This document shows positions 1-64,000 of a stretch of DNA of 64,000 nucleotides, piece by piece. How positions within the stretch are numbered: position 1 is the first letter of the stretch; the number at the start of each line of letters is the position of its first letter. Source of the stretch: an uncultured Spirochaetota bacterium (GTDB lineage: Bacteria; Spirochaetota; Spirochaetia; JAFGXN01); NCBI GenBank assembly GCA_944388995.1, contig CALXKN010000001.1:186001-250000 (forward strand), read 5' to 3'. A model generated the notes under the pieces. That model was not told where the DNA came from and ran no database searches. It worked only from the letters and a program-made list of their open reading frames with translations. Position numbers and translations under genes: made by a program.

Positions 1-2251
1 CTAAAACGCGTACAGCTTCCGCATTTCGCTCCGATTCAAACAACAGCCGGCACAGCTGCGCCAAAGCCGGCAAACGCTGCGGAGAATCGGGATAGGCGGA
101 AACAAAATCGGTATACGCCAAAATTGCCTCGTTCACCCGTTCTCGTTCCAAGTAAATTTCGGCAGCGTTAAGCAGAGCATTTTCAGACTCCGGCGCGCCG
201 GGATTTTCCTTAAAAATCCGATTGAAGATTTCGGCGCTGCGGTCGGGATATCCGGTTTTTTGCAGCAAAAGGGCATATTCATACAGCGCTTCGATACGAA
301 CCGATTCGGGAGCCGACGCCGCTACCGCCGTGAAGACTTCTTCCGCCCGATCATTGAGGCCGGCCGCGGCGTAAGATTTTCCAGCCGTCAACGCTGCCGT
401 CAGCCGGGTTCCGCTCTGTTCAATTTCGGCGTAACTTAAAAACCAATCGGCTGCTTCCTCGTAATTTTTCAAAGAATATGCGCTCCAACCGCAGAGATAC
501 AGCGATTGCGTATAAAATTCTCCTGTCGGGTTTTCAGCGGCATAGTCGGAAAAACAAGTCAGTGCTTCGGTATAATTTCCTTCCCGATAACACGCCCAGC
601 CGCGGTAATACAAATAATACGGAATCAATTCATCCCAGCCGTTTCTCATCAGCATCTCAGGCGAAATCAATTCGAATTCCGCTGCAGCTTCGCTGTAGCG
701 TTTGAGGCTGATAAACGAAAGCGCTCTCATATACCGAATAAAAACCGAAAGCGGCGGATTCTCCGCCTCCAACCGCGGACGGTCACCCATCAAGCCGTCT
801 GTGTACTCCAAAAGTTCCGTGAATTTTTCCGCCTTGAAATTCCGGCTGACGAAATCGAAAACAGCCTGATCGTCACCGGTCGAATTTCTCAGATAGCTGT
901 CAAGAGATTGAACCGAGTAATTCAGATCGTCCGTCGCTTCGGCGATTTCCAGCTTTAACCGCAAAAACCGCTGCCGGCTTTTCAGATTCGGCAATTCGGC
1001 TTCCCAAAAATCGGCCGTTTTTTTGGCGTCTCCGAAACGCTGCTGCCGGATCAGCGACAGAACGAGAAAAAAAGCCGCCGCTTCCTTTTGTTCCGTACCG
1101 GCATCCGTCTTCAAAAACTCTCCGGCCGCCGCTTCGGTTTCCGGCCACCGCTGCGTTTCGGCTCCATAACGGGCTGTCAAAAATAAAATCAGCGACGAAA
1201 ACTCCTTCGCCTCCCCGCGGTACTGATAAAGCGTTTCAAACGCGCGCTGCGGCTGATTTTCGGCAGCAAATGCCTGCGCCAGATAAAGCGGCACCAAATC
1301 ACTCATCGATGAGGTCGGCTCATTGGTCCAAATGCGGTTCAGCCAAAGAATCGCTTCGTCGTAACGTTTCAATTTGAATTTTTCAACGCCGTACTTCAAA
1401 CGCAGCGCGTTGACTACTTCCGGTTTGTCGGCAAAACGAGTTTCGGCGCTGTCCATCAGCCGATTAAGCGAATCGTAATCGCGACGGATTCGATAAATCG
1501 AAAACAGCCGCTGCGCAGCGCCGGCCGCGGTGCCGCCGCCGCAGCCTTCAAGACAGTATAGATAATCCGCAGCCGCTTTTTCGTATTCTTTCAAAAAAAA
1601 CAGCGCCTCGGCCCGGTAATAACTCAATTCACAGCGGAATTCCGGCGGCAGACGGCTTAAATCATAAGTTTGGGAAAAACGAACCAGTTTATCGTACTCT
1701 TTGAATTTCAAAAAAAGCGAAAAAATCAAAGCCAGCGCCTGCGGTTCGTCTTCCGCATCCAAACTGATGTCTGAAAGCCGAAGCGCCGTTTCCAACGCGG
1801 CTTTGTCATTGCCGTTGCGGTAACAGGCAAACGCAAGCGTTAAAAGCGCCTCTTTTTGAAACTCGCCGCCCGCCGTTTTCGCGTAATCGGAGAGTTCCGC
1901 CTCCGCCGCCGCGTAGTCGCCGAGTTCGTAATAATTCATCCCAAGCCAAAACGAAAGCGTCTGTGTAAAAACGCCCGACGGATAACGCTCTCGGACGCGT
2001 AAAAAGAGCCTCAGCGACTCTTCCGGCCTCTGCAAACGGAACAGGGCGACCGCACGCCGGAACTGAGCATCGGGCAAATATTCGGAAAGCGGATAACGGC
2101 GGATCAGATCCTCGTAGCCGGCCAATGCGGCCGCATAATCGCCCGCCTCAAATGACCGTTCGGCCCTGTAAAACAAATCCCCGTCGTCGAGCGCAAAGAG
2201 AGAAAAGACCGCAAACGCCGTCAAAAACAGGCAAAAACCCGATTTTTTCAT
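1..2251 (-). CDS. TPR-repeat exported protein, C-terminus cut by window edge
   Basis: The frame opens at an ATG at 2251 and stays open to base 1, so about 750 residues are visible and the C-terminus is missing. The N-terminus (MKKSGFCLFLTAFAVFSLFA) is a signal peptide, so the protein is exported. The rest is repeated helical pairs of TPR type, for example FYRAERSFEAGDYAAALAGY near residue 27, with many Y/W-A-E-x-Y/F patterns spaced about 34 residues. It resembles the long periplasmic TPR proteins of the YbgF/BamD-like group, which act as scaffolds; the exact role cannot be read. It has no Shine-Dalgarno sequence and its -10 box lies 8 bases before the ATG. Short open frames on the other strand here are shadows of this gene. 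Confidence 0.88.
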   Translation of the reverse strand, partial: MKKSGFCLFLTAFAVFSLFALDDGDLFYRAERSFEAGDYAAALAGYEDLIRRYPLSEYLPDAQFRRAVALFRLQRPEESLRLFLRVRERYPSGVFTQTLSFWLGMNYYELGDYAAAEAELSDYAKTAGGEFQKEALLTLAFACYRNGNDKAALETALRLSDISLDAEDEPQALALIFSLFLKFKEYDKLVRFSQTYDLSRLPPEFRCELSYYRAEALFFLKEYEKAAADYLYCLEGCGGGTAAGAAQRLFSIYRIRRDYDSLNRLMDSAETRFADKPEVVNALRLKYGVEKFKLKRYDEAILWLNRIWTNEPTSSMSDLVPLYLAQAFAAENQPQRAFETLYQYRGEAKEFSSLILFLTARYGAETQRWPETEAAAGEFLKTDAGTEQKEAAAFFLVLSLIRQQRFGDAKKTADFWEAELPNLKSRQRFLRLKLEIAEATDDLNYSVQSLDSYLRNSTGDDQAVFDFVSRNFKAEKFTELLEYTDGLMGDRPRLEAENPPLSVFIRYMRALSFISLKRYSEAAAEFELISPEMLMRNGWDELIPYYLYYRGWACYREGNYTEALTCFSDYAAENPTGEFYTQSLYLCGWSAYSLKNYEEAADWFLSYAEIEQSGTRLTAALTAGKSYAAAGLNDRAEEVFTAVAASAPESVRIEALYEYALLLQKTGYPDRSAEIFNRIFKENPGAPESENALLNAAEIYLERERVNEAILAYTDFVSAYPDSPQRLPALAQLCRLLFESERNAEAVRVL

Positions 2252-2259
2252 CTTTTTTC

Positions 2260-2287
2260 ATTATATAAAAATTTTACGGAAGGGCAA
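2260..2287 (-). promoter_or_regulatory. Promoter of the TPR gene
   Basis: On the minus strand TTGCCC (2282-2287), 16 bp, TATAAT (2260-2265). The -10 box is 8 bases upstream of the ATG at 2251, so the mRNA would have almost no leader. Confidence 0.6.
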
Positions 2288-2292
2288 GAGTC

Positions 2293-3987
2293 TTAACGGA
2301 ACGTCACAAAAAAGGAAGGAATTTCAGTCGAATCAAAGCCGTCGACGGAAACCGTTCTATCGGTAACAGTGACAGCCATTCTTGCCGGATCAACCGAAGC
2401 AACCGATTCGGGCAGACTGATTTCCAACCGATAATGTCCCGGCGACAACGCTCCGAAAAAAACATTTCCGTCGCTGTCGGACGGATGCGCCGCCGTCAAT
2501 CGATTCCGGTCGTCATACAGATAGAAAAAATAAGTCTCAGTCCGCGTCGAATCATCCCCTTTGACCGAAACTTCCAAGTCGGCAGAAGATATCACCGGCG
2601 AAACGTTGCCGTTTTTTGCCAGACGAACAGCTTCATGTGCGTCAATAATACCGCAGCCGTACTCGACATTGAATCCATCGGTAAAAACAGCGAAAGCTGG
2701 CTGTGTTACTGCGGTTTTCAAAATCGAAAACAGCTGCCGTTTATCCAAATCAGGTTTAACGGAAAGCATATAAGCGGCCGTTCCCGTAACAAACGGAGCC
2801 GCATAAGAAGTTCCGTCGCCCCACCGGTAACCGTTTGCTTCGGTTCCGTCTGCGGTCGGAACCGAAACCCCCGGCGCCGCCATATCCAGATTTTCCCCGT
2901 AATTGGAAAAAAGCGGCCGCCGGCCGTCGGCATCGACCGCCCCGACGGAAAGCACAAACGAATAGGCCGACGGATAGCAAACCGAAGAAAATCCTTCATT
3001 TCCGGATGCGGCGATCACCACAGCGTCATTCTCCCACAGCTTTTTCAAAACAAACATTTCAAAAGACGTTGTAACCGACGCGCCGTAAGAAGCATTAATC
3101 GGCAGTGTTTTCTGTCTGTACGGCAATCCGTCGTGAGTCCACTCTTTCCACGAAACCGGATTCTCTTCATCGTGTTCAGCCGATGTATATCCGCACACAT
3201 AACGCTGAAGTCCGCTGTAAAGCGCCCACGAAGAGCCGGAACCGGAAACAGTGACGCCGCCGGCTGTCGCCGCAAACCCTTTTAAAATATAAATGTCAAT
3301 TAAATCGGGCACCACGCCGGAGAAACCTTTTCCGTTACGGCCGTTTCCGCCGATAATGGAAGAAACGGCTGTTCCGTGAGCCGTTCCCGTTACAGCGTCC
3401 CAAGTCACGTTATCAGTCATTTTAACCCATGCTTTTTCCCTGTCGGATGATAAATCATCCAACAGATACGTGTACGCTCCCGTTGCGCTGCGTTCAAAGG
3501 CAGACCATCCGCCGGTGAACGCTTCAGAGACCTCTTCGTGCAGCGGATTAATTCCGGAATCGACAACAACAACCGCCACGCGGAAATTCCGTTTCAGATC
3601 GGTATCACTCCATAAATCGTCCAAAGAGCACAACTGCCGTCCGTATAAAGTCGGCATCAACGGCTCTCCGCTCTGGTTCAACGTCAGCATTGTATCGAAG
3701 TCAACCGTCGAAACACCGGGCCATCCGCGAATTTCGGAGAGAACCGCCGATTCGGTTTCAGGAAGAGCCACATGATAAAACAGCGCATCTGAACTGGCGA
3801 ACGAGTCGACAACCGTCCATCCCCGCTCTTCCCAACGTCCGGGATCAAAATCCTTTCGGCAAACGGCATTCAGAAACAAGAATCCGTCAGAGCGGCGGAT
3901 TTCACTTCCGTCCGGAATCGGCATAAAAGGATCCCGGCAGCATGAGAAAAAAAGCAAAAAAAATAAAACCACAACCGGGCGTCTCAT
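2293..3987 (-). CDS. Subtilisin-family (S8) serine protease lipoprotein
   Basis: A 564-residue lipoprotein protease predicted to act at the cell surface or in the periplasm. The lipobox is LFFSC in the first 20 residues. The catalytic triad is visible: Asp in VVDSGINP (about 143), His in GTAHGTAVSS (about 204) and Ser in GTSYAAPFVTG (about 394), with the oxyanion Asn in AASGNEG (about 330). An N-terminal region of about 110 residues resembles an inhibitor-like propeptide, and an acidic beta-rich tail of about 110 residues follows the catalytic domain. I chose the ATG at 3987 because AAGGAG lies 6 bases before it and it shares one base with the stop of the upstream gene. An alternative start at 4044 would run into that gene. 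Last gene of the operon that starts at 6194. Confidence 0.93.
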   Translation of the reverse strand: MRRPVVVLFFLLFFSCCRDPFMPIPDGSEIRRSDGFLFLNAVCRKDFDPGRWEERGWTVVDSFASSDALFYHVALPETESAVLSEIRGWPGVSTVDFDTMLTLNQSGEPLMPTLYGRQLCSLDDLWSDTDLKRNFRVAVVVVDSGINPLHEEVSEAFTGGWSAFERSATGAYTYLLDDLSSDREKAWVKMTDNVTWDAVTGTAHGTAVSSIIGGNGRNGKGFSGVVPDLIDIYILKGFAATAGGVTVSGSGSSWALYSGLQRYVCGYTSAEHDEENPVSWKEWTHDGLPYRQKTLPINASYGASVTTSFEMFVLKKLWENDAVVIAASGNEGFSSVCYPSAYSFVLSVGAVDADGRRPLFSNYGENLDMAAPGVSVPTADGTEANGYRWGDGTSYAAPFVTGTAAYMLSVKPDLDKRQLFSILKTAVTQPAFAVFTDGFNVEYGCGIIDAHEAVRLAKNGNVSPVISSADLEVSVKGDDSTRTETYFFYLYDDRNRLTAAHPSDSDGNVFFGALSPGHYRLEISLPESVASVDPARMAVTVTDRTVSVDGFDSTEIPSFFVTFR

Positions 3988-5588
3988 CAGCCGCTCCTTT
4001 CGACGGAAAAAATCCGTAATGAATCCGTCATGATACCGCCCCATTCAGCCGAACTCCCGAAGACGGCCGATGAGGAAACACCGTCGGAACGTTTGAAACA
4101 CGGGCCGTGGACAGAATCGGTATTGCCGATGTAAATCCAATAAGCAACGCCGGGCTCCAAAAGACGCTTCGAAAAATGCGAAAGATCGGCCGTCACTGTC
4201 TCTCTGAAGATTTCAAACGCATTTTCCGCATACGAAACGCCGTTGGCGTGAAAAAAACGCTTTTCGGCACAATCATAAACAACGTCGAATGTCCAAAGCG
4301 GATCTTCATACAAATGAACGCCGACTTCTCCGATATTAATTGAAAACGAAAAACTGTCATAAAACGAAAACAAATCTCTGTCCGCAGAACCCACAATACG
4401 AAACGAAACAGGCGGCGAAGGCGGAACTTCATCCCCTTCATTCGGCGCAGTCATTTCAAACTCAAACGGTCGGTCAAGTGTAACAGAAACCGGATGAGAA
4501 TAGCGACTCAAAGTTCCGTTCGCAAAAGCCCTAATTTTATAGCGGTACTCCGTTTCATATTCCAGACGGGCATCTCCGTCAAGATAACTGTAACTCTCCG
4601 AATCAAACAAACCGTTGCAGTTGATTTTTTCGATACACTCAAAAGCATGTCCCGCTTCACTGCGGTAGATCAAAAACCCGCGGACCGCAGCCGGCTCGGC
4701 CTTGTTCCTGCTGATCCGGAAATCGAGGGAAACGTAACGGGTTTTGTCTTTATCCGAAGAGACGGCAACCTGTTGCCTCGCCCGACTGAAGGTCCGCCCT
4801 TCCGCCGCAATCCATTCGGGGCGCAGACCCGAAAGCGATTCATCTTCCGGCTGTTGCGCGACCGAAAACGGAACGTAATACAACGTATTGTTGCCGTAAA
4901 TATCAAAGCATTGAAGAGCAAAAAAATGAAGACCCTCTTCCCACTCGATTAAAGAGAGATCGAATTCGGCTGATGTTCTGTAAAATCCGTTCTCGGGAAT
5001 TCCGATTTCGGGATAAGAGACGTTTTCCAGTCGGGAATAAAAATTCGGAACAGCGTCAACCGCACCGGAAACCGGCGAATCGGGGGCAAAAGCCGCCGAC
5101 GAATCAATCGGAACAGTACCGACAGCCGAAACAAAAACCGTCGGCGGCGCACAGCTCAAAACGCTGTCCGCCAGCAGATTTCGGATACCGTCATCGGAAA
5201 CATACTCTATAACGGAAAAACGGGGCGGCTCTCCCGGCTGTGCGGAAGGCGGCAAATACAGTTCGACAGATTCGAATAAAGCCGGAATCCGGACGTTTTC
5301 GCAGACGGAAACGGCTCGCCCGCCGCCGCCGGCCCGGAAAGAAAAAACTCCCGGGCGCTTGGGCCTGAACGAAACCGTTCCTGTCGGATTTTCCAAAATT
5401 TCCTCACTGCCGTCCTCAGCCGTCACCGCAACCGGAATTCCTTCAACCAAACCGCCGCCGTAAAAATCAACCGTACTGATTTCAATCGTCCGGAAGCGGT
5501 TGACCGCCTGTTGATTCGGGTAAAACCGTTCGTCAATGGGAAGACATGAACAAATGAGAAGAATTGCCGCGGCCGCCAGCCGTTTCAC
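3987..5588 (-). CDS. Lipoprotein with fibronectin-III-like domain, function unknown
   Basis: A 533-residue predicted lipoprotein (signal MKRLAAAAILLICSC, lipobox ICSC). It starts with GTG after a GAGG ribosome site. A stretch around residues 255-370 (YRIYRSEAGHAF-type hydrophobic spacing, ending YKIRAFANGTLSRYSHPVSV) has the strand pattern of a fibronectin type III domain. The rest is beta-rich and unassigned. It starts 12 bases after the small upstream gene ends and its stop overlaps the protease start by one base. It is therefore translationally coupled to the protease and may be its partner or substrate-binding component. That link is inference from the operon only. Confidence 0.85.
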   Translation of the reverse strand: MKRLAAAAILLICSCLPIDERFYPNQQAVNRFRTIEISTVDFYGGGLVEGIPVAVTAEDGSEEILENPTGTVSFRPKRPGVFSFRAGGGGRAVSVCENVRIPALFESVELYLPPSAQPGEPPRFSVIEYVSDDGIRNLLADSVLSCAPPTVFVSAVGTVPIDSSAAFAPDSPVSGAVDAVPNFYSRLENVSYPEIGIPENGFYRTSAEFDLSLIEWEEGLHFFALQCFDIYGNNTLYYVPFSVAQQPEDESLSGLRPEWIAAEGRTFSRARQQVAVSSDKDKTRYVSLDFRISRNKAEPAAVRGFLIYRSEAGHAFECIEKINCNGLFDSESYSYLDGDARLEYETEYRYKIRAFANGTLSRYSHPVSVTLDRPFEFEMTAPNEGDEVPPSPPVSFRIVGSADRDLFSFYDSFSFSINIGEVGVHLYEDPLWTFDVVYDCAEKRFFHANGVSYAENAFEIFRETVTADLSHFSKRLLEPGVAYWIYIGNTDSVHGPCFKRSDGVSSSAVFGSSAEWGGIMTDSLRIFSVERSG

Positions 5589-5600
5589 TGTCGCCTCACT

Positions 5601-6194
5601 TTACATTCCGGGAGGATCCACTTTGACATTGATGCGCGGTTCGGCGGTTCGCTCGATAATACCGTTGAAAATATCTTCCAACAAAGAAAAATAGGTTTTG
5701 TCGATAGTCTCTGAAATGCGTTCCATCTCCTCTTCATTGAAGTCTTCATTGTCAAATGCTCGGATCACTTCCGTCATCTGATTCAGAACCTCGACGACCT
5801 TCTTTCTCTCCGAATCAAACGACTCCCCTTCCATCTCGGCGGCTTTGGCAAAATATCGGGTCACGGCATCTGTCTTCAATGCAATTTCCTCTTCAACAGA
5901 AGAGTCGGTCGGCGTAACGATAATATCAAACAAAGCAAAGAACAAATTCGCCGGATCATAGACATCCTTGCGGTAAATAATGTAATCGGATCGCTGCGGA
6001 TCAAACCCGATCCAAAATCCGGTTTTGGGACTTTCATAAAAACGTCCGTCTTTTTTCGACCGTGAGCCCAACTGCATTAATTCAGAGCGCAACCCTTCGA
6101 TTTTCCGCCCGCCGTAAGCTTCCAGGAACTCCGAAAGTTCATCTACCGTCTCCGCGCGAAAAGAAAAGTCGTTTTCGGTATAAGGAATCAACAT
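5601..6194 (-). CDS. Small cytoplasmic protein of unknown function
   Basis: About 197 residues, acidic, no signal peptide and no membrane segment. I do not recognise the family. It begins MLIPYTENDFSFRAETVDEL and contains a WIGFDPQRSDYIIYRKDVYD stretch that looks beta-stranded, then a mostly helical acidic C-terminal half. I chose the ATG at 6194 because AGGAAG lies just upstream. An in-frame ATG at 6233 lies upstream of the predicted transcription start and is rejected. First gene of the operon with the Fn3-like lipoprotein and the S8 protease. Confidence 0.82.
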   Translation of the reverse strand: MLIPYTENDFSFRAETVDELSEFLEAYGGRKIEGLRSELMQLGSRSKKDGRFYESPKTGFWIGFDPQRSDYIIYRKDVYDPANLFFALFDIIVTPTDSSVEEEIALKTDAVTRYFAKAAEMEGESFDSERKKVVEVLNQMTEVIRAFDNEDFNEEEMERISETIDKTYFSLLEDIFNGIIERTAEPRINVKVDPPGM

Positions 6195-6217
6195 AAAACT
6201 TCCTGCCCTCTCCGTAA

Positions 6218-6247
6218 AGTATAACACACACATTTACGTTGCGGCAA
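6218..6247 (-). promoter_or_regulatory. Promoter of the 6194-2293 lipoprotein operon
   Basis: Minus strand TTGCCG (6242-6247), 18 bp, TATACT (6218-6223). It is followed by a leader of about 20 bases containing AGGAAG before the ATG at 6194. Confidence 0.6.
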
Positions 6248-6276
6248 GAAGTTTTTTGCTTTCACATCAGGGAGAG

Positions 6277-8475
6277 TTACGCCTCGTCCTCTGCGACTTC
6301 CGTTGTAAACATATTGACTTCGCCGGCAATATCCGAGAAATATCCGCCCAGATCGGACGCCTCTTTCGAAAGTTCCGTCATCGATTCACCGAATTCGACG
6401 TTCTGTGTTTTGACGTCGCCTATCATGGCAAAAACGCGGTCAACGTTATCGGAAATATGTTTAATCAGAACGTTGATTTCGGTAATACTGTTTTCGATTT
6501 TACCGGCGCCTTTATCAACAGCAATCATTGAATCGCGCGAAACAGAGCTAATATCCAGCAGCTCGTTTCCGCTGTGAGCCAATTCCAGCATCGCCGACGA
6601 AACTTCCGCCAAAACAAGCGCCTGCCGGCGTACCTGTTGGTTCAAATCGTTGAAAACCTCCGCGGTCGCCGTATTGGAGACAGTCACCGTTTCTACCAGC
6701 TTGGCCGCGTCAATCAGGTTTTTACTGATAATCGACGCATTCTTGGAAGAATCTTCCGCCATTTTCCGGATTTCTTCGGCAACAACGGCAAACCCTTTTC
6801 CCGCCTCGCCGGCGTGCGCCGCTTCGATCGCCGCATTCATCGCCAGCAAATTGGTCTGCTGCGCAATGCCGTTAACGACTTTAATGGCGTCAAACATACT
6901 CTTCGTACTGTTGTTGATTTGTTTAATCAGCGCGGCATTCTCATCCATTTTATTTTTTCCGTCTTCGGAAAGCTCCGCCAACCGCTGCAGACTTTCCGCA
7001 TTTCCGGAAACATTGGCGCTGATGTTGTTAATGGTGGCGACGATTTCGTTGGTGGCCGTCGAAGACTGCGAGACAACGGCCGTTCCGTTTTCGACCGTTA
7101 CTTTAAACCCGTCAACCTCCATATTGATATCTTCCAGTTTTTGAGAAATATCAAACACCTCGTTTTTCGCTTCGTCCATCAAAGAAAATGTCGAAGCGAT
7201 CGCATCCGTCATCAGGCCTGTAAACCCTCTGGCTCTTTGAGTCGAACCGGCCACCTTTTCCTGAATTTCCGATGCGGAAGAAATGGCCGTTTTCATCTTT
7301 TGAATGATGTTCCTCAATTTCTCAATGAATGTATTAATCGATGCGGCAATATCTCCCAACTCGTCTTTAGTATTGACGTCCAAAGTTTTTGACAAGTCGG
7401 CCTCTCCCTTTGCGATATCTTCAATCATCAGGGATATCCGACTGATCGGACGGACGATACTGCGCGAAACAAAGAAAATAATCAGAAGAACAACAACAAT
7501 TAAAATGACAACTGTCGCTATCGTTGCCCCGATCAGCCAATAGGCATCGCGGAACAAAGCCGCTTCGGTCACTGTTAAAACGAAAACCCAAGGGGTGTCC
7601 GAGTCTTCGCTCATTTGAACCGGCACAGCCACATGATAAACGTTATCGGTCTCCACAATGGAATACGGAGTCTGCGAAAAATTGCGCAAAGCAGCCATTT
7701 TATCGGGGCCTTCATAAGCCAAAACGCTTTTCCCGATTTTTTCTGAGTCGGAAGAAGAGACATAAATTCCTCCGGCCGAGAAAAAGTACGCATCGTATCC
7801 GACGGAGGGAAACTCAAATTCACTGATCCGTTTCGTCAGCTGACTTAAATTGTAATCGACCCCGACCACACCGACCGGCTGTCCGTCAATCCGGATCGGC
7901 GCAACGAAACTGACAACCTGCAGCAACTCTCCGTTCTGGATTTCCTGAGACGGTTCCATAATAACGGTTGCATTGCGGGCCATCGGAATTTTATAATACA
8001 ACCCTTTCCCCGGTTCCGGCGAATTGTAAAAACGGCATTCAGAGAGCAAAATCCGTCCGTCCGAAGTACGGTACCAAAACGGGACAAAGGCGCCCGTTTC
8101 CGGATGCCCCAACCCCCGGCTCAAATAACTTTCGTCCAGACCGTCGCAGTTCTCCCAAACGCTCCAAATCGCATATAAATCCGCATTTTTTGTCAAAAAA
8201 TGCCGCAACATATCATTCAGCTCATTTCGATTGATTTCCTCCGATTCGTAAAGAGATTCGAAGGCGATAGCCAAATCCTGTGTTGTTCCGAGTCCGCCGG
8301 TGATAAATTCCTGTAAAATTTCCATGGCATATCGGTTGGCAACCTCGGTTATGGTATCTTCGACACGATCCGTTTCCCGGTAAGCAATCATCAATATCTG
8401 ACAAAGAGAAACGACAGTTAAAACGACGACAATACCCAATATGGTGGGAACCAAAATTTTGGACCGTATTTTCAC
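6277..8475 (-). CDS. Methyl-accepting chemotaxis protein with Cache sensor
   Basis: A 732-residue transmembrane chemoreceptor that would feed the CheA/CheW pathway. Order: first membrane helix at about 10-33 ([17 protein letters not shown]), a periplasmic double-Cache-like sensor at about 40-310 (with a [19 protein letters not shown] segment), a second membrane helix at about 315-340, a HAMP domain ([20 protein letters not shown]) and a long cytoplasmic coiled coil. The signalling tip reads [20 protein letters not shown], the classic hairpin that contacts CheA/CheW. There is no C-terminal pentapeptide for CheR. The start is GTG with GAGGTG upstream. It is transcribed alone. The sensed ligand cannot be read from the sequence. 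Confidence 0.96.
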
Positions 8476-8512
8476 TTTACACCTCGACTTTTGAAATCAA
8501 AGACTCTCTTTC

Positions 8513-8520
8513 TTATCGGT
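8513..8520 (-). promoter_or_regulatory. Possible sigma28 (FliA) -10 element upstream of the chemoreceptor
   Basis: The minus strand reads ACCGATAA, 7 of 8 matches to the flagellar sigma -10 consensus GCCGATAA, 37 bases upstream of the GTG. A TAAA-type -35 box at the usual 15-base distance is not evident, so this stays tentative. Confidence 0.3.
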
Positions 8521-8580
8521 TATTTCCTGAAAAAAAATCACTTTTTCGGTTAAAATTTTCTTCATCGATCTATTTTCTTC

Positions 8581-8609
8581 TTGCATGAATCTTTCTTCAA
8601 TGTTATGAT
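8581..8609 (+). promoter_or_regulatory. Promoter of the acyl-CoA ligase / galT unit
   Basis: TTGCAT (8581-8586), 17 bp, TATGAT (8604-8609), with an extended -10 TG at 8601-8602. It lies 40 bases upstream of the ATG at 8650. Confidence 0.72.
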
Positions 8610-8649
8610 TAAGCTACTTAATTATCCTTAAATTATTAAGGTGGCCGTT

Positions 8650-10359
8650 ATGACAAAAAAACCGTGGCTGAAATATTACGGAGATTCGCCGGAATTCATC
8701 GCCATCCCGGATAAAACAACCTATTCCATTATAAAAGAAAACTCAGAACTTCACCCTCATCTTCCGGCCCTGTATTATTTGGGAACTGTCATCAGTTATA
8801 AAAAATTCCTCCGCCAAATTGACCGCTGCGCCGCCGCTTTCAAAAAAATCGGTATTTCAAACGGAGACGCCGTCACCATCTGCGCTCCGAACATTCCGCA
8901 AACCGTTATCGCGTTTTACGCGCTGGATAAAATCGGAGCCGTCGCCAGTATGCTTTTTCCGTTGGCCGGAGAAAAAGAGGTTTACGACTGCCTGACGATT
9001 TCCGGCAGTAAGGCGGCGGTGGTGTTGGATCTTCAGTACAAAAATTTTGCCGAAAATATGAAAAAAACAAATTGCGGGAAAATCATTCTGCTGAAAGTCC
9101 AGGATTACCTTTCAAAAACCAAAAAAAACGTCTTAAACATTTACGATTTTTTTCAGGGGAAAAAGAAAATTACCGCCCCCGGAGTGATTTACTGGAAGAA
9201 TTTCATTAAACAGCGCGGAGCCGTTGAAGACCCGTATCCGAAAACGGCCGAGGATCCGTCCATTATTTTATACAGCGGCGGAACAACGGGAAAACCGAAG
9301 GGAATCGTTTACAATGACTTTATCCTGAATGCCGCCGTCACACAGGCGATGGCTATGCTGGAAAAGGAGGACGCGCTGAAACCGAACGACGCTTTTCTGG
9401 CGGTGCTGCCGACATTCCACTGTTTCGGACTGGCCATCGGCGTTCATGCGGCCATGATGACCGCCGGCGTTTCCCTGTTGGTTCCGAAACCGGCTAACAA
9501 GTATATCTATCAGGCAATGAAATACAAATGCCCGAAGATTGTCTCCGGCGTACCGACGCTTTTTAAATTGATGCTGGAGTCGCAGAAAATTTGGAAATTG
9601 GATCTCTCCGCCATGAAAGGTATCTTTTGCGGCGGCGACAAAATCCCCGAAACCTTAAAAAACAAACTCAACATTGCGCTGAAAAAAGCAAAATGCACAA
9701 AAATTGTCCGCGAAGGCTACGGATTGACCGAATGCGCGCCGCCGTGTGCCATTAACCCCGACCGCAACCAAGAAATCGGTTCAATCGGAATTCCGTGCGC
9801 CAACGTTTTGGCAAAAATCGTCGAACCGGGAACAGAGACGGAATTGCCCTACGGCGTCGACGGCGAACTGTGCGTCAGCGCTCCGACCAATATGCTCTAT
9901 TATTTGAACGAACCGGAGGAGACTGCCAACACGCTGCGTAAACACAGCGACGGGTACACGTGGGTTCATACGGGCGACATTTGCAGTATGTCGGAAAACG
10001 GCTTCATCTTCTTCAAACTGCGTCAAAAACGAATGATTAAGGTCAGCGGCATTTGCGTTTATCCGACTTTGGTTGAAGAAGTTCTTCAAAAGCATCCGTC
10101 GGTCAAAGAAGCCTGCGTCGTCAAAATTCCCCATCAATACAAACTGAACGTTTTGAAAGCGTACATCATTCTCAACGATGGCGTCAGACCGTCCCAAAAA
10201 ATCAAAAACGAACTGATTCAGCTGTGCCGGAAGGAATTTGCGCCTCAAAGCTGCCCGAAAGAGGTGGAGTTTTTATCCGAATTCCCGCGGACAAAGGTCG
10301 GAAAAACCGATTTTATGGCTTTGGAACGCATTGCCCGGGAAAAGGCCAACAGCAAATAA
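8650..10359 (+). CDS. AMP-dependent acyl-CoA synthetase/ligase
   Basis: A 569-residue member of the ANL (acyl-CoA synthetase) superfamily. It would activate a carboxylic acid, probably a fatty acid, to its acyl-AMP and then to the CoA thioester. Visible motifs are the phosphate-binding loop [18 protein letters not shown] (about 205), YGLTECAPP (about 355), [13 protein letters not shown] (about 440), the hinge [12 protein letters not shown] and the C-terminal catalytic lysine in [10 protein letters not shown]. No signal peptide, no carrier-protein domain. AAGGTGG at 8638-8644 is spaced for the ATG at 8650. The upstream GTG at 8641 lies inside that ribosome site and is rejected. galT follows after 16 bases. 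Substrate length cannot be told. Confidence 0.93.
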
Positions 10360-10375
10360 AAACCGGAGGAAAAAA

Positions 10376-11416
10376 ATGTTTGATTTTAACGAACACACGC
10401 ACAAACGTCTCAATCTGCTGACCGGAGAGTGGATCCTGGTGTCACCGCATCGAACAAAACGGCCGTGGAACGGAAAAACCGAAGACGCCGCCGCCGACAA
10501 AATGCCGGAGTACGATCCGAACTGCTATCTTTGTCCGGGAAATACCCGCGCCGGCGGCGTTGTCAATCCGAAATACGAAGATACGTTCCTGTTTGTCAAC
10601 GACTACTCGGCTCTGATTCCGGGAATTCCAAAAGGCGATATTAATGAAGAGAATTTGCTGATCGCCCGCTCCGAAGAGGGAATTTGTAAAGTTATCTGTT
10701 TTTCGCCCCGCCACGACCTGACGCTGGCGCGTATGTCGCCGGAAAAAATCGTCCGCGTCATCGACTTGTGGATTGAACAGTACAAGGAACTGGGAGGAGA
10801 TCCGAACATCAATTACGTTCAGATTTTTGAAAACCGCGGGGCCATCATGGGATGTTCGAATCCTCATCCGCACGGACAGATTTGGTCGAGTCAAACCGTA
10901 CCCGACTTACCGGCAAAAGAAACAGAAAAACAGACGGAATACAAAGAAAAAAACGGCCGCTGCCTGCTGTGCGATTACCTTGCCCTGGAATTAAAGAAAA
11001 AAGAACGCATTGTTCTTGAAAACGACGGATTCGCCGTTTTGGTGCCGTTCTGGGCTGTCTGGCCGTATGAAATTATGATTTTACCGAAGCGGCACATGGG
11101 CTCAATCGACGAAATGACGGAAAAAGAGAAAAAAGATCTCGCCGAAATCATGAAGGCTGCGGGTATCCGTTACGATAACCTTTTCAAAACCAATTTTCCG
11201 TATTCGATGGGAATTCATCAAAAACCGACTGACGGGAAAAATCACGACGAATGGCACTTTCATTTTCACTATCTGCCGCCGCTGCTGCGCAGTGCAACGG
11301 TGAAAAAATTTATGGTCGGTTATGAACTGCTGGCGATGCCGCAGCGCGACATTACCGCCGAGCAAGCCGCCGCAAAACTGCGGGAACAGCCGCCGGTTCA
11401 TTACTTGGAAAGCTGA
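10376..11416 (+). CDS. galT: Galactose-1-phosphate uridylyltransferase
   Basis: 346 residues, the usual size for class I GalT. It transfers UMP between UDP-glucose and galactose-1-phosphate in the Leloir pathway. Visible are the zinc-ligand pair in [12 protein letters not shown], a further ligand His in SPRHDLTL, and the active-site signature [12 protein letters not shown], whose first His of HPH is uridylylated. The C-terminal [19 protein letters not shown] is also typical. The start is the ATG at 10376, with GGAGG 6 bases upstream. A longer frame to 10238 overlaps the ligase gene and is rejected. No galK or galE lies nearby. The end overlaps oppF by 16 bases on the other strand. Confidence 0.97.
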
Positions 11417-12414
11417 TTCCGTTTCAAACAGAGACAGAGACGCTCTTTTGTCGCCCGAACGGCGGAAAGGGCGTCTTTTTTTCGGCATTCTGAGTCCGCA
11501 ATCGGACAACGCGGCGCAAACGGGCATCCGATCGGCGGATTGACAGCGTCAAACGGTTCACCTGAACCCGAGGTACGCAAAAATTCGCCCCCGGCATCCG
11601 GAACACAGGAAAGCAGCAGCTGCGTATAAGGATGAAGAGGTCGGTCAAACAGCTCGCGAACGGCGCCCTCTTCCATCAAACGGCCGCCGTACATCACCCC
11701 AATTCGGTCGCTGATATACGAAACCACACTCAAATCGTGAGCAATAAACAACATTGCAAAGCCGAATTCCTTTTTCAGTCGGTTAAGGAGGTTTAGAATC
11801 TGCCCTCGGATTGAAACATCCAATGCCGAAACCACTTCGTCGCAAATCAGCAGTTCAGGATCGCTCATCAAAGCGCGCGCCAACGAAATCCGCTGACGCT
11901 GGCCGCCCGAAAAATCGGCCGGCCGCCGTTTTAAAGAATCGGCAGCCATTCCAACAGCTTCCAACAAAAATGCCGCTTTGTCTCGCGCTTGACTGCGGGA
12001 ATACAACTTTGCGTATCGAACGCCGATAGTCAAAATTTCCTCAACCGTCATCCGCGGATCAAGCGAAGCTGCCGGATCCTGAAAGACATATTTGATTTTC
12101 TGATTCAGTAACGGATGCCGTTTGCGTTCAGCCGCATCGAGACGAAAGGCTGCACCGCGACTGAAAAAGATCATTTCTCCTTCATCGCACGAATAAACAT
12201 CGGCGATACACTTTGCCAAAGTCGACTTTCCGCTGCCGGACTCTCCCACCAGTCCGTAAGTTTCCCCTTCAGCGACGGAAAATGAAACACCGTTCAGCGC
12301 AAACACCTGCTTTTTTCCGGAAGCAAAGAGGCCGGCTTCTAAACGAAATCGTTTTGTGACATCGCGAACCTTCAGCAGTTCGCGGCATTCGGAAGATTTT
12401 TGTCCGTCAGCCAC
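11401..12414 (-). CDS. oppF: Oligopeptide ABC transporter ATP-binding protein OppF-type
   Basis: A 337-residue ATPase subunit of a peptide importer. Walker A is [13 protein letters not shown] (about 56), the signature is [15 protein letters not shown], and Walker B is [14 protein letters not shown]. Here the usual DEPTSALD is changed to DEVVSALD, keeping the catalytic Glu. The Cys-rich oligopeptide-type C-terminal domain ([14 protein letters not shown]) is present. The start is GTG with AAGGAG 6 bases upstream, overlapping the end of oppD by 8 bases. Last gene of the protease/peptidase/Opp operon. Its 3' end overlaps galT. Confidence 0.95.
11439..11482 (+). terminator. galT terminator inside the oppF coding end
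   Basis: Arms GACGCTC (11439-11445) and GGGCGTC (11469-11475), with an inner CGCC/GGCG stem, followed by seven T. It lies wholly inside the antisense 3' end of oppF. Confidence 0.75.
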
Positions 12415-13396
12415 AGTCTGCTCCTTCCGCCGTCAGTTGCGTTTCGGACAACAGGCAGCGGTAAAGGTGATTTGATCCTTTTAAAGGAGGAACGGCCTTT
12501 TTGCACTCCGCAAACCGTTTCGGGCAGCGCGGTTCGAACGGACATCCCGGTTCCGGATTCAGCGGATCCGGCGGCGTCCCGGTAATCGTGTGACACTCTT
12601 CGGTTTTTTTGATGATACCGGGGTGCAGAATCGATTTTAAAAGTTCCTGAGTGTACGGACAAAGAGGCCGGCGGCGAATTTCTTCGGCCCTTCCCGCCTC
12701 CAAAATCAAACCTCCGTACATCACCAAAATACGGTCAGCAACAGCGGAAACCAATTCCAAATCGTGACTGATGAACAGAACGGAAAAGTGCCGCTTCTTT
12801 TTCAAATCCAGAAGCAATCGAACAATCTGAGCCTGAACGGTCACATCCAACGCCGTTGTCGGTTCGTCAGCAATCAAAACGCGCCCCTCTCCGCCCAAAG
12901 CCAACGCAATCATGATCCGCTGCAGCATTCCTCCCGAAAATTGATGCGGAAATCCGCGCAGCCGTTCCTCGGGGCGGGCAATACCAACTTCGTTCAACAA
13001 CGCAACCGCCCGCATCCGCGCCTCCTTTTTCGAAATTTTCGGATTTTTGATTCGAAACATTTCAAGAAAATTTCGTTCGATTGTGTACAGCGGATCGAAA
13101 GACTGCGACGGTTCTTGAGCGATATAACCGAAGTGTTCGCTGCGGTACGCCGGCAGCCGAGAGAGTTTGAGGCTGCTGCTTTCAACTCCGTCTGTCAGAA
13201 TTGAACCCGAAACCGCGGCTTGAGGCGGCCGGTGGAGCTGAAGAAGAGCGGCGGCAGTGACGCTTTTGCCCGAACCGCTTTCTCCCACCAGACCAACGAT
13301 TTCGTCGTCACCGATTTCGAATGAAACGCCCCGCACAGCCTGCAACCGCTTTCCGGGCAGCCAAAAATCCACGCGTAAATCTTTTACCTCGATCAT
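12407..13396 (-). CDS. oppD: Oligopeptide ABC transporter ATP-binding protein OppD-type
   Basis: A 329-residue ATPase subunit paired with OppF. Walker [15 protein letters not shown] (about 38), signature FSGGMLQRIMIALAL, Walker B VLIADEPTTALDVT and the family's C-terminal Cys motif CPFEPRCPKRFAEC are all intact. I place the start at the ATG at 13396, which overlaps the oppC stop (TGATG). A GTG one codon upstream is also possible. AAGGGG lies upstream of both. Confidence 0.95.
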   Translation of the reverse strand: MIEVKDLRVDFWLPGKRLQAVRGVSFEIGDDEIVGLVGESGSGKSVTAAALLQLHRPPQAAVSGSILTDGVESSSLKLSRLPAYRSEHFGYIAQEPSQSFDPLYTIERNFLEMFRIKNPKISKKEARMRAVALLNEVGIARPEERLRGFPHQFSGGMLQRIMIALALGGEGRVLIADEPTTALDVTVQAQIVRLLLDLKKKRHFSVLFISHDLELVSAVADRILVMYGGLILEAGRAEEIRRRPLCPYTQELLKSILHPGIIKKTEECHTITGTPPDPLNPEPGCPFEPRCPKRFAECKKAVPPLKGSNHLYRCLLSETQLTAEGADCG

Positions 13397-14466
13397 CACA
13401 GCCGCCCCTTAAAATACGGATCGCTTTTATCGCGCAGATATTCACCCCAAAAGGTAAATGCCAGCGACGCCGCCAACAGAAAAACACCGGGAATCAACAG
13501 CCACGGATAGTGCGTCAGATTGCCGACTGTCATTGTTTCTCGGTTGATGAGAGAGCCCCAACTGACAGCCGGATCAGAAATTCCCAACCCCAAATACGAC
13601 AAAACCGTTTCACTTAAAATGAATCCGGGAATGCTGAGAGTTGCGCTGATCAACAGAAGCGACGTCATCTGAGGAACGATGTGGCGAAAAATGATAACCG
13701 GCGTCGGAAGCCGCTCCAGCCGAGCGTTGACAACAAAATCGGAACGTTTGATGCTGTGAACCAATCCTCGAATCATCCGCGCCGTTCCCGGCCACCCGAC
13801 CAGAGAAAGAATCACTGTAATCAGCATATAACTTTCTCCCGAAGTGAGATTACGGGAAAGAACCGACCGAAGAAAAAGAATCAAATAGAGCCCGGGAATC
13901 AAAATAAAAAATTCGGAAAAGCGCATCAAAAGCCAATCAATGCGGCCGCCGTAGTACCCGGCCGCCCCGCCGATCAACGCGGCAATCAAAAAGGAAATCG
14001 CTACCGCAATAAAACCGATAGTCAGCGAAATACGGCTGCCGTAAACCACGCGGGAAAATAAATCGCGGCCGAGACCGTCCGTTCCGAAAACAAAAATCGG
14101 CACACAGTCGCCGGTTCCGTAATCGTCGGTTCCGAAAAGATGAATATCGGTTTCGAAAAGCCCCCAAAACCGGTACGGCGGCCCCTTAACGAAAAAACGG
14201 ACAGCTTTATACTCACCCGCCACGCGCGCATACTCCCTCCGCAGCGGATCCGTTAAAACCGTCCGCTGTACCTGCGGCCGAAATCCCAACTCAGCGGAAT
14301 AAAACGTAAATGTCGGCGAATGGTTGGGAGTCGCGTCAAAAAAGGTCGTAGGCGTGTACGGCGCCAAAAATTCAGCAAAAATCATCCCGAGATAAAGGAA
14401 AATTAAAACAAGCAGCGAAATAGCCGCTGCCGGCCGCCGACGAAACGAAATCGGAAAGAATTTCAT
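13396..14466 (-). CDS. oppC: Oligopeptide ABC transporter permease OppC-type
   Basis: A 356-residue inner-membrane permease. One N-terminal membrane helix (AAISLLVLIFLYLGMIFAEF) is followed by an extracytoplasmic stretch of about 90 residues, then the five-helix BPD_transp_1 domain (from GRDLFSRVVYGSRISLTIGF). The EAA-type loop that contacts the ATPase is around FVVNARLERLPTPVIIFRHI. The long periplasmic insert is typical of the OppC/YejE type. It overlaps oppB by 4 bases (ATGA). Confidence 0.94.
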   Translation of the reverse strand: MKFFPISFRRRPAAAISLLVLIFLYLGMIFAEFLAPYTPTTFFDATPNHSPTFTFYSAELGFRPQVQRTVLTDPLRREYARVAGEYKAVRFFVKGPPYRFWGLFETDIHLFGTDDYGTGDCVPIFVFGTDGLGRDLFSRVVYGSRISLTIGFIAVAISFLIAALIGGAAGYYGGRIDWLLMRFSEFFILIPGLYLILFLRSVLSRNLTSGESYMLITVILSLVGWPGTARMIRGLVHSIKRSDFVVNARLERLPTPVIIFRHIVPQMTSLLLISATLSIPGFILSETVLSYLGLGISDPAVSWGSLINRETMTVGNLTHYPWLLIPGVFLLAASLAFTFWGEYLRDKSDPYFKGRL

Positions 14467-15548
14467 TCAAGTTTTCCTCCGCCGTATTTGATGCGAGGAT
14501 CTGTTACTGCCAACAGAATATCCGAAAGAATCATTCCCAACAGAACCAAAAATCCGACAAACATGATGTTTGTCAGAACGAGATTGACATCCTGCTGCAA
14601 AATCGCTTCGTACATCAAACGGCCGATTCCGGGATAACCGAAAACGATTTCCAAGATCAAAGATCCCGAAAAAAGCGACGCCAGCAGATTTGAGGATGAA
14701 GTAATGTACGGATTCATCGTATTGCGAAAAGCGTGTACAAAGTAAATCCGCCGTTCGCAGACCCCGCGCGCACGAAGCGCTTTAATGTAAGGCTGTCCAA
14801 GTTGATCCAGCATTGTGGCGCGCACCGTCCGAACCGTACTGCCGATTCCTCCCAAAAAAGCGGCCGTCAGCGGCAGCACAATGTGGTAAAGATAATCAAA
14901 AGAAAAAGTCAGCGGCGCTTCGCCGAAACTCCCTGTCGAAGGATAAGCACGAATCGGGAACCATCCTGAAACCGCAGCAAAAACCTGCAGCAAAATCATC
15001 ATCAAAATTGATGGGAAGGAATGAAAGAAAAGCCCAAAAACGGCGGCTCCCGCATCAAGCGGCGTTCCGACCTTCGCCGAAAGCGCGATTCCGATTGCAA
15101 ACGAAATCACCGTCAGGAACACGAGCGAAATCAAATTCAGAACAAGCGAATTCACCATTCGGTCCACTGTCAGCGGAAGAATTTCAGCACGGGAAATGAG
15201 TGAACGACCCAAATCGTGATCGATAAACACTTGTTTGAGCCATCGAAAATACTGAACATAAAACGGTTGATCCAATCCCAGTTCGTGTTTCATTGCGGCA
15301 ATCGATTCGGGAGTGAAGAGGTTGACTGCCGTATCGTGAGCTCCCGAGTTCATCATCCGCGCTTTCACGTAATTTTCGACGACATCTCCCGGAGTCAATT
15401 CCATCAAAGCGAAAACAGCAAATCCGAGAAGAAAAAGAATGAAAATCATCGAGAAAATTCGTCCCGTAACAAAAAAAAGAAACGGAAAACGGCTGCGCAA
15501 ACGAAAAAATCCGTCGGCAAAGGCGCGGAAGCGGTCTTTTCGATTCAT
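14463..15548 (-). CDS. oppB: Oligopeptide ABC transporter permease OppB-type
   Basis: A 361-residue inner-membrane permease, partner of OppC. It has an N-terminal helix (ILFLLGFAVFALMELTPGDV, ending in the family's TPGD motif), an external loop, then the BPD_transp_1 core with the EAA-loop sequence LGQPYIKALRARGVCERRIY. The C-terminal helices end GMILSDILLAVTDPRIKYGG, as in OppB/DppB. It overlaps the M20 peptidase gene by 4 bases, so the two are translationally coupled. Confidence 0.94.
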   Translation of the reverse strand: MNRKDRFRAFADGFFRLRSRFPFLFFVTGRIFSMIFILFLLGFAVFALMELTPGDVVENYVKARMMNSGAHDTAVNLFTPESIAAMKHELGLDQPFYVQYFRWLKQVFIDHDLGRSLISRAEILPLTVDRMVNSLVLNLISLVFLTVISFAIGIALSAKVGTPLDAGAAVFGLFFHSFPSILMMILLQVFAAVSGWFPIRAYPSTGSFGEAPLTFSFDYLYHIVLPLTAAFLGGIGSTVRTVRATMLDQLGQPYIKALRARGVCERRIYFVHAFRNTMNPYITSSSNLLASLFSGSLILEIVFGYPGIGRLMYEAILQQDVNLVLTNIMFVGFLVLLGMILSDILLAVTDPRIKYGGGKLE

Positions 15549-16867
15549 TTCAACAGCTCCCGATAGAAACGGTACATTGATTCCAAACTATCAACTGAAA
15601 TTTTTTCATCGACGCCGTGCAGAAGCCGTGAATAGCTGTCAACGGTAATGTCGGAGGCAAAAACCGTAAACCCGTAAGCGGGAACGCCTTGCCGCCGCCA
15701 GAACCGACTGTCCGAAACACCTGCCGAAACAAAAGGCACAAACCGAATCGTCGGATTAACCTTCCGAGCCGCTTTTAAGGCCTCTTTAACAGCGGCCGCA
15801 TTCATCGGCGAACGGTTTCCTTGTGTGAATTCGGTCAGCGTCCAACGAACATCACCGTCCAAAACCGGCGTCAATCGGTTTAAATTCTCTTCCAATTCGG
15901 CGCGCCCCATCGTTTCCGGCAGCCGTAAATCCAAATCGGCAAAGGCTTCGTCGGGAACAACATTGACTTTGGTTCCTCCTCCGATGACGCCGGGCATCAC
16001 CGTCAGCCGAGAAGCGGCATGGAGGTATTTAGCCAAACCGAAGGAAACGGCAGCCGTTTCATCGACGGCAGCGTCAAGCGTTTCGGTATCCTTTAACCGC
16101 ATTTTCAAATCTTCGGAAAGCGGCAATCCGTCAACGAACGCGGCATAACCGTCGCTCAAAACCGGATACGACAACTCCCGCTCAACGACTGCCAACGAAG
16201 CCGCAATTTTCGACACGGCGTTGTCGCTTTTGTACGGAAGACTGCCGTGCCCGCACTTTCCAGAAGCCGTCAACCGCACTCGGGCGACTCCTTTTTCGGC
16301 GCAAACAACCGCCGCTTCGCCGACCCCGCTGTCGTTCAGATAAAATCCACCTAATTCGGAAAATACCGCGTCGCAGCGGATTAAATCAGGATACGTCTGT
16401 GTAAACCAAGCTGCGCCGCAAGCGCCGTCAGTCTCTTCGTCAGCCATTGCAAAAAAACGGACGTTTTTGCCTCCGCCGGATTTCATGTGCGTCCGAACCG
16501 CAACCGCCATCGCTGCCAACTGCCCCAACATATCAACGGAGCCTCTTCCGCGCAAATAACCGCCGTCAATGTCGCCGCAAAACGGAGGAAAGCTCCATCT
16601 CTTTTCTCCGGGCGGAACCACATCGGTGTGCCCCATCAATCCGTAAGTCGGAACACCGCCGCGTTCACATCCGATTAAATACAAATTGGCGCGGTTTCCC
16701 GGTCCGTACACGGTTTCGGCTTTCAAACCCGCTTCCGCAAAAAAATCCGTGAGCACTTCGGCGTTGCGTTCTTCTCCGCCGTTTCCGTTGCCGTCGTTAA
16801 CACAACGGCTGCGGATGAGAGCGCAAGCCAACTCTTTCAGCGCGGCGAAATCATTTTTATCTGTCAT
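15545..16867 (-). CDS. M20-family metallopeptidase (dipeptidase/deacylase type)
   Basis: 440 residues, cytoplasmic, no signal peptide. Zinc-binding residues of the M20 fold are visible: His and Asp in LMGHTDVVP, Asp in RGSVDMLGQ, the catalytic Glu pair in MADEETDG, and the C-terminal His in RLLHGVDEK. A dimerisation lid lies between. The family cleaves short peptides or N-acyl amino acids. Its position directly before oppB, with ATGA overlap, suggests that it hydrolyses peptides imported by the transporter. That role is inference. The start at 16867 overlaps the upstream protease gene by 11 bases and has no strong ribosome site. Confidence 0.93.
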   Translation of the reverse strand: MTDKNDFAALKELACALIRSRCVNDGNGNGGEERNAEVLTDFFAEAGLKAETVYGPGNRANLYLIGCERGGVPTYGLMGHTDVVPPGEKRWSFPPFCGDIDGGYLRGRGSVDMLGQLAAMAVAVRTHMKSGGGKNVRFFAMADEETDGACGAAWFTQTYPDLIRCDAVFSELGGFYLNDSGVGEAAVVCAEKGVARVRLTASGKCGHGSLPYKSDNAVSKIAASLAVVERELSYPVLSDGYAAFVDGLPLSEDLKMRLKDTETLDAAVDETAAVSFGLAKYLHAASRLTVMPGVIGGGTKVNVVPDEAFADLDLRLPETMGRAELEENLNRLTPVLDGDVRWTLTEFTQGNRSPMNAAAVKEALKAARKVNPTIRFVPFVSAGVSDSRFWRRQGVPAYGFTVFASDITVDSYSRLLHGVDEKISVDSLESMYRFYRELLK

Positions 16868-18380
16868 CGCGAATCAGTTCCAGCCACGAAGACGGTAGCG
16901 CGTCAATCGGATAAACGGCAAGCAGATACGAATAGTCGGACTGCAAAAGCGATTGGGAAATTCCGACAATGCGGTAGAGCGAATCGACAACGGGACCGCC
17001 GGAATTGCCGGAATCCGCTTTAATATCGGAAATAATAAAACCGATTCCGTTACGGTTTTCGTAACCGGAGAAGATGCCGCGCGCCATTTTCACGCTGTTC
17101 TTAGACCCGGTTCCGCCGCTTTTCGGATAACCGATTAAAAACAGCGTATCTCCCATCTGTGCATTCGAACGGCTTGAAATCGAAAACGACGGCAGCAGCC
17201 CCGATTCAGATGGGAAATTTCCGAAGAGCATGGAATCGATTTTCAGTAAAGCGATGTCCTTCTCCTCGTCTGAATCCACCAAAGTCAGCCGGAACCGCTC
17301 TTCTGCCGCTTTTCTGACGTCGGTATTAACGGCGCCGACAATCGACTTTGAATAAGTTCCGTCCGCCCGTTTCAAAACGTGAAGCGCTGTCAGGATATAG
17401 CCTTTTGGAGAAATCACAAATCCGGTACCGGTGCTCTGTTCGCAAAGAATCTCCACCGTTGCTCCGATGGCATTGACGGCAGGGTTTTCGTCAGGAGTCG
17501 GCAGCGTCATTGCACGGCGGGCGGCATAAGCCGGTTCACGCGAAGCGGAAACCGCAAACGAAACAGTCGCCTCCGAAGACGACGGATGACGGTCATAAAT
17601 CATCAGAAAGTATTTTTCATCTGCCCGAAACGGAGGTTTTGTTGTTGAATCGAGCAAAACGGTTTCGCACCCGGCATACGTTTCGCCTTTGACGGCGGCG
17701 CGGTCCAAACGGTAATCCGGCTTGCCGGCAAACAGATACAAATCGACATCGCTTTCACAGCGGAAAACGTCGGCACGCAGCGCTTCGGCGTCCGGCGGCA
17801 GCTCAATTTCATAGCAGGCCACTGAAGACGATCGGCCCCCTCCGCTTTTCCATTCGACGGCGGAATCCGCGACCGCCGTTCCGGTCAGAACAAACGGCTG
17901 CGGTTTCAGCGTCAGCCGGAACGGCACCTCCGCCTCCTCTTCCGCCGCCGCCTGATAAACAACAACTCCGTAATAAACGCCGTCCGCCAGCAACGGCGCT
18001 TCAAATCGGGAAAACGAAACCGACGCCTTTCCCGATTTTCGATCGGTTTGCGCCTTTAAATCGACTTCGTTGCTTTCATGGTTGATAAAAAGCGACAGCT
18101 CCGCATCGGATTCAATCTCCGCACACAAACCGAAAAGCGATTCATCGACGGAAAACTCGAAATAAAACTCCGCGGCTGTCTTTTCCGCTTCTTTCGTCAT
18201 CGTCAGCTCATACGGCGTTTCAGAAACCGTCAGAACGGTTGAAACCGGTTCGCTTTCCCTCGCTTCGATTTCATGAAAAATCGCTTCGTCTTCGCTGTAA
18301 AAATCTGCCGTCTCTTCAGCAAACAATGAAACAGACGGCATCAACACTGCCAAACAGATGCAGAAAATTTTTTCCCTCAT
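16857..18380 (-). CDS. Exported trypsin-like serine protease with N-terminal beta domains
   Basis: 507 residues with a signal peptide (MREKIFCICLAVLMPSVSLFA) and a likely cleavage before EETADF. Two beta-rich modules at about 45-150 and 155-265 resemble pre-peptidase (PPC-like) domains; the second contains SDVDLYLFAGKPDYRL. The protease domain has the trypsin triad: His in ILTALHVL, Asp in EKDIALLKID and Ser in DSGNSGGPVVD. There is no PDZ domain, unlike DegP. It is the first gene of the operon that continues into the M20 peptidase and OppBCDF, so it may generate peptides for uptake. No Shine-Dalgarno sequence is present and the -10 box is 6 bases before the ATG. Confidence 0.93.
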   Translation of the reverse strand: MREKIFCICLAVLMPSVSLFAEETADFYSEDEAIFHEIEARESEPVSTVLTVSETPYELTMTKEAEKTAAEFYFEFSVDESLFGLCAEIESDAELSLFINHESNEVDLKAQTDRKSGKASVSFSRFEAPLLADGVYYGVVVYQAAAEEEAEVPFRLTLKPQPFVLTGTAVADSAVEWKSGGGRSSSVACYEIELPPDAEALRADVFRCESDVDLYLFAGKPDYRLDRAAVKGETYAGCETVLLDSTTKPPFRADEKYFLMIYDRHPSSSEATVSFAVSASREPAYAARRAMTLPTPDENPAVNAIGATVEILCEQSTGTGFVISPKGYILTALHVLKRADGTYSKSIVGAVNTDVRKAAEERFRLTLVDSDEEKDIALLKIDSMLFGNFPSESGLLPSFSISSRSNAQMGDTLFLIGYPKSGGTGSKNSVKMARGIFSGYENRNGIGFIISDIKADSGNSGGPVVDSLYRIVGISQSLLQSDYSYLLAVYPIDALPSSWLELIRDDR

Positions 18381-18386
18381 AGCGTC

Positions 18387-18415
18387 ATCATAACCGAAAA
18401 AAAAAGAAAAAACAA
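18387..18415 (-). promoter_or_regulatory. Promoter of the protease-peptidase-Opp operon, leaderless type
   Basis: Minus strand TTGTTT (18410-18415), 17 bp, TATGAT (18387-18392). Only 6 bases separate the -10 box from the ATG at 18380, so transcription should begin at or next to the start codon. Confidence 0.65.
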
Positions 18416-18422
18416 GAAAAAG

Positions 18423-19469
18423 TTACCGCGCGGAGGAAAATCCGGGCGCCGCCAGAATCCGGTAGCGCAGTTCAAATTTCCTCAGCGTCCTGTCGACGAC
18501 AAAATTCAGCAAATTGCGGTTCCAGCCGTAAATTTCCTGCTCTTTTTTCAGAATTTCGACGCAGACGTCAAACGGTAGCGCCGGTTTGTACGGCCGCTCC
18601 GTCCGGCACGCGTCGAAAATATCGACCATCGACAGAATCTGCACCAACGGAGACATTTCCACATCGGGAAAAACAGGATACGCGGGATGGTGATTGCCGA
18701 CCATCAGCCGGATTTCCGGTGAATCCTCTTCGACCCGATCCAAAATTTCAACGCCGAATTTCGCGTGCCTGCGCAGCAGTTCCCGTTCTTCCTGATTCAG
18801 GGGAGTCTTTTTTTCCAGGATTTCATTCGGAATTTCGATCTTTCCGACGTCATGCAGCAACGCTCCCAACGCATATTTTTTAAGCTGTCCGGCGGAAAAG
18901 TTGACATTGGCTCCTTTCGATTTAAAGAGCGTCCAAAACTCGTCGTTTTTCGGACCGTTTTTGATTTCGAGCATCACGTCGCAAAAAAGACAGAAGACGG
19001 AAACGGAGTGACGCGCCGTCACCCGGTCAAACGAAGGAAAAAAGCGCCCGCAAATGTATAAATCGCTTTTGTCAATCAAGAACGTCCGCTCACTGATTTC
19101 GTTAAAGCGGCGCAAAACCTCTTTGCCGCTCAGCCCGCCGAAAAACGCTTCGGCCAAACCGCTGACGGCTTCTTTATAAGCGGCGACGGTTTCCTTCGGA
19201 ATTTCCCGCTCCCCATATCCGGGAATTTCATCGCCCGCCGGTTCCGGAGCTTCAGGATTGGGCAAACGACTCTCCGCCGGTATGACGCCGCACGGTTCCG
19301 GCTCCAGGGAGTCTTCGTGGCGGACGTACAATTCAACTCTCCGGCACTTATCCGAAGCGGCGGCGCCTTTGACGATATAAAGACCGCCCTTTGAATTGTA
19401 AAGATTGCAATTTGCCCTCCCTCCGGAGAAATACGCCTGAAAATTGCCGATCCTTACAAATCCTTTCAC
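18423..19469 (-). CDS. HD-GYP-like phosphohydrolase, paralogue 1
   Basis: 348 residues, cytoplasmic. The C-terminal two thirds form an HD-superfamily domain: HSVSVF, LLHDVGKIEIP (the HD pair), the GNHHPAYP segment standing where HD-GYP proteins have HExxDGxGYP, and VDIFDACRTERPYKPAL. The family hydrolyses cyclic-di-GMP, but the missing DG means activity is uncertain. The N-terminal 60 residues hold a motif shared with the next gene, CxLYNSKGGLYxxKG, which I cannot assign. The start is GTG without a ribosome site. A strong promoter ends 6 bases before it. It is a tandem duplicate of the gene at 19559-20599. Confidence 0.88.
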   Translation of the reverse strand: MKGFVRIGNFQAYFSGGRANCNLYNSKGGLYIVKGAAASDKCRRVELYVRHEDSLEPEPCGVIPAESRLPNPEAPEPAGDEIPGYGEREIPKETVAAYKEAVSGLAEAFFGGLSGKEVLRRFNEISERTFLIDKSDLYICGRFFPSFDRVTARHSVSVFCLFCDVMLEIKNGPKNDEFWTLFKSKGANVNFSAGQLKKYALGALLHDVGKIEIPNEILEKKTPLNQEERELLRRHAKFGVEILDRVEEDSPEIRLMVGNHHPAYPVFPDVEMSPLVQILSMVDIFDACRTERPYKPALPFDVCVEILKKEQEIYGWNRNLLNFVVDRTLRKFELRYRILAAPGFSSAR

Positions 19470-19475
19470 GCATTC

Positions 19476-19504
19476 AATATACTCAAATTGTGAAATTAAG
19501 GCAA
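19476..19504 (-). promoter_or_regulatory. Promoter of HD-GYP-like paralogue 1, leaderless type
   Basis: Minus strand TTGCCT (19499-19504), 17 bp, TATATT (19476-19481), then 6 bases and the GTG at 19469. Confidence 0.7.
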
Positions 19505-19558
19505 TCTTCTTTTGAGGATTTTCACTTTACTTCAATAGATTTTAATTAAAATCTCAAA

Positions 19559-20599
19559 TCACGTTCCGGAAGCGGCGCTCTGCAGAATCTGATAGTGCGA
19601 TTCGAATTTGCGCAGCGTTCCGTCAAGAACATTCTGAAGCAAATACGAACTCCATCCGAACTTCCGCTTGTTCTCGTACAAAACCTTTTCGCACTCTTTA
19701 AACGAAAATGCGTGTTTATACGGTCTTTCCGTTCGGCAAGCGTCGAAAATATCGATCATTGACAAAATTTCCACCAACGGCGACGGCTCAATGTCTTTGA
19801 ATACGGGATACGCTTGATGATGATTGCCGACCATCTCACGAATTTCCGGAGAATATTCGCCGGCTTCATCCAGAATTTCGATTCCGAAACGGGAGTGGGA
19901 TTTCATTAAATCCATTTCCTCTTCCGTCAGCGGCTGCGACTTTTCAAGCAGTTCCGTGGGAATTTTGATTTTTCCGATATCGTGAAGCAGCGCTCCCATC
20001 GCGTACTTGCGGATCTGATCGGCGGAGAAGTTGACCTTCTTTCCCCGCTGCTTGAACGTTGTGTAAAACGGCAAATCGCGCGTCTGTTTCCGGAAATCAA
20101 ACATCACTTCGCAAAACAGAAGATAAACGGAAAAAGAGTGCCTTGCTGTCTGTAAATTGAAGGAGGCAAACGCCTTATTGCACAAATAAAGATCGACTTT
20201 GTTTTCATTGAATGTTTTTTCAATGAGATCTTCGGCAAAATTCATAATCGACACCCCGGAGGAACGGACATCGAAAATCGAAGAAAGATCGGTTGCCAGG
20301 CTTTTATACAATTCGATGGTTTCATGCGGGACAAAAGTTTCGACAACCGTCGTGTATTCCGATTCGGAAACAGCCGTCAGCGCTCCTTTCATCTTCCACA
20401 GAGCGTCGGGCTCCTCAACAGTTTTTGAATACAGAGCGAAATCGGCGGATCGGACGAAAAATTCGACCTTCTGCCTGTGGGAAGGCAACACGGTTCCCTT
20501 TATCGCATACAGACCGCCTTTGGAGTTGTACAAATCGCAGACGGTTTTCCCGTCAATGATGAAATCGGCAGTATCCGACAGTCTAACTAAATTTCTCAC
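19559..20599 (-). CDS. HD-GYP-like phosphohydrolase, paralogue 2
   Basis: 346 residues with the same layout as paralogue 1 and collinear along its whole length. The N-terminal module is CDLYNSKGGLYAIKG. The HD domain has HSFSVYLLF, LLHDIGKIKIP, GNHHQAYPVF and IDIFDACRTERPYKHAF. The metal-binding HD is kept but the GYP loop is again reduced to HHxxYP. It is likely a cyclic-dinucleotide phosphodiesterase or a sensor derived from one. The start is GTG at 20599, with TACAAT 6 bases upstream and no Shine-Dalgarno sequence. Each paralogue has its own promoter, so they can be expressed separately. Confidence 0.88.
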   Translation of the reverse strand: MRNLVRLSDTADFIIDGKTVCDLYNSKGGLYAIKGTVLPSHRQKVEFFVRSADFALYSKTVEEPDALWKMKGALTAVSESEYTTVVETFVPHETIELYKSLATDLSSIFDVRSSGVSIMNFAEDLIEKTFNENKVDLYLCNKAFASFNLQTARHSFSVYLLFCEVMFDFRKQTRDLPFYTTFKQRGKKVNFSADQIRKYAMGALLHDIGKIKIPTELLEKSQPLTEEEMDLMKSHSRFGIEILDEAGEYSPEIREMVGNHHQAYPVFKDIEPSPLVEILSMIDIFDACRTERPYKHAFSFKECEKVLYENKRKFGWSSYLLQNVLDGTLRKFESHYQILQSAASGT

Positions 20600-20605
20600 A
20601 CTCTT

Positions 20606-20633
20606 ATTGTATCAGAAAATTATAAAAAAGCAA
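20606..20633 (-). promoter_or_regulatory. Promoter of HD-GYP-like paralogue 2, leaderless type
   Basis: Minus strand TTGCTT (20628-20633), 16 bp, TACAAT (20606-20611), then 6 bases and the GTG at 20599. A perfect TATAAT slightly upstream lacks a good -35 box. Confidence 0.55.
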
Positions 20634-20705
20634 ACAAGACAAATTAAAAAAAATAAAATTTTTACTCATTAAAAAAGAGAAGCCTCATTTTTTTTTGTTT
20701 TTTTA

Positions 20706-20734
20706 TAGACAAATCGATTTATTTTTGTTATTTT
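20706..20734 (+). promoter_or_regulatory. tRNA-Cys promoter
   Basis: TAGACA (20706-20711), 17 bp, TATTTT (20729-20734), 8 bases upstream of the mature tRNA 5' end. Confidence 0.55.
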
Positions 20735-20742
20735 GAATAGAC

Positions 20743-20814
20743 GGTGGCGTCGCCAAGTGGTAAGGCAACGGTCTGCAAAACCGTTATTCACCGGTTCAAA
20801 TCCGGTCGCTACCT
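20743..20814 (+). tRNA. tRNA-Cys (anticodon GCA)
   Basis: The acceptor stem GGTGGCG pairs with CGCTACC with one G-U pair. The anticodon arm ACGGT / ACCGT encloses the loop CTGCAAA, with GCA at 20775-20777. The T arm ACCGG-TTCAAAT-CCGGT is perfect, and the discriminator base is T, as expected for cysteine. No CCA is encoded. The 3' end overlaps the stop codon of the convergent NUDIX gene. Confidence 0.96.
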
Positions 20815-21390
20815 TTCAGGCGAATCGCTGCGGCGATTCGCTTTTTTGTCTTTTAAATACCAAAACGCAGCGACAAGCATAATACCGTTATCGGCTTCTC
20901 CAGATCCGAGAATTTGCAGCAGCTCCTCTTCCGGAAGAAAAACGAGGTCGATGGCTTCGTGTTCGTCCAAATGCTGCGCGGAAACCGGACGCGCGCCTTC
21001 CGCCAGAAAAGTATACACATTATTGTTCATAAAAGCCGGGTTGGGATTGCAGTACCCGAGCAAGCGGTATTGATCAGCTCGCCAACCGGTTTCTTCTTCA
21101 AATTCGCGTGCTGCAGCGGCAATCGGCTCTTCCCCCGGCTCGACCGTTCCGGCGGGAAACTCCACCGTCAGACGGCCGCTGCCCTGACGGAACTGCCGCA
21201 CCATTAAAAACGAAGGCGCGCCGTCCGCAGCGGTTACGGGAGCGATAATATTGACCCAATCGGGCGCGTTTAAAACAGTAAACGATGCCGTTTTGCCGTC
21301 ATACGATTCGCGGACAACGGTTTCCGCAGTGAAAATTCGGCCGTCGTACACCGTCGACCGCGAAATTTCCTTCCATTCAAGCGGATTCAT
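20809..21390 (-). CDS. NUDIX hydrolase, ADP-ribose pyrophosphatase type
   Basis: 193 residues. The NUDIX box reads GTVEPGEEPIAAAAREFEEE followed by TGW, matching GX5EX7REUXEEXGU with all metal-binding Glu residues. The protein also has the beta-rich N-terminal half and the FLPEEEL C-terminal stretch seen in ADP-sugar pyrophosphatases, so it probably hydrolyses ADP-ribose or a similar nucleotide sugar. It starts within an ATGA overlap with the MFS gene. Its last codons encode, on the other strand, the tRNA-Cys terminator, and its TAG stop lies within the tRNA 3' end. Confidence 0.92.
   Translation of the reverse strand: MNPLEWKEISRSTVYDGRIFTAETVVRESYDGKTASFTVLNAPDWVNIIAPVTAADGAPSFLMVRQFRQGSGRLTVEFPAGTVEPGEEPIAAAAREFEEETGWRADQYRLLGYCNPNPAFMNNNVYTFLAEGARPVSAQHLDEHEAIDLVFLPEEELLQILGSGEADNGIMLVAAFWYLKDKKANRRSDSPER
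20820..20847 (+). terminator. tRNA-Cys terminator, inside the NUDIX coding end
   Basis: Perfect 9-bp stem GCGAATCGC / GCGATTCGC with a 4-base loop, then six T. It lies within the last codons of the NUDIX gene on the opposite strand. Confidence 0.85.
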
Positions 21391-22628
21391 TCGGCCGCCT
21401 TCCGATTAGGCCGCTTGGCAAGACCGACGGTAACAGCGGCAACAGCCAAAGAGACGACCGCAACAATCATCACTCCGACGGAAGAATCAAGGGTTTCGTG
21501 AAAGGCGCCCATATAGACACAGTCGGCCAAATCGGCAAATCCGCAGACAGCCGTCATCAATCCCGCAATTTTACCCAGATGATCGGGACCAAAATACTTG
21601 ATCATCAGCAACGGCATAACAGAAAAAAGTCCGCCGACAGTCAGCGCACAAACCGCCCCCATTGCACCGTAAAACAAAAAGTCCGAACCGAAAACCGCAA
21701 ACAAAAGCAAGGCAGCCGCTTGAACGGCGCAAAGTACAGCCGCCAAAATCCGCGCCGACAGGAAATCGGATAAAATTCCGAAAAGAACGACTCCGATTGG
21801 AATGCAAATAAAAATCACGGCAAAAAATCCGGGAAATTGAGAAACGGCGATTCCTTTTTCGGTTGCAAACGGAAACGCAATCATATGCACCGTTTTTCCC
21901 GCAAACGATGAGAACAGCCATGACGACAAAATCAACCAGAACGACGGCATTTTCAGAACCTGCGGCAGCGTGTACGAATCAACGGGATCTTTATGATCTT
22001 CGTCGCACAAAAACCTATGCTCAGAAAAAAACGGATTGTAACCGCGATCGGCAGGCTTTCGTCCCAAAAAGATAACCGACAGCGGAATCAGACAAATCAA
22101 CGGCAGAAATGAAAATCCGAACCAATAGGAACGCCATCCGGCTCCGCTCTCCGCCATCGCCTCAATAATCGGCTGGAGAGCCGCAACACTGAAAGAAGCG
22201 CCCAAAAGCGTAAAAGCCAGAATCATTCCCCGACGCGCCCGAAACCACTTTCCGATAACAGTGTAAATCACCGCATTGCCGATTCCGGCAGCTCCAATCC
22301 CCGCAAAGATCGAAAAATAAATCAAAAACGGAGCGAAATTCTGGATTTTCGACAAAATCATGAATGAAATCCACAAGCAGAGCGAAGAAATAACGACAAC
22401 GGGTTTTGCGCCCATTTTATCGATTAGAAATCCGATTCCGAAAGCCGAAATCATGTAAACAAAGTTTTGAATCAGTAAAAGCAGCATAACCGACGATCGC
22501 GGCCACACCATTTCCTGCTGAACAGGATTAATTAAAAAATTAGCAACCTGGAGATTGAAGACGCCGTTGACAAACGCCAACATAAAACAGGTAACGACAA
22601 TCCCCCAACCGAAAGTGAATCTTTTCAT
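21387..22628 (-). CDS. MFS transporter, oxalate/formate-antiporter-like
   Basis: 413 residues with about 12 membrane helices. It begins FGWGIVVTCFMLAFVNGVF and has the MFS loop 2-3 motif as GFLIDKMGAKPVVV. The overall pattern recalls the OFA/monocarboxylate branch, so the substrate may be an organic acid, but this cannot be settled from sequence. I chose the ATG at 22628 because AAGGA lies 6 bases before it. A TTG two codons upstream is less likely. The NUDIX gene is coupled to it by ATGA. Confidence 0.9.
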   Translation of the reverse strand: MKRFTFGWGIVVTCFMLAFVNGVFNLQVANFLINPVQQEMVWPRSSVMLLLLIQNFVYMISAFGIGFLIDKMGAKPVVVISSLCLWISFMILSKIQNFAPFLIYFSIFAGIGAAGIGNAVIYTVIGKWFRARRGMILAFTLLGASFSVAALQPIIEAMAESGAGWRSYWFGFSFLPLICLIPLSVIFLGRKPADRGYNPFFSEHRFLCDEDHKDPVDSYTLPQVLKMPSFWLILSSWLFSSFAGKTVHMIAFPFATEKGIAVSQFPGFFAVIFICIPIGVVLFGILSDFLSARILAAVLCAVQAAALLLFAVFGSDFLFYGAMGAVCALTVGGLFSVMPLLMIKYFGPDHLGKIAGLMTAVCGFADLADCVYMGAFHETLDSSVGVMIVAVVSLAVAAVTVGLAKRPNRKAAE

Positions 22629-22710
22629 ACGCAATCCTTACGTTGTATTGTATCATTGAAATTTTGGAAAGTTCGGAATTTTTTCGGTAAAAACGAAAAA
22701 TTAAATTTAA

Positions 22711-22740
22711 AGCGGACTCTCTTTTCGAAAAGAATCCGCT
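22711..22740 (-). terminator. Terminator downstream of the PEBP gene
   Basis: Stem AGCGGA / TCCGCT with an inner TCTTTT / AAAAGA, followed on the minus strand by a T-rich tract (TTTAAATTTAATTTTT). Confidence 0.6.
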
Positions 22741-22756
22741 TCAAAAAACGGCGCCG

Positions 22757-23359
22757 TTATTCGGCCTGTCCGTCAACGTTTTTTAACTGATATTTTGCCT
22801 TCATTGAGCAAGCTGCAAGCACGTGTCCTTCCATAGCGTGAAACATTTCGTTCATCAGGAAGCCGTTTTCCAGCGGCAATTCGCAGTCAAGTGCATAAAC
22901 GTGAAGCTCGTAAACGTGAACTTTCCCGTCGTAAGGCGCCGGTCCGCCGTAACAGCTGACCTCTTCGGCATTCCGGCTGCCGCCCTGTATGCTCCACCAA
23001 CTGTTTACGCCTTGAACAAAATCGGGCGCGTTTTGAGAAGCGCCTGCGGGAACGGAGGTCGTTTTGATATTGGCAGCCGCCCAATGAATCCAGGAAAACC
23101 CCTGACTGACCGGAAAGGCATCTTTATCTTCCATCATCAGTGCAAACGAAACGGTTCCTTCCGGTGCGTTTCGGATTTCGAACGGAATCGAATAAATCGG
23201 CATTCCGGCAGCGTCAAGGTTTTCCGGATCATTATAGCCGTACATATCGGCGATAAATCCGTTTTCGTCAACCGCAGAACTGGTCACTGTCATCGTCTTT
23301 TCTTTTGCACAGGAACCCAAAGCAGCGGCACATAAAAAAACAAACAGAGCTCTTTTCAT
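22757..23359 (-). CDS. PEBP/YbhB-family lipoprotein
   Basis: 200 residues. The signal MKRALFVFLCAAALGSC ends in lipobox LGSC, so it is a lipoprotein. The phosphatidylethanolamine-binding fold is recognisable from EDKDAFPVSQGFSWIHWA (the DPDAP...HW motif) and YGGPAPYDGKVHVYELHVYA (the YxGPxPP...H motif). YbhB-type proteins have no settled function; ligand binding or protease inhibition has been suggested for the family. AAAGGAG precedes the ATG. It is a single-gene unit with its own promoter and terminator. Confidence 0.93.
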   Translation of the reverse strand: MKRALFVFLCAAALGSCAKEKTMTVTSSAVDENGFIADMYGYNDPENLDAAGMPIYSIPFEIRNAPEGTVSFALMMEDKDAFPVSQGFSWIHWAAANIKTTSVPAGASQNAPDFVQGVNSWWSIQGGSRNAEEVSCYGGPAPYDGKVHVYELHVYALDCELPLENGFLMNEMFHAMEGHVLAACSMKAKYQLKNVDGQAE

Positions 23360-23383
23360 TTTGACTCCTTTAAAGATTTATAC

Positions 23384-23412
23384 ACTATATAGAATTTTTG
23401 ATTCGCTGTCCA
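23384..23412 (-). promoter_or_regulatory. Promoter of the PEBP lipoprotein gene
   Basis: Minus strand TGGACA (23407-23412), 17 bp, TATAGT (23384-23389), followed by a leader carrying AAAGGAG. Confidence 0.55.
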
Positions 23413-23452
23413 CCGCAATTTTGGTTTTTTCCGACTGAAATCAAACGGGAGC

Positions 23453-23481
23453 TTGCAAATTTCATTAAAATGGAATAGAAT
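23453..23481 (+). promoter_or_regulatory. Promoter of the pyruvate:ferredoxin oxidoreductase gene
   Basis: TTGCAA (23453-23458), 17 bp, TAGAAT (23476-23481). Confidence 0.7.
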
Positions 23482-23495
23482 AAGCGGTATAAAAT

Positions 23496-23514
23496 AAATT
23501 CCGATTCGGAATTT
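23496..23514. promoter_or_regulatory. Perfect dyad in the PFOR leader, possible operator
   Basis: Arms AAATTCCGA (23496-23504) and TCGGAATTT (23506-23514) are exact inverted repeats around a single T. The dyad sits about 15 bases downstream of the -10 box and before the ribosome site, a position suited to a repressor. It does not match the Rex consensus. Confidence 0.5.
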
Positions 23515-23533
23515 GAAAATAAAGAGGAAGACT

Positions 23534-26500
23534 ATGGCTAAAGAAAAGAAGATGGTCACGATTGACGGCAACACCGCTGCGGCGCACGTTGCCTATGCAT
23601 TCAGTGAAGTTGCCGCCATTTATCCGATTACCCCCTCCTCTCCGATGGGTGAGTATTCCGACGAATGGGCGACAGCCGGACGTAAAAATATGTTCGGCGA
23701 AGTGGTGGACATTGCGGAGATGCAGTCGGAAGCCGGTGCTGCCGGTGCCGTACACGGTTCTCTGACGGCGGGAGCTTTGACAACGACGTTTACGGCTTCG
23801 CAGGGTTTGCTTTTGATGATTCCCAATATGTACAAAATCGCGGGCGAAATGCTTCCGACGGTTTTTCACGTTTCCGCACGCTCTTTGGCAGCACAGTCGC
23901 TTTCGATTTTCGGCGACCATGCCGACGTTATGGCGTGCCGGGCGACCGGATTCGCGATGACGGCTGCCGCCGGCATTCAGGAAACCATGGATTTGGCATT
24001 GGTGGCGCATTTATCGACGCTGAAAAGCCAGGTGCCGTTTTTAAGTTTTTTTGACGGATTCCGCACCTCCCACGAAATTCAGAAAGTCGAAGAAATTTCC
24101 TATGACGACATCAAATCGCTGGTCGAACCGCAATACATCCGCCGCTTTAAAGACAGAGCGCTGAAGCCTGAATCGCCGACACTGCGCGTTTCCGCCCAAA
24201 ACGGCGACGTTTATTTTCAAGGCCGCGAAACAACCAATAAAATGTATGACGAAGTTCCGGCAATCGTTCAGGAATACATGGACAAAGTTGCCGCATTGAC
24301 CGGCCGGCAATATCACCTCTTCGATTATGTCGGAGCGAAAGACGCCGAAAAAGTCATTGTCGCGATGGGAAGCGCCTGCGATACCATCGAACTGACGGTC
24401 AATTATCTGTTGGCCCGCGGAGAAAAAGTCGGCGCTGTCAAAGTACGCCTTTACCGCCCGTTCAGCATCGAAGCACTGAAAAATGTACTGCCGAAAACAG
24501 TAAAAAAAGTCGCTGTTCTGGACAGAACCAAAGAACCCGGCTCTCTCGGCGAACCGCTCTTTTTGGACGTTCAAGCCGCTCTGGCCGACACCGATATCAA
24601 GGTAATCGGCGGCCGTTACGGTTTGAGTTCCAAAGAATTCGAACCGTCGCACGTCAAAGCGATTTTCGAACACCTTGACGGCAAATGCTTCCACGGTTTT
24701 ACAGTCGGCATCAATGACGACGTCACATTCCGGTCTTTGGAAATCAAAGACAAAATCGACGTAGCTCCCGCCGACGTCACCAGCTGTATGTTTTGGGGGC
24801 TCGGATCCGACGGAACGGTCGGTGCCAACAAAGACAGCATCAAAATCATCGGAAACAATACCGATATGAACGCTCAGGCGTATTTCGTTTACGACTCCAA
24901 AAAGTCCGGCGGAATCACCACCTCGCACCTGCGTTTTGGAAAAAGCCCGGTCAATATGCCGTGGTTGGTAACGGCTGCCGACTTCGTTGCGTGCCACGTT
25001 TCGGCTTACATCGGCCGCTACGATATGGTCGAAGTTTTGAAAAAAGGCGGCACCTTCCTGCTGAACAGCGAATGGCCGACGGACGAGGTTTTCTCTCACT
25101 TCACCCGTGAAATGCAGGAATACATCATCAATAACAACATTAAAGTTTACAACATTGACGCGCTGAAAATCGCCGAAAGCGTCGGTTTAGGCAAACGCAT
25201 CAGCACGGTTATGCAGGCTGCTTTCTTCAAACTCTCCAACATCATTCCGGCGGAAGACGCACTGAAGTACATGAAAAAAGCTGCCGAGAAAAAATTCAGC
25301 AAAAAAGGCGAAAAAGTGGTTTCGATGAACCATGCCGCCATCGACGCCGGATTCAATGCGGTAGAAGAGGTGAAAATCCCTGCGTCTGTTGCTGATATTA
25401 AAGAGAGTTACCGCCCTGCACGGCTGATTCCCGAAGACGCCGATGATTTCGCGAAAAACATCATCGAGAAGAGCATGCACCTCAAAGGCGATGACATTCC
25501 CGTTTCTCATATGTCGTTTGACGGAATTCTGCCGACCGCAACCGCCAAATTGGAAAAACGCGGCGTGGCGCCCCACGTTCCCGAATGGGATCCGACAAAG
25601 TGTATTCAATGCAACCAGTGTTCCCAGGCGTGTCCCCATGCGGCGATCCGACCGAAACAAATCGATCCGGCGGATCTGAAAGACGCTCCCGAAACCTTCG
25701 CAACTCTGAAATCGAACACGAAAAACAGCCGGGATTTGCGCTACAAAATTCAGGTATATACCCGCGACTGCCAAGGCTGCGGCGTCTGTGTTGACGTCTG
25801 TCCCGCCAAAGAAAAAGCGCTGAAAATGACTTCGTTGGAAGAGGCTCAAAAGAAAGGCGAAACGGCCAACGAGGAGTTTTTCACCTCGCTGCCTGAAAAC
25901 GTCACGGAAGGCGCTCCCGCCGGCAGTGTGAAAGAAGTCCAGTTCAAACAGCCGTTGTTTGAGTTCTCCGGAGCCTGTGCCGGCTGCGGTGAAACGCCCT
26001 ACGTTAAACTGGTCACACAGCTTTTCGGCGAGAGAATGATTGTCGCCAACGCAACGGGCTGTTCTTCGATTTACGGCGGAACTTTCCCGACCATTCCGTA
26101 CTGCAAACGGCCGGACGGACGCGGACCCGCTTGGGGAAATTCGCTGTTTGAGGACAACGCCGAATACGGTTTCGGTATGCGAATGGCTGTCAACGCCAAC
26201 CGCAAACTGCTGACGGACACGGTAAAAACCGTTCTTGAAAACGGTACGACGGCCGAACTGAAAGCCGCGTTGGAAGCTGCCTTGGCGCTTTTCAACGACA
26301 AATCGGAAGAGGCCATCGCTGCGCAGAAAAAAGTAGCGGAAGTCTTGCCGGCTGCTCTGGCAGCGGAAAAAGACCCCGCGAAAAAAGCCGCTCTCGAAAA
26401 ACTTGACGAGCTGAAGGATTACTTCGTCGACAAATCGATCTGGATTTTCGGCGGCGACGGATGGGCTTACGACATCGGATACGGCGGCGTCGATCATGTG

Positions 26501-27070
26501 GTAGCGAAAGACAAGAACGTCAACATCCTCGTTCTCGACACGGAAGTTTATTCGAATACGGGCGGACAGGCATCAAAATCGACACCGATTGCGGCCGTCG
26601 CGAAATTCGCTTCTTCCGGAATGCGTCTCGGCAAGAAAAAAATGCCGTTTATGTGCATGACTTACGGACACGTTTACGTCGCCTCGATTTCACTGGGCGC
26701 CAACCGCGCGCAGGCTCAAAAAGCCTTCCAGGAAGCCGAAGCGTGGGACGGCCCGTCCATCATTTTCGCTTACGCGCCCTGTATCAACCACGGCATCGAT
26801 ATGTCGAAGGCTCAGACACGGGAAAAACTGGCGGTTGAATGCGGATACTGGCCGCTGTTCCGGTACAATCCGGCCGCCGAAGAGGGCAAAAAGTATATCT
26901 TCGAATCGAAAGAACCGACGGGAAGTTATCAGGATTTCATCCGGACGGAAACCCGCTATTCGTCTTTGATGAAGGCGGCGCCGGCGGAAGCCGAAGAGCT
27001 TTACAAAGAAGCCGAAACCGATGCGAAAGCCCGTTTCGAATTCTACAAAGCACTCGGTGCGATTCTCTGA
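23534..27070 (+). CDS. nifJ: Pyruvate:ferredoxin (flavodoxin) oxidoreductase, single-chain
   Basis: 1178 residues, the normal size of homodimeric PFOR. It oxidises pyruvate to acetyl-CoA and CO2 and reduces ferredoxin or flavodoxin, a hallmark of anaerobic fermentation. Domains in order: pyruvate-binding N-terminal domain (YAFSEVAAIYPITPSSPMGE), the transketolase-like domain, the gamma-like domain (GLGSDGTVGANKDSIK), two 4Fe-4S sites (CIQCNQCSQACPHAAIRP and CQGCGVCVDVCPA), and the TPP domain (GACAGCGETPYVKL with the proximal cluster Cys; GGDGWAYDIGYGG; DTEVYSNTGGQASKSTP). The start is the ATG at 23534 after GAGGAAG. Two long antisense frames inside it are shadows. Strong promoter, operator-like dyad and terminator flank it. 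Confidence 0.98.
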   Translation: MAKEKKMVTIDGNTAAAHVAYAFSEVAAIYPITPSSPMGEYSDEWATAGRKNMFGEVVDIAEMQSEAGAAGAVHGSLTAGALTTTFTASQGLLLMIPNMYKIAGEMLPTVFHVSARSLAAQSLSIFGDHADVMACRATGFAMTAAAGIQETMDLALVAHLSTLKSQVPFLSFFDGFRTSHEIQKVEEISYDDIKSLVEPQYIRRFKDRALKPESPTLRVSAQNGDVYFQGRETTNKMYDEVPAIVQEYMDKVAALTGRQYHLFDYVGAKDAEKVIVAMGSACDTIELTVNYLLARGEKVGAVKVRLYRPFSIEALKNVLPKTVKKVAVLDRTKEPGSLGEPLFLDVQAALADTDIKVIGGRYGLSSKEFEPSHVKAIFEHLDGKCFHGFTVGINDDVTFRSLEIKDKIDVAPADVTSCMFWGLGSDGTVGANKDSIKIIGNNTDMNAQAYFVYDSKKSGGITTSHLRFGKSPVNMPWLVTAADFVACHVSAYIGRYDMVEVLKKGGTFLLNSEWPTDEVFSHFTREMQEYIINNNIKVYNIDALKIAESVGLGKRISTVMQAAFFKLSNIIPAEDALKYMKKAAEKKFSKKGEKVVSMNHAAIDAGFNAVEEVKIPASVADIKESYRPARLIPEDADDFAKNIIEKSMHLKGDDIPVSHMSFDGILPTATAKLEKRGVAPHVPEWDPTKCIQCNQCSQACPHAAIRPKQIDPADLKDAPETFATLKSNTKNSRDLRYKIQVYTRDCQGCGVCVDVCPAKEKALKMTSLEEAQKKGETANEEFFTSLPENVTEGAPAGSVKEVQFKQPLFEFSGACAGCGETPYVKLVTQLFGERMIVANATGCSSIYGGTFPTIPYCKRPDGRGPAWGNSLFEDNAEYGFGMRMAVNANRKLLTDTVKTVLENGTTAELKAALEAALALFNDKSEEAIAAQKKVAEVLPAALAAEKDPAKKAALEKLDELKDYFVDKSIWIFGGDGWAYDIGYGGVDHVVAKDKNVNILVLDTEVYSNTGGQASKSTPIAAVAKFASSGMRLGKKKMPFMCMTYGHVYVASISLGANRAQAQKAFQEAEAWDGPSIIFAYAPCINHGIDMSKAQTREKLAVECGYWPLFRYNPAAEEGKKYIFESKEPTGSYQDFIRTETRYSSLMKAAPAEAEELYKEAETDAKARFEFYKALGAIL

Positions 27071-27090
27071 TCGGCAATCAGCCAAAAATG

Positions 27091-27118
27091 AGGCTCTCCT
27101 TCCGGAGAGCCTTTTTTT
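27091..27118 (+). terminator. PFOR terminator
   Basis: Perfect 9-bp stem AGGCTCTCC / GGAGAGCCT with loop TTCC, followed by a T run. Confidence 0.92.
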
Positions 27119-27128
27119 AAAAAAAGAA

Positions 27129-27157
27129 TTGCAAATCTTTTCAAGTCGGAGTATCAT
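27129..27157 (+). promoter_or_regulatory. Promoter of the FGGY kinase gene
   Basis: TTGCAA (27129-27134), 17 bp, TATCAT (27152-27157). A further TATAAT lies at 27174-27179 but without a good -35 box. Confidence 0.6.
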
Positions 27158-27211
27158 TGAAGAGAACAAACAGTATAATGTCGCAAAATATTCACGAAAG
27201 GTGGGTACCCC

Positions 27212-28822
27212 ATGAGTCAGGAAAAAAAAGGAGTCTACGTTATTTCTTACGATATCGGATCGACGGGAAACAAAACCTGTATTTTTGAAGTCTCCGATAA
27301 AATCAAACTGGTTGCCGGAACACTTGCGGAATATAAGCTTTACGTTGACGAGAACGGAGGCGTCGAACAGTCCGCCGACGAGTGGTGGAGCGCCATGCGC
27401 GAATCCACCAAAGCAGTCTTAAAGAAGACAAAAATCGATCCTGACGATATCAAGGCTGTCGGTTTCTGTTCCCAAATGCAGGGACTGGTTCTGGTTGATG
27501 AAGAGGGGAACGCCCTTCGCAATCCGATGAGCTACATGGATACCCGCGGAGCCGCACAAAAAGAAAAATACGGAAAAGGCATTATTAATATTGAAGGACT
27601 CGGATTAATCAAACTTTTGACAGGACTGCGGCTAACCGCCGCCGCGCCGGCCAGCGTCAAAGATCCGATTTGGCGTTACAAATGGGTGCAGGACAACGAG
27701 CCGGAAATTTTTAAACGGATTTACAAATGGCTCGACGTCAAGGAGTATCTGATTATGCGCTGCACCGGCCGCGCCGTTATGACGGAAGATTCCGCATTCG
27801 GAACCTTTCTTTACGATTTAAGAAAAGGGAAACGGTGCTGGAGCGGAAAACTGTGCAAAATGTACGGCGTCGATATCAATCACCTGCCGGAAGTCGTGGC
27901 CGCCACCGATTTGGTCGGCGGACTGACCGAAAAGGCGGCCGCCGATTTAGGTCTTTCCGCCGGCACGGCTGTTTTTGCCAGCGGCGGCGATGCCGTTTTG
28001 CTGGGGGTCGGCGCAGGCGCCGTCAACGACGGCGATACGCACATTTACGTCGGCACCAGCGGTTGGATTTCCACTGTAACCCGCAAACCGCGTTTGGATA
28101 TCGTCAATATGATTGCCTCCGTCATCGCCGCCCGTCCGGGATATTACAACTTTTTTGCGGAACAGGAAACAGCCGGCAAATGCGTCGAATGGGCCAAAGA
28201 TCACCTGGCGCTGGATGAAATCGACATTTACCTCGAAAAGAAAAAAATCACCGACGACCCCGAAGCCCAATACCGCAGTCTGTACGACTATCTCTCGGCG
28301 GCCGCATCCACCGTTGAACCCGGCTGCGGCGGCGTCATTTTCACCCCGTGGCTCCACGGCAACCGCTGTCCCTTTGAAGATCCGAACGCGCGTGGGATTT
28401 TCTTCAATATCAGTCTGGAAACCGGAAAACGAGCGCTGTTACGGGCTCTTATGGAGGGAAACGTCTACCATCTCCGCTGGATGATGGACGCGATGGAAAA
28501 AACCGTCAAAACGGCGCCCGTTATCCGCTTTGTCGGCGGCGGCGCCCTTTCCGATTTGTCGTGTCAGATGTTGGCCGACGTCACGGGGAAAATCATTGAA
28601 GTTCCCGAAGCGCCTCAAAATGCGGGAGCCGTCGGAGCCGCCGTCATCTCCGCCCTGGGCTTGGGTATCATCAAAGATTTTTCGAGTATCAGGGAATATA
28701 TTCCGATTTATAAAATCTTCACGCCGGGCGAAGCCGATAAAGAGGCTTATGATAAAAACTACCGGCTGTTTAAAAAACTCTACAAAGCCAACAAAAAACT
28801 TTTTAAGGAACTGAACGGCTGA
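27212..28822 (+). CDS. FGGY-family carbohydrate kinase, xylulokinase-like
   Basis: 536 residues. The N-terminal phosphate-binding motif YDIGSTGNKTCIF, the GGVEQSADEWW strand-turn, the GGDAVLLGVGAGAVNDG region near the catalytic base, and the C-terminal RFVGGGALSDLSCQMLADVT (second FGGY signature area) identify the FGGY sugar-kinase fold. Closest by eye to xylulokinase, but FGGY enzymes differ widely in substrate, so xylulose is only a guess. AAAGGTGG lies 8 bases before the ATG. Transcribed alone between two terminators. Confidence 0.92.
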   Translation: MSQEKKGVYVISYDIGSTGNKTCIFEVSDKIKLVAGTLAEYKLYVDENGGVEQSADEWWSAMRESTKAVLKKTKIDPDDIKAVGFCSQMQGLVLVDEEGNALRNPMSYMDTRGAAQKEKYGKGIINIEGLGLIKLLTGLRLTAAAPASVKDPIWRYKWVQDNEPEIFKRIYKWLDVKEYLIMRCTGRAVMTEDSAFGTFLYDLRKGKRCWSGKLCKMYGVDINHLPEVVAATDLVGGLTEKAAADLGLSAGTAVFASGGDAVLLGVGAGAVNDGDTHIYVGTSGWISTVTRKPRLDIVNMIASVIAARPGYYNFFAEQETAGKCVEWAKDHLALDEIDIYLEKKKITDDPEAQYRSLYDYLSAAASTVEPGCGGVIFTPWLHGNRCPFEDPNARGIFFNISLETGKRALLRALMEGNVYHLRWMMDAMEKTVKTAPVIRFVGGGALSDLSCQMLADVTGKIIEVPEAPQNAGAVGAAVISALGLGIIKDFSSIREYIPIYKIFTPGEADKEAYDKNYRLFKKLYKANKKLFKELNG

Positions 28823-28828
28823 AAAAAA

Positions 28829-28857
28829 AGACCGAAGAAAATTCTTCGGTCTTTTTT
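28829..28857. terminator. Bidirectional terminator between kinase and FlcA-like gene
   Basis: Perfect 11-bp stem AGACCGAAGAA / TTCTTCGGTCT with a two-base loop, preceded by an A run and followed by a T run, so it can serve both convergent genes. Confidence 0.9.
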
Positions 28858-28871
28858 CTGTCCTCCGGCTC

Positions 28872-31793
28872 TCAGTAGAATCCGAAAATATCGGTTTCCA
28901 TATCTTTCGGCAAATCATCATAAATTTGAACGCTGTTTTCGTTTGTAGGATACAGCGCCGCTTTCATGTTGTCCGCAGTCAAAAGCAGCTCACTGTTGAC
29001 GCGGGACGGCGAACCTTCCAAATTGAGTCCTTCCATTGTCGAACGGTTGCGCAGCAGCAGATCTCTGTACTCGGTCGACTGCTGTAATGCCGCCAAAGCC
29101 TGAACATATTTGCTGTGATCTCCGGCAGTACGGTAAATGCCGTACAAGGCCGCGCCGATATTGTTGTAAATTACGGAAAGTCCTTCAACCGTCCGGTAAT
29201 GCGCAATGCGGTTTTCGGGATCGTAACCGCGGATGGTGTCCTTTTGACGCTCCAACAAATCGGCGGTGTGATAATATTGCGCCAGAGCGGAAAAATAATC
29301 GTTTCTCCGGTAAAAGGTATTTCCGGTCGCATACAGCAAATTCGGATTGGAAGAAAAAACCTCGGCCGCTTCGGCAAATTTCAAAAGCGCGGAACGGAAA
29401 TCCCCGCGGCGGTATTCGATGTACCCCATCTTATAGACAATGTCGGAGTTGTGAAACAGGCTGTCCTGCGCTTTTTCGTAATGAACGAACGCCGAATCAT
29501 ACTCTTCCGCCGTGTAATAAAACAAATTGCCGAGGTGATAGTAGAGTTCGCCGTATTGAGGCTCTTTTTTCAGAATATTCCGGCGGACAGCGTTTTCATA
29601 CAGACCGATTCCTTCTTCCAAATCCCGCTGCGTCAGCAGATACTCCGATTTTTTGTATTCGGCCAGCGCCTTCATATTCAGGGAAAGAATTTTCATGCTC
29701 AGCGTATCCCGCGTCAGATACGGTTTCTGCGAGAGGTGATAGAGAACCCTGTTGGCCGCATTTTCCATGGAACTCCATTCCGACTCGATCCGGGATAAGC
29801 GCGCCCACTGGAAATGCGCGTCAATGTTCTCTTCATCCTGGCTGTACATCCGTTTAATAACGGCGTTCGCGTTCTCCTTCTCCTCCCGGTCGATGAAATA
29901 ACCGGCCAGCTTTCCGAAAACCGCCAAATCGAGTTTTTTCCGTTTTTTGTCACGGTATTTTGTCCACAATTCCATGACGTCATCGTAACGGTCGCTGAGA
30001 ACCGCGTAATGCAGCATCCGGAATAAAACCGCGTCCGTGTATTTATCATTCTCTCCGGCCGCCACAATCGCCATACGGGCGCTTTCCAGCCGGCTTTCAT
30101 CGAAGTAACTCCACCGCAAAAAGTTATCGGCCGCCTCCAGGTGGGCATCCGAATCGGTGCGGTCGTAATCCAAATACGGCTGAATAATCATGTCGGCCTT
30201 TTGGTAATCGCCCAAAATCTCCGATTCAAAGCGGCAGTAATCCAACCGGCCTTTTTTATCATAAGGACGGTAACCGTCAGCCAATAAATTATCGTAAATC
30301 TGTTCAGCCAAAACGTACTGCCGTTTCTCAATGTATTTTTCGGCGTACTTGTAGCTCCAGCCGCGCGAAGGCCAAATTTCAAAAGCCCGTCCGAATTTTT
30401 CCATGGAAGAATCAAACAGTTCCGCTTCAATATCGCCGTATCCGGAGCGGTAAACAATGCTTCCGTGCGCCGCCGGAATAAACAGAAAAACCGAAGCCGC
30501 AACCGTAAACAGCGCAAACAAACCGACGGCAGCAGCCTTCAGAATCACCGGCAGAATTTTCGCGCGGAAAATGTACGCGGGCGAATTGATTTTCTCCCAA
30601 TACGCTTTTCCGTTGATTTTTTCAAAACCGCGCGGAATCGAAATGTGGGAACCGGTTTTTTCTTCTAAAAACCGGACAATGATTTTAATCGATTCTTCTT
30701 CTTTCAGTAATTCGATTAATCGGATGATGTCGTCGGGATCGTTCTCATCGGAAGCAATAAAACGCTGGCAGGCAATTTTCACGTTCCGCGGAAACTCGTT
30801 CAGATAATCAAAGATAATCTTTTTTTCGCGGTCGGAAACCGCATAGTGAACTTTTTTCTTCCGCGGAGTTTTTTTTGCATCGCCGAATTTCTCTTCAAAA
30901 GTCGCTTTTGCGTCTTCCTCGTCACCGGCAAACTGAGGCAAATCCCCCAAATCCAAAGAAGCGCCGTCGTCCGGCAGCTCTTCGTCATCCCCGCCGAAAT
31001 TGAAATTCTCGGGAACGTCGCCCAAATCGGTCGGCGTCCAGCTCTGATCGACCACGCCTTCGTCCGCGGAGGAAGAATCACCGTTTCCGCCGGCCTCCGG
31101 CGTCTGCGGCGTTTCAAATAAATTTTTCCCCCAATCGAAATCGGCAGGCGTTTCGGCGCCTTCGCTTCCGGATGTGAAAAACCCGGCCGGCTGCCGTTCT
31201 CCGCGCTCGGCTGAAAGTCCTCCTCTGTCAGATGCCCCTTCGGAACCGGAAGGTTGATCCGCCGAAGCAGCGGACGGAAACTCTTCCGCATCAAAAGAAC
31301 CTTCCGCACCGACCGATTTATCCGAAGGAGCATCCTTTTGGGGTTCCGGGAAAGAGAAACCGTCCGCAAAATCCTCTTCAGTCGAATCGGTTGGTAAATC
31401 CTTCGCCCAGTCCAAATTCAAAAAAGTTGATAAATCCGTTTCATTTTTTGTCGGAGAATCGGCTTTCAGCACAGAAGTTTGATCAAACAGGTTTTGCCGC
31501 TCCGGCTCCTCCTTATCATCGAAATGAAGCGAATCGGTTTCGATTCCGTCATCAACTGAATCAATTAATGTTGACAAATCGGGATTTTGTCTATTCCCGC
31601 CGACTGTTTCATCCGTCGCGCCGGACTCTGTTTTTCCCTCCAAAGCTTTCTGCATTGCCAACGATTCGGAGGTCGTTGTTTCAATCGGATCATGGAGAAC
31701 GGCCTGCTCATTTTTTAAATTTTCGACTAAATCATCTCGGAGTGTTTGATTTAAGTATTTTCTGAATTTTTCTATGTCTTTTGTGCTCGGCAT
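28872..31793 (-). CDS. Membrane-anchored TPR protein, FlcA (flagellar collar)-like
   Basis: 973 residues from the ATG at 31793. The layout is a short helical N-terminus (MPSTKDIEKFRKYLNQTLRD), about 300 residues of acidic, low-complexity sequence, a basic helical segment (TPRKKKVHYAVSDREKKIIF), one membrane helix at about 413-442 (KAAAVGLFALFTVAASVFLF) and a C-terminal TPR array of about 500 residues. This matches the spirochaetal collar protein FlcA (Borrelia BB0326 type) needed for stator assembly around the periplasmic flagellar motor. The assignment is by architecture only. A longer frame opens at a TTG at 31910. I prefer 31793 because GGTGGGG precedes it and promoter-like boxes lie inside the longer frame. 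Confidence 0.8.
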   Translation of the reverse strand: MPSTKDIEKFRKYLNQTLRDDLVENLKNEQAVLHDPIETTTSESLAMQKALEGKTESGATDETVGGNRQNPDLSTLIDSVDDGIETDSLHFDDKEEPERQNLFDQTSVLKADSPTKNETDLSTFLNLDWAKDLPTDSTEEDFADGFSFPEPQKDAPSDKSVGAEGSFDAEEFPSAASADQPSGSEGASDRGGLSAERGERQPAGFFTSGSEGAETPADFDWGKNLFETPQTPEAGGNGDSSSADEGVVDQSWTPTDLGDVPENFNFGGDDEELPDDGASLDLGDLPQFAGDEEDAKATFEEKFGDAKKTPRKKKVHYAVSDREKKIIFDYLNEFPRNVKIACQRFIASDENDPDDIIRLIELLKEEESIKIIVRFLEEKTGSHISIPRGFEKINGKAYWEKINSPAYIFRAKILPVILKAAAVGLFALFTVAASVFLFIPAAHGSIVYRSGYGDIEAELFDSSMEKFGRAFEIWPSRGWSYKYAEKYIEKRQYVLAEQIYDNLLADGYRPYDKKGRLDYCRFESEILGDYQKADMIIQPYLDYDRTDSDAHLEAADNFLRWSYFDESRLESARMAIVAAGENDKYTDAVLFRMLHYAVLSDRYDDVMELWTKYRDKKRKKLDLAVFGKLAGYFIDREEKENANAVIKRMYSQDEENIDAHFQWARLSRIESEWSSMENAANRVLYHLSQKPYLTRDTLSMKILSLNMKALAEYKKSEYLLTQRDLEEGIGLYENAVRRNILKKEPQYGELYYHLGNLFYYTAEEYDSAFVHYEKAQDSLFHNSDIVYKMGYIEYRRGDFRSALLKFAEAAEVFSSNPNLLYATGNTFYRRNDYFSALAQYYHTADLLERQKDTIRGYDPENRIAHYRTVEGLSVIYNNIGAALYGIYRTAGDHSKYVQALAALQQSTEYRDLLLRNRSTMEGLNLEGSPSRVNSELLLTADNMKAALYPTNENSVQIYDDLPKDMETDIFGFY

Positions 31794-31845
31794 AAGCCCC
31801 ACCCGGTCTTTTAATTCACTATTTATTCTATCGACAAATTTTTCA

Positions 31846-31873
31846 AATATATTTAAATTATTTTGAGCAACAA
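31846..31873 (-). promoter_or_regulatory. Likely promoter of the FlcA-like gene
   Basis: Minus strand TTGTTG (31868-31873), 16 bp, TATATT (31846-31851), about 50 bases upstream of the ATG at 31793. It lies in a very AT-rich stretch, so chance matches are possible. Confidence 0.4.
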
Positions 31874-31888
31874 ACCGAAATAGTTTAT

Positions 31889-32599
31889 ATGAAGAAACTT
31901 TTTTTCGCAACGGTTCTCTTCACTCTCCCATTGAAAACTCTCTTTGCGCTGACGTTTCAGGATATGTCAACGGAAAATATAACAATCAAAGTACGGGAAT
32001 GGCTTCAAACGGCGGAAGGGGATCAGGCTCCGATAGTCATGGACGGATTTATGCTTTTGGCACGAAAAGACAATCCGCAGACAAATTACCGCGGAATCGC
32101 TTTCCGTCACGAGGATTTCCGGATTGTCCATAAATTCATGAAAAACAAACTCGGAACTTTTATCATGGCGTATAAATTACCCGAAGGTCAGTCTCCGATT
32201 GTATATCGGCTGATATGCGACGGTCTTTGGAGTGCGGACGCCCTCAACCGCTGCCGGATTCGCGACAGCCGCGGATTTACCCTTTCCTGTCTGCCGTTGA
32301 CCCAACCGATTGCCGATAAACGCGCCACTCCGTATGAAGACGGAGGTGTTGTCATATTCAGGCACGCCGATGACCCCGGACAGACAATTTTTCTGACAGG
32401 CGATTTCATTTCATGGGATCCTTACGCTTACAAAATGACCGAAATGACTCCGGGCTTATATGAAATTTCCGTCCGTCTCCAGGCCGGTATTCACCGTTAT
32501 TATTTTCTTAAAAACGGAACAAAAATTCTTGATGAATCAAATCCTTTCACCGATTACAGCCGCTTAGAAGGTCCTGTTTCCGTTTTTGAATTTTTTTAA
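31889..32599 (+). CDS. Exported protein with C-terminal CBM48/AMPK-type glycogen-binding domain
   Basis: 236 residues with a signal peptide (MKKLFFATVLFTLPLKTLFA). The last 90 residues (VIFRHADDPGQTIFLTGDF, then SWDPYAYKMTEMTPGLYEIS and YYFLKNGTKILD) have the pattern of an E-set domain of the CBM48/AMPK glycogen-binding type: GDFxxWD, the P-G-x-Y-E strand, and YYFLKNG. The N-terminal domain (residues 20-140) is unassigned. There is no catalytic domain, and an exported stand-alone CBM48 is unusual. Its start diverges from the FlcA-like gene. Its 3' end overlaps the ProRS-like gene by 36 bases. Confidence 0.85.
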   Translation: MKKLFFATVLFTLPLKTLFALTFQDMSTENITIKVREWLQTAEGDQAPIVMDGFMLLARKDNPQTNYRGIAFRHEDFRIVHKFMKNKLGTFIMAYKLPEGQSPIVYRLICDGLWSADALNRCRIRDSRGFTLSCLPLTQPIADKRATPYEDGGVVIFRHADDPGQTIFLTGDFISWDPYAYKMTEMTPGLYEISVRLQAGIHRYYFLKNGTKILDESNPFTDYSRLEGPVSVFEFF

Positions 32600-34261
32600 C
32601 AGTAAATCGACGGCATACTCCCGTTTCCGTCCCGTCCGGCGGGTCCATAACCGCACCCGTCTTTTTTTCAGCAGCGCATCGTCGACAATGACCGCATAGG
32701 GGATTCCCGTCAGCCGCGCCGTTTGAAGTTTTTTTGCCGCCGGAAGAAGGCGGTCGTCCAGCAAAATTTCATCGGGGAGCGCCCGGTAAACCGCTTCGGT
32801 CAGATCCCGCGCTTCGGCCGTCTGTCCGTCATTAAAAAGGTAGAGCAAAAACGGCTCCAACCCGCGCGGCCACCCGAAACCGTGTCTGTCACGCGCTTTG
32901 TCGGCGGTAATGAAAAACAGACGCACTAAATCGACAGAGTACGACCCCAAACACACCGGCTGCCGTTTTTTCCGGATCGTCGCGTAAAATCCCATCCGTT
33001 TGGAATACTCATCCCCGGTTTTGATCAGCCGCAGAACCTCGCTCTCTTTCCGAAGCCGCAGAGGCTCTCCGCACTGAATGCACAAATCTCCCTCTTTGAC
33101 AACGGAGATGTCAGCCGTTTCATTTCCTTCAAAATCGACGCCGAAATTGGCATTTTGAAGCACAAAACCCTCTTCATTCAGCCCCAAAACAAAGTTGGAG
33201 CCGTGGACAACGCTTTCATCGACAATGACGTGAATACGGTCGTCCTCATCCAGTCCGACGGGGGAAAGAAAGCGGCTGTCCGGAAAAAACAATGCCGTTT
33301 CGGCCGGAGTGGCCGCACGCAAATAAGTTCCGCCGCTGAGATGCCCCAATTTTTCCTTGCTGATGATGTAATCCCCGCGGCAAACCGTCATCACGAACGA
33401 TTTTTCGGTCCGGAAGAGCGCGCACCTGATCACGGCATAATCGGGAACTCCCAGATATTCCGCCAACTTTTCATAAGTGCGGCAACTTTGCGGAATCCTG
33501 ATTTTTTGAGACGGTTTCAGCTCTTCCACATGGGATGAATGCGCCGATTTGGCCATATGAGAGCGCGCCATGTACCCGCATTTCGGACAGTAAAAAAAGC
33601 GGTCGCTGCCTTTGCCGTCCATATCTGCCGTCAAAGCAAACGCCTTTTCACCGAAGCTGTGGTGCAGCTCTGATTCGGTATAGAGCGTCCGAATGCCCCA
33701 TCCGTTCAGAATTTCGCGGAAAGCCGCGGAAACCGTCGGCAGGAAATCATTCAACTCAATCATATTGCGGTGGGCGGAAAAAATATTCAGCGTCCGGTAT
33801 TCGCGGGCCGCCAACGCCGTTCCCGTCTGATCCCACAGCGGGCGGATTTTATTGGTGTAAAAATAAACGCAGATCGGGAATTCATTTTCGGAAACGGCGA
33901 AGGTCTTCAGAAAATCGATGACATTCTCTTCGTAATGACCGGTCTGAAAAAACTCCTCGCCCTTCTCATTGCGGAAATAAAGCACATCGCCGTCGAAGAT
34001 TTCGTAACGTCCGGATGTAAAAAGGCTTTGGCTGCGGACCAGTTGAGGCAGCTCAACCGGCTGAGCGCCGCGTTTATCCAAAACCGACTCGAGAACCGAC
34101 TCCATCCGCCGCAGAACTCTCGTTCCGAGCGGCAGAAGCGAAACGGATGCGTCTTCCGTATGACGCAAAAATCCCGCCCGCGCCAACAGCAGCGACGTGT
34201 CGGCTTCTTTGACGGAAAAACCGACGCCCTGAACTTTTCCGAGCAAAACAGAGTAACGCAT
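32564..34261 (-). CDS. Divergent prolyl-tRNA synthetase homologue
   Basis: 565 residues, the full bacterial ProRS length and order: class II core, YbaK-like insertion (about 230-390; EKLAEYLGVPDYAVIRCALF) and the anticodon-binding domain (DEILLDDRLLPAAKKLQTAR). Catalytic signatures are degraded. The THEE proline-binding motif reads GHYEEN, the FRDE of motif 2 reads YTNK (Glu to Lys), and the GIG of motif 3 is lost (GSYSVDLVRL). The conserved IRP and the last Arg remain. It may be a ProRS with unusual active-site residues or a paralogue with another role; the genome's other ProRS, if any, lies outside. It starts in a TAATG overlap with the lipoprotein gene upstream and has only a weak ribosome site. 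Confidence 0.85.
   Translation of the reverse strand: MRYSVLLGKVQGVGFSVKEADTSLLLARAGFLRHTEDASVSLLPLGTRVLRRMESVLESVLDKRGAQPVELPQLVRSQSLFTSGRYEIFDGDVLYFRNEKGEEFFQTGHYEENVIDFLKTFAVSENEFPICVYFYTNKIRPLWDQTGTALAAREYRTLNIFSAHRNMIELNDFLPTVSAAFREILNGWGIRTLYTESELHHSFGEKAFALTADMDGKGSDRFFYCPKCGYMARSHMAKSAHSSHVEELKPSQKIRIPQSCRTYEKLAEYLGVPDYAVIRCALFRTEKSFVMTVCRGDYIISKEKLGHLSGGTYLRAATPAETALFFPDSRFLSPVGLDEDDRIHVIVDESVVHGSNFVLGLNEEGFVLQNANFGVDFEGNETADISVVKEGDLCIQCGEPLRLRKESEVLRLIKTGDEYSKRMGFYATIRKKRQPVCLGSYSVDLVRLFFITADKARDRHGFGWPRGLEPFLLYLFNDGQTAEARDLTEAVYRALPDEILLDDRLLPAAKKLQTARLTGIPYAVIVDDALLKKRRVRLWTRRTGRKREYAVDLLLKKFKNGNRTF
32640..32668 (+). terminator. Terminator of the CBM48 gene inside the ProRS-like coding end
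   Basis: Stem CGGGT (32640-32644) / ACCCG (32655-32659) with a 10-base loop, followed by a run of seven T. The stem is short, so strength is uncertain. Confidence 0.5.
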
Positions 34262-35229
34262 TATTGCCCGTCCGAAACGGCGCTCAAAACGACGACTCCG
34301 TCGGAAGACGCTCCGACTTCAATGAACCCGCCGCCTTCCCCGCCGCCGGCCGACGCGGTCACTCCCGAAGAGAGACTCCATGCCTCCGATCCCGCCGATT
34401 CACTCTCAAACCGTAAACTGCTGCCAGACGCTGCGGTCAGAACAGAGTCGCCGAAAAACAGCAGTCCCGCATACAGACCGCGGTAAAGTCCGTCTTCATA
34501 AGCGCCGAAGAAAAACCCGTTCAGAACGTCGGCGTCCAGCCCGTCGGCGGCAAAATCAATCACGCCGTTTTTGTCCCGATCCAATCCGCTCCCGTCAAAA
34601 GCGCCGCGATCCGCCATAAAATCAAGGAGCGACAGCCATGTCGGATAGTCGGGGTTTGCCGTCAGAAGTCCCCGTCCGTCAAAAGCGGGATAAACGTAAT
34701 CGCCCAGCGGCACTCCCTTCTCTTCCATTTTCAGAAGATCATTGTACAAGGCGTTCAAATTTTCATCGCCGACGCCGTCGGGAAACAGACGCGCGCCGCC
34801 GGTTTCATAACCGATCAGAAAATGATGCCGGGTAAACGAAGCGGTGACAACACAGTCGCCCGTCAGAAGAATCAGCGTTGACGGCGAAGCCGGATTTTCG
34901 ATTTCCGCCGCTTCGGCAGGCTCGGCCGTCCACTTTTCAAAGCTCAAAAACGCTCTCGGCCGGCATTCAATCAAAAAACGGAAGTTCCGTTTCTGTTTCA
35001 TTGTAATCCGCGCCGTTTCCCCATCACCTTTTCCGTCGGCCGTCACGGAGGCGGGAATCGAATAACGGAACAGCGCGCCTTCCTCCGACTGCAGTTTTTC
35101 CAAATCGGCGTCGGAAAGCGTTGTGGTCTGCACCGTAAAATTTACAAAAGGAACGGTCAGTCCGCCGTCGCAGGAAAAAGCCAGCGCGGAGAATGCCAAA
35201 AAAACACACGCTTTTACCGGTTTCATCAT
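34261..35229 (-). CDS. Lipoprotein with B-repeat-like domain and a calcium-loop motif
   Basis: 322 residues. The signal ends in lipobox AFSC. Residues about 85-140 (FLSFEKWTAEPAEAAEI, then ILLTGDCVVTASF) follow the pattern of InlB B-repeat or bacterial repeat domains (F-x-x-W...V-T-A-x-F). Residues about 215-235 contain LDRDKNGVIDFAADGLDADV, a dockerin or EF-hand type calcium-binding loop. The tail is Gly/Ser rich. Function unknown; surface exposure is likely. GGAGG precedes the first ATG at 35229, which overlaps the stop of the upstream lipoprotein gene by 4 bases. Confidence 0.85.
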   Translation of the reverse strand: MMKPVKACVFLAFSALAFSCDGGLTVPFVNFTVQTTTLSDADLEKLQSEEGALFRYSIPASVTADGKGDGETARITMKQKRNFRFLIECRPRAFLSFEKWTAEPAEAAEIENPASPSTLILLTGDCVVTASFTRHHFLIGYETGGARLFPDGVGDENLNALYNDLLKMEEKGVPLGDYVYPAFDGRGLLTANPDYPTWLSLLDFMADRGAFDGSGLDRDKNGVIDFAADGLDADVLNGFFFGAYEDGLYRGLYAGLLFFGDSVLTAASGSSLRFESESAGSEAWSLSSGVTASAGGGEGGGFIEVGASSDGVVVLSAVSDGQ

Positions 35230-36041
35230 CCTTCCTCCGTCACATACAAAACGGTTTTTTCAGGCACCCGCTGCGCTTCGGCTTTTTTGTACTCTGCCGC
35301 TGTGTAAAGTTCGCTACGGATTAAATCGCCGGAATCGGAGTAGGTATAAATCTCGATTTCATAAAAATCAGCCGCCGCACTCAGATAAAATCTCTTGGCA
35401 ACCGGCCGCTTTTTTCCCGCAATGCGGCTGTATTCAACCTCGGCCGAAGCGCGGTAAACCCATTCGTTTGCCAAAAAAAGAAAATGCCGCTCGGTTTGCG
35501 GAAGAAAACGGTCCGCGCCGGAAAAATATTCGTATTCGACCGAAGTCATCGGCACATTGCGGTTTTCCGTGACGGGATCGGCGGCGTTGTAGTAATACTT
35601 TTTCAGCGAAACCGTCCGGCCGTTTTTCCCGTCGGTTTCATAAACATCGTAATCAAGTAGTTTCGCCGCCGCTTTCTGCGGATCCTTAACCCGCCCCGCT
35701 TCGGTCTGCGTAAAAATATCGTCGTCAGTATACCGTTCAATCCGCCGCAACCGTTGATCGACGGCCGCGTTGGAAAGATCCTCCAGATTCCAGTATTCAT
35801 ACAGCAGAAACGCCGAAGCGGTTGTCTCGTCTCCGTTTTCATAAACCGCTGCGGAAACCGGCCGCCGCGGATTTTCGCCCTCAAACGCAAACACCGTCTT
35901 TTTAACCCACGACGGATCGCCGGTTTCGGCGCGGCGGTTTTCGTAGACATACTCGGCTGAGTGAGTCTGCACGGTAATCGGCGCGCACGCCGCCGGAAAG
36001 AAAAACAGAACTGAAGAAATTCTCTTAAAAAAATTCCGCAT
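35226..36041 (-). CDS. Lipoprotein of unknown function, leaderless start
   Basis: 271 residues. MRNFFKRISSVLFFFPAAC carries the signal and lipobox. The rest is rich in Tyr and in alternating charged and aromatic residues (VSLKKYYYNAADPV; EYEYFSGADRFLPQTERH), suggesting a beta-sheet fold. I do not recognise the family. It is the first gene of the operon with the B-repeat-like lipoprotein and the ProRS-like gene. The -10 box ends 5 bases before the ATG and there is no ribosome site, so the mRNA is predicted to be leaderless. Confidence 0.82.
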   Translation of the reverse strand: MRNFFKRISSVLFFFPAACAPITVQTHSAEYVYENRRAETGDPSWVKKTVFAFEGENPRRPVSAAVYENGDETTASAFLLYEYWNLEDLSNAAVDQRLRRIERYTDDDIFTQTEAGRVKDPQKAAAKLLDYDVYETDGKNGRTVSLKKYYYNAADPVTENRNVPMTSVEYEYFSGADRFLPQTERHFLFLANEWVYRASAEVEYSRIAGKKRPVAKRFYLSAAADFYEIEIYTYSDSGDLIRSELYTAAEYKKAEAQRVPEKTVLYVTEEG

Positions 36042-36046
36042 GATTC

Positions 36047-36075
36047 ATTTTATCATGAAATTCGATTTTTCTCAA
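36047..36075 (-). promoter_or_regulatory. Promoter of the lipoprotein/ProRS-like operon, leaderless type
   Basis: Minus strand TTGAGA (36070-36075), 17 bp, TAAAAT (36047-36052), then 5 bases and the ATG at 36041. Confidence 0.65.
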
Positions 36076-36151
36076 ATCTTTTCCGCCAATCGGTTTATAA
36101 TTTTAAAATTGAAACTATCTATTAAATTTTTATGAATTTTTTTATTTTCTC

Positions 36152-36180
36152 TTGACGGCAGTCGAATTTGCCCGTAATAT
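36152..36180 (+). promoter_or_regulatory. Promoter of the 209-aa lipoprotein gene
   Basis: TTGACG (36152-36157), 17 bp, TAATAT (36175-36180). An overlapping TATAAT lies 3 bases further on. Confidence 0.6.
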
Positions 36181-36211
36181 AATATCATCTTAATTGAAAG
36201 GAGAATGTTTT

Positions 36212-36841
36212 ATGAAAAGATTACTGACTTTTGCTTTAACAGGAGCGCTTCTGACGGGTTGTCTCTATAATTACGGTTCGGATAAACCGTTAACGGGGCA
36301 GATTCCGAGTACCGACAAATTCAAGCTGGAAGGAACGAAAATCTCTTCCCGGGCGATGAAACCGGCGGATGACGGAACTTATGCTGTCTGGCAGCGTCTT
36401 TATGATACAACTTGGTATCAGACGGAAAAGGAATTTGACGACGGTCGCCTGGAAGTGGAAACCGAATTTGTTTTCTTTAACGCCGATTCGTCGGTATTTG
36501 AAGTGGAAGTTGAAAACGGCCGCGCCGAACGCCCCGACAGAGACGATTACGCCGTTCTGACACCGGTCAAAGCAATCACCTACACTTCGGAGAACCGCCC
36601 CGACGGCAACGATCAGAACGCATGGATTGTCAGCAAACTTGACGGTGAAGGGGAACGGGAATTTGAAGCATACTGGCTCTATAAAGAAGATATTCTTTAT
36701 ATTACGGAAGGCGACAGTGTTCAGGAAGCCGAGCAAATGATGACCTTTGTCATGGATTCTCTGTTTGAAGGAAACGACACGGAACGTTATCTGCTTTCCG
36801 TCAGTCCGGCGCCGGATGACGTAAAAGGCGGCAGACGCTGA
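36212..36841 (+). CDS. Small lipoprotein of unknown function
   Basis: 209 residues. The signal MKRLLTFALTGALLTGC ends in lipobox LTGC. The mature part is acidic with regular beta-type alternation (YDTTWYQTEKEFDDGRLEVE; VFEVEVENGRAERPDRDDYA) and resembles small lipocalin-like or beta-sandwich lipoproteins, but I cannot name a family. The ATG at 36212 has AAAGGAG 8 bases upstream. A start six codons earlier lies over that ribosome site. Single gene with its own promoter and terminator. Confidence 0.85.
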   Translation: MKRLLTFALTGALLTGCLYNYGSDKPLTGQIPSTDKFKLEGTKISSRAMKPADDGTYAVWQRLYDTTWYQTEKEFDDGRLEVETEFVFFNADSSVFEVEVENGRAERPDRDDYAVLTPVKAITYTSENRPDGNDQNAWIVSKLDGEGEREFEAYWLYKEDILYITEGDSVQEAEQMMTFVMDSLFEGNDTERYLLSVSPAPDDVKGGRR

Positions 36842-36891
36842 CCGCATTCTTTACGGGTATTATACAGAAAACCTGTTCATAACCGACTCCT

Positions 36892-36921
36892 GCCGGAAGA
36901 GGAAACTCTTCCGGCTTTTTT
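36892..36921 (+). terminator. Terminator of the 209-aa lipoprotein gene
   Basis: Perfect 10-bp stem GCCGGAAGAG / CTCTTCCGGC with a GAAA tetraloop, followed by six T. Confidence 0.9.
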
Positions 36922-36998
36922 ATGTTTTGCCTTCCGTCTGACTTTCCTTTGGTTTGTCGTCACAGCGAACCTCCGCGCGGCAGCGTAACGGCAGCGGT

Positions 36999-37026
36999 AA
37001 AAAAAGAGCCCCGCAACTGCGGGGCT
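36999..37026 (-). terminator. Terminator of the giant lipoprotein operon
   Basis: Perfect 8-bp stem AGCCCCGC / GCGGGGCT; on the minus strand it is followed by C and a run of T. The 36842-37033 gap otherwise holds only this and the opposing terminator. Confidence 0.88.
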
Positions 37027-37033
37027 GTGAGCG

Positions 37034-40000
37034 TCAGATCTCTTTGTTTGTAGAATACCATTTACCCGGAAAGACGCGTCCTCCGAATTCCCAGTTGATA
37101 CTGGTATAACGGTCTCCGTAACCGGAAGCCGAATCGAAATAATCGACACGTCCCCAACCTTCCTGCAGATATTCGTTACTGGGTAGGGCGCGGTAATTGC
37201 CTGTTCCGTAATTGGCGCCCAACTCCAGACGGAAATTGCTGGCGCCGGGGTAAGTAACGGAGACGGAGCTGCCCGACAGCATGCCGTGGAAATACGTGCC
37301 TCCGTAGAGGTAAGCCGTCATGCTGACCGAACCTTTCATCCCTTCAATCGGCGTGATGATATCGATTTTATTGTTGTTCAGGCACTGTGCGGCGCTGCCT
37401 CCCAACTTGATGGTAAATCCCGTCCAATCGAATTTGATGAAAAGATCGCGGAAGTAAGAGTATCCGTTGCCGTTGGTGCGCAGGTGCGCCGTTCCCGCAA
37501 GGTCAATGATGTTAACAGAAACACTGACCAGCTCGATAGATCCGTCATTGTTTCCTCCGCGGTTGTTGTTCCACCCCTTTTCCGTCCGGGGATCGCGGTC
37601 CAGACCGACTCCCTGTTCTTCCACCTCGTCGTAATAAGCGGCGGGGATTTCATAAAAAGCGATTTCCCGCAGAATCATTCCCAATGACGCAAATTCGCGC
37701 GGCGTCAGCGACGGGTAACCGTAAACAGGATTGGCTGTTTTTCTTTGAATTGCGGTATCGCTCTTATAGGTCAGCACTACGCGGTAGTCGCAGCGCACCG
37801 CTTCTTTGAAATCAAACCGCCCCGGACGGTCGCCGATGTCGCGGCGGGAATTTGCGTTCCCCGTACTCGGATACGTCTTTGCCAGCGGATTGTCGGGGTG
37901 CCACATGTATTTACGCATGACCCAGTCCCAGTTGAGGTAGTGCCATTCGTATTCCGAAGGCGTTCCGTCGGGGTCGTAAACAACGTCGTACTTCGACGCA
38001 TTCTGATTGACCTTACTCTGCGTCCGCTCATACCACGGATGCATATTTTTTTCCGACCATTTCCGCCGGACGGCAATCAGTTTTTCTCCCGTACTGTCGT
38101 CTGTATCATAAAGGGTGTCGTAAACCGTCAGTTCGTTCGTTGAGGTGAAATTCACGGGATATTCAAGGATAATCGATTTCTCCCATGCCACCTTTGCCGG
38201 AGACGGATCGCTTAAATTGGTGTGATTGCTCAGATCCAACGTTCCGAAGGCGTCTGAGGCCAGCTCATTGGTCTTATACCCCTGATGGGTGCCGTTGTAG
38301 CGGTACGTCCGTTCAATCTGCACGTCAAAAAGGTCAATCAGATTGAGCAGTTCTTCACTCGGCTTCAGTGTCAGCTTGATTTTTCCCTGCGTCTTTTGGT
38401 CGGCCGCCGCAGCCGCATCTCCTTGGCTGGCTGTCAGCGTAACCGCCGTCGACGGATCGGGAATGAAAATACGCACCGTTCTTTCCGCAGGCGACCCTAT
38501 CTCAAAGAGACCGGTCAGTCCGGAGAACTGCGCCGTGAATGCGGCTTTCGAGTTCTTTGTATTTTCATTCACCATGTAAACGCGGTAAATGTAGCGCTTG
38601 TCGGTTGAAGCGTCGGTAATGGCTGCATCGACGTTTGTGTCGCTGTAGGAATTGGCCGACAGCACCGCGCCGTTCAGAACCGACGATTCATCGCTGACGT
38701 CCGTCCATGCATTACCGTTTGCCAGCACTTTGAACTCGGTCAGCGCCGGAGTTTTTTCGGCAGAGTACGGTCCGGCTCTCAGAATGCGGTAAGTGTAACC
38801 GCTTCCCTGCGCATTCCATGACAGGTTGATCGAATCGGTTTTTACCTGTGTCCTGAAATTGGAAACCGGCGCCAATGCAATTCCGTACGCGGTGTTTTTT
38901 GCCGCCTGGTTGTACGACGTCAGAAATTTTCCGATTTTACCTTCCTCTTCCATACCGACGACGGCATAATATGCGCCTTCGTCTCCGCTCTCCACATAGG
39001 CGTAGAAGAGCCCCTTCGTTTCGTCGTAGCCATAACCCTTTTCGGCGGACGCAACCGTCATATCGGTAAAATCAACGACGGGGGTCTTTTGGGTTAAATC
39101 AACGGCTCCGGAGACTTCGTCCGCCGAGAGTTTGTAAACGGCGTATTTTTCCGATTTTGACTCGGGCGCCCACTGAACTTTCGTCCAGCCTTTAACCAGA
39201 TAATTGTCCATTTTGACCGTAATGACTTCCGGAAGACTGTAATCCACAGCGCCGCGGTCGACCGTGAACCGGTACTCGACGCTCGGCGATTCATTCTGAG
39301 CCGCATCGACAGCCTTTACTGTCATTGAATACGCTCCGTCCGCCAGTTCGGAACAGGTAAAATATGCGTTTTGTGTTTCCGTTGTTTCTCCGCGGAAAAC
39401 GCACACATATTTCGAAGCGCCGCTGACAGCCGCCCACTCGATGCGCGGCGTCGTATCGCCTGTCGTATTGACCTTGCCCTGCAACATCGGGGCAGGCGCC
39501 GTAGGCGGATTGATGTCGATGAGAGCAATCGGATACTCTGCGGAAATCGACCAGTCGCCGCCGACGCGGACCTGCACAAAAAGCGTCACATCTTCTGCGT
39601 CAATCAAAAGGCCGTCGGCAATATTGAACGAAACTTCCGTCACAGGCGAAGACTGCGGAACAACCGTCCATGCGCTTCCGCCGTTACTGAAACGGTAACG
39701 AACGCTGTCAATTTGACCGACGCTTGTATCGCCGTTCTGAGTTACTTTGACCTCCGCGTTTTTCATTGAAAAGTTGAGCCACGGACCGCCTTCTTCTCCG
39801 GCTGTCGCTTCGTAAACGGGCACGGCGACCGTCGGGGCGGGCGGAGCTTCTTTGATGTAAGTCCGGAACGTTGCGGTCTTCGACCAGTTGCCGAACTCGT
39901 CGGAGGCCTGCACATGAACCGTTACGGTTTCGCCGACCGTTGCGGTTTTATCGTAAACGACGGTGTTGGCCGTCGGATTTTCTTCGTTCTGCTTCCAGTC

Positions 40001-42466
40001 GCTTCCGGCCGCCGCTTCGTCAACCGTAAACTGCCAGCGGTAAGCGGCCACATCGCGCGGATTGGGGTGCGACAGCGTCCATGTCGGAGAAAATTCCGTC
40101 GTCTCTTCAGAGCCGCCGATCACGGGAGCGTCGGGAGCCAGACCGTCCATGATAATCGGAACGGCGGCAGGCAACGAATTTGTGCCCTCGTCGTCAGTAT
40201 AACATGCTACGACAAAGAGCATCAGCGAGGTGTCTTTTCCTTTGTATTCGTCGCCATACGATACCGAATACGTTGTCGTTCCCGTCGGCAAAGGTTCTTC
40301 GGCGGTATTCGGTTCGCGTCCGACCGAAGCCCACACTTTGGAGACGGTTTTCCCGTCAGGATACGTCCAGTTCCAAACGGCTTGGGATCCTTCTCCGCCG
40401 ACGCGGTCGGCAACCGCTGTGACAATCGGAGCAGGCGGCAGCGAAGCAGAATCAACCACTTCGGTTTCAAATGTCACCTCATCGGAGGCAATTCCGACAA
40501 TATTGACGCTGCGGACACTGAAAACATACGGTCTGTTTGCCAGTGATTCAGGAAGTCCCGACGTCACGGTCACTGACCGTTCGTCGACGCTGTCGGTCTG
40601 CATCCAGGAAGTTGCCTGATTGCCGTTTTTAACATTGATTTGATATTCGAAATAAGCGATGTTTTCAGGATTTGCAATGTCCCAGCTCCACGTCGGATAC
40701 CCCAGCTTTTCACCGCTGATTGTTTCAACGGATCCGACTTTTGTGGAACCGATCAGATTAATCGGCGGCTGCGGTTTTGACGTGCGGTCAACGATGTAAG
40801 TCAGCCCGACGGGATCGCTCCACTGCGGATTTCCCGCATCGTTTCCGTCAATCAGCTGAGACAGATAAAGGGTATAATAACCTTCTTCTTCCGCCGTCAC
40901 CGAATACGAAGTCCCTTTGTTGATAATCCAGCCGCCTTCGGTACTGACTTCAGGCGCCGGCGGGACAGCGTTCTGTCCGTCGTTTTTTGGTGTAAAGAAG
41001 TAAGCGGTTTTGTATTCGGCGCCCGCTTCCAGACCGGGAACGGAAGCCCACATCCAAACCAGTTCCACCTGATCGGTGTACCAATAACCGGACCCGGGAG
41101 AAGTTTCGCTGATGGCGCCTTCCCATCTTGTAAAGGAAGGTTTGTCAGCATCAATCGGCTGATAAACGACCGAAACTTCCACCTGCCGCGATTCGTTGCC
41201 CGCAGCGTCGACAGCCGAAAAATAGAAACGGTAAGTTCCCGCTTCCAGTCCGGTATCCTGCGAAAAAGGTTTGGTAAACGGCGTCCAGTCTTCTTCAACT
41301 TGTTCGGGAACATCAACCGTTCCGACGCCGAGATTGGCTCCGCCTTCCTCTCTGGCATTGATTTTCACCGTATCGTCGGAGACATAAATGCATTGAAATC
41401 CGACAGTCGTATCCGTGCTGACCAGCGCCGGATTGGCGATAAATTCGGGAACGTCGGGGGCGGTGATATCAATGCGGAAAAACAACGCCGCCTCTTTCGA
41501 CCAAATTCCCAGTTCGTTCTGAGCCTGAACAAAGAAAACATAGAGTCCTTCGGTCAGCTTATTGAATACGGCGGAAGATAACGCTCCGCTGACCCATTTG
41601 TCGGTATCGGGCACAACACCTTCCGTTGTTTCAACCGCCTTCATCTGGAAACGGCACGGAGCCTGCTCTCCCGAATCAAACGATTCTGCGCGCCATTCAA
41701 TTTCCAGAGTTTTCTTATTGGTCTCATAAACGCCGCCCTCTTCAGTCGGCTTCGGAGAGAGAATTTCCGGAGGCGTCGTTCCGTATTCGGTATTGACTTC
41801 AAACTCGACGCTGCCGCTCTCTTCCGCCGCTTTGCCCAAAACGGTGTACGGCAGAACTTCCAGAATGTAACAGCCGTCTTCCAGCTCAATATCAAGTTTC
41901 AGGTAACGGACATCGGCGCTGAAAATCAGCGTATCGAAAACGGCGTTCCAACTTTCATCATCGCCTTTTTTCTTCAGCGACACGGCGTAAGAGGCGGCAT
42001 CGGCGGCCTCCGTCCAACGGAAAGAGGGCGAGCGTTCGCTGATGAGGCTTCCTTCAATACATTCCACCGTCGGCGCCGCATTAATGGATCCGGTATTAAC
42101 GGTAAACAGGAAGGTTACCGCAGGCGAAGCCACATCGGGATCTTTTTTCTTTTCGCCGGGGCGGTAGGAGACAACCTGCAATACGTAAACGCCGTCGGGG
42201 AGTTTTTTCGGTACCTGCCACGAGACGTTTTCGGCAGCACTCACTTTAACGGGGGCGACCGCCTCTTTTCCCGTTGCCTGATCGAGGACGGAAACCATGT
42301 AATAAGTCGCGCCGCCGACCGCCTCCTTCCATTTGAAAGTCGGCTGAGCGGAGGCCGTCAGAGTCGAACCTTCAACAATCGGAGGAAACAGAGCGATTTT
42401 ATCTTTACAGCCGATCAAAACGGCCGTCAATACCAGCAGAAACGCAAAAGCTTTTTTCATCGACAT
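37034..42466 (-). CDS. Giant repeat lipoprotein, Fn3/Ig-like (1810 aa)
   Basis: 1810 residues, lipobox LIGC after a 19-residue signal. Most of the protein is about a dozen beta-sandwich repeats of 90-110 residues of Fn3/Ig type. Each repeat typically has P-x-F-x-W near its start and a DxxGNxS turn near its end (for example VDAAGNESRQVEVSV, ASDEFGNWSKTATF). The last 450 residues are different: an aromatic-rich stretch with WHPDNPLAKTYP and a final glycine-rich beta domain (GYSYFRDLFIKFDWTGF). It is probably a long surface stalk or adhesin. AAGGAG lies 9 bases before the ATG at 42466. It follows the 1532-aa paralogue by 14 bases in the same operon. Confidence 0.9.
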   Translation of the reverse strand: MSMKKAFAFLLVLTAVLIGCKDKIALFPPIVEGSTLTASAQPTFKWKEAVGGATYYMVSVLDQATGKEAVAPVKVSAAENVSWQVPKKLPDGVYVLQVVSYRPGEKKKDPDVASPAVTFLFTVNTGSINAAPTVECIEGSLISERSPSFRWTEAADAASYAVSLKKKGDDESWNAVFDTLIFSADVRYLKLDIELEDGCYILEVLPYTVLGKAAEESGSVEFEVNTEYGTTPPEILSPKPTEEGGVYETNKKTLEIEWRAESFDSGEQAPCRFQMKAVETTEGVVPDTDKWVSGALSSAVFNKLTEGLYVFFVQAQNELGIWSKEAALFFRIDITAPDVPEFIANPALVSTDTTVGFQCIYVSDDTVKINAREEGGANLGVGTVDVPEQVEEDWTPFTKPFSQDTGLEAGTYRFYFSAVDAAGNESRQVEVSVVYQPIDADKPSFTRWEGAISETSPGSGYWYTDQVELVWMWASVPGLEAGAEYKTAYFFTPKNDGQNAVPPAPEVSTEGGWIINKGTSYSVTAEEEGYYTLYLSQLIDGNDAGNPQWSDPVGLTYIVDRTSKPQPPINLIGSTKVGSVETISGEKLGYPTWSWDIANPENIAYFEYQINVKNGNQATSWMQTDSVDERSVTVTSGLPESLANRPYVFSVRSVNIVGIASDEVTFETEVVDSASLPPAPIVTAVADRVGGEGSQAVWNWTYPDGKTVSKVWASVGREPNTAEEPLPTGTTTYSVSYGDEYKGKDTSLMLFVVACYTDDEGTNSLPAAVPIIMDGLAPDAPVIGGSEETTEFSPTWTLSHPNPRDVAAYRWQFTVDEAAAGSDWKQNEENPTANTVVYDKTATVGETVTVHVQASDEFGNWSKTATFRTYIKEAPPAPTVAVPVYEATAGEEGGPWLNFSMKNAEVKVTQNGDTSVGQIDSVRYRFSNGGSAWTVVPQSSPVTEVSFNIADGLLIDAEDVTLFVQVRVGGDWSISAEYPIALIDINPPTAPAPMLQGKVNTTGDTTPRIEWAAVSGASKYVCVFRGETTETQNAYFTCSELADGAYSMTVKAVDAAQNESPSVEYRFTVDRGAVDYSLPEVITVKMDNYLVKGWTKVQWAPESKSEKYAVYKLSADEVSGAVDLTQKTPVVDFTDMTVASAEKGYGYDETKGLFYAYVESGDEGAYYAVVGMEEEGKIGKFLTSYNQAAKNTAYGIALAPVSNFRTQVKTDSINLSWNAQGSGYTYRILRAGPYSAEKTPALTEFKVLANGNAWTDVSDESSVLNGAVLSANSYSDTNVDAAITDASTDKRYIYRVYMVNENTKNSKAAFTAQFSGLTGLFEIGSPAERTVRIFIPDPSTAVTLTASQGDAAAAADQKTQGKIKLTLKPSEELLNLIDLFDVQIERTYRYNGTHQGYKTNELASDAFGTLDLSNHTNLSDPSPAKVAWEKSIILEYPVNFTSTNELTVYDTLYDTDDSTGEKLIAVRRKWSEKNMHPWYERTQSKVNQNASKYDVVYDPDGTPSEYEWHYLNWDWVMRKYMWHPDNPLAKTYPSTGNANSRRDIGDRPGRFDFKEAVRCDYRVVLTYKSDTAIQRKTANPVYGYPSLTPREFASLGMILREIAFYEIPAAYYDEVEEQGVGLDRDPRTEKGWNNNRGGNNDGSIELVSVSVNIIDLAGTAHLRTNGNGYSYFRDLFIKFDWTGFTIKLGGSAAQCLNNNKIDIITPIEGMKGSVSMTAYLYGGTYFHGMLSGSSVSVTYPGASNFRLELGANYGTGNYRALPSNEYLQEGWGRVDYFDSASGYGDRYTSINWEFGGRVFPGKWYSTNKEI

Positions 42467-42480
42467 TTTTCTTCTCCTTT

Positions 42481-45400
42481 TTATTTACCGGGCCAGTTGA
42501 TCACTTCGACTTTGAAATTCAACAGATTGAAGCCCGTTCTGTCGTTTGCTCCGGAATCCAGGACTTCCGCTTTCATGACCGGGTTGAGGATATCCTCGCC
42601 GGGGGTCACATCGACGGAAACCGACGCCTCCTGCCCGGCGTTCGGCGCAACCTCTTTGCTTCCCAAATCGGACGCTCCTCCGGGACCGCAAACCGTCAGT
42701 TTAAACGAATTGGGAATATAACTATCCTGAGTCGGAGTGCGGTAGGCCACCGTAAAACGGTAAGTACACCCCTTCCACAACCGGATGGCGGATCCTGTCT
42801 TGGCCGGGTCGGCGTAGATTTCGCCGGCAACGTTACGGACATATTGGAATGTAGAAAGTTGTCTTTGTCCGATGAAGTGGATATTCCCATCGTAAATGCC
42901 GATCGCCATTTGATTGGCGTCATAATCGCCGAGATCGTTGGTCATCACTTTATATGTTGTTCCGGGTGAATACGCTGCCGATTTCGGATCCTGCGTAGTC
43001 CCTCCAAAGAGCTGATAGTACTGAAAATTGATTGCCGCTTTGGTGATCGAGTAGGCGCCGCTGCGGTTCAATGAACTTCCGTCGGAAGCGTCGGCGGAAA
43101 AACCCGGCCACGCATTGACTGTCGGGGCGTTGACTGTCAGCTTAATCGTTTTTGTCGATGTATTGCCGAGATTGTCAACCGCTTTGACGGTCATCAGGTT
43201 TTCGCCTTTCACCTGACGGTAAGTGTACTCTCCGTCAATATCGGCCAACGGGTATTCATACGTGATTTCGGGAGCCGTATCAAAGTCGCTTACCGACGCC
43301 ATTGCCGCAATTTCATCCTTGGTTTTCCGCGCATCTCCGAAATTAAATGTCAGCATCTCTTGCAGCGTAATCGCAGGGTCGGTTGCGTCGCGGTAAAAAT
43401 TCATTTTCGCCGCTTCACTCTTGTTACCCGCACGGTCAACCGCTTTCACCAGAAAGGTGTACCAGCTGTCGCTCGTTTTGGTGACGGTGTACGAAAGTCC
43501 GTCCGCATTGTCGGCAAACGCGCCGTCGTCCGCCGATGCGTCGCGGCCGTCGGCAACCGCTACCAAGAAGACAGTATCTCCTTCGGGAGCCGTGTACGAG
43601 AACTCAAAATTATCGGTATTTTTTCCGGCGTTGTCCGTACCGGCGCCGTCAATCAAAACCAAATCGGTCGGCGCTTCCGGCGCAACGGTGTCCAATCGCT
43701 GGGAAATGTTGACGGGAACGGAGACATTGCCCGCCAAGTCGACGGCATAAACGCTCAGCGAATACGATGTATCGGGAGTTTCCGGCATTTGCGACGAAGC
43801 GCTCCATGTCAGCGTATCCGCGCTCAGGTCGTCTGCTTCCTCCGTTCCTGCCAATTCAACCTTCCACCCCTGCAGAGCCTCGCAGTCGTCGCCTGCCTTC
43901 CACTTGAACTCAAGGGCGCGGTTGTTGATCCACTCCGCAGTGCCGTCGTTCACCGGCGACGGCGGGGCCAAACGGTCAATCCGAATGGCAGAAGAAGCGT
44001 AAGATTCGCTCCAGTTGCCCGCCAAATCCTGCACCTGAACAGCCAGCACAACTTTCCGGTCGCTGTTTTCGCCGACAAAATCGACCGTCGACGGTGACGG
44101 CGCCGCCGAAGTCGCAGCCGCTTCGTTCCAGATCCATTCGTTTTCGGGAACATCTTCGGTGTTGATGGTGTAACGGATCGCCTTCAATTCTTCCGATTCG
44201 GCGGGAAGCGCCCACGACCAGACATTGGACGCCTTTCCGTCATTCGTAATGCGCAGATTTGCGTCATCCGGATTTTCGACCGTCAAGTCTTCCGCCACCG
44301 TAATCACGGGTAGAGCGTCCGGCGCTTCGGTATCCACAAACAGTTCACCGTAACCGCTGTCAGACCAACGTCCGTCAGCAGTGCTCCGTCTTTGAACGTA
44401 AAGCACATAACCGTTGGTGTGATCCCCGCCGTCCAAATTGTGTTCCGACGTATATCCGACCAGTTCGTCAACCGTTTTCCATTCACCGTCGTCTTCGGGG
44501 ACGCCGCTTTTCTGAATTTGATAACGGAACTGGTCGGCGTTTGAAGCGGAATCGGGTTGAACCGTCCAGCTCGGTTTAAGGTTGTTCGTGTACGGCGATA
44601 CCGCTTCGACCACCGGACCTTTCAGCCCCTCCACAACGATATCTTTGTAAACCGGCCGGGAAGCGTTTTCCCCGGAACCTTGTTTTTTGGCAATCACGTA
44701 AATGCGGTGTTCTCCCGGCGCAAGAAAAGTGCGGACCGTTTTTCCGTCGGAGGTAACCTCCTCAAGCGCATCGGGATTCGTTCCGGCCACCGCCGGCAGT
44801 GAATCGACATACCAATCGTATTCAATCGGACTTCCGTCGGGAATGGTTGCATTTGCCGTTATTTCGTACATTAATTCCATAATCTGACCGGGAACGGCTG
44901 TTTTTGTCCCCACAGGCCGGGACATTCCCTCTCCCGGAATTTCTTTAAACTGAATATCGGAAACGGTCGGCGTCATATTCTCGACCAAAATCAGCCGGTT
45001 AACAGTGTCTCCGTCTTCATTGGTCAGAGTAATGGTGTAATAGCCGGCCTGCCCGAGAAGCAAATTGTACGTCCCGTCTCCGTTGGAAGTCAGCCGGTCT
45101 CCGCCGACGCCCGTATTATTGTCAACATAAGCGTTGGTCTCGCCGTCAATTTCCACCTTCCATTTGAATGCGGAGAAATCGGCGACAGGATTACCGTTTT
45201 TCCGGCTGCCCGTTGCATCAAGCCTGACGGATTCCCCGGCGTAGTATTTTCTGAGCGCCGACGAAGCCAGTCCCTGAACATCAAACGTCAGAAATGAGAG
45301 ATCGGTGGTTGCGGTAAAAACTTTCCGCGCTTCGGAGTATCCGCTTCCGTTCTCCAGCACAAGGGAGACGGCGTAACTGACGTCGTTATCGTTACTCATC

Positions 45401-47079
45401 TTTTTTGGAGTCAGAGTCCATGAAAGAATGACATTTTCCGCATTTTCAGGATCGGGAGTCACCGCGACCTCCGACAGTCCGTCTGACACCGTTTCGGCAG
45501 TCCCTCCCTCCTGAGAACGGGAAACCGACAGTTTCAGCGAACCTTTATCCCACTCTTCTTTCAGAACCGGAGAGGTTACAATGGTCATCTCTTCATCGAA
45601 ATTGATGATCTGTACCGACGGAGTCACCGTCATTGAAATTTGAGGAGTGTTGTCGCGCACATAAACCGTAAACGGCTTCGGCTCGGAAACGCGTCCGGCC
45701 GCATTTTCAACCGTCACGGATCCGGAATACTCTTTGTCGTCCTGCAAATCCCAGACAAACGCCGTCCAAATCATGGTCGCGTCGGTATCGGCGCTGCGCA
45801 CCGGCAGCTGATAAACAACATCCGACACCGTATCGTTTATGGTTACCGTCGCCCACGTGATTTTGCCTTGATCGGGCATCGGGCTGGCTCCTTTTACGGT
45901 AACAAGGTACTCCAACGCTTCATAAATCGTATCGCCGCCGTTGAAATCGACGGAAGTGACATAAGGCGTGTTTTCGACGACATCGAAAGCGAATGTCTTT
46001 GTGTCCGACAGACCGAGAGTGTTGGTCACCGTCAACTCGATTTCGTATCTTCCTGCCGAACCGAGATCAAAGACCGCTTCGGCTTCCGCGGCGGCCGGCG
46101 AAGCTCCGTTGTAAAAGTACCTCTCGTCTTTTTCATCCAGAGCATACAGTTTGTATTCAAAAGCGCTGAGCCCGGTTTCCGTATCGGATTCGTCTCCCGT
46201 TGCCGTCGATCCGGACGCCGAAAACCAAACAGTCGAATATTCGTAAACAGGAAGGGAAAGCTCTCCGTCGCCATTGATCTTAAACTCGGTTTTTTTCGGA
46301 TTGTCGCCGGAAGGAACTTCACCGAAGACGACCAACGCCGCCTGAGGAGCGTTTTTGTCTTTTACGTAAAAGCGCGCCGAAACGGTTTCACCGGCATTAC
46401 CGTAGCGGTCATAAGGCGTTACATAAAGCATATACGACTTTTCGACGGCATCCGGCTCCGGCCCTTTCAAAACAACGCCGTCGTCAAAAACGATTTCGTC
46501 TTCTATATCGACGTCCAGTTCATCGGCAAAGAAAATTCCTCCTTCAACAGGATTTCCGTTACCGTCAACCTCTGTCAGTTCAAAAGCCAGCCGGGAAATC
46601 CATTGACGGTAACCGGCTTCCGCAAAATCAAGAGTAAAGCGAATCGGGCTTTCTTCGGTATAGCCTTCGCCTTCCGTCAGTTCGGGACGGGTTGTGTCAA
46701 GACAGAAACCTTCAAACGGATCTTTGATGGTCAGTTCTTTGCGGGCGGATACCGACTGCCCTTCCGTATCGGAAACAATCAGCTCGAAAATATGCTGACC
46801 GGGGACGGTCAGCGTCAGAACAGGAAATTTCCCGTTGCTTTGAGCATAGCTTTCAGTCAGACCCTTCGGATCCGTTACCAGCAGCTGATAGTGGTTAATG
46901 GTCTCCCGCTTTTTGGTCGCCTGCGTTCCCGTCGTACTGACTTCAACTTCTCCGGGATATCCGCCGTTTTTCGACGTTACCGTCAGTCCGACGACCGGCA
47001 AATGTTCTTTACAGGAACAGAGACCGAAAATTCCGGTTAAAACAAGAAAAAACGGAATTAATATTGTATACTTTTTCAT
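42481..47079 (-). CDS. Giant repeat lipoprotein, PKD/Fn3-like (1532 aa)
   Basis: 1532 residues, lipobox LCSC after MKKYTILIPFFLVLTGIFG. The first 350 residues contain PKD-like domains (PGQHIFELIVSDTEGQSVSA; AGRYEIELTVTNTLGLSDTK). The middle has Ig/Fn3 repeats of the same kind as the 1810-aa protein (VQVQDLAGNWSESYASSAIR; SVYAVDLAGNVSVPVNISQR). The C-terminal 220 residues (from FSADASDGSSLNRSGAYSIT) look like a jelly-roll, possibly carbohydrate-binding, domain. It is likely surface exposed and adhesive. GGAGG precedes the ATG and TATAAT lies about 45 bases upstream. A long frame on the opposite strand (45640-47040) is a shadow. Confidence 0.9.
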   Translation of the reverse strand: MKKYTILIPFFLVLTGIFGLCSCKEHLPVVGLTVTSKNGGYPGEVEVSTTGTQATKKRETINHYQLLVTDPKGLTESYAQSNGKFPVLTLTVPGQHIFELIVSDTEGQSVSARKELTIKDPFEGFCLDTTRPELTEGEGYTEESPIRFTLDFAEAGYRQWISRLAFELTEVDGNGNPVEGGIFFADELDVDIEDEIVFDDGVVLKGPEPDAVEKSYMLYVTPYDRYGNAGETVSARFYVKDKNAPQAALVVFGEVPSGDNPKKTEFKINGDGELSLPVYEYSTVWFSASGSTATGDESDTETGLSAFEYKLYALDEKDERYFYNGASPAAAEAEAVFDLGSAGRYEIELTVTNTLGLSDTKTFAFDVVENTPYVTSVDFNGGDTIYEALEYLVTVKGASPMPDQGKITWATVTINDTVSDVVYQLPVRSADTDATMIWTAFVWDLQDDKEYSGSVTVENAAGRVSEPKPFTVYVRDNTPQISMTVTPSVQIINFDEEMTIVTSPVLKEEWDKGSLKLSVSRSQEGGTAETVSDGLSEVAVTPDPENAENVILSWTLTPKKMSNDNDVSYAVSLVLENGSGYSEARKVFTATTDLSFLTFDVQGLASSALRKYYAGESVRLDATGSRKNGNPVADFSAFKWKVEIDGETNAYVDNNTGVGGDRLTSNGDGTYNLLLGQAGYYTITLTNEDGDTVNRLILVENMTPTVSDIQFKEIPGEGMSRPVGTKTAVPGQIMELMYEITANATIPDGSPIEYDWYVDSLPAVAGTNPDALEEVTSDGKTVRTFLAPGEHRIYVIAKKQGSGENASRPVYKDIVVEGLKGPVVEAVSPYTNNLKPSWTVQPDSASNADQFRYQIQKSGVPEDDGEWKTVDELVGYTSEHNLDGGDHTNGYVLYVQRRSTADGRWSDSGYGELFVDTEAPDALPVITVAEDLTVENPDDANLRITNDGKASNVWSWALPAESEELKAIRYTINTEDVPENEWIWNEAAATSAAPSPSTVDFVGENSDRKVVLAVQVQDLAGNWSESYASSAIRIDRLAPPSPVNDGTAEWINNRALEFKWKAGDDCEALQGWKVELAGTEEADDLSADTLTWSASSQMPETPDTSYSLSVYAVDLAGNVSVPVNISQRLDTVAPEAPTDLVLIDGAGTDNAGKNTDNFEFSYTAPEGDTVFLVAVADGRDASADDGAFADNADGLSYTVTKTSDSWYTFLVKAVDRAGNKSEAAKMNFYRDATDPAITLQEMLTFNFGDARKTKDEIAAMASVSDFDTAPEITYEYPLADIDGEYTYRQVKGENLMTVKAVDNLGNTSTKTIKLTVNAPTVNAWPGFSADASDGSSLNRSGAYSITKAAINFQYYQLFGGTTQDPKSAAYSPGTTYKVMTNDLGDYDANQMAIGIYDGNIHFIGQRQLSTFQYVRNVAGEIYADPAKTGSAIRLWKGCTYRFTVAYRTPTQDSYIPNSFKLTVCGPGGASDLGSKEVAPNAGQEASVSVDVTPGEDILNPVMKAEVLDSGANDRTGFNLLNFKVEVINWPGK

Positions 47080-47248
47080 AACACCTCCGAGATGACACCT
47101 CTCATATTTTTATTATAAAGGCGTTCGTTATTTTTTTTCTTTTTTTATCTAAAAGTTAAAATAAAATTCTTTGCTTTTATCGATTATAAAAAGTTCATTT
47201 TTTGATTTTTGATTCTTTATTCAAAAAATATTTTCCGTTTCTTCGGGA

Positions 47249-47403
47249 GCAGGCGCCGCCGCCGAAGGCGCGAGGGATTGGAGCGGAAATGAGCTGCCGA
47301 CGGAGAGACGGCGCAGGGCAAAGCGGCAGCTTTGCCGCGGTGAAGGCGCGGGAGGCTGCGAATTGCAGCGGAAAGCCCGGCGCCCCGCAGGGGCGCGCGC
47401 CCC
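47249..47403 (-). repeat. GC-rich self-complementary intergenic element, copy A
   Basis: About 155 bases of very high G+C in an otherwise AT-rich gap of 369 bases (47080-47448). Read on the minus strand it starts with GGGGCGCG and ends with CAATCCCTCGCGCC; GGCGCG and CGCGCC pair to close it. Inside are hairpins GCGCCCC-TGC-GGGGCGC, GCTGC/GCAGC and GGCAAAGC/GCTTTGCC. The same order of parts occurs in copy B at 60310-60421. Frames that cross it are not genes. It lies directly downstream of the ilvC terminator. Confidence 0.7.
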
Positions 47404-47435
47404 AAAAAAAAAGACCCCCTCGATAAAAGGGGGCC
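47404..47435 (-). terminator. ilvC terminator
   Basis: Stem CCCCC / GGGGG with a 9-base loop, followed on the minus strand by TC and nine T. Confidence 0.85.
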
Positions 47436-47448
47436 TGATTGAATTCGG

Positions 47449-48930
47449 TTAAACGCCGGCGCCGGCTTTCATGGCGGTCATGTAGGCGCGCAGTTTTTTG
47501 CCGACGATTTCGACGGGGTGGTTGCGGATTTCGTCGTTGACGCGAATCAATTCGGTGTTGGAAACGGCGGTGTCTTTAAGCGCAAGACCTTTACCGATGA
47601 CGTCGGTGTCAATTTTTTCCATGAACGGTTTTAACAGCGGGCGGCAGGCGTTGTCGAAAAGGTAACAGCCGTACTCGGCGGTGTCGGAGATGACTTTGTT
47701 CATTTCGTAGAGCTTTTTGCGGGCGATGAGGTTGGCAATCAGCGGGACTTCGTGAAGTGATTCGTAGTAAGCGCTTTCGGCTTTGATTCCGGCGTCGGTC
47801 ATGGTTTCAAATGCCAGTTCGACGCCCGCTTTGACCATGGCGACCATGAGAATGCCGTTGTCGAAGTATTCCTGTTCGCCGATTTCGGTGGAAGAGGCCG
47901 GCGTCTGCTCAAACGGCGTTTTTCCGGTGGCTTCCCGCCATGTCAGCAATTTGACGTCGTTGTTTGCCCAATCTTCCATCATCACGCGGCTGAACTCGCC
48001 GGAAATAATATCGTCCTGATGTTTGCGGTAGAGGCTGCCCATGATCGTTTTCAGTTCCAGCGACAGCTTGTGCGCTTTGATTTTCGCCGGATTGGAGAGG
48101 CGGTCCATCATTGCCGTGATGCCACCCCATTTTAAGGCTTCGGTGACGGTTTCCCAGCCGTACTGGATGAGTTTGACGGCATAGCCGGGATCGATTCCTT
48201 TTTCGACCATTTTGTCGAAGCAGAGCAGCGAACCGGTTTGCAGCATTCCGCAGAGGATGGTCTGTTCGCCCATCAAATCCGATTTGACTTCCGCGACAAA
48301 TGACGATTCCAAAACGCCGGCGCGGCTGCCCCCGGTTGCGACGGCCAGCGCCTTTGCAATCGGCCATCCTTTATTTTCGGGGTCGTTAACGGGATGAACG
48401 GCAATCAGCGTCGGGATTCCGAATCCGCGTTTGTATTCGGTGCGCACTTCCGAACCCGGTCCTTTCGGAGCCATCATCACGACTGTAATGTCGGGGCGGA
48501 TTTCCATTCCTTCTTCAACCATGTTGAATCCGTGGCTGTACCAGAGCGCGGCGCCTTTTTTCATCAGCGGCATCACCGCGGCGATGACTTTCGAATGCTG
48601 TTTGTCAGGCGTCAGATTGCCGACAAGATCGGCTGTCGGAATTAATTCGTCGTAGGTGCCGACTTTAAATCCGTTCTCGGTCGCATTCTTCCAGCTGGCA
48701 CGTTTTTCGGCAATCGCCTCTTTGCGCAAGGCGTAGCTGACGTCCAGACCGCTGTCGCGCAGATTCAGACCTTGATTCAGACCCTGCGCGCCGCAGCCGA
48801 TGATGACAATTTTTTTCCCTTTTAAAGCATTAGTTCCATCATTGAACTCTTCCCTTTCCATGAAACGACAGTGACCAAGCTGTAAAAGCGCCTCCCTCCA
48901 CGGAAGAGAATTAAAGTAATTTTTCCCCAT
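47449..48930 (-). CDS. ilvC: Ketol-acid reductoisomerase, class II (long form)
   Basis: 493 residues, the enterobacterial-type class II length, with two knotted C-terminal domains. It converts acetolactate and acetohydroxybutyrate to the dihydroxy acids of valine and isoleucine synthesis, using NADPH and Mg. The Rossmann motif is [13 protein letters not shown]. The catalytic region holds the His of [12 protein letters not shown] and acidic metal ligands in [11 protein letters not shown] and the later [17 protein letters not shown] stretch. GGGAG precedes the ATG. Other ilv genes are absent here, so it is a stand-alone gene. Confidence 0.97.
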
Positions 48931-48965
48931 AGTTTGTCTCCCAGAAGCTGAGCTTCGTTTAATGC

Positions 48966-48994
48966 ATCATACCATATTTTGAGGATTTCGTAAA
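48966..48994 (-). promoter_or_regulatory. ilvC: ilvC promoter with leader hairpin
   Basis: Minus strand TTTACG (48989-48994), 17 bp, TATGAT (48966-48971). The 30-base leader contains the exact palindrome GAAGCT-C-AGCTTC just before the ribosome site; it is too short for a T-box or attenuator. Confidence 0.65.
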
Positions 48995-49007
48995 GAAACG
49001 GAGAAGC

Positions 49008-50399
49008 TCAGACTGCGGTATTTGTTTTTTCCGCGCGGCGCATACGGGCAAAACGAACGGCGACAAAGGCGGCGGAGAGCGCAAACGCGGTAAAGTCGGC
49101 AATCGGCGCGGCGAAGAGAATTCCATCCAGCCCCCAAACCGCCGAGAGAATCAGAATTCCGGGAATAGTCAGCAGCACTTGCCGAGAGAGGCTTAAAAAC
49201 GCGCCGACTGCCGGCTTGCCGGTAGCCGAAAAGAAATTCGATGAAATCATCTGCACGCCGTTGAGCGGCAGCATCAGCAGATAGGTTCGAAGGAAGCGCA
49301 CCGCAAACTCAAAATACAGTTCATCACCCGTTCCGAAGAGTGAAATGATTTGCCGCGGGAAAAGCTGCAAAATGAGAAATCCGGCTGTCGCCGCCGCAAT
49401 GTCGCAGGCAACCGCCAACAAATAAATTTTCCGCACACGGTTGTACTTTCCTGCTCCATAATTGAAGCTCATAATCGGCTGAGCTCCTTGCGAAATTCCG
49501 ATGATGATTCCGATCAGCACGGCGTTGATTTTCAAAACGATTCCGCACGCCGCCAGCGGAATTTCGCTGCCGTATTCGCTCATCGCTCCGTAACGGGTCA
49601 AGGCGTTATTCAGAACAATTTGAACAAGGGTCAGCGACAGCTGTGTGACGCTATGGCTCATACCGAAAGCTGCCATTTTTCCCGTTTCGGAGAGACTGAA
49701 ACGCAGGTGCGTTGACGACAGCCGAATTTGTTTGAATCGGGGAATGTAGGCGACGGCAATCGCAAATGAAACTGCCTGGCTGATGACGGTCGCCCACGCC
49801 GCGCCGGCAATTCCCATATCAAGTCCAAAGATGAAAAGCGGATCCAAAATCGTGTTGATGACGGCTCCTGCGGCGTTGCAAACCATTGAGTAGCGGGGGC
49901 TGCCGTCGGCGCGAATCAGCTGACTGCCGGCGTTGATGGCAATCAAAAGCGGCATTCCGAGCGCGGTGATTCTCATATAAGTCTCGGCATAAGGCATCAC
50001 CTCCGCCGTCGCTCCGAAAAGCGTCAGCAGCGGCCGGCAAAAGAGCTGAATCACCGCCAAATAGAGCAAACCGACAGCCGCTATCAAAACAAACGCATTG
50101 CCGGCGATTTTTGCAGCTTCCTCCCGACGGTCGGAACCCAACGCCAACGAAACCCGAATCGCCGAGCCGACGCCGATTAATAATGAAAAAGTCAGACAGA
50201 TTGTTGTCAGAGGAAAAACGACGTTTGTCGCCGCGTTGCCGAGGTAGCCGATGCCCTGCCCGATGAAAATCTGATCGACAATATTGTACATCGAGCTGAC
50301 AAGCATGGCAATGACGCTCGGAACAGCGTAGCTGCGAAGCAATTTTGTGAGTTTTTCATATCCGAGAGGGTTGGGTAATGGGGTTGCGTCGCTTTTCAT
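49008..50399 (-). CDS. MATE-family multidrug/sodium antiporter
   Basis: 463 residues with about 12 membrane helices in two homologous halves. The N-terminal VPSVIAMLVSSMYNIVDQIF and the IGQGIGYLG segment are typical of the MepA/DinF-like branch. The second half repeats the pattern (NGVQMISSNFFSATGKP). It would export cationic compounds using a Na or H gradient; the substrate is unknown. The leader carries a CGGCAG-C-CTGCCG palindrome, and the ribosome site is weak. Confidence 0.95.
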   Translation of the reverse strand: MKSDATPLPNPLGYEKLTKLLRSYAVPSVIAMLVSSMYNIVDQIFIGQGIGYLGNAATNVVFPLTTICLTFSLLIGVGSAIRVSLALGSDRREEAAKIAGNAFVLIAAVGLLYLAVIQLFCRPLLTLFGATAEVMPYAETYMRITALGMPLLIAINAGSQLIRADGSPRYSMVCNAAGAVINTILDPLFIFGLDMGIAGAAWATVISQAVSFAIAVAYIPRFKQIRLSSTHLRFSLSETGKMAAFGMSHSVTQLSLTLVQIVLNNALTRYGAMSEYGSEIPLAACGIVLKINAVLIGIIIGISQGAQPIMSFNYGAGKYNRVRKIYLLAVACDIAAATAGFLILQLFPRQIISLFGTGDELYFEFAVRFLRTYLLMLPLNGVQMISSNFFSATGKPAVGAFLSLSRQVLLTIPGILILSAVWGLDGILFAAPIADFTAFALSAAFVAVRFARMRRAEKTNTAV

Positions 50400-50458
50400 C
50401 GGTTTGTCCGGAACCGTTTTCCGTTGAATTTTCCTACGGCAGGCTGCCGCTTCCTTTT

Positions 50459-50486
50459 ATTATATCCGAATTGCGGTTTTAGGCAA
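50459..50486 (-). promoter_or_regulatory. MATE gene promoter
   Basis: Minus strand TTGCCT (50481-50486), 16 bp, TATAAT (50459-50464). It diverges from the flavodoxin promoter, the two being separated by 11 bases. Confidence 0.68.
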
Positions 50487-50497
50487 CCGCACCGAAC

Positions 50498-50526
50498 TTG
50501 TTTTCGGACTGCGGCAATGGTATAAT
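50498..50526 (+). promoter_or_regulatory. Flavodoxin gene promoter, leaderless type
   Basis: TTGTTT (50498-50503), 17 bp, TATAAT (50521-50526), then 5 bases and the ATG at 50532. Confidence 0.72.
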
Positions 50527-50531
50527 GAGCT

Positions 50532-51044
50532 ATGAGAGTGTTTGTTGTTTACAAATCGGGAACCGGATTTACAAAAGCGTATGCCGAATTCATCGCTGCC
50601 GATTTAAACGGCGCCCTTGTGCCGTTTAAAGACCGCCGCAGGCTCAAACCCGATCCCGACGCCGTTTTGATCTTCGGAGCGCCGATTAAGGCGTCGGCCT
50701 TGCCGGGCAGCCGCTGGTTTCTGCGCAACCGCGGCCGCTTCAAAAAAGCTTACGCGTTTGCCGTCGGCGCTTCTCCGGCAGACAGCAAAGATTTGCCCGC
50801 CTTCCTCGAAAAACAGAAACGCGCGGGGCTTGATCTTTTTTATATGCCGGGCGGTTTCTGTTGGGAAAAAATGAGCCGAACGACCCGTTTTATCCTGCGG
50901 AATTTTTTTCTTCCGGCTGTCAAAAAAGCCGAAGGTGAAGAGAGCGAGATGTACCGAACCGTTTCTCATTCATACAGTCAAGTTGATAAAAAATTCGCCG
51001 ATCCGCTGATTCAGGCTGTCAAAAAAGAAATCGCATCCGATTAA
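50532..51044 (+). CDS. Flavodoxin-domain protein
   Basis: 170 residues. It begins MRVFVVYKSGTGFTKAYAEF, the FMN phosphate-binding loop of flavodoxins (usually S/T-G-N/F-T), followed by VLIFGAPIKASALPGSRWFL, the second FMN loop region. It resembles the flavodoxin_5/HemG-like group, which includes protoporphyrinogen oxidases, but the C-terminal half is not typical enough to claim that activity. It probably acts as a small flavoprotein in electron transfer. No ribosome site; predicted leaderless. The NADH-oxidase-type gene follows 66 bases later with its own promoter. Confidence 0.87.
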   Translation: MRVFVVYKSGTGFTKAYAEFIAADLNGALVPFKDRRRLKPDPDAVLIFGAPIKASALPGSRWFLRNRGRFKKAYAFAVGASPADSKDLPAFLEKQKRAGLDLFYMPGGFCWEKMSRTTRFILRNFFLPAVKKAEGEESEMYRTVSHSYSQVDKKFADPLIQAVKKEIASD

Positions 51045-51051
51045 AAAAAAC

Positions 51052-51080
51052 TTGACCGTTTGTAATGATTGCAATAAAAT
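51052..51080 (+). promoter_or_regulatory. Promoter of the NADH-oxidase-type gene
   Basis: TTGACC (51052-51057), 17 bp, TAAAAT (51075-51080), followed by a leader with AAGGAG before the ATG. Confidence 0.65.
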
Positions 51081-51110
51081 AAAGAGTATAAAATCTTTAA
51101 GGAGCATTTT

Positions 51111-52466
51111 ATGAAAATCATTGTCATCGGGTGTAATCACGCCGGAACTTGGGCTGCTAAAACGCTGAAAGCGACTGATCCGACGTGCCAAGTTGTCGCA
51201 TACGATCGCAACGACAACATTTCGTTTTTGGCGTGCGGAATCGCGTTGTGGGTCGGCGGCACGGTTAAAGATCCGGAAGGACTGTTTTACGCTTCTCCGG
51301 AAGGGTTGGAAAGCGAAGGTATTTCCGTGCGCATGGGGTACGATGTAACGGAAATCGACTGGAGTGCAAAAAAAATCAGAGGGAAAATCCTTGCGACGGG
51401 AGCTGCGTTCGAGGACAATTACGACAAATTGATTCTGGCTGCCGGCTCGTGGCCCATTATGCCGCCAATTGAAGGATTAACCGATCCCAATACCGAGTAC
51501 GGCTTGAAAAAGGGCATTTTCTTCTCCAAATTGTATCAGCAAGGACGGGACATCATCAACGAAATCTCCAAACCGGAAGTCAAACGCGTGATGGTTATCG
51601 GCGCCGGCTACATCGGTGTCGAATTGGTTGAAGCATTTAAAAACCGCGGTAAAGAGGTGATTCTGACGGAAGCCATGCCCCGCGTTATGGCCAATTACTT
51701 TGATAAAGAAATCACAGACGAAGCCGAAAAACGCATTCGGGACGCCGGAATCGAACTGCATTTAGGCGAAACAGTGAAGAAATTCGAAGGCGACGGCCGT
51801 CTGCAGCGGGTGATTACCGACAAAGGCGCCTATGACGTTGATATGGCTGTTTTATCCGTCGGATTCCGCCCCAACAGCGACCTTTACAAAGATCATCTGA
51901 AAACGCTGCCCAACGGAGCCATCAAAGTCAACATGAAAATGGAAACTTCCGAAAAGGATGTTTACGCGATCGGCGACTGTGCGGCGGTTCACTCCTGCGC
52001 ATCGGGAAAAGATGAATACATTGCGCTGGCAACCAACGCCGTGCGAATGGGGATTGTTGCCGCCTGCAACGCGTTAGGGCAATCGGTTGAATATGTCGGT
52101 ACGCAGGGCTCCAACGCTATCTGCGTATTCGGTTACAACATGGCGTCCACCGGCCTCTCCGAAGAAGCGGCCAAAGCGAAGGGTCTGAAGGTCAAATCAA
52201 ACTTTTTCCGTGACGCCGAACGCCCCGAGTTCATGCCGACTTACGAAGAGGTGGCGGTTAAAATTGTTTACGAAGAAGACAGCGGACGCTTGGTCGGCGC
52301 TCAAATTGCTTCGAACCACAACCATGCGGAAGCTATTCACGCGTTCTCACTGGCGATTCAAAACGGCATGAGCGTCCGTCAATTTGCCCTCTCCGACTTT
52401 TTCTTCCTCCCTCATTACAATAAACCGCTCTCCTGGATGACGATGGTCGCCTACACAGCCAAATGA
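51111..52466 (+). CDS. FAD/NAD-dependent NADH oxidase or CoA-disulfide reductase family
   Basis: 451 residues. N-terminal FAD motif IVIGCNHAGTWAAKTL, active-site Cys in NISFLACGIALW (position about 42), NAD-binding motif VMVIGAGYIGVELVEAF, and the second FAD motif VYAIGDCAAV. The single redox Cys marks the NADH oxidase (water-forming) / CoA-disulfide reductase / NADH peroxidase group. The C-terminal dimer domain is intact. In an anaerobe it would remove oxygen or peroxide and regenerate NAD. Which of the three reactions it catalyses cannot be told from sequence alone. Confidence 0.94.
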   Translation: MKIIVIGCNHAGTWAAKTLKATDPTCQVVAYDRNDNISFLACGIALWVGGTVKDPEGLFYASPEGLESEGISVRMGYDVTEIDWSAKKIRGKILATGAAFEDNYDKLILAAGSWPIMPPIEGLTDPNTEYGLKKGIFFSKLYQQGRDIINEISKPEVKRVMVIGAGYIGVELVEAFKNRGKEVILTEAMPRVMANYFDKEITDEAEKRIRDAGIELHLGETVKKFEGDGRLQRVITDKGAYDVDMAVLSVGFRPNSDLYKDHLKTLPNGAIKVNMKMETSEKDVYAIGDCAAVHSCASGKDEYIALATNAVRMGIVAACNALGQSVEYVGTQGSNAICVFGYNMASTGLSEEAAKAKGLKVKSNFFRDAERPEFMPTYEEVAVKIVYEEDSGRLVGAQIASNHNHAEAIHAFSLAIQNGMSVRQFALSDFFFLPHYNKPLSWMTMVAYTAK

Positions 52467-52473
52467 TAAACGG

Positions 52474-52496
52474 CCCGGCAGAAAGCCGGGTTTTTT
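52474..52496 (+). terminator. Terminator after the NADH-oxidase-type gene
   Basis: Stem CCCGGC / GCCGGG with a 5-base loop, followed by six T. Confidence 0.88.
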
Positions 52497-52526
52497 AATT
52501 TGGTTTGCGGATTTATTTCCGAGGCA

Positions 52527-52817
52527 TCAAAAAGGCAAATCATTCCCGTATAACGGAGTGTTTTGTTTAAGAGTTTCTGTGTAAAATAAATTTCGGATGG
52601 GGGCGCTAACCGTTTCTTCGTATTTCTTTCGCAGAGTAAAATCGTCAAGCTCCCGCCGGCGGCGAACCGATAAGTCGAGAAACTCTTTTTCCTTTTCAAT
52701 TCCCAAAAAACGCCGGTTAAAAAGATTGGCGGCAATTCCCGTTGTTCCTGAACCGGAAAACGGATCCAGTATCCAGGCGCCTTTTTCGGTTGAAGCTAAA
52801 ATGATTCGGGTCAGCTT
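52527..52817 (-). pseudogene. C-terminal remnant of a second DNA methyltransferase
   Basis: Directly after, and overlapping, the Dam stop codon, the minus strand is open for 96 codons without a start. It reads KLTRIILASTEKGAWILDPF, then SGSGTTGIAANLFNRRFLGI, then EKEKEFLDLS. That is the motif I / AdoMet-binding C-terminal part of a beta- or gamma-class N6-adenine or N4-cytosine methylase, in which DPFxGSGTTG lies near the C-terminus. The catalytic motif IV (DPPY/SPPY) and everything before it are missing, and a TAA closes the frame just upstream. DpnII-type systems carry a Dam-like methylase followed by such a second methylase, so this is probably the decayed second gene. It has no promoter or start of its own. 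Confidence 0.8.
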
Positions 52818-53704
52818 TTACAAAAATTGCATACGATCAACTCGCTGACACTGCCCCGTTTTTCACCCTTGCTATTAATCATCCGGGTCGCCCCCACTCT
52901 TTGAATGGAATACCGGGAATACAGGTGATCAAAAAACAAATCGTCTTCATTCTGCCCCTTCGGATCGGAATTGCTTAAAACCGCCTTCGCTCCTTTTTCG
53001 GTCACAAAGGCAAAAAACCGGCTCAGCTCAATCTGATCGGAATCGGAAAACCCCTCCTGAGAATACGCCGTAAAAGAAGATGTCCGGTTCAGCGGTCTGT
53101 AAGGCGGATCAAAGTAGACAAAAGTTTTATCATCAATAAATTCCGCCGATTTTTTGTAATCCCCGCAACAAATAATGGCATTTTGAAGCTTTTTAGCAAT
53201 TTCTTTGATATTTTTTTCATCAAGAACAGAAGGATTCTTCGCATTATTAAACGGCACATTGAAATGACCTTTTCCGTTGACGCGGTAAAGTCCGTTAAAA
53301 CAAGTTTTATTCAAAAAAATCAGCAAGGCCGCCGATTCGACTCCTAATTCCGACTGATCTTTCAATTCGTTGAAACGGGCGCGTTTTTCATAAAAAAATT
53401 CTTTTCGGAACGGCTCATCCGCCGATAAAAACCGGTTACGGAGTTCTTTCAGCGCGTCAATAAGACTTTCGGAATCACTTTGCACAATCCGATAGACATT
53501 GATCAGCTCCTTATTGACATCATTGATGAAAACGGATTCAAGATTGTATTTACTCAAAATATCAAATAAGACCGCACCGCCTCCGACAAACGGTTCGGCA
53601 TATTTTTGAATCGAACGGCCCAATTCATCAGGATAGAGATTGCCGATTTGAGGCAAAAGCTGACTCTTTCCTCCCGCCCATTTCACAAAAGGTTTTACTT
53701 CCAT
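52811..53704 (-). CDS. dam: DNA adenine methylase, D12 class (Dam/DpnM-like)
   Basis: 297 residues. It begins MEVKPFVKWAGGKSQLLPQI, the AdoMet motif of alpha-class (D12) N6-adenine methylases. FVYFDPPYRPLNRTSSFTAY carries the catalytic DPPY at about 200, and the end SKGEKRGSVSELIVCNF is typical. DpnM/Dam enzymes methylate GATC; recognition of GATC here is inference from the family. The start at 53704 has TAGAAT 6 bases upstream. The six G between them could act as a poor ribosome site. The gene is followed by the remnant of a second methylase. Confidence 0.94.
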   Translation of the reverse strand: MEVKPFVKWAGGKSQLLPQIGNLYPDELGRSIQKYAEPFVGGGAVLFDILSKYNLESVFINDVNKELINVYRIVQSDSESLIDALKELRNRFLSADEPFRKEFFYEKRARFNELKDQSELGVESAALLIFLNKTCFNGLYRVNGKGHFNVPFNNAKNPSVLDEKNIKEIAKKLQNAIICCGDYKKSAEFIDDKTFVYFDPPYRPLNRTSSFTAYSQEGFSDSDQIELSRFFAFVTEKGAKAVLSNSDPKGQNEDDLFFDHLYSRYSIQRVGATRMINSKGEKRGSVSELIVCNFCKS

Positions 53705-53710
53705 CCCCCC

Positions 53711-53739
53711 ATTCTACCACACAACCGTACTTTTTGAAA
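53711..53739 (-). promoter_or_regulatory. Dam gene promoter, leaderless type
   Basis: Minus strand TTTCAA (53734-53739), 17 bp, TAGAAT (53711-53716), then six G and the ATG at 53704. Confidence 0.5.
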
Positions 53740-53761
53740 GGAGCAAAAGAGGCGCAGAGCG

Positions 53762-53790
53762 TTGACGGAGCCGCATTTTTGGGATAGAAT
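53762..53790 (+). promoter_or_regulatory. Promoter of the DUF1848 gene
   Basis: TTGACG (53762-53767), 17 bp, TAGAAT (53785-53790), 17 bases upstream of the ATG. It diverges from the dam promoter. Confidence 0.65.
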
Positions 53791-53807
53791 TCCGGCGGAG
53801 CGGCGGG

Positions 53808-54740
53808 ATGATTTTAAACGCCGGACAGAGGACGGATATTCCGGGATTTTTTTCGCAGTGGTTTGTCAACAGAGTGAGGGAAAAATTCGTTCTGGTCCGC
53901 AGTCCGTACGCGCCGCGGCAGATAACGCGGTATCGGATTGATCCGGAAACGGTCGATATTCTCTCGTTCTGCACGAAAAACCCCGCTCCGATGCTGCCGC
54001 GCCTTGAACACATCCGCCGTTTTCCCCAAATCTGGCAGGTGACCGTCACCCCTTACGGAAAAGAAATTGAGCCGGGAGTCCCTGAAAAATCCGATGTGAT
54101 AAAAGCGTTTCAGGCGCTGTCAATGCGTGTCGGAGCGAATGCCTGCATTTGGCGCTATGATCCTGTCTTCCTCTCGGAGACCTACTCCGCTGCCTTTCAC
54201 CGTGAAGCATTTGCAAAGCTCGCTTGCACCCTCCGCGGTTTTACAACTGTTTGCGTTGTCAGTTTCATCGATTTGTATGAAAAAACGAAACGGAACTTTC
54301 CGCAGGCGGAGGAAGTTCCGTTTTCCGTCCAACGCGAACTGACGGCGTTTTTCGCTAAAACGGCGGCCGACTGCGGCATGCGGTTGAAACTTTGCGCTGA
54401 ATCCCCCGCTCTGGGCGACTGCGGCGCGGACGTTTCCGGATGTCTGACCCAAGCCGCGGCGGAAACAGCCGTCGGCTTTCCGTTGGCAGTTCCGTCGTCG
54501 GCGTGCCGTGCGCGAAAAGCGTGCGCCTGCCTTTTGGGCGGCGATATTGGTGAATACAACAGTTGTCCGCACGGCTGCCTTTATTGCTACGCCAACGCCG
54601 ACAAAGACCTCGTGCGCAGCCGTTTTGCGCTGCACAATCCCGATTCACCGCTGTTGATCGGCGTGCCGAGTCCCGGCGATATTATCCGCAATGCCGAACA
54701 GCACCGCTGGCGGCTGCCTCAAACCCTGCTGCCGCTTTAG
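53808..54740 (+). CDS. DUF1848 family protein
   Basis: 310 residues. The N-terminal MILNAGQRTDIPGFFSQWFV and RVRSPYAP-type stretch, the WRYDPVFLSETY motif, and the C-terminal Cys cluster ACLLGGDIGEYNSCPHGCLY followed by CYAN are typical of DUF1848. The four-Cys cluster is probably an iron-sulfur or metal site, but the family has no settled function to my knowledge. GGAG lies 7 bases before the ATG. It stands between dam and the WYL cluster; a role in defence or DNA repair would be only a guess from place. Confidence 0.9.
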   Translation: MILNAGQRTDIPGFFSQWFVNRVREKFVLVRSPYAPRQITRYRIDPETVDILSFCTKNPAPMLPRLEHIRRFPQIWQVTVTPYGKEIEPGVPEKSDVIKAFQALSMRVGANACIWRYDPVFLSETYSAAFHREAFAKLACTLRGFTTVCVVSFIDLYEKTKRNFPQAEEVPFSVQRELTAFFAKTAADCGMRLKLCAESPALGDCGADVSGCLTQAAAETAVGFPLAVPSSACRARKACACLLGGDIGEYNSCPHGCLYCYANADKDLVRSRFALHNPDSPLLIGVPSPGDIIRNAEQHRWRLPQTLLPL

Positions 54741-54823
54741 CCGATCAAAAGTCATACCGTCGTTTTAAGCTGCCGAACTGCCGGTCAAACCCAACGCCAC
54801 AGGAATCAGTTTAATATCTTCTC

Positions 54824-54864
54824 AAAAAAAAGCCGATGGTTCCGCGTTTTTACGGAACCATCGG
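54824..54864. terminator. Long hairpin terminator, usable in both directions
   Basis: Perfect 12-bp stem CCGATGGTTCCG (54833-54844) / CGGAACCATCGG (54853-54864). The A run on its left gives a strong T tract for minus-strand transcripts; the right side (TTTGTTTA) is weaker. The rest of the 54741-54955 gap shows nothing else. Confidence 0.8.
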
Positions 54865-54955
54865 TTTGTTTAGGCGGTTTAAACGGCAGTACCGTTTCGG
54901 AAGAACCTCATTTCCGAATTCACGGTAACAGAGTCCGCCAAAAAAAGTCAACCGG

Positions 54956-55183
54956 TTAACGGCGGCGCCAGAAACGGCCTTCGTCTGTCGAATAATAAAG
55001 ACCTTTCGACGTCGTCGCCAGAATTTCGTTGCCGTTCTCGGTCAAATCTTCGATGTCGCCGACCGAAGACGTAAACGAATAGCGGTTCCGCCAGAAACGG
55101 CCGCCGTCCGTCGAATACTCCAGACATTTTTTCGCTGCATTGATGCGGATCAGTTCCGCTCCCCGATTAATCATTTGTGCCAT
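54956..55183 (-). CDS. Tiny protein with two Asp-box motifs
   Basis: 75 residues, no signal peptide. Two near copies of an Asp-box (SxDxGxxW) are visible: YSTDGGRFWRNR at about 25 and YYSTDEGRFWRRR at the C-terminus, separated by a DIEDLTENGNEILATTSKGL stretch. Asp-boxes form turns in the beta-propellers of sialidases and related proteins, but 75 residues make little more than one blade, so this cannot be a propeller alone; it may oligomerise. The ATG at 55183 has AAGGAG 6 bases upstream; a longer frame from 55213 would cover the -10 box. Its promoter carries a variant of the WYL-cluster dyad. Confidence 0.75.
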   Translation of the reverse strand: MAQMINRGAELIRINAAKKCLEYSTDGGRFWRNRYSFTSSVGDIEDLTENGNEILATTSKGLYYSTDEGRFWRRR

Positions 55184-55211
55184 AAAAAGCTCCTTATTGT
55201 TAAGATGAGAC

Positions 55212-55247
55212 ATTTTATGACACGGGATCTATCAGGATGTGATATGA
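55212..55247 (-). promoter_or_regulatory. WYL-cluster dyad, site D, with -10 box
   Basis: Degenerate copy of the shared dyad (55227-55247): core arms TATCA and TGATA around a 5-base spacer. The match to sites A-C is 15 of 22 positions. The -10 box TAAAAT (55212-55217) lies 18 bp from the CACATC segment, as at site B. Confidence 0.55.
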
Positions 55248-55279
55248 CAAAATATTTTATTTCGCTTCCCGATTTTCGA

Positions 55280-55307
55280 GGGCGGTTTCGTGCCTGCGGA
55301 ACCGCCC
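55280..55307. terminator. Hairpin downstream of the BspA-like gene
   Basis: Stem GGGCGGTT / AACCGCCC with a 12-base loop just past the stop codon. No convincing T tract follows on the minus strand, so it may only stabilise the mRNA end. Confidence 0.35.
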
Positions 55308-55313
55308 GCAATT

Positions 55314-57503
55314 TTACGGCACAACGTTCCCGTTATCGTCGACGAAGAAGATCTGTTTCCAAGTGCGCTGCTGCCATGTCAAATCTTTGACTCCCTTTTC
55401 CTGACTCTCGTGAAGATAAAGAGTGTTAAAATTAAGAAGATACTCTTTAGATTGGTCGGTAACTGCAATATAAAAAGCACCCTGCGCTGGCTCTGGCAGC
55501 CGGATGGTCAATGAAAAATTTTTACTATAAAAATCATTGTCATTTGATGCCGAAAAAAATCTGAAATCAATCAATGTTGCTCCGGGAAATTCAAGCAAAA
55601 GATTCTTACATCCGGAAAAAGCATAATCACCTTGAAGTTCTTGCAGAGAGGAAAAAAGGAGATGTTTTAAGTCATAGCAGTCCTCAAAAGCTCGTGATCC
55701 AACACTTGTTACTCGAGAGCAGTCGATATCGCGAAGCATATGGCAGCCTTTAAAGGCTTCTTCATTCAATATTTCGACTTTAGGGCAGTTGACATCGGTT
55801 AAAGAAACACACTCTGAAAAGGCATTGTAAGAGATCTCCTTTACCTCCGGTAAATCGATTTTCCGCAATCTTCTGTTCCAGGCAAAACCATTGACTCCCA
55901 CTCTCTCCAGGCGGGGAAAGCTCAATTCTGTCAGCGAGGCGGGAATGTCAGCGAAATAGTTGGAAAAATACTCTATACGACCATAACTCTCTTCAAAATA
56001 AATTCTTTTGACACCGAGAAGCAATTTTTCCAGAGAAGAACAGCCGGAAAAAGCGAGTTCTTTAACTGTCTCGGCTGCGGGAAGTTCGAGACCCGTGATC
56101 CAATCGCAGCCGGCGAAGGCATTCGATTCCACGGATGTCACTTTCGGCAGTTTTACATACAGCGCTTCCGGAAACGAGCCCCCGAACAGATCCAAAAACG
56201 AGGAAACGGCGGAGACCCCCAGTTCCGTCTCCCTCAACGCGGTACAGCCGCCGAAAATGGCCGTTCCGGTTACCGCCAATTCGGGAAACCGGACGGCTGT
56301 CAGTGCCGAACAGCCTTGAAACAGTGCCTCTCCGGCCTGCGCCAGCAGCGGCGCCTCGATTGAGGTCAGCCCGGTACAGCCGGCAAAAGCGGACGAGCCG
56401 GCCGTCACGGCTTTCTCCAAACGGACACTTTTTAATCCGGCAACGCCGGCAAAGGCTTCGTCCGCAACCGATTCGGCGTTCGGCGCTGTCAGATCGAACG
56501 GAAAAACATCGGTTGAGGCGAGCGCCGCTTTCAGCCTTCCGGACAGAGCGGTGTCTGTCAGCGTCAGCCGGTAAGAAAGTGCCTTGTTTTCTTCGGTCGG
56601 CAGCGGAAGTGCTGTGACCGCTCTGAATTCAGGGCCTTCAAACGAGACGGCCGTTACCGTCAGCGTGTCCGTGATCCCGTCGACCGCCGCCGTCAGCCGG
56701 GAAACGCCCAGCCGGTCAACCGTCACATTTCCGACTCCGTAAACCGTCAGTCCTTCGTCCGCCGTCAAAATCAGCCGTTCGGCCGCTTCGGGCGGATAGA
56801 CGGTGATCTTCGGGCTCAGCCGGTCTCCGACAGCCGCATCGACGGCATCCGAATCAAACATAACGGCATAAACCAAATCGCCGGGAGTCTCCGTCGCCCC
56901 CGTCGCCGTGACGGTCACATGGCAGACGGCTGTCAGCGTTTCCCCTTCCCGGGTCACAACGGAAGCCTCGATCTGCGTTTCGCCTTCATTGGACGCCGTC
57001 ACCGTTCCGTCATCATTGACCACAGCCACCGCTTCGTTCCCGGAACGCCAACGGACATCCGGCAGCGGTTCTTCCGGATTGTTTCCGACACGGGAAACCG
57101 TCAGAACCTGACTTTTTCCTTCCGGCAGATAAAGCCGGTCGATGTTTAACCGGATTGCCGAAAGCGGGGCTTCGACCGTCACGGCGCAGACCGCCGTAAA
57201 GCCGCCCTCCTGTGTTGTTACGGAAACGGCAGCCGTTCCGGCGCCGACCGCTCTAACCTCGGCGGTGTTGTTTCCTGTCGGGGTCACAAAAACGATGGCA
57301 TCATCTGTCGTCTGCCAGGAAATATCCCGACCGGCGGCGGTTTCCGGCAGAACGGTCGCCGTTAAAACCGCTGTACCGGTCTCTCCGACAGACAGACGCA
57401 GCTGTGTCTGATCCAACTGCACACCGATCACAAAATCATTCTCCGGCTTACACCCGAAGATCATCAATAAAGTTCCGATAAGAATCGTCAGTAATTTTTT
57501 CAT
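55314..57503 (-). CDS. BspA-like leucine-rich repeat lipoprotein with Ig-like domains
   Basis: 729 residues, lipobox IFGC. Residues about 25-280 form two or three bacterial Ig-like (Big_2) domains (LSVGETGTAVLTATVLPETA; RWRSGNEAVAVVNDDGTVTA). Residues about 330-690 are TpLRR/BspA-type leucine-rich repeats of about 23 residues with the consensus AFxGCxxLxxIxLPxxTxIxxxAF (examples SSAFAGCTGLTSIEAPLLAQ, NAFSECVSLTDVNCPKVEIL). Such proteins mediate attachment to host or other bacteria in oral and gut species. GGGAG precedes the ATG at 57503. Its promoter carries site A of the shared dyad and a leader almost identical to that of the next gene. Confidence 0.93.
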   Translation of the reverse strand: MKKLLTILIGTLLMIFGCKPENDFVIGVQLDQTQLRLSVGETGTAVLTATVLPETAAGRDISWQTTDDAIVFVTPTGNNTAEVRAVGAGTAAVSVTTQEGGFTAVCAVTVEAPLSAIRLNIDRLYLPEGKSQVLTVSRVGNNPEEPLPDVRWRSGNEAVAVVNDDGTVTASNEGETQIEASVVTREGETLTAVCHVTVTATGATETPGDLVYAVMFDSDAVDAAVGDRLSPKITVYPPEAAERLILTADEGLTVYGVGNVTVDRLGVSRLTAAVDGITDTLTVTAVSFEGPEFRAVTALPLPTEENKALSYRLTLTDTALSGRLKAALASTDVFPFDLTAPNAESVADEAFAGVAGLKSVRLEKAVTAGSSAFAGCTGLTSIEAPLLAQAGEALFQGCSALTAVRFPELAVTGTAIFGGCTALRETELGVSAVSSFLDLFGGSFPEALYVKLPKVTSVESNAFAGCDWITGLELPAAETVKELAFSGCSSLEKLLLGVKRIYFEESYGRIEYFSNYFADIPASLTELSFPRLERVGVNGFAWNRRLRKIDLPEVKEISYNAFSECVSLTDVNCPKVEILNEEAFKGCHMLRDIDCSRVTSVGSRAFEDCYDLKHLLFSSLQELQGDYAFSGCKNLLLEFPGATLIDFRFFSASNDNDFYSKNFSLTIRLPEPAQGAFYIAVTDQSKEYLLNFNTLYLHESQEKGVKDLTWQQRTWKQIFFVDDNGNVVP

Positions 57504-57520
57504 GTTTCACTCCCGATTCA

Positions 57521-57555
57521 ATTCTAGCAGACTGCTCTATCAGGGAGTGAGAGAG
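57521..57555 (-). promoter_or_regulatory. WYL-cluster dyad, site A, with -10 box
   Basis: Dyad 57535-57555: arm CTCTATCA, spacer GGGAG, arm TGAGAGAG. The -10 box TAGAAT is at 57521-57526, 17 bp from the CACTCC (minus strand) in the dyad. The dyad occupies the -35 position, where no normal -35 hexamer exists. Confidence 0.75.
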
Positions 57556-57569
57556 TCATTTTTTTTCGA

Positions 57570-58586
57570 TTATTTTTTTATCGATTCTATCAGTTCCTGA
57601 ACCTGTTTTAACTTTGACAGCAGAATATCCGTTTCGATTTCTCCCGTTTGCGGAAAAATGCCGGAAATTTCGGCAACGGTTCCCGTTCCGCCTCCTTTGA
57701 AGCGGGATCTTTTGACAACTGTCAGACCGAACCCGGAAGCGGCCTCGGACACTTTTCTGTAATAATGACGAAGATGTCTGCTTTCCACAGTCTTGGCGTT
57801 CTTTTCCCTACTGTCCATACGAATATACAGATGAAGTCCGTCTGCAAAGTGATTTTCAATCTGAATATACAGCCAGTTCCCGTCGGCCTCGGCCGCCTGC
57901 CGCCAGAAATACCACAATCCGAGAAAGCCTCCCTTCGGATTGGAAACATATCCCCAGTCGGGAGAGCCTCCGCATTCCGGATTGGCAGCCAGCTGCTCGG
58001 CCAGTTCCAGAAAAAACCCTTCGGCTGCATAAGAGGAAGAACAGACCGATTCGATTTGCGTACAATTTTTTGTCTTATCTTCGATTGTCTGAAGATTTTC
58101 TCTGAATTCCGTCAGAATATCATTGGAAGTCTTGCAGGAATTCAGAATTTCCAGAATATCGCCTCGTCCGACAACCCTGTATCTGTAGGCTTCTACATTT
58201 TGGGATAATTTGAAAACACTCTCATTTCCTGTTTTCAAATAAATACAGTAAATCGTTTTTCCGCCAAATATTTCTTCGACTTTTTCTCTGTACCGTTGCA
58301 GCTGATCACTGTGTGTTCCCGTAACGGTTTTATCTTCGATGATAATCACACTGTCATCGTTGACTTCAACCAGAATGTCGATACAGTTCCACTGACGGTA
58401 TGCTCTGACTTTCTCAATCCGAAAATCATCCTGTTTTTCCATTAAAAACCGCACAAATTTCTGTGCACACTCGAATACGGCAGGATTTTCTCCTTGGCAT
58501 TCCGGATCGGCATAACGAATCAGCCAAGTCAAAAATCCGTCCTGGGACAATTCCTTTGTTGCAATTTCAAAAAGATTCGGTTTCAT
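57570..58586 (-). CDS. PD-(D/E)XK nuclease family protein
   Basis: 338 residues, cytoplasmic. It begins MKPNLFEIATKELSQDGFLT, seen in the PD-(D/E)XK_4-like family. The nuclease core shows NCIDILVEV, then VIIIEDKTVTGTHSDQLQRY: Asp, then ExK spaced as in restriction-like endonucleases. The C-terminal 150 residues (GYVSNPKGGFLGLWYFWRQA) are a separate unassigned domain. Proteins of this kind often occur in defence loci, but no activity is shown here. GGAG precedes the ATG. Site B of the shared dyad lies upstream. Confidence 0.86.
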   Translation of the reverse strand: MKPNLFEIATKELSQDGFLTWLIRYADPECQGENPAVFECAQKFVRFLMEKQDDFRIEKVRAYRQWNCIDILVEVNDDSVIIIEDKTVTGTHSDQLQRYREKVEEIFGGKTIYCIYLKTGNESVFKLSQNVEAYRYRVVGRGDILEILNSCKTSNDILTEFRENLQTIEDKTKNCTQIESVCSSSYAAEGFFLELAEQLAANPECGGSPDWGYVSNPKGGFLGLWYFWRQAAEADGNWLYIQIENHFADGLHLYIRMDSREKNAKTVESRHLRHYYRKVSEAASGFGLTVVKRSRFKGGGTGTVAEISGIFPQTGEIETDILLSKLKQVQELIESIKK

Positions 58587-58603
58587 TTTTCACTCCTGAT
58601 TCG

Positions 58604-58639
58604 ATTCTGACAGACCCGCTCTATCAGGGAGTGACAGAG
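58604..58639 (-). promoter_or_regulatory. WYL-cluster dyad, site B, with -10 box
   Basis: Dyad 58619-58639: arm CTCTATCA, spacer GGGAG, arm TGACAGAG. The -10 box CAGAAT (58604-58609) is 18 bp from CACTCC. The leader after it (GAATCRGGAGTGAAA on the minus strand) nearly equals that at site A. Confidence 0.75.
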
Positions 58640-58715
58640 TGGAAAATTAATTCGTGCATAACCGACAAAATCGGTTCGCCGCAAAAGGCGCGCCGGAGGC
58701 AGCTTTGCCGTGTCC

Positions 58716-59231
58716 TCACCCGCGCACAGCCGCCGTCCCGGCCTGCTGGAACAGGACAAAAAGGCGGCCGCACGTTTGCGCATCTGCCAACGCGTTGTGG
58801 GCGTCGTACACGATGCCGTAGCTGTCGGCCAGCACCGTCAACCGGTGAGAGCAACCGGGCAGCGCCCGCCGCGCGGTGAGGCACGAGCAGTAAAACGGAT
58901 AATCGGGGCAGCGGATGCCGTAATAAGCCGCCGTTTCCTGCAAAACATTTCGGTCGAACCTGGCGTTGTGCGCCGTCAGCGGCAGATCGCCGATAAAATC
59001 CCGCACCTGCGGCCAGATGCGGTCGAAGGTCGGCGCGTCGGTCAGGTCGGCAACCGTCAGCCCGTGGATCGCCGTAAAATCGGGACGAACGTAGAGCAAA
59101 GGCGGCCGGATCAGCGAATAAAACGAATCGACCTCTTCCCCATCTCGAAAACGCACCAGTCCGATCGAACAGGCGCTTTCGCTGCGGTAATAAGCCGTTT
59201 CGAAATCGATCGCTGTAAAATCCAAAATCAT
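58716..59231 (-). CDS. DnaQ-like 3'-5' exonuclease
   Basis: 171 residues, a single DEDDh exonuclease domain. Exo I is TAIDFETAYY (Asp, Glu), Exo II is LTAHNARFDRNVL (Asp) and Exo III is YDAHNALADAQTC (His and Asp). It resembles the proofreading subunit of DNA polymerase III or small RNases of the same fold. The start at 59231 overlaps the WYL regulator stop (ATGA), so the two are co-translated. An upstream ATG at 59342 lies deep in the WYL gene and is rejected. Confidence 0.92.
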   Translation of the reverse strand: MILDFTAIDFETAYYRSESACSIGLVRFRDGEEVDSFYSLIRPPLLYVRPDFTAIHGLTVADLTDAPTFDRIWPQVRDFIGDLPLTAHNARFDRNVLQETAAYYGIRCPDYPFYCSCLTARRALPGCSHRLTVLADSYGIVYDAHNALADAQTCGRLFVLFQQAGTAAVRG

Positions 59232-60244
59232 TCTTCTTCCTCCCGAATCAGCGCCGCCATCCGGCGGATTTCCTGTTTCCATTCTTTCACAAAAAAATCC
59301 GGTTCGACGGGACGGGCGTTGCACCCCTGCGACAAAATCCACTCTTTCACCATTATCGACTGCGCCGCGGTGAACGAGACTACCGTCTTATTTTCCTCTT
59401 CACACTCGGTAATCTGCTGATCGTCTGCCCAGATGCGCTCGCGCACCCACGGCCGCGCCGTACCGAAAAACTCGACCGTAAACCGAAACTTTTGCTTTTC
59501 GTAAAAGGCTCCGAAATGACCGCCGCCGCAGTGCGGTGTGAAATCGTAGTCGGCGGGAAGCTCGAACGTCTCCTGAGTCAAAACCGGGTCGCTCATCCGC
59601 GACAGCACAAACAGCCGCATATCGGCGCGGTTTTCGTCGTATCCCCACAGCGAACAGACGCCCTGATCCATCAAAAGCTGGTACGGCCGGACACGGCGGC
59701 GGCTTTTACCGACTCGCCACCGGCCGACATAATCGAACTCGATCACCGTATCGCTCATCAGCGCCGACCACACCTTCTCCCAGACCGCTTCGTCGATCGC
59801 CGCCTGCGCCGTCGGCGCCACCGCCACCCGCGAAAGGCCGTACTTCACCTTCACCGAATGGAGAGTCGACATCGACAACAGATTCAGAATATCGCACGCT
59901 TCTCTGTAAATCGGCGTCGTCCGGTAACACTCCAGCAGATTTTTAACCGCCGCCAAAACCTGAAACTCTTTCGCGGAAATCAGATAAGTCGGCAAATGAA
60001 ACTCTTCTTCATAATAATAACCGCCGCGGCTGCGGCTGTATTCGATTCGCGCTCCGAGCCGGCTGCGCATATACTCCAAATCGCGATTAATCGTCGCCAC
60101 GCTCACTTCGGTATGCTTCGCCAGAAACGGAGCATTCGGATACGATTCTGTTTGAATCAGATCGTGAATCCGCAGCAGACGCTCCAAAAAAACCTGCGTC
60201 ACAGGCCGGTAATGTTCTTCGTTCGCTTCTTTTATCGTTTTCAT
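59228..60244 (-). CDS. WYL-domain transcriptional regulator
   Basis: 338 residues. The N-terminal winged helix (RLLRIHDLIQTESYPNAPFL; EVSVATINRDLEYMRSRLGA) binds DNA. A WYL domain follows from about 130 (VIEFDYVGRWRVGKSRRRVR, then PYQLLMDQGVCSLWGYDENR), with a WCX-like C-terminus. WYL regulators sense nucleic-acid or nucleotide ligands and often control phage-defence genes. The ATG at 60244 is 6 bases from TATACT, so the mRNA is predicted leaderless. A longer open frame to 60529 runs through the dyad and the GC-rich element and is rejected. It is co-transcribed with the DnaQ-like exonuclease. Confidence 0.93.
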   Translation of the reverse strand: MKTIKEANEEHYRPVTQVFLERLLRIHDLIQTESYPNAPFLAKHTEVSVATINRDLEYMRSRLGARIEYSRSRGGYYYEEEFHLPTYLISAKEFQVLAAVKNLLECYRTTPIYREACDILNLLSMSTLHSVKVKYGLSRVAVAPTAQAAIDEAVWEKVWSALMSDTVIEFDYVGRWRVGKSRRRVRPYQLLMDQGVCSLWGYDENRADMRLFVLSRMSDPVLTQETFELPADYDFTPHCGGGHFGAFYEKQKFRFTVEFFGTARPWVRERIWADDQQITECEEENKTVVSFTAAQSIMVKEWILSQGCNARPVEPDFFVKEWKQEIRRMAALIREEEE

Positions 60245-60250
60245 GAAGTC

Positions 60251-60285
60251 AGTATACCGCACCACTCTATCACGGAGTGACAGAG
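60251..60285 (-). promoter_or_regulatory. WYL-cluster dyad, site C, regulator's own promoter
   Basis: Dyad 60265-60285: arm CTCTATCA, spacer CGGAG, arm TGACAGAG. The -10 box TATACT (60251-60256) is 17 bp from CACTCC, then 6 bases to the ATG. This implies autoregulation. Confidence 0.75.
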
Positions 60286-60309
60286 GGCGAATTTTTTTGA
60301 AAATTTTTC

Positions 60310-60421
60310 GGGCGTGCCGGCCGCCTCGGGCGGCCGTCGGGCTTCGTCCGGCCTGGCCCGCCTGCGGCGGGCGCACGGCGCTGCGCTTGTGCCCGGACGA
60401 ATCCCTCACGCCTTCGCCGGC
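60310..60421 (+). repeat. GC-rich self-complementary intergenic element, copy B
   Basis: About 112 bases of very high G+C. GGCGTG near the start pairs with CACGCC near the end. Inside are hairpins GGCCGCC-TCG-GGCGGCC and GCCCGCC-TGC-GGCGGGC, and a nested stem TCGTCCGG / CCGGACGA. It shares the order GGGCGYG, hairpin, CGGGCTT, AATCCCTCRCGCC with copy A. It abuts the terminator of the ferredoxin-like gene. Confidence 0.72.
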
Positions 60422-60657
60422 AAAGAACAAAAAACCCGGCCGTCTGACAGCCGGATTCGTTTTGCGGTTGACTCCAAAACCGGTTCGCCCATCGGGGTAA
60501 AATCGGAACATTTGCCGCAGGCGCTGCACTTTTCCGCGTCAACCTGCGGCGCAGAAAATCCCGTCTGAGAAAGCGCTCCTACCGGACAAATGCGAATCGA
60601 AGGACACGGGTGGTTTTGCGGACAGCGCGATGTGATGACTTTCAGTGTTTTTGCCAT
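60406..60657 (-). CDS. Small ferredoxin-like 4Fe-4S protein
   Basis: 83 residues. It begins MAKTLKVITSRCPQNHPCPS and continues IRICPVGAL, a known small ferredoxin type with the CPQNHPCP motif. The second Cys group reads KCSACGKCSDFTP, where the expected fourth Cys is Thr, so six Cys remain and one cluster may lack a ligand. The last 15 or so residues are encoded by a terminator hairpin and the edge of the GC-rich element, which suggests that the original stop codon has been lost or that this tail is not needed. The start has GGGG upstream and its own promoter. Confidence 0.8.
   Translation of the reverse strand: MAKTLKVITSRCPQNHPCPSIRICPVGALSQTGFSAPQVDAEKCSACGKCSDFTPMGEPVLESTAKRIRLSDGRVFCSLPAKA
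60429..60454 (-). terminator. Terminator within the 3' end of the ferredoxin-like frame
   Basis: Minus strand stem CCGGC / GCCGG with a 9-base loop, followed by G and six T. It lies inside the last 17 codons of the open frame. Confidence 0.7.
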
Positions 60658-60679
60658 TGTTTTTCCCCTTTATTTTGAC

Positions 60680-60708
60680 AATATAACGGGAAAAAAGCGC
60701 ATCGGCAA
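60680..60708 (-). promoter_or_regulatory. Promoter of the ferredoxin-like gene
   Basis: Minus strand TTGCCG (60703-60708), 17 bp, TATATT (60680-60685). Confidence 0.7.
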
Positions 60709-60744
60709 GCAAATTCCGTTTCCGTCGAACCGGAATTCGATTCG

Positions 60745-61611
60745 TCAGCCGTTTTCCGAAAGCCGTTTCAGCAGGTAAGGAAAAACCGCTTCAAAATCGA
60801 CTCCGTACCAGTTGTGGTTTTCGTTTTTCAGTGTTTCGGCAATCGATTCGGCTACAAAGTCGCCGGCCAACGCATACGCCTTTTCAAGCGGCAGACCGCG
60901 CATGAGGGCTCCGGTCAGGACGCTGGCAAAAATATCGCCCGTACCGTGGAAGTTGACCGGCATCTTTTTGTGGAAATACCAACCGACATTTCCCGTTGCC
61001 GCATCGTAAGAAGCGATTCCGATCTTTCCTTTCGTATCGGTCAGCCCGGGCTGCGGCTTGTCGAATTCGATGCCTTTTAAAACAATTTTTTTTGCACCGA
61101 GATCAGCCAACTGTTTCAGCAAATTCTCAATATCCGCTTTTACGTAATCCCTGCCGGGATACGGAATGCCGAGCATAAAGGCGGTTTCGGTCAGATTGGG
61201 AACCAGCACGTCGGCCTTCGAACAAAGCTTTGCCATGGATAAGGCAAACTCCGGTGTAAAACCGGGATACAGTTTGCCGTTGTCGGCCATACACGGATCG
61301 ACTATTTTCAACGCATCCTTTCCGAATTCGTCAAACAGTGTGTGCATCAATTCAATTTGCTCAAATGATCCAAGATAACCGGTATAAACCGCATCAAAGC
61401 GGATATTTTCTTTTTTCCAATGTTCACAGACCGGTGTAATATCGGTCGTTAAATCGCGAAATGTAAATCCTTTGAACATGGTGTGGGTCGACAAAACCGC
61501 TGTCGGCAAAACACACGCCTCTACTCCCATTGCCGAAATAATCGGAAGCGCCACAGTCAAAGAGCATTTTCCCACGCAGGAAATATCTTGTACAGTAATA
61601 ATTCGTTTCAT
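60745..61611 (-). CDS. Pyridoxal/pyridoxamine kinase
   Basis: 288 residues of the ribokinase-like PdxK/PdxY family. It phosphorylates pyridoxal, pyridoxamine or pyridoxine with ATP, salvaging vitamin B6. Visible are the substrate-binding start (ITVQDISCVGKCSLTVALPI), VDPCMADNGKLYPGF, VPNLTETAFMLGI, and the catalytic GTGDIFASVLTGALMRG with its Asp base. AGGAGG precedes the ATG. The leader resembles those at dyad sites A and B (AATCAGGAG) but the promoter has a normal -35 box and no dyad. Confidence 0.94.
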   Translation of the reverse strand: MKRIITVQDISCVGKCSLTVALPIISAMGVEACVLPTAVLSTHTMFKGFTFRDLTTDITPVCEHWKKENIRFDAVYTGYLGSFEQIELMHTLFDEFGKDALKIVDPCMADNGKLYPGFTPEFALSMAKLCSKADVLVPNLTETAFMLGIPYPGRDYVKADIENLLKQLADLGAKKIVLKGIEFDKPQPGLTDTKGKIGIASYDAATGNVGWYFHKKMPVNFHGTGDIFASVLTGALMRGLPLEKAYALAGDFVAESIAETLKNENHNWYGVDFEAVFPYLLKRLSENG

Positions 61612-61628
61612 TTTTCCTCCTGATTCAG

Positions 61629-61657
61629 TATATATCAGAAACAGAAAAACTTCGCAA
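61629..61657 (-). promoter_or_regulatory. Promoter of the pyridoxal kinase gene
   Basis: Minus strand TTGCGA (61652-61657), 17 bp, TATATA (61629-61634), followed by a leader with AGGAGG. Confidence 0.68.
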
Positions 61658-61724
61658 TAGAAACCTGTAATTCAATTTACGGGAGTATTTTAAGAAATTC
61701 AAAATAAATTTTTACGCTCATTGT

Positions 61725-62156
61725 TCATTTTAATCGTTTTTCCTGATAAACTTTTAAAATATTTTCGACGCATTTTTCGGGAGTTTCTTTTATTTCACTC
61801 TCCCAAAACCGTAAAACCGTCCATCCTTCTTCTTCAAGCTTGGCGGTCACGATAATATCCCGGCTTACATTATCCAAAATTTTTTTCTGCCAAAATTCAG
61901 AGTATTCGGATAATTCTTCGGACAAAGAAGATAAACCGCGGACCGCCCAATTATGTCCATGCCAAAAATCCCCATCACAAAATATCGCAATCTTTGCCTT
62001 TGTAAAAACTATGTCCGGTTTCCCCGGAAGGATTTTATAGTTTATTCTATAGCGCATATTTTTCTTCCACAACATTGATCTTAAAATCATTTCCGGTTTT
62101 GTTTTCTCGGATTTTATGGAAGACATTATTTTATGAGTAACAGTCAAAGAACGCAT
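61725..62156 (-). CDS. vsr: Very short patch repair endonuclease Vsr
   Basis: 143 residues, the usual Vsr size. Vsr nicks next to T:G mismatches created by deamination of 5-methylcytosine. Visible are the N-terminal MSSIKSEKTKPEMILRSMLW, the metal site PGKPDIVF (Asp), the catalytic pocket FCDGDFWHGHNW (the His pair and Trp), and the C-terminal WTVLRFWESEI. It lies 14 bases after the restriction enzyme gene, in the operon with the 5-cytosine methylase that makes its substrate. The start at 62156 has no clear ribosome site; MSSIKSEK at 62126 is an alternative. Confidence 0.94.
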   Translation of the reverse strand: MRSLTVTHKIMSSIKSEKTKPEMILRSMLWKKNMRYRINYKILPGKPDIVFTKAKIAIFCDGDFWHGHNWAVRGLSSLSEELSEYSEFWQKKILDNVSRDIIVTAKLEEEGWTVLRFWESEIKETPEKCVENILKVYQEKRLK

Positions 62157-62170
62157 ATATCGGATTGCTT

Positions 62171-63214
62171 TTAATTAAAATATTGATTCAAAAATTTTTT
62201 TACCTGTTCGTATTCCCAAGTATTTTTAAACTGTCCAACAACCAACCGACACCACTGTTTAATTCTGTCGGCAGAAATCTGTTCCCCCCAATGTTCTTCT
62301 AAGACTTCCTCGTCTGTTGAATTTATAACTTTTTTGATTTCGTCTTTATATTTACATACGCGTCCCAGTGTAGCGGAAACTGTCGACGTTTCTTCATTCA
62401 CGGTCAAGTTTATTTTCCCTCCGGCAGAAAAACCGTCGCGTATATTGGTATTAACGACTCCGTTTCGCACAACAAGCCATAATGCGTAACGATTATATTT
62501 TTTACTGCTATCCGAAAACAATTCAGGAAAAAAAGCATACCCTTGGATCACGAGAGACTCTTTTTCCGAAGCAGACAGTGCCGTCCATAATTTTACAGTC
62601 GGCGGCACAGACTCATTTTCATTTGCCGTCCACCAAAGACTCTCTCCGTTCTTTAATTTACTTTTGTAATATTTTGACACCGGCGCAATCGGATTTTCCA
62701 TTAACCTCAGTGAATCGTAAGGAATTCCGATTTTATCAAATATAGTTTCTCCTCTGCGAAGACGCATATCAATTTGATACCTAGGATAATGAGTAACCGC
62801 AATCCCTGACAAGCATTCTTCATACGGTCTTGATAAAAATTTTACAGGACGTCCCAACTTTCCAAATGTCAGATAAATTCGCTCTACACTTTCATTTCTG
62901 GTTGATTCAAGTATACTGCTTCCGATAGAAGTCCAATGATTTTTCCCGGTACTTTTGACTTCTATTCCGTAAAATTTATTAATTACAATATCAGGAAAAG
63001 ACGCTCCAGAAACCAAATAAATTGTATTTTCAAATTCCGTACCTCTTGCACATTGACAGACAGCGGAATAAACATCTTCTTCCAATAATCGTCCGTTTCT
63101 TGTAACATAATAATCCTCACGCGACAATGCGTCTTTATTCAGCAGGTCGTCCATATTGTGAATCAGTTTCTGAAACTCCGATTTCGGGGGATTTGGATTT
63201 TCTGAAAAAATCAT
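62171..63214 (-). CDS. Restriction endonuclease of the methylase/Vsr operon
   Basis: 347 residues. The N-terminal third holds a PD-(D/E)XK core: TIYLVSGASFPDIVINKFYG then IEVKSTGKNHW (Asp in PDIV, ExK in EVK). It lies between a C5-cytosine methylase (ATGA overlap) and vsr, so a type II restriction role is the natural reading. I cannot name its recognition sequence or isoschizomer family. The C-terminal 200 residues probably hold target recognition. Lower G+C than the core genes suggests transfer. Confidence 0.85.
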   Translation of the reverse strand: MIFSENPNPPKSEFQKLIHNMDDLLNKDALSREDYYVTRNGRLLEEDVYSAVCQCARGTEFENTIYLVSGASFPDIVINKFYGIEVKSTGKNHWTSIGSSILESTRNESVERIYLTFGKLGRPVKFLSRPYEECLSGIAVTHYPRYQIDMRLRRGETIFDKIGIPYDSLRLMENPIAPVSKYYKSKLKNGESLWWTANENESVPPTVKLWTALSASEKESLVIQGYAFFPELFSDSSKKYNRYALWLVVRNGVVNTNIRDGFSAGGKINLTVNEETSTVSATLGRVCKYKDEIKKVINSTDEEVLEEHWGEQISADRIKQWCRLVVGQFKNTWEYEQVKKFLNQYFN

Positions 63215-64000
63215 TTTGATTCCTTAAAAAAAAGATTCCATTTCTTTTCAATGTTTTTGGCTATATTATAAGCCAAAACACACGGAACCGCATTTCCTAT
63301 TAATTTATACGCATCGCTTGCCGAAACATTTTTCTGATCATTTGTTTTCGGCAAAATAAATTCATAATCATCCGGAAAAGTTTGAATTCTGGCGCATTCC
63401 CGGACGGATAAACGTCTTTCTTTCAGCCCTTTGTTTAACTCTTCGAATAGAATTCCGCCGTGATCGGCTCTTAATCGACGGAATTCTATATTTCCGTGAT
63501 GTTCCGATCTTATTGCGGGACTTACGCCATTCATTTTTATTTCAATTTGCCCTTGGCAATGTTTTCCCATGTATTTTGCCTTTGAATAATTCTTTTGCGC
63601 CAAATCAGATGATTTTTCCGGTTCCTCCAACCCGACAAATGCGTCCTGACAAGTAACGAACGGCAACAGTTTTCCGCCATGTGTTTTAGGCGGATAAGGA
63701 TCATACTGATCGGGAATTTCAGATTGCGTAAGCGCACGTAAAGCTTCTGCATTTAACGCATTTTTCTTAAATCCGAAAAAAATGACGCGCTCTCTTGATT
63801 GAGGAACGCCGTATTCAGGAGCATATAATACTTTTGCCGGAACAACAAGATAACCGCCGTTTCCCGCTTCCGCAAAATCCGACTCAATAATTTCTTTTAC
63901 ATTTTCTAAATTCACCAGACCTTTAACATTTTCGGCTATAAACAATTTCGGTTGAACTATGGTTACAACCTCTTTCATCCACATATATAACTGCCCGCGG
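63211..64000 (-). CDS. C5-cytosine DNA methyltransferase, N-terminus cut by window edge
   Basis: The frame runs to the right edge. The visible 262 or so residues are the C-terminal two thirds, starting RGQLYMWMKEVVTIVQPKLF, then AENVKGLVNLENV (motif VI, ENV). GVPQSRERVIFFGF is motif VIII (QxRxR), then the target recognition region, and LSVRECARIQTFPDDYEF with KLIGNAVPCVLAYNI are motifs IX and X. The catalytic PC motif and AdoMet motif I lie outside the window. It methylates cytosine at C5 and protects against the partner endonuclease; the target sequence is unknown. Confidence 0.93.
   Translation of the reverse strand, partial: RGQLYMWMKEVVTIVQPKLFIAENVKGLVNLENVKEIIESDFAEAGNGGYLVVPAKVLYAPEYGVPQSRERVIFFGFKKNALNAEALRALTQSEIPDQYDPYPPKTHGGKLLPFVTCQDAFVGLEEPEKSSDLAQKNYSKAKYMGKHCQGQIEIKMNGVSPAIRSEHHGNIEFRRLRADHGGILFEELNKGLKERRLSVRECARIQTFPDDYEFILPKTNDQKNVSASDAYKLIGNAVPCVLAYNIAKNIEKKWNLFFKESK

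Follow-up and report, generated by a model that had tools for sequence, protein, structure and literature searches.

A ProRS-like gene behind two lipoprotein-like genes

The window, a stretch of 64,000 nucleotides from an uncultured Spirochaetota bacterium, carries a unit of three genes on its minus strand. The last of these (32564-34261) encodes a 565-residue protein from an ATG start, which a preliminary description of this DNA had called a full-length homologue of prolyl-tRNA synthetase (ProRS). The exact frame is present in the open reading frame list, and its product matches ProRS proteins nearly from end to end. We assign it to ProRS2, a name coined here for a second lineage of family II ProRS, as a member with a degraded synthetic site. 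The unit begins with a lipoprotein-like gene (35226-36041) whose stop overlaps the start of the next, and the stop of that second lipoprotein-like gene (34261-35229) overlaps the ProRS-like start in the sequence TAATG. The operon with two lipoproteins that had been proposed is thus borne out, as both lipoprotein-like genes are real and their stop and start codons overlap. A promoter-like site lies before the three genes on the same strand (36047-36075), matching at 10/12 positions, which is a consensus match only. Converging on the ProRS-like gene from the plus strand is a gene encoding a protein with a glycogen-binding (AMPK1_CBM) domain (31889-32599).

The sister species G001, of the same genus (an uncultured Spirochaetes bacterium, contig CALXOJ010000002.1), has the same arrangement, with the two lipoprotein-like genes directly ahead of the ProRS-like gene. 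Upstream of the lipoprotein genes, the minus strand encodes an 1810-residue protein that seems to have a lipoprotein signal and in which some segments look repeated (37034-42466), and a tRNA-Cys (GCA) gene lies on the plus strand at 20743-20814.

A predicted whole fold with a degraded synthetic site

Nearly full-length matches to the NCBIfam ProRS profiles fell far short of the curated cut-offs, at 232.6 bits against 558 for NF006625 (42%) and 174.4 bits against 306.7 for TIGR00409 (57%). A Pfam search found the editing domain PF04073 and the anticodon domain PF03129; the class II core PF00587, which is detected in the same-family relative G002, was absent among the six Pfam matches of the window protein. 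Alignment to characterised ProRS, a check that had been suggested, matched bacterial ProRS in the PDB nearly end to end (5ZNJ, E 2.8e-46; 2J3L, E 2.2e-43). An AlphaFold2 model made from 35 sequences reached a mean pLDDT of 89.1 and a pTM of 0.86. Its best solved structure is the Enterococcus faecalis enzyme 2J3L (Foldseek E 1.6e-53, TM 0.81; by VIA, Z 41.9 over 551 residues with an rmsd of 4.7), with which it shares the fold and domain order of family II ProRS. Given the near end-to-end matches and this confident model, the predicted fold is whole and is that of a bacterial (family II) ProRS. The N-terminus reads GKVQGVGFS (34214-34240), which resembles the acylphosphatase signature; weak acylphosphatase matches at this point (best E 0.0023) are probably due to chance.

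We aligned the window protein with 38 relatives, and later with 80 more loci. In the TXE loop (residues 109-112; 33926-33937, minus strand, as for all features that follow in this section), THEE has become HYEE through T109H and H110Y. The preliminary description had seen GHYEEN in place of THEE; the alignment pairs THEE with HYEE and leaves E111 and E112 in place. Motif 2 (residues 138-159; 33785-33850) is indeed degraded, with D141P, E142L, R144D, R146T, G148T, R151A and D159N, but FRDE aligns with IRPL rather than with the YTNK first proposed, and its arginine, R140, is kept. The reported loss of GIG from motif 3 (residues 437-448; 32918-32953) is confirmed: SYGIGxxRL reads SYSVDLVRL (G442S, G444D), with R447 kept, and TVD replaces GIG in the sister species. 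Of the residues tested in the TXE, motif 2 RxE and motif 3 GxGxxR set, only E111, R140 and R447 remain. Four cysteines are retained in two CxxC pairs (residues 225-228, 33578-33589; residues 394-397, 33071-33082).

The motif losses are common to the sister species, whose protein is 92% identical, which rules out sequencing or assembly error as their cause. The aminoacylation-site residues are gone and the synthetic site is broken; what individual active-site residues do, apart from points covered by the papers cited here, is taken as general background. The window protein resembles bacterial family II ProRS with an INS domain in length, domain order, predicted fold, R140 and R447; it differs in having lost residues of the TXE loop and of motifs 2 and 3, and in scoring far below the family cut-offs.

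The editing-like INS domain (about residues 246-392; 33086-33526) matches PF04073 with 47 bits against a Pfam cut-off of 25.5, and the anticodon-binding domain (PF03129) covers about residues 469-565 (32567-32857). The INS lysine, which is described as strictly conserved in the superfamily in PMC10164551, is Arg279 in the window species and Lys in its sister. At position 367 the usual histidine is Val in both species; the two residues occur together in neither, and R375 has become Val in the window protein. The lysine is also replaced, by I, L, V or R, in the ProRS2 proteins of L102, L111, L112, L113, L051, L090 and L109, whose synthetic motifs are normal or near-normal, so loss of the editing site recurs in the ProRS2 lineage.

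Columns counted as conserved if their identity reached 95% or more across 107 other rows, which were what remained of a 119-row set after removal of three rows from the window genus, seven duplicates and two rows of poor quality. The window protein retains 22/42 of these columns in the aminoacylation domain, 13/15 in the linker and INS, and 8/10 in the anticodon domain. The first figure compares with 21/25 for linker, INS and anticodon domain together (Fisher p 0.0099), and at 90% columns the comparison is 26/52 with 29/37 (p 0.008); both p values are rough because columns are not independent. The earlier remark that the INS and anticodon domains are better kept than the synthetic part agrees with these counts, and the pattern looks like one of lost synthesis with better-kept tRNA-facing parts.

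A second ProRS lineage in spirochaetes

In a tree of 109 proteins (quick IQ-TREE, SH-aLRT), 43 canonical family II ProRS form one clade (support 100), and the other 66 rows are ProRS2. We refer to the group that carries ProRS2 as spirochaetes, since most ProRS2 loci in the scan are titled Spirochaetes or Spirochaetales. The window pair falls outside the canonical clade, beside G002, on a very long branch. Because that stem is so long, the placement beside G002 is insecure by itself; it is supported by the neighbouring gene, since the family of the CBM gene directly adjoins ProRS2 in the window, the sister species and G002 (the glycogen-binding domain being that of the window protein). We judge that the window protein belongs to a ProRS2 lineage widespread in spirochaetes, with which it shares the CBM neighbour and branch of G002 and the two CxxC pairs. 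Unlike it, the rest of ProRS2 has intact synthetic motifs almost throughout: [TS]xEE, R140, E142, R151 and a motif 3 of the form G-x-G are present in nearly all rows. Those that depart from this are a few in which residue 111 is I or L, one in which residue 151 is K, and G002, which has H151 and GIS. A plasmid search gave only matches below 60% identity (25-27% for the five matches listed).

The setting differs as well. Most ProRS2 genes stand divergent from enolase and are followed by a fused UPF0158-GNAT gene that overlaps them or starts a few bases downstream (L035:527-3165, L049:5140-7721, L054:4196-6847 and others). This gene is directly downstream in 55/64 ProRS2 rows, a count for which 2/66 rows without downstream DNA were dropped and the window row was set by hand to 'no neighbour'. 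At the window-genus locus both enolase and UPF0158-GNAT genes are absent, with the lipoprotein-like pair upstream instead; the latter gene is also absent beside ProRS2 in the sister species, G002 and six other rows, and its model found only weak GNAT-region matches across the window genome (best E 3.1e-6). The earlier remark on the operon holds for the window genus, but ProRS2 elsewhere lies beside enolase and UPF0158-GNAT.

The findings indicate that spirochaetes have a second, conserved ProRS whose UPF0158-GNAT neighbour is dedicated to it, and this recurrent pair is possibly of more interest than the window gene. A fold search with the UPF0158-GNAT protein returned GNAT folds, which for the most part matched the C-terminal half, and yielded no functional lead. 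The TXE loop is intact in 55/55 rows with the neighbour and in 2/9 without (Fisher 5.8e-8); despite these strong raw counts we claim no coupling, because no more than 3 and 2 changes are required on the tree, and an independent-pairs test gives p 1. Acylphosphatase-like genes occur near enolase at other ProRS2 loci.

ProRS2 is present in 18/40 relatives, all of which have another ProRS: family I only in 11, canonical family II only in 6, and both in 1. Six of the genomes with family I ProRS (G000, which is the window genome, G001, G002, G009, G028 and G034) have PF04073 in ProRS2 alone. Among relatives with family I ProRS only, PF04073 is absent in 7/7 (G008, G014, G015, G016, G021, G036, G039). 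A wider survey of 297 genomes, sorted by eye, contained four ProRS2 genomes without a clear second ProRS: G063 and G271 have a fragment of one, and none was seen in G210 (74% complete) or G223 (93% complete). Given the last two, a rule that ProRS2 is never the only ProRS is not proven.

Constraint on the gene and its possible roles

The search for a second proS, which had also been suggested, found an intact ProRS of family I, the archaeal/eukaryotic type, on the window's own contig, outside the window (G000:C1:385045-386463; it scores 611 bits where the cut-off is 437). It is identical at 460/473 positions in the sister species (dN/dS 0.029, NG86), and its presence rules out the window protein as the sole ProRS of the genome. 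The initial view of a full-length, synthetase-derived protein with degraded motifs is supported. The single PF04073 match in the whole genome is the window protein itself; a stand-alone INS-type protein was not found by this search, and the family I ProRS therefore has no INS domain.

We considered that the window protein might still be a very divergent working ProRS, serving under stress or on an odd tRNA in the manner of Streptomyces ProRSx. In a table of the review PMC9437257, ProRSx is the sole ProRS paralogue with a known function, and it still charges tRNA. The retained E111, E112, R140 and R447 would suit such an enzyme, as would the active look of most other ProRS2 sequences, but T109, E142 and R151 have been lost, along with both glycines of motif 3. 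Nor was a substrate of the ProRSx kind seen: three genes for tRNA(Pro) were identified (UGG, CGG, GGG), of which UGG and CGG have by eye the C1:G72 and A73 of ordinary bacterial tRNA(Pro), two tRNA(Ala) genes were seen, both beginning with G, and no partner with a Pro body and an Ala anticodon was present among the tRNA genes found in this ~98% complete genome. We regard a working enzyme, an option that the preliminary description had left standing, as improbable.

The gene may alternatively be decaying. The stem of the window pair is long (2.87 changes per site in the 109-protein tree, against ~0.05 for the tips) and many conserved sites are lost, as expected of a gene on its way out. However, the frame is open in both species, the predicted fold is full-length and confident, and the two proteins are identical at 517/565 positions, with dN 0.045, dS 0.69 and dN/dS of 0.065 (NG86) or 0.10 (YN00); its neighbours range from 0.029 to 0.144 (NG86). 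By part, dN/dS (NG86) is 0.048 for residues 1-200, 0.071 for INS, 0.071 for the motif 3 part and 0.118 for the anticodon domain. With values low overall and in each part, the gene looks functional, no part drifts freely, and purifying selection acts on it now. These values disfavour a pseudogene, and we consider decay very improbable. The window genus copy has passed through a huge burst of change, followed by purifying selection.

In the same comparison the aminoacylation remnant (188/200 identical) changes no faster than INS (134/147) or the anticodon domain (84/97). The former synthetic domain must therefore still have a function, one for which editing alone does not account.

Our main reading, to which we give a probability of about 0.85, is that the window protein is an aminoacylation-dead but functional paralogue with another role: a normally catalytic-looking ProRS2 would have lost aminoacylation in the window genus and been kept for another job. 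The job we find most plausible, while not backing it at even odds, is to proofread Ala-tRNA(Pro) in trans on behalf of the family I ProRS, which has no INS. The protein would bind tRNA(Pro) through its anticodon domain, the mischarged 3' end would be delivered to INS, and INS would clear Ala-tRNA(Pro). According to PMC3973320, it is the anticodon domain that makes editing by Escherichia coli ProRS specific for its tRNA, and elements of the acceptor stem are not needed for this, which would leave the motif 2 loop free to decay.

A known counterpart is ProXp-ala, used by bacteria whose ProRS has no working INS, as PMC10164551 describes. The likeness is that an INS-type domain shares the genome with a working ProRS that lacks one; the differences are that ProXp-ala is free-standing, whereas the window INS is fused to a whole synthetase and has Arg at the key lysine, and that ProXp-ala reads the acceptor stem (PMC10164551), unlike the route through the anticodon domain proposed here. 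Were the proposal true, trans-editing would have arisen by way of a killed synthetic site and not of an excised editing domain. The domain pattern fits the editing factor suggested at the outset, but Arg279, Val367 and Val375 count against it, as do the INS-less family-I-only relatives; with PF04073 absent in 7/7 of them, this editing is dispensable in the class. The more inclusive proposal, in which a whole ProRS has turned into a tRNA(Pro)-specific trans-proofreader or a tRNA(Pro)-sensing regulator serving an INS-less ProRS of the other family, is slightly more doubtful.

The constraint on the old synthetic domain would be explained about as well by a regulator or scaffold like HisZ or SLIMP, in which that domain binds a partner or small molecule, performs no tRNA chemistry and is perhaps linked to the two lipoproteins. 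We hold this pseudo-enzyme to be possible, again short of an even chance. The former synthetic domain is now at least as constrained as the rest, neither species retains both the usual INS Lys and His, the gene directly follows the two lipoprotein-like genes in both, and HisZ and SLIMP are precedents (PMC9437257). A pure scaffold, however, would not need the better-kept INS and anticodon columns, which the proofreading proposal accommodates.

Several synthetases are known to have paralogues that took on new roles. HisZ, PoxA/EpmA and SLIMP resemble the window protein as synthetase paralogues that coexist with a normal enzyme and do, or are suspected to do, something else; the window protein differs from them in being derived from ProRS. 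In a literature search of open-licence papers we recognised neither a second ProRS of spirochaetes nor a dead-site ProRS. A full-length ProRS with a dead site that is held by selection would offer a clean system for studying INS and anticodon function without aminoacylation. Separately, in a ProRS homologue from a Chloroflexi MAG (L121:437-2125), FFDE and RYRLYADR replace motifs 2 and 3; it may be another dead copy or reflect poor assembly.
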